Below, piece after piece: positions 1-7,821 of a stretch of DNA of 7,821 bases. The position numbers were made by a program, and so were the translations under genes. Within the stretch, counting starts at the first letter, position 1. Every line of letters starts with the position of its first letter. The notes under the pieces were generated by a model. It saw only the letters and a program-made list of their open reading frames with translations, searched no databases and had not been told where the DNA came from. Source of the stretch: Promethearchaeota archaeon (GTDB taxonomy: Archaea; Asgardarchaeota; Lokiarchaeia; Sigynarchaeales; SOKP01); the NCBI GenBank assembly GCA_016839905.1, contig JAEOTJ010000282.1, positions 1 to 7,821 on the forward strand, written 5' to 3'.

Positions 1-2
1 AA

Positions 3-131
3 AAAATATATTCAATAAAACCTGCTCCTTTTGATAATGGATTTCTTGGTGAATTCAAGATGGGAAGAATTTTTACACTCCCTTCAAGGCTTATTAAATT
101 TATAGAAAAAATAAGTTCAATTATAGCATAA
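3..131 (+). CDS. Possible 3' end of an unidentified gene (partial, cut by window edge)
   Basis: An open frame enters from the left edge and runs 42 codons to a TAA at 129-131. The visible peptide has a plausible protein-like composition (for example PFDNGFLGEFKMGRIFTLPSRL, and then an amphipathic lysine/isoleucine-rich tail). No other frame on either strand stays open through this stretch. I do not recognise the family, and 42 residues are too few to name one. It converges with fttA, leaving 161 bp between the two stops. A T6 run at 181-186 could serve as its U-tract terminator. It may also be a chance open frame; the sequence to the left would settle this. Confidence 0.4.
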   Translation, partial: KIYSIKPAPFDNGFLGEFKMGRIFTLPSRLIKFIEKISSIIA

Positions 132-180
132 TTTATAAAAATAAAAGCAGATATTTGGACGATTCTTCTTGTAAAGGTAA

Positions 181-186
181 TTTTTT
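181..186 (+). terminator. Candidate U-tract terminator for the gene ending at 131
   Basis: Six T in a row lie about 50 bases after the stop of the partial left-hand frame. Archaeal termination commonly occurs at T-runs without a hairpin. The evidence is the T-run only. Confidence 0.25.
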
Positions 187-235
187 GTTCTCTTAGATTT
201 AAATTTCTATTTCTTCTATAACTCATTATATCTTT

Positions 236-259
236 AAAAATAATTACTATTTAAAAAAA
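236..259 (-). terminator. Candidate U-tract terminator of fttA
   Basis: On the - strand, 33 bases after the fttA stop, there is a T7 run (A7 on + at 253-259) followed by a T5 run (A5 at 236-240). Tandem T-runs are the usual archaeal termination signal and also the kind of site on which FttA itself acts, so the gene may terminate by its own product. That last point is inference. Confidence 0.4.
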
Positions 260-292
260 TTAATTCTTCCTTAGATTACTAGCAGAGTTTTC

Positions 293-2203
293 TTATTTTA
301 AGAGAATTGTTTCTAAATTTCTTGGAGCTTTCGTAGCTTTACGTAATTTTTTATGAATCATGGTTGAAAGGGATACCGTTTTACTCTCTTCTCCGTGGTT
401 AGTGATTACCATTTTTGGTCTTGGCTGAATTCTACGTAAGAATTGTGAAATCTGACTTCTTGAAGAATGCCCAGAAAATCCTTCTAATGTGAAATGTTTT
501 AATTTTAATTTTACTAATTGAGTTCTCCCTTTAGAGTCAACATATTGGAATTCCCTGAATCCCCTCTGAATCCTACTTCCTAAAGTTCCTGATACTTGAT
601 AAGACACAAAAATTAATGAACTCTTATCGTCAGATGCAAGAGCTTTTAAGTATTGTACGGATGGACCCCCTATAAGCATACCAGAAGTCGCTAGAATAAT
701 TGAGGAACCACCTTTGATAATATCAAGTCTTTCTTCATAAGAACTAACTGTAGTGAAGAAGTCGCTTAAGAAGGGATTTTTTCCTTGATGTAAAATTTTC
801 TCTCTTAAATCGCTACTAAGAAAATCAGGATTTGCTGTATGTATCGCAGTTGCTTCAGAAATCAACCCATCAAGAAAAATAGGTACTTTATCAATTAATC
901 CTTTAGAAATATATTCTTCTAAAACAATTATTAATTCTTGAGCCCTTCCTACTGCTAATACTGGAATTAAAACCTTTCCACCTTTTTTAATAGTTGCTGT
1001 TAATATTTGTCTAAGTTCCCGTTCCGAATCTTGTCGGCTGGGAATTCTATCTTGTGGTCCTCCGTAAGTGGATTCTATAAGTAAACTCTCAACTCTAGGG
1101 AATTTAACAGCAGCTTTTTCTAATAATCTAGTTTTTTGAAATTTGAAATCACCGGTATAAACAAAATTATATCCGCCTTTTCCAAAATGCAAATGAACCA
1201 TTGAAGATCCTAAGATGTGTCCAGAATTATGAAGTGTTAATTTAATATCTGGAGCAATATCAGTGACTTTTCCCCATGATAATGGAATAGTATGCAATAC
1301 TGTTGACTTCACATCTCCCTTTGAATAAGGTGCAGGAGTGCCTTCCTTTTCACATATTTGAACAAAATCCAATTGAAGCATTGTGGCTAAATTCCTTGTA
1401 GGTAAAGTACAATATACTGGTCCTCTATATCCATATTTATAAAGAAAAGGAACAAGACCACAATGATCTAAATGGGCATGTGAAACAATTACGGCATCAA
1501 GATCTCTTATAGAAAATTCGAATACGTCAAAAAAGGGGAATTTATCATTTGGATTTCCTATATTTAGACCACAATCAAGTAATACGTTACTATCTTTTGT
1601 TTGAGTTAGGATACAAGACCTTCCAACTTCTCTAAAACCTCCCAGTGCAGTCAAACGAATGGTTAGATTATTAAACATCATAGGGCGGTGTATTCTTTTT
1701 CCTATTCTTAATAAGATATCTTTTTGTGTTTTACGTTCTTTTTTTAACATATTTCTTATTAATTGTATGGTTCTGGAAGGTAATGGGGGAGTTCGTATTG
1801 TTTTAGGTTGCCAAAATGTATTTGTACGTATTTCTTTTAAATTAACACCCTTTTTTCCAATAACTAAACCAGGTTTAACAGACTCGATAATCACTTCTCC
1901 TCTTGTATGATCAAATTCAATTGCAGACATTTCTGCTTCTTCACCTATTAGATTTCTAATGTATGCTTCTGTTTCTGAAGGATCCATTCTCTTATCTACA
2001 TTCCATCGAAAAACAACCCTTTTTCGCATGATTTTTGCGAGGTCTTTTAAAATATTAGAATCCTCAATAACTCCCACTTCCGAATTTTCTGAATATACCG
2101 CAATTTCAGGACCTTCAAATTCTATCCTCTTAACTTTTATTTCCGGGGGTAAATTTTTTATAATTTCCTCCTTAATTCTTTGTAATTCTCCTTCAAAACT
2201 CAA
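293..2203 (-). CDS. fttA: FttA / aCPSF1, beta-CASP ribonuclease and transcription termination factor
   Basis: This is a 636-residue archaeal homologue of the eukaryotic cleavage and polyadenylation nuclease CPSF73. The family cleaves nascent RNA 3' ends and releases RNA polymerase. Its domain order is complete. Tandem N-terminal KH-like RNA-binding domains (about 1-150) include the GKKG loop at 116-119. A metallo-beta-lactamase domain follows, with HAHLDH at 242-247, His329 (NSGHILG) and Asp352 (GDFKF). The beta-CASP insert starts after Glu377 (IESTYGG), and the final motifs carry His579 (FSGHSSR) and His603 (TNHGE). All expected zinc ligands are present, so an active nuclease is predicted. 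The length is usual for aCPSF1. The start is TTG at 2201-2203: an in-frame stop lies six codons upstream, the next in-frame Met is residue 58, and GGAG lies 10 nt upstream. It is divergent from purN, with its own transcript. Confidence 0.95.
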   Translation of the reverse strand: MSFEGELQRIKEEIIKNLPPEIKVKRIEFEGPEIAVYSENSEVGVIEDSNILKDLAKIMRKRVVFRWNVDKRMDPSETEAYIRNLIGEEAEMSAIEFDHTRGEVIIESVKPGLVIGKKGVNLKEIRTNTFWQPKTIRTPPLPSRTIQLIRNMLKKERKTQKDILLRIGKRIHRPMMFNNLTIRLTALGGFREVGRSCILTQTKDSNVLLDCGLNIGNPNDKFPFFDVFEFSIRDLDAVIVSHAHLDHCGLVPFLYKYGYRGPVYCTLPTRNLATMLQLDFVQICEKEGTPAPYSKGDVKSTVLHTIPLSWGKVTDIAPDIKLTLHNSGHILGSSMVHLHFGKGGYNFVYTGDFKFQKTRLLEKAAVKFPRVESLLIESTYGGPQDRIPSRQDSERELRQILTATIKKGGKVLIPVLAVGRAQELIIVLEEYISKGLIDKVPIFLDGLISEATAIHTANPDFLSSDLREKILHQGKNPFLSDFFTTVSSYEERLDIIKGGSSIILATSGMLIGGPSVQYLKALASDDKSSLIFVSYQVSGTLGSRIQRGFREFQYVDSKGRTQLVKLKLKHFTLEGFSGHSSRSQISQFLRRIQPRPKMVITNHGEESKTVSLSTMIHKKLRKATKAPRNLETILLK

Positions 2204-2213
2204 TTTTGTACTT

Positions 2214-2219
2214 CTCCTT
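2214..2219 (-). promoter_or_regulatory. Shine-Dalgarno sequence fixing the TTG start of fttA
   Basis: The - strand reads AAGGAG in this stretch, complementary to the 3' end of 16S rRNA. Ten bases separate it from the TTG start codon. It is the only clear Shine-Dalgarno in front of a gene in this window. It implies a leadered fttA mRNA, whereas the other genes look leaderless or nearly so. Confidence 0.7.
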
Positions 2220-2290
2220 TAAATTATTATGTGTATTTGTATCTTAACCTTCTACTTTTCTATTAATCTTTAGAAATTTGTAGAAAATCC

Positions 2291-2298
2291 ATATATTT
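2291..2298 (-). promoter_or_regulatory. Possible TATA box of fttA
   Basis: AAATATAT on the - strand is the most TATA-like element upstream of the fttA start. It would place the transcription start near 2265 and give a leader of about 60 nt, compatible with the strong Shine-Dalgarno. The whole region is AT-rich, so the assignment is weak. Confidence 0.25.
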
Positions 2299-2357
2299 GA
2301 ATAAATTGTAATTATTTATTGGTTACATTTTTTTAAATAATTAGGTTTATACTATAC

Positions 2358-2387
2358 ATCTCTTATATGAGTTAGGATATAAGAGAT
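2358..2387. repeat. Perfect 11-bp inverted repeat with 8-base loop
   Basis: ATCTCTTATAT at 2358-2368 and its exact complement at 2377-2387 flank the loop GAGTTAGG. It lies midway between the divergent fttA and purN genes and is the first of three adjacent dyads. It could be a regulator site or an RNA hairpin. In DNA this AT-rich, a single dyad of this size can occur by chance. Confidence 0.5.
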
Positions 2388-2400
2388 TAGATTATAAAAT

Positions 2401-2416
2401 GAAATTTTTAAATTTC
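2401..2416. repeat. 7-bp inverted repeat GAAATTT-TT-AAATTTC
   Basis: Exact 7-bp arms flank a 2-base centre, making a near-palindrome typical in size of a dimeric regulator site. It is the second dyad of the fttA-purN gap. AT-richness makes a chance origin possible. Confidence 0.35.
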
Positions 2417-2438
2417 TAATTTAATATTCTTTTTATTC

Positions 2439-2459
2439 AATAAAAACTTTGTTTTTATT
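2439..2459. repeat. Perfect 9-bp inverted repeat with 3-base loop
   Basis: AATAAAAAC at 2439-2447 and GTTTTTATT at 2451-2459 pair exactly around TTT. Allowing one bulged T, the stem extends by two more pairs. It sits about 50 bp before the purN start and just upstream of its likely TATA box, a position suitable for an operator. It is the third dyad in the gap. Confidence 0.4.
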
Positions 2460-2480
2460 TGATATTAATTACATTAATCT

Positions 2481-2491
2481 TTTTTAAAAAT
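2481..2491 (+). promoter_or_regulatory. Probable TATA box of purN
   Basis: TTTTTAAAAAT is centred about 23-24 bp before the purN ATG. An archaeal TATA box at this distance places the transcription start at or within a few bases of the start codon, predicting a leaderless mRNA. In agreement, no well-spaced Shine-Dalgarno is present: the only candidate, GGAA at 2503-2506, lies two bases from the ATG. Confidence 0.4.
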
Positions 2492-2508
2492 AAGAATTAA
2501 TTGGAAAT

Positions 2509-3141
2509 ATGGATAAATTAAAAATTGGTGCTATTGCCTCTGGGTCTGGTAGTAATTTTGAAGCAATAATTCAATCAACAAAAACAGGAATTTTAAAGGA
2601 TAAAGCTCGTGTAGAAGTCTTGATTTGTAATAAAGCTGGAGCCTATTGCTTGGAAAGGGCAAAAAATCACGATATTCCCAATTATCTAATTGAAAGTGAT
2701 AAGCATGAAGGGACTCGTGAAGAATTTGATCAGAAAATGATTGATGTTTTGGAAAAATATGACTGTGAACTTATAGTTCTCGTTGGATACATGAGATTTG
2801 TAAGTCAAATGTTCATTAAGGCTTTCAATGGCAATGTTATGAATATACATCCGGCGCTTTTACCATCATTTAAGGGAATGCACGCCCACTTAGATGCTTT
2901 AACATATGGCGTTAAGGTCTCTGGAGTTACAGTTCATTTTGTTGATCCTAAGGAGGATCATGGGCCGATCATCATTCAACACGCAGTTCCTGTCTATGAC
3001 ACGGACACTAAAGAAACTTTAGGTCCAAGAATCCTAGAATGGGAACATAAAGCTTTTCCAAAAGCAATTGAGTTATTTTGTGATAAAAAATTACATTTAG
3101 ATGGTAGAATAGTTCGCATTGATGGAGAAGTGAAATTATAA
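2509..3141 (+). CDS. purN: Phosphoribosylglycinamide formyltransferase (GAR transformylase)
   Basis: This cytosolic enzyme transfers the formyl group of 10-formyl-tetrahydrofolate to GAR, the third step of de novo purine synthesis. The 210 residues match the usual single-domain PurN length. The phosphate-binding loop SGSGSN is at 11-16. Asn112 and His114 of MNIHPALLPS, and Asp150 of EDHGP, align with the catalytic Asn106, His108 and Asp144 of the E. coli enzyme, a constant offset of six. The C-terminal EHKAFPKAI helix is also typical. There is no ACT domain, which argues against PurU (formyl-THF hydrolase). No other pur gene adjoins it, so it looks monocistronic. Many archaea use the formate-dependent PurT instead; PurN implies a folate one-carbon supply in this organism (inference). 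Confidence 0.95.
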   Translation: MDKLKIGAIASGSGSNFEAIIQSTKTGILKDKARVEVLICNKAGAYCLERAKNHDIPNYLIESDKHEGTREEFDQKMIDVLEKYDCELIVLVGYMRFVSQMFIKAFNGNVMNIHPALLPSFKGMHAHLDALTYGVKVSGVTVHFVDPKEDHGPIIIQHAVPVYDTDTKETLGPRILEWEHKAFPKAIELFCDKKLHLDGRIVRIDGEVKL

Positions 3142-3165
3142 AATATTATTATAATAAATTAATTA

Positions 3166-3271
3166 TGGGAAATGATTTTTTGATGCGCATTCTGACCCAA
3201 ACTGAGATTGGTATGGCTATATCAATTATATGAAGAAGATCTTGAGTAGCGAAAAAAAAATTCATTTCCCA
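3166..3271 (+). ncRNA. Candidate structured RNA or regulatory element enclosed by a long inverted repeat
   Basis: TGGGAAATGA at 3166-3175 pairs perfectly with TCATTTCCCA at 3262-3271. After one T-T mismatch, five further T-A pairs follow (3177-3181 with 3256-3260), and CGC/GCG (3186-3188 with 3249-3251) can close the interior. Within it, 3182-3218 is close to 50% G+C, far above the surroundings, which in AT-rich archaea often marks a functional RNA. A pyrimidine-rich T tract follows (3274-3282). It lies 24 bp after purN and 98 bp before the EF-2-like gene, so it may instead be the 3' end of the first or the leader of the second. I recognise no RNA family. A 22-codon ATG frame (3165-3233) also runs through it and is the alternative reading. 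Strand is uncertain. Confidence 0.35.
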
Positions 3272-3317
3272 CCCTTTCTTTTAAATTAAAAAAACCTAAA
3301 GTTTTAATCAAAATGTT

Positions 3318-3341
3318 TATAGGTTTAAATAATAGCCTATA
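3318..3341. promoter_or_regulatory. TATA region of the EF-2-like gene set in an inverted repeat
   Basis: TATAGG at 3318-3323 and CCTATA at 3336-3341 form a 6-bp dyad whose interior, TTTAAATAATAG, contains a TATA-like box (TTTAAATA, centre about 3328). That box predicts transcription from about 3354. The second candidate, CTATATAG (3337-3344), would instead give a nearly leaderless mRNA. AAACCTA at 3292-3298 also complements TAGGTTT at 3320-3326. A dyad enclosing the TATA box could allow a repressor to block TBP; this is inference. Confidence 0.4.
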
Positions 3342-3369
3342 TAGTAGTTAAAATTTTACTAAAGAAAAA

Positions 3370-5559
3370 ATGCCACGCCGAAAAGAGATATCAGAAATCT
3401 TAAAATTAATGAAAAATATCCCCCAAATTAGGAATATTGGTTTAGTTGGGCACATAGATCACGGGAAGACAACTTTATCAGACTCTCTTTTAAGCGAAGC
3501 AGGTTTGTTATCTCCAGATATCGCTGGTGAAGCTCGAGCATTAGATTATCTCGAAGAGGAGCAAAAACGCGGCATAACCATGAAATCTACAAATATTTCC
3601 TTATATTATGAAAAATCTCATGAGAGAGAAGAGCCTTTTCTCATCAATTTAGTAGATACTCCAGGTCACTTGGATTTTAGTGGTAAAGTTACTCGCGCTT
3701 TACGGTTAATAGATGGAGTGATAGTCGTAGTAGATGCTGTGGAAGAGATAATTTCCCAATCGGAGACGGTTATAAAACAAGCCATTCAAGAAGGCGTTAA
3801 ACCAATACTTTATATTAATAAAATCGATCGTTTAATTAGAGAATTAAGATTATCAGATGAAGATATAAGGAAAAAATATATTAGGATAATAAATTCCTTC
3901 AATACACTTATAGAACGTTATGCTAAGCCACCCTTTAATGAGGAATGGAAAATTAATCCGGCAGCGGGAAATATTGCATTCGGTTCTGCGCTTCATAAAT
4001 GGGGGTTTACATCTAAAATATTAGAAGAAAGTGATATCAAATTTAAGAATATTCGAGAGAGATATAAAAAGGAAACATATGCAGAAAGAAATTATGAAGA
4101 TCTACCAGTATATCTTCCCATTCATAGAGCAATACTCGAGGCCGTAGTAGATCATCTCCCAAATCCTCTTGAAGCTCAGAAGTATAGGATTAAAAAAATT
4201 TGGGATGGAGACCTTGACTCGGATGTTGGGAAATCAATGGTAAATTGTAATCCTAATGGTCCATTAATTATTTGTTTAAGTAAAGTCCAAGCGGACAAGC
4301 ACGGGCTCATCGCAACTGGAAGGGTCTTCTCTGGTAATTGTTCTAAAAAGGGAGAGGTCTTTCTTTTAGGAGAAAATCAGTATGAAACAATTCAGCGCAT
4401 AGCAATTTTTATGGGACAGAGAAGAGAACAAGTTGATGAGATACCCGTCGGAAACATTGTTGCGATAGAAGGAATTAAAAAGGTTAAAAGCGGAGAATCA
4501 ATAGTGGATGCAAATTTTATTGACAAAATGGTTCCATTTGGTAGTGTAAAATATGTTACAACCCCAGTTGTTACAGTATCAATTGAACCTGAATATTTAA
4601 GAGATTTAGACAAGATGAAGGGAATTATTGAAAACTTATTAATAGAAGATCCCAATCTACATTTTGAAATAAATGAAGAAAACGGTGAATTTCTTTTATC
4701 TGGAATGGGCCCATTACATTTAGAAGTAATGGCAAATGAGATTGAGAAAAGAGGCATTAGAGTTTCTGCCTCTGAGCCCAGAGCTGTCTTTAAAGAGTCA
4801 TTGAGAACAGAATCCTCGATCATTTCGGTTAAATCTTCAAATGGTCAAAGCAATTTAGACTTGAAAATTGAAAAATTAGATGAAAAGTCAGTAAGATTTT
4901 TTCAGAAACAGGATTATAAATCTATAAAACCTGCGAGCAGGATAAAGGAAGTCTTAAAAGAAAAGACTAATTTATCAGACTTCGAGAAAGAGAACTTTTG
5001 GATGTGCGATAATGATCAAAATGTTTTAATTTTTGAGGGTAAATCAGAACTTAATGATTTTAATAGAAAATTAATATTAGAAATAATTGAAAACATTCAT
5101 TTGAATGGCCCTCTCTGTGGAGAGAAATTAACTGAGATTAAATTAACCATTAAAAACTTAGACATATCAAAATTAAATGAAGAGGTTGCATTTACAGAAT
5201 TATCCACGATGTTCTATAGTGCCATTAAAAAGGGTTTAAACGAGGGAGAACTCATATTAATGGAACCTATTTATCATACTATCATTCAATTACCTCCTGA
5301 ATATATTAAAAATACTCTTTCTTTACTATCCAAATTTTCTGCTAAAATTAACGAAGTGAATCAAGAAAACGAGTATCAAGCAATGTTGGAAATTTACATA
5401 CCTGTTAGAAATTCTATTAAATTTGCTAAAGACATAAGATCTATCACATCTGGAAAAGCTTTTTGGCAAAATGAATTTCATGCCTTTATGGAAGTTCCCG
5501 CACATGAAGCTAAAACGATAATAAATAATTTGCATTTTATTAAAGGGCAGGTATGGTAA
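3370..5559 (+). CDS. EF-2 paralogue without the diphthamide loop (aEF-2p-like translational GTPase)
   Basis: These 729 residues show full-length EF-2 architecture. The GTPase core is intact: P-loop GHIDHGKT at 27-34, switch I RGITM at 68-72, DTPGH at 96-100, NKID at 150-153 and the G5-like GSAL at 205-208. Domains II and III follow (FLLSGMGPLHLEV at 441-453). Domain IV is degenerate. The usual SPNKHN-type loop reads SSNGQSN at 489-495. After GPLCGE (580-585), where EF-2 has DAIHRGxxQ with the diphthamide histidine, this protein has only KLNEEVAFTEL (601-611), about four residues shorter and with no His. The usual C-terminal RKRKGLKPEPP-type tail is also missing. GTP hydrolysis and ribosome binding are plausible, but diphthamide modification is impossible here. 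Second EF-2 copies of this kind are described in Asgard archaea; their role is unknown. An ordinary EF-2 is presumably encoded elsewhere. Confidence 0.9.
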   Translation: MPRRKEISEILKLMKNIPQIRNIGLVGHIDHGKTTLSDSLLSEAGLLSPDIAGEARALDYLEEEQKRGITMKSTNISLYYEKSHEREEPFLINLVDTPGHLDFSGKVTRALRLIDGVIVVVDAVEEIISQSETVIKQAIQEGVKPILYINKIDRLIRELRLSDEDIRKKYIRIINSFNTLIERYAKPPFNEEWKINPAAGNIAFGSALHKWGFTSKILEESDIKFKNIRERYKKETYAERNYEDLPVYLPIHRAILEAVVDHLPNPLEAQKYRIKKIWDGDLDSDVGKSMVNCNPNGPLIICLSKVQADKHGLIATGRVFSGNCSKKGEVFLLGENQYETIQRIAIFMGQRREQVDEIPVGNIVAIEGIKKVKSGESIVDANFIDKMVPFGSVKYVTTPVVTVSIEPEYLRDLDKMKGIIENLLIEDPNLHFEINEENGEFLLSGMGPLHLEVMANEIEKRGIRVSASEPRAVFKESLRTESSIISVKSSNGQSNLDLKIEKLDEKSVRFFQKQDYKSIKPASRIKEVLKEKTNLSDFEKENFWMCDNDQNVLIFEGKSELNDFNRKLILEIIENIHLNGPLCGEKLTEIKLTIKNLDISKLNEEVAFTELSTMFYSAIKKGLNEGELILMEPIYHTIIQLPPEYIKNTLSLLSKFSAKINEVNQENEYQAMLEIYIPVRNSIKFAKDIRSITSGKAFWQNEFHAFMEVPAHEAKTIINNLHFIKGQVW

Positions 5560-5564
5560 AAAAA
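5558..5564 (-). terminator. T7 terminator of tRNA-Gly overlapping the stop of the EF-2-like gene
   Basis: On the - strand, seven T follow the tRNA 3' end after four bases (A7 on +, 5558-5564). The run includes the last two bases of the opposing TAA stop codon, so the two genes share this short junction. Confidence 0.55.
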
Positions 5565-5568
5565 GAGA

Positions 5569-5639
5569 TGCGCCGCCCGGGAATCGAACCCGGGTCGCTA
5601 GGTTGGGAACCTAAAATTCTACCACTATACTAGCAGCGC
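5569..5639 (-). tRNA. tRNA-Gly (anticodon CCC)
   Basis: The 71 nt fold as a tRNA. Acceptor stem GCGCTGC pairs with GCGGCGC (one T-G wobble) and the discriminator is A. The anticodon arm is TTAGG-TTCCCAA-CCTAG with anticodon CCC, reading GGG glycine codons. There is a 4-base variable loop, and the T arm CCGGG-TTCGATT-CCCGG is perfect. There is no intron and no encoded CCA. The D-loop has AGTGGTA, but the D stem is weak: GTAT against GAAT gives one Watson-Crick pair, two G-U pairs and an A-A mismatch. It is convergent with the EF-2-like gene only nine bases away. A TATA box lies 26 bp upstream. Confidence 0.95.
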
Positions 5640-5660
5640 TTTTGGCAGAGCAATAGTATG

Positions 5661-5668
5661 CTTTAAAA
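5661..5668 (-). promoter_or_regulatory. TATA box of tRNA-Gly
   Basis: TTTTAAAG on the - strand is centred about 26 bp before the first tRNA base at 5639. This is the canonical archaeal spacing, so the transcript would start at or next to the mature 5' end. Confidence 0.6.
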
Positions 5669-5694
5669 TTCATAAAAGAATTAAAATCTAATGA

Positions 5695-5703
5695 TATAAA
5701 TAG
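5695..5703 (+). promoter_or_regulatory. Strong TATA box without an assigned gene
   Basis: TATAAATAG is the best TATA consensus in this window. It predicts a + strand transcript starting near 5722-5726. The nearest long gene, uppP, starts more than 200 bases further on and has its own TATA-like box. The transcript would therefore be a long uppP leader, a small RNA, or the message of the short frame at 5737-5844. Confidence 0.45.
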
Positions 5704-5720
5704 AATAGAACAAGTATCAT

Positions 5721-5824
5721 TTGTGTGACATTTAGTATGACAGATATCACACATTTAAGAATTATGAGAAGAAAATCTAAAATCCTTAAAATGTTAGACA
5801 TACCGTATGCGATATGTCATACAT
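5721..5824. repeat. Array of four ATGTnnnACAT-like dyads
   Basis: Two perfect copies, ATGTTAGACAT (5791-5801) and ATGTCATACAT (5814-5824), and two one-mismatch copies, TTGTGTGACAT (5721-5731) and ATATCACACAT (5744-5754), start 23, 47 and 23 bp apart. Between the perfect copies lies a further palindrome, CATACCGTATG (5799-5809). Regular spacing near two or four helical turns suggests binding sites for a dimeric regulator on one DNA face. The first copy covers the start predicted from the TATA box at 5695. The regulator is unknown. Confidence 0.45.
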
Positions 5825-5844
5825 TGAAAATTAATTCAAAATAA
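5737..5844 (+). CDS. Possible 35-residue small protein
   Basis: ATG at 5737 opens a 35-codon frame ending in TAA at 5842-5844. The product would be basic in its middle (RIMRRKSKILKM), then IPYAICHTL. A strong TATA box at 5695-5703 would start transcription about 13 bases before the ATG. No Shine-Dalgarno is visible and I recognise no family. The frame overlaps the dyad array, so it may be an accidental reading of regulatory DNA. The promoter is its main support. Confidence 0.22.
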   Translation: MTDITHLRIMRRKSKILKMLDIPYAICHTLKINSK

Positions 5845-5907
5845 TCCTTATCAAAATAATATGAAGTAATTATTTTTGAATGATAATACTCTTTGATTAA
5901 TAGTGCT

Positions 5908-5916
5908 ATTAAAATA
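5908..5916 (+). promoter_or_regulatory. Probable TATA box of uppP
   Basis: ATTAAAATA is centred about 25 bp before the ATG at 5937, which would make the uppP mRNA leaderless at that codon. This favours 5937 over the ATG at 5949 as the start. The region is AT-rich, so the call is moderate. Confidence 0.35.
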
Positions 5917-5936
5917 GAATTTAGAAGATAAATTAT

Positions 5937-6803
5937 ATGGGATTTATTATGATTGAATATATAATTCTTGCAGTTTTACAAGGTCTTGTCGAATTTTTAC
6001 CAATATCATCTTCGGGTCAAACAATGATCTTCGCGATTAATGTTTATGGAATCTCTCCAGAGGAGGCTTTTAGTTTAGCAATATTTTTACATTTGGGAAC
6101 TTTATTTGCAGTAATTGTAAGATATAGAAGGGATTTTATAAAAATTGGAAAAGCTTGTCTTCCAAATAAATTTAGAGTTGATGATATCGATAGAAAAAAA
6201 AGGAATTGGTTAATTATTGCTACTATAGCAACTGCAATAACAGCTTTACCACTTTATTTCATATTTAAATTTTTAATAATTCATGGGTTTACAGCTTTCG
6301 AGGGAGATATCATAACTTTGATTATTGCTGGATTGTTACTTGTTACTGGTATAATTTTGCTCAAGACTAAAAAGGATTTTGGCAGGAATACTTTAGAAGA
6401 TGTATCTGAAAGTGATTTACAAAAAGATAGTTTTTTATCGGGATTAATTCAAGGAGTTGCAATCTTACCCGGTATTTCACGCTCAGGAATTACTGTTTCA
6501 GCAATTCTTCTAGAGGATTATGAACAAGAGGATGCTTTAAAGTTAAGTTTTTTAATGTCCGTTCCAGCTGTCCTCGCTTCTATCGCGGTAGATATCGTAT
6601 TTGGAGAGGGATCTGTTTTTGGAACCTTAGATCTCTTTACAATTATAGTGATTACAGCGGTAAGTTTTGTAGTAGGATACCTCACCATGGAAGTTTTACT
6701 TAAATTGGCTCAAAAGGTCGAGTTTGGTTATTTTTGTATTATATACGGTATAATTGCTTTTGCTATAATCATACCATTTTTATTTATTCCTATGAGTTCT
6801 TAA
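5937..6803 (+). CDS. uppP: UppP/BacA-family polyprenyl-diphosphate phosphatase
   Basis: This integral membrane protein of 288 residues has about eight hydrophobic segments. It belongs to the BacA family, which removes one phosphate from C55 (in archaea presumably dolichyl-type) diphosphate to recycle the lipid carrier for glycan assembly. Both family signatures are present: QGLVEFLPISSSG at 15-27 (Gln15 and Glu19 of the E-rich motif) and LPGISRSGIT at 177-186 with Arg182. One odd point is that the residue after SSSG, His30 in E. coli BacA and regarded as catalytic, is Gln28 here. This may be an archaeal variant. The start is 5937, where the TATA box fits; Met5 (5949) would match bacterial N-termini equally well. 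The last bases overlap the stop of the convergent ATP-grasp gene. Confidence 0.88.
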   Translation: MGFIMIEYIILAVLQGLVEFLPISSSGQTMIFAINVYGISPEEAFSLAIFLHLGTLFAVIVRYRRDFIKIGKACLPNKFRVDDIDRKKRNWLIIATIATAITALPLYFIFKFLIIHGFTAFEGDIITLIIAGLLLVTGIILLKTKKDFGRNTLEDVSESDLQKDSFLSGLIQGVAILPGISRSGITVSAILLEDYEQEDALKLSFLMSVPAVLASIAVDIVFGEGSVFGTLDLFTIIVITAVSFVVGYLTMEVLLKLAQKVEFGYFCIIYGIIAFAIIIPFLFIPMSS

Positions 6804-7693
6804 ATTTCAAGCAATTTTTTAAAATAACTAACGAAGACATTCTCAATATTTGGTATCCCTCTAAAACCTGGGAAATCGTTTAAATCTATTAGGTAATACA
6901 TGTCCTTATCAATAGGTTTTATTAAATCAAATCCAAAGATTTTTAAATTTAATTCTTTTCCAAGCAAGTGAGCAAAGTTTTTTATCTCATCTGTAATTTC
7001 AAACTCTTCCCTTTCAAGTGTAGTGGTATCAATATTCTCGGGTTTTTCTTTTAAGAAAATGTAGATCGGATTTTCTCTCTGAATTGCAAAAACTTTATCG
7101 CCAACAACATATATTTTCCGGTCGATACCATCGCATTTAATAAATTCTTGAATGTAGACATCATAATAAAGGAAATGCTTGTATCTCTCGCAAAAATAAT
7201 CAACATCTTTATCAAGTTCCCTAACAAGAAAATTAAATCGCATGTATTTATCGTGTTGATAATGGCTTTTTATTACAAGTGGCAAGCGATTAGATGCCCA
7301 CGCTTTAAACTTATCAATATTTAATAAAGAGTGAGTCCATGATTTAGGCATCAAGAAATTATTCAATTTATTAGAGTATTTTTTAAATACTCTTCGTAAT
7401 GCTTGATCTAGACTTACTTTGTTTTTACACATTAATACAGTATCTAAATCATGTAAAGTAGGGATATTATAAAGCTTGGCAAAATGGAGCAGGTCAATAG
7501 AGCATTCACTTCCTACTTTAACAATGAAAAAATCCACATCTTTAAAATATTTTGGTAAATCTTCTAAATCTAGAAAATCCGTAGTTGGATCGTGAAAAAT
7601 AAATTCAAAATCTTTAAAGTTTTTTAATTCTAATATGATATCTTTTAAAACATCATGTTGAGTTTTGGCAGAAAAAAGAATTTTTTTTCCCAT
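6800..7693 (-). CDS. ATP-grasp protein resembling inositol 1,3,4-trisphosphate 5/6-kinase
   Basis: The 297 residues have an ATP-grasp fold, with an N-terminal Rossmann-like part (about 1-85), then CKNK at 89-92, a nucleotide-binding lysine Lys142 (LPLVIKSH), the hinge YIQEFI at 180-185, and KIYVVGDKVFAIQR at 193-206. The metal-binding residues are Asp256 (GFDLI), Asp270 and Asn272 (LIDLNDFPGF). The Asp-Asp-Asn set, its 14- and 2-residue spacing and the FPGF ending resemble ITPK more than RimK-type ligases, which use Glu as the middle ligand. A kinase acting on a phosphorylated polyol is thus the leading guess; an amino-acid ligase remains possible. There is no signal peptide or membrane segment, so it is cytosolic. 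A TATA box 28 bp upstream predicts a leaderless mRNA. It converges on uppP with overlapping stops. Confidence 0.75.
   Translation of the reverse strand: MGKKILFSAKTQHDVLKDIILELKNFKDFEFIFHDPTTDFLDLEDLPKYFKDVDFFIVKVGSECSIDLLHFAKLYNIPTLHDLDTVLMCKNKVSLDQALRRVFKKYSNKLNNFLMPKSWTHSLLNIDKFKAWASNRLPLVIKSHYQHDKYMRFNFLVRELDKDVDYFCERYKHFLYYDVYIQEFIKCDGIDRKIYVVGDKVFAIQRENPIYIFLKEKPENIDTTTLEREEFEITDEIKNFAHLLGKELNLKIFGFDLIKPIDKDMYYLIDLNDFPGFRGIPNIENVFVSYFKKLLEI
6815..6820 (+). terminator. Possible U-tract terminator of uppP inside the opposing gene
   Basis: T6 lies 12 bases beyond the uppP stop, inside the last codons of the ATP-grasp gene on the other strand. It is the first + strand T-run available after uppP. 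Confidence 0.3.
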
Positions 7694-7716
7694 AATTAAT
7701 TGAGTGTATTTTTAAG

Positions 7717-7725
7717 TTTATAAAA
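7717..7725 (-). promoter_or_regulatory. TATA box of the ATP-grasp gene
   Basis: The - strand reads TTTTATAAA, centred 28 bp before the ATG (7691-7693). With no Shine-Dalgarno in the intervening 23 bases, the mRNA is predicted to start at or within a few bases of the ATG. Confidence 0.55.
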
Positions 7726-7751
7726 TTAGCTAAAAATTAGAAATCTTTGAA

Positions 7752-7781
7752 ATTATCCCGACGAAAAACGCGATTATCCCG
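7752..7781. repeat. 9-bp direct repeat ATTATCCCG, 21-bp period
   Basis: ATTATCCCG occurs at 7752-7760 and again at 7773-7781, exactly 21 bp apart (two helical turns). It lies 27 bp beyond the TATA box of the ATP-grasp gene, on the side away from the gene, where an activator would bind. The CCCG makes the repeat distinctive in this AT-rich sequence. It could also serve a gene to the right of the window. Confidence 0.4.
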
Positions 7782-7821
7782 TCTATAATTATGTCGTAAC
7801 CAGAAAAATGATTGAAATCGA

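Follow-up and report, generated by a model that had tools for sequence, protein, structure and literature searches.

We examined an EF-2 family gene in a window of 7,821 nucleotides (the whole stretch of lokiarchaeal DNA that was analysed), where it forms one complete, uninterrupted frame whose coordinates we verified. A phosphoribosylglycinamide formyltransferase gene (purN) precedes it on the same strand, the transcription termination nuclease aCPSF1/FttA lies further upstream on the other strand, and a convergent tRNA gene follows (Table 1). Beyond the tRNA, a UppP/BacA-like gene (5937-6803) overlaps tail to tail with an ATP-grasp gene (6800-7693) that matches both Ins(1,3,4)P3 5/6-kinase and RimK. 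Statements made below at the level of genomes (partner copy, dph genes) concern relatives of the source organism.

Table 1. Features of the aEF-2p gene and its neighbours in the window
Feature	Positions	Strand	Basis
aCPSF1/FttA transcription termination nuclease	293..2203	-	TIGR03675 870 bits
PurN (phosphoribosylglycinamide formyltransferase)	2509..3141	+	TIGR00639 213.8 bits, cut-off 150.1
aEF-2p gene, 729 aa	3370..5559	+	ORF; TIGR00490 611 bits; 119 other listed homologues 72-83% identical
G1 / P-loop GHIDHGKT, residues 27-34, intact	3448..3471	+	motif scan; invariant in 54 aligned sequences
G2 / switch I RGIT, residues 67-70, intact	3568..3579	+	alignment, motif scan
G3 / switch II DTPGH, residues 96-100, intact with His100	3655..3669	+	alignment, motif scan
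G4 NKID, residues 150-153, intact	3817..3828	+	motif scan
G5 GSA, residues 205-207, intact	3982..3990	+	alignment, motif scan
Domain IV, residues 476-625, diverged, length equal to other Loki copy	4795..5244	+	no Pfam EFG_IV match
Degenerate second tip loop KSSNGQSN, residues 488-495, replacing KSPNKHN	4831..4854	+	
Remodelled domain IV tip ISKLNEEVAFTELS, residues 599-612	5164..5205	+	gapless alignments; model helix from residue 604
Glu605 codon, position of the diphthamide His	5182..5184	+	alignments
Shortened C-terminus ...FIKGQVW-stop, RKRKG..-type tail missing	5536..5559	+	alignments, pattern counts
tRNA-Gly(CCC), convergent, 9 nt past the aEF-2p stop codon	5569..5639	-	

Sequence and fold searches both verify that the product is related to EF-2 and shares its fold, with EF-2 and Snu114 chains the only ones among the fold matches listed. 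All five G motifs are whole in a motif scan, as the preliminary description of this DNA had stated. The best 120 listed homologues, the window protein included, are all 716-731 aa long; where the organism is stated they come from Promethearchaeota, some labelled Loki-, Thor-, Hod- or Hermodarchaeota, and the 51 best loci in named genomes all belong to Lokiarchaeota or Lokiarchaeia records. The score against the canonical archaeal EF-2 model TIGR00490 lies under the curated cut-off of 738 bits, which none of the EF-2s of 12 related Loki genomes reaches, and the protein has neither the diphthamide His at its tip nor the RKRKG tail at its C-terminus that a canonical EF-2 carries. The protein thus combines intact GTPase motifs with the loss of the diphthamide His and surrounding tip residues, two of the traits of aEF-2p, a diphthamide-lacking EF-2 paralogue reportedly described in Asgard archaea by Narrowe et al. 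in 2018. The published aEF-2p is the second EF-2 of dph-less Asgard genomes with key diphthamide residues missing, and we see no difference in kind from the window protein. The latter is therefore the aEF-2p of a lokiarchaeon, the known second Loki-type EF-2 copy, and its gene is one more member of a kind already in print. Asgard aEF-2p without diphthamide is cited in the available text of PMC10307638, PMC9887622 and PMC10989751, in agreement with the earlier remark that such second copies are known.

Two eukaryotic EF-2 relatives were considered as orthologues. Like aEF-2p, EFL1, the eIF6-release GTPase, is an EF-2 family factor that exists beside a translocase, and Snu114/EFTUD2, which does not translocate, shares the EF-2 fold. 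Orthology with EFL1 is ruled out by score (219 bits versus 567 for Sulfolobus EF-2) and length (1120 aa versus 729 aa). Snu114/EFTUD2 scores 222 bits versus the same 567 and has an N-terminal extension missing in the window protein, whose residue 3 is matched to the beginning of archaeal EF-2, so it too is rejected.

Domain IV is where aEF-2p departs from type A, the other EF-2 of the same Loki genomes, which shares its fold and of which we also listed 120 homologues. Type A keeps the tip loop, the KSxNxHN loop and the tail, whereas aEF-2p is without them. In aEF-2p, Glu605 aligns with the diphthamide His, and any His within residues 590-615 is found in only 2 of the 120 listed sequences, window protein included. 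The KSxNxHN pattern occurs in none of the 120 listed aEF-2p versus 99 of 120 type A, and the W-x-R-F tail in none versus 110 of 120, the patterns for type A being slightly stricter than those for aEF-2p. The loss of the His and the degenerate or missing SPNKHN-type loop and RKRKG tail are thus borne out. A deletion of about four loop residues, also proposed from the sequence, is not: no gap crosses residues 584-628 in any of the 120 listed aEF-2p, alignments of the tip with Sulfolobus EF-2, with the second Loki EF-2 and with the EF-2 of dph-bearing Asgards are gapless, and the stretch 476-627 measures 152 aa, as in type A. Since 120 sequences share the gapless tip, an assembly error, which had been named as another possible cause of the loop loss, is ruled out as well. 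Divergence here is nonetheless strong compared with type A. A Pfam scan matched EFG_IV in none of four aEF-2p versus both type A proteins, precomputed domains give 0/120 versus 120/120 of those listed, and mean domain IV identity is 44.6% versus 64.9% among 8 of the 12 Loki genomes, those in which both copies are whole.

AlphaFold models, both built on shallow alignments, suggest how the tip was rebuilt at constant length. For the window protein (pLDDT 74.8 overall, 82-92 around the tip and, for much of the switch regions, below 50) the model predicts a strand at 590-598, a five-residue joint at 599-603 and a helix from 604. The type A model, weak overall (pLDDT 64.4; 85-87 at the tip, below 50 in the switch regions), places a strand at 596-604, a nine-residue joint at 605-613 and a helix from 614, with the His at 611 and a short helical turn at 609-611 inside the joint. 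Given a sequence offset of six between the copies, the aEF-2p helix would start about four residues earlier, and the predicted tip loop is shorter because the helix begins about one turn sooner. In these models the four "lost" residues look like a loop-to-helix conversion rather than a deletion.

We then looked at the partner copy. A second EF-2 stands beside aEF-2p in 12/12 related Loki genomes searched; one is a contig-end fragment and three carry an in-frame stop in an intron-like insert. This excludes, for the relatives, the case raised at the outset that aEF-2p is the sole EF-2 of a dph-less genome. The second copies that we inspected have an HEDPRHT-type tip and an RKRK...SWxRFIYK-type tail, and 101 of the 120 listed type A proteins match an HxDxxH tip pattern; ten of the remaining 19 were inspected and all read PRHT. 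The His-bearing partner that the preliminary description proposed to seek therefore exists in related Loki genomes, but not as the expected DAIHRGxxQ protein: its tip keeps the His with HT replacing HRG, and it has a diverged switch I (TDSD..ITIF) and a diverged G domain. A canonical copy accompanied by an odd one is too simple a picture.

According to the available text of PMC10307638, loss of dph genes is linked to a second EF-2 in Asgards, and this link holds in our set of 227 Asgard genomes of unstated completeness. dph2 (PF01866) is found in 21/227 and dph5 in 24/227. Neither was matched in any of the 50 genomes with an aEF-2p profile match above 900 bits, of which 46 have E = 0 and four score 911-921 bits, and 45 of these 50 show at least two EF-2 matches (E 1e-30). 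In the face of this count it is very improbable that aEF-2p serves its genome as a divergent main elongation factor with no other working EF-2 beside it. Conversely, among the 21 dph2-positive genomes 20 show one EF-2 gene, one shows none and none shows two. When 19 of them were re-searched, 12 proved to have two EF-2 pieces within one 811-826-aa frame and 4 to have a single gene in two adjacent pieces, while G089 has one match, G013 one fragment and G166 none. The other two of the 21, G090 and G091, had one match each in the first search. The 206 dph2-negative genomes show no EF-2 match in 7, one in 50 and two or more in 149 by hand count, at least three of the 149 (G056, G062, G085) being single genes in pieces and the rest partly checked. 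PF01902 (Dph6-like) is no clean marker: it occurs in 43/227 genomes, some Loki among them, and the Loki genomes G003, G009, G010, G108, G155 and others have a PF01902 gene without dph2 or dph5 matches, perhaps reflecting another function of that family. G021 has a dph5 match and no dph2 or PF01902 match, either a stray contig or a partial pathway. Two aEF-2p-like proteins, L113 and L115, retain His-Arg at the tip (EHRSPSN), and their genomes (G178 and G177) match neither dph2 nor dph5.

Apparent bulge-helix-bulge introns of ~30 nt break P-loop, switch I or switch II codons in several Asgard EF-2 genes other than that of the window. Seven type A genes (L094, L095, L096, L206, L207, L208 and L209, from G001, G003, G012, G114, G117, G112 and G139, respectively) are interrupted at the switch I codons by an insert of 30 nt that includes an in-frame stop. 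All seven fit a bulge-helix-bulge with a 4-bp central helix and two 3-nt bulges, cut after the second base, and in all seven removal of the insert gives the protein expected from intron-less relatives. The candidate was top-scoring in each, as well as in L212 (33 nt, switch II), and L094 and L096 show a paired change within the intron helix. The same scan gave no candidate for L211 and no restoring candidate for L210 (G151:C89), an aEF-2p gene with one in-frame TAG between REL and LTDEQ that is either a sequencing error or a broken gene. In the type A gene L205 (G116:C3), whose insert lay outside the scan, an insert of 30 nt resembling a bulge-helix-bulge intron falls within the P-loop codons, between AHI and DHGKTT. 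The database protein P0148 (Loki_b32, 702 aa) starts after the P-loop insert and has thus lost its P-loop in annotation; the same length of 702 aa is seen in 14 of the 120 listed type A homologues. Inserts of 29-33 nt lie at switch II (between DTPGH and V) in L117, L212 and L112, which are single or aEF-2p-like EF-2 genes, with the structure present in L117 and weak in L112, and L111 and L116 lose frame at the same place. Shuffling only the insert, in 20,000 trials for each of ten inserts, produced any such structure at a restoring cut in 13 to 71 trials (19-54 for the seven at switch I), and in 0 to 12 trials the real score was at least equalled. Bulge-helix-bulge-like introns thus appear, as judged from the genes, to sit in G1, G2 and G3 codons. 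Our literature searches listed no report of archaeal EF-2 mRNA introns; introns of cbf5 are known (PMC2738675).

To describe the constraint on aEF-2p, we compared 42 close pairs, not independent of one another, among 40 Loki aEF-2p genes. Mean dN/dS is 0.055 in the G domain, 0.076 in II, 0.078 in III, 0.186 in IV, 0.217 at the tip and 0.065 in V. The gene is under purifying selection throughout, looser in domain IV and the tip, and the tip, at about 0.2, is constrained and not decaying. A degenerating copy without function would account for the faster evolution of domain IV, but values far below 1 in every domain and the uniform length of the 120 listed homologues make it extremely improbable. 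The divergence of the tip relative to that of the protein's own G domain is 2.1 in aEF-2p and 1.9 in type A for the five closest genomes, and 2.4 and 1.4 for all eight. The initial proposal that selection has kept the GTPase while freeing the protein from its decoding-centre job fits the dN/dS values and the His-tipped partner; its premise of a deleted loop does not stand.

The two copies differ in which part has changed. Compared with the single EF-2 of dph-positive G090 and G091 (L105 and L107), mean identities over 9 aEF-2p and 8 type A sequences are 60% for aEF-2p versus 45% for type A in the G domain, 43% versus 32% in domain II, 49% versus 35% in domain III, 19% versus 36% in domain IV and 37% versus 38% in domain V. 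The copies thus diverge in complementary fashion, aEF-2p being nearer the presumed ancestral G, II and III domains and type A nearer the ancestral domain IV. This complementary divergence, the gapless remodelled tip and the measured selection are what the present analysis adds.

Using trees of archaeal rows only, all from quick searches, we examined the descent of the copies, counting as aEF-2p-like ("type B") any Asgard EF-2 with neither an HRG nor an HT tip, a definition that takes in L113-L115 (EHRS or ENRS). In domains I-III, 46 aEF-2p-like and two dph-positive rows separate from 34 type A rows with 98% SH-aLRT; this tree omits L106, L118, L131, L133, L150, L168 and L174 as near-duplicates or fragments and was flagged for a risk of long branches meeting. 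Type A sits on a long branch. Not all genes were readable in one frame (L111, L112, L116 and L117), and L148 had no usable frame. A mixture model on 41 hand-picked rows of 92, with L111, L112 and L117 represented by exon 2 only, places aEF-2p and the dph-positive rows together at 97%. Clade tests on these rows, run after the first tree had been seen, reject type A with dph-positive EF-2 (p-AU 0.037) and keep an aEF-2p-alone clade (0.451) and a grouping of aEF-2p with type A without the dph-positive rows (0.076). The C-terminal half likewise disfavours type A with dph-positive EF-2 (0.0225) and keeps aEF-2p with it (0.628), although neither grouping appears in its free tree, where the dph-positive rows lie nearer to type A and the outgroup than to most aEF-2p rows, and the aEF-2p-like rows do not form one clade. 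A mosaic gene finds no support, since the type A grouping is disfavoured in both halves. Adding six more single-copy rows (811-826-aa EF-2s; L152 omitted for its long branch) lowers support to 89%, type A with all single copies is then no longer rejected (p-AU 0.158), and the single copies split between two positions within the aEF-2p-like rows. With moderate confidence, aEF-2p and not type A is probably the nearer relative of the single EF-2 in domains I-III.

The size of domain IV varies across the aEF-2p-like rows: the stretch corresponding to residues 476-627 spans 116-192 aa, versus 151-152 aa in type A. In 17 distant rows it is only 116-132 aa, and 15 of the 17 also end well before the tail. 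L135-L147, L151 and L152, with a stretch of 116-132 aa and an end before the tail, may be the same copy eroded to different extents across lineages. Separately, L183-L191 and L193-L196 (G053-G066) are single EF-2s of ~811-826 aa whose family match is broken after about position 215; dph2 is present in 12 of these genomes, and the available text of PMC10989751 describes eukaryote-like insertions in Hodar-lineage EF2. Tentatively, aEF-2p could be the true descendant of the ancestral Asgard EF-2, of the line that stayed translocase in dph-keeping Asgards and, by published Hodarchaeales trees, in eukaryotes. In dph-less Asgards this line would have given up translocation, with its tip remodelled or trimmed in ways that differ between lineages, and the fast-diverged sister type A would have taken over the decoding-centre work. 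Loss of diphthamide would then have been followed by a clean division of one essential machine between two copies, one conserving the GTPase and the other the tip. If this possible descent is true, the so-called paralogue would be a co-orthologue of the EF-2 line leading to eEF2.

We also asked what the surroundings of the gene reveal. Of 51 Loki loci, 47 have PurN upstream, always on the strand of aEF-2p (47/47), and 45 have FttA; two of these loci come from one genome and some are cut by contig ends. The gap between purN and the aEF-2p gene is 82-300 nt in 32/47 loci and longer in 15/47, a few being over-long since the called ORF starts late (e.g., L006), and with 15 gaps above 300 nt the two do not form a tight operon. 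Loki protein probes found none of the window's other genes in 20/20 loci of distant aEF-2p-like genes, some with short flanks, which rules out a general PurN-aEF-2p operon; the neighbourhood is a lead only. It bears on a role in storage or hibernation, in which aEF-2p would sit on idle 50S or 70S ribosomes, perhaps with a purine enzyme. The available text of PMC12605026 and PMC13324472 makes this a real rival, the former describing a PurH-aEF2 50S dimer (MRDF) in Methanosarcina, and the upstream PurN points the same way. We consider it improbable nonetheless: the neighbour is PurN and not PurH, it is neither tightly linked nor found in the distant loci, and the intact catalytic motifs suggest turnover rather than plugging.

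Our best explanation, to which we give a probability of about one half, is that aEF-2p, while still an EF-2-type GTPase that depends on the ribosome, has ceased to drive ordinary translocation and most likely serves ribosome splitting/recycling or eviction of aIF6. It draws on the whole set of G motifs, the purifying selection seen across all domains, the remodelled and constrained tip, the lost second loop and tail, and, in relatives, a partner that keeps the His tip and tail and the lack of any dph2 or dph5 match. Type A would be the translocase; aEF-2p would bind the same factor site as EF-2 and spend GTP on steps that do not need the decoding-centre loop, with splitting/recycling or removal of aIF6 from 50S the likeliest tasks and storage also conceivable. 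According to the available text of Lo Gullo et al. (PMC8024482), Sulfolobus aEF-2 frees aIF6 from 50S, so a spare EF-2 could specialise in this step. The low dN/dS of 0.08 in domains II and III, as for a factor touching 30S, favours a 70S role over a free or purely 50S one, and the tip-to-G divergence ratio hardly above that of type A in the five closest genomes, though higher in all eight, also weighs against the explanation.

A specialised translocase, acting on some mRNAs or in some states through a tip independent of diphthamide, is rather unlikely. The full-length, constrained domain IV of the Loki proteins would suit it, but neither tip loop survives, nor does the tail, and a domain IV stretch of 116-132 aa in the 17 distant rows is hard to reconcile with insertion into the decoding centre. 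Returning to a GTPase withdrawn from ordinary translocation, aEF-2p would act like mitochondrial EF-G2, probably its closest working analogue: according to the available text of PMC8203779, EF-G2mt is marked as a recycling factor by its altered tip loop together with a shortened C-terminal helix that lacks the extension. Both proteins have a changed tip loop and a shorter C-terminus than their translocase sister; unlike aEF-2p, EF-G2 is a bacterial-type EF-G that works with RRF. To our knowledge archaea have no RRF, so the comparison is an analogy only. Our literature searches, which took in few subscription papers, listed no report of a tested function for aEF-2p. The two copies make the question of how some archaea manage without diphthamide directly testable: one with the more ancestral GTPase half and the other with the more ancestral tip, they should divide translocation from a second task on the ribosome.
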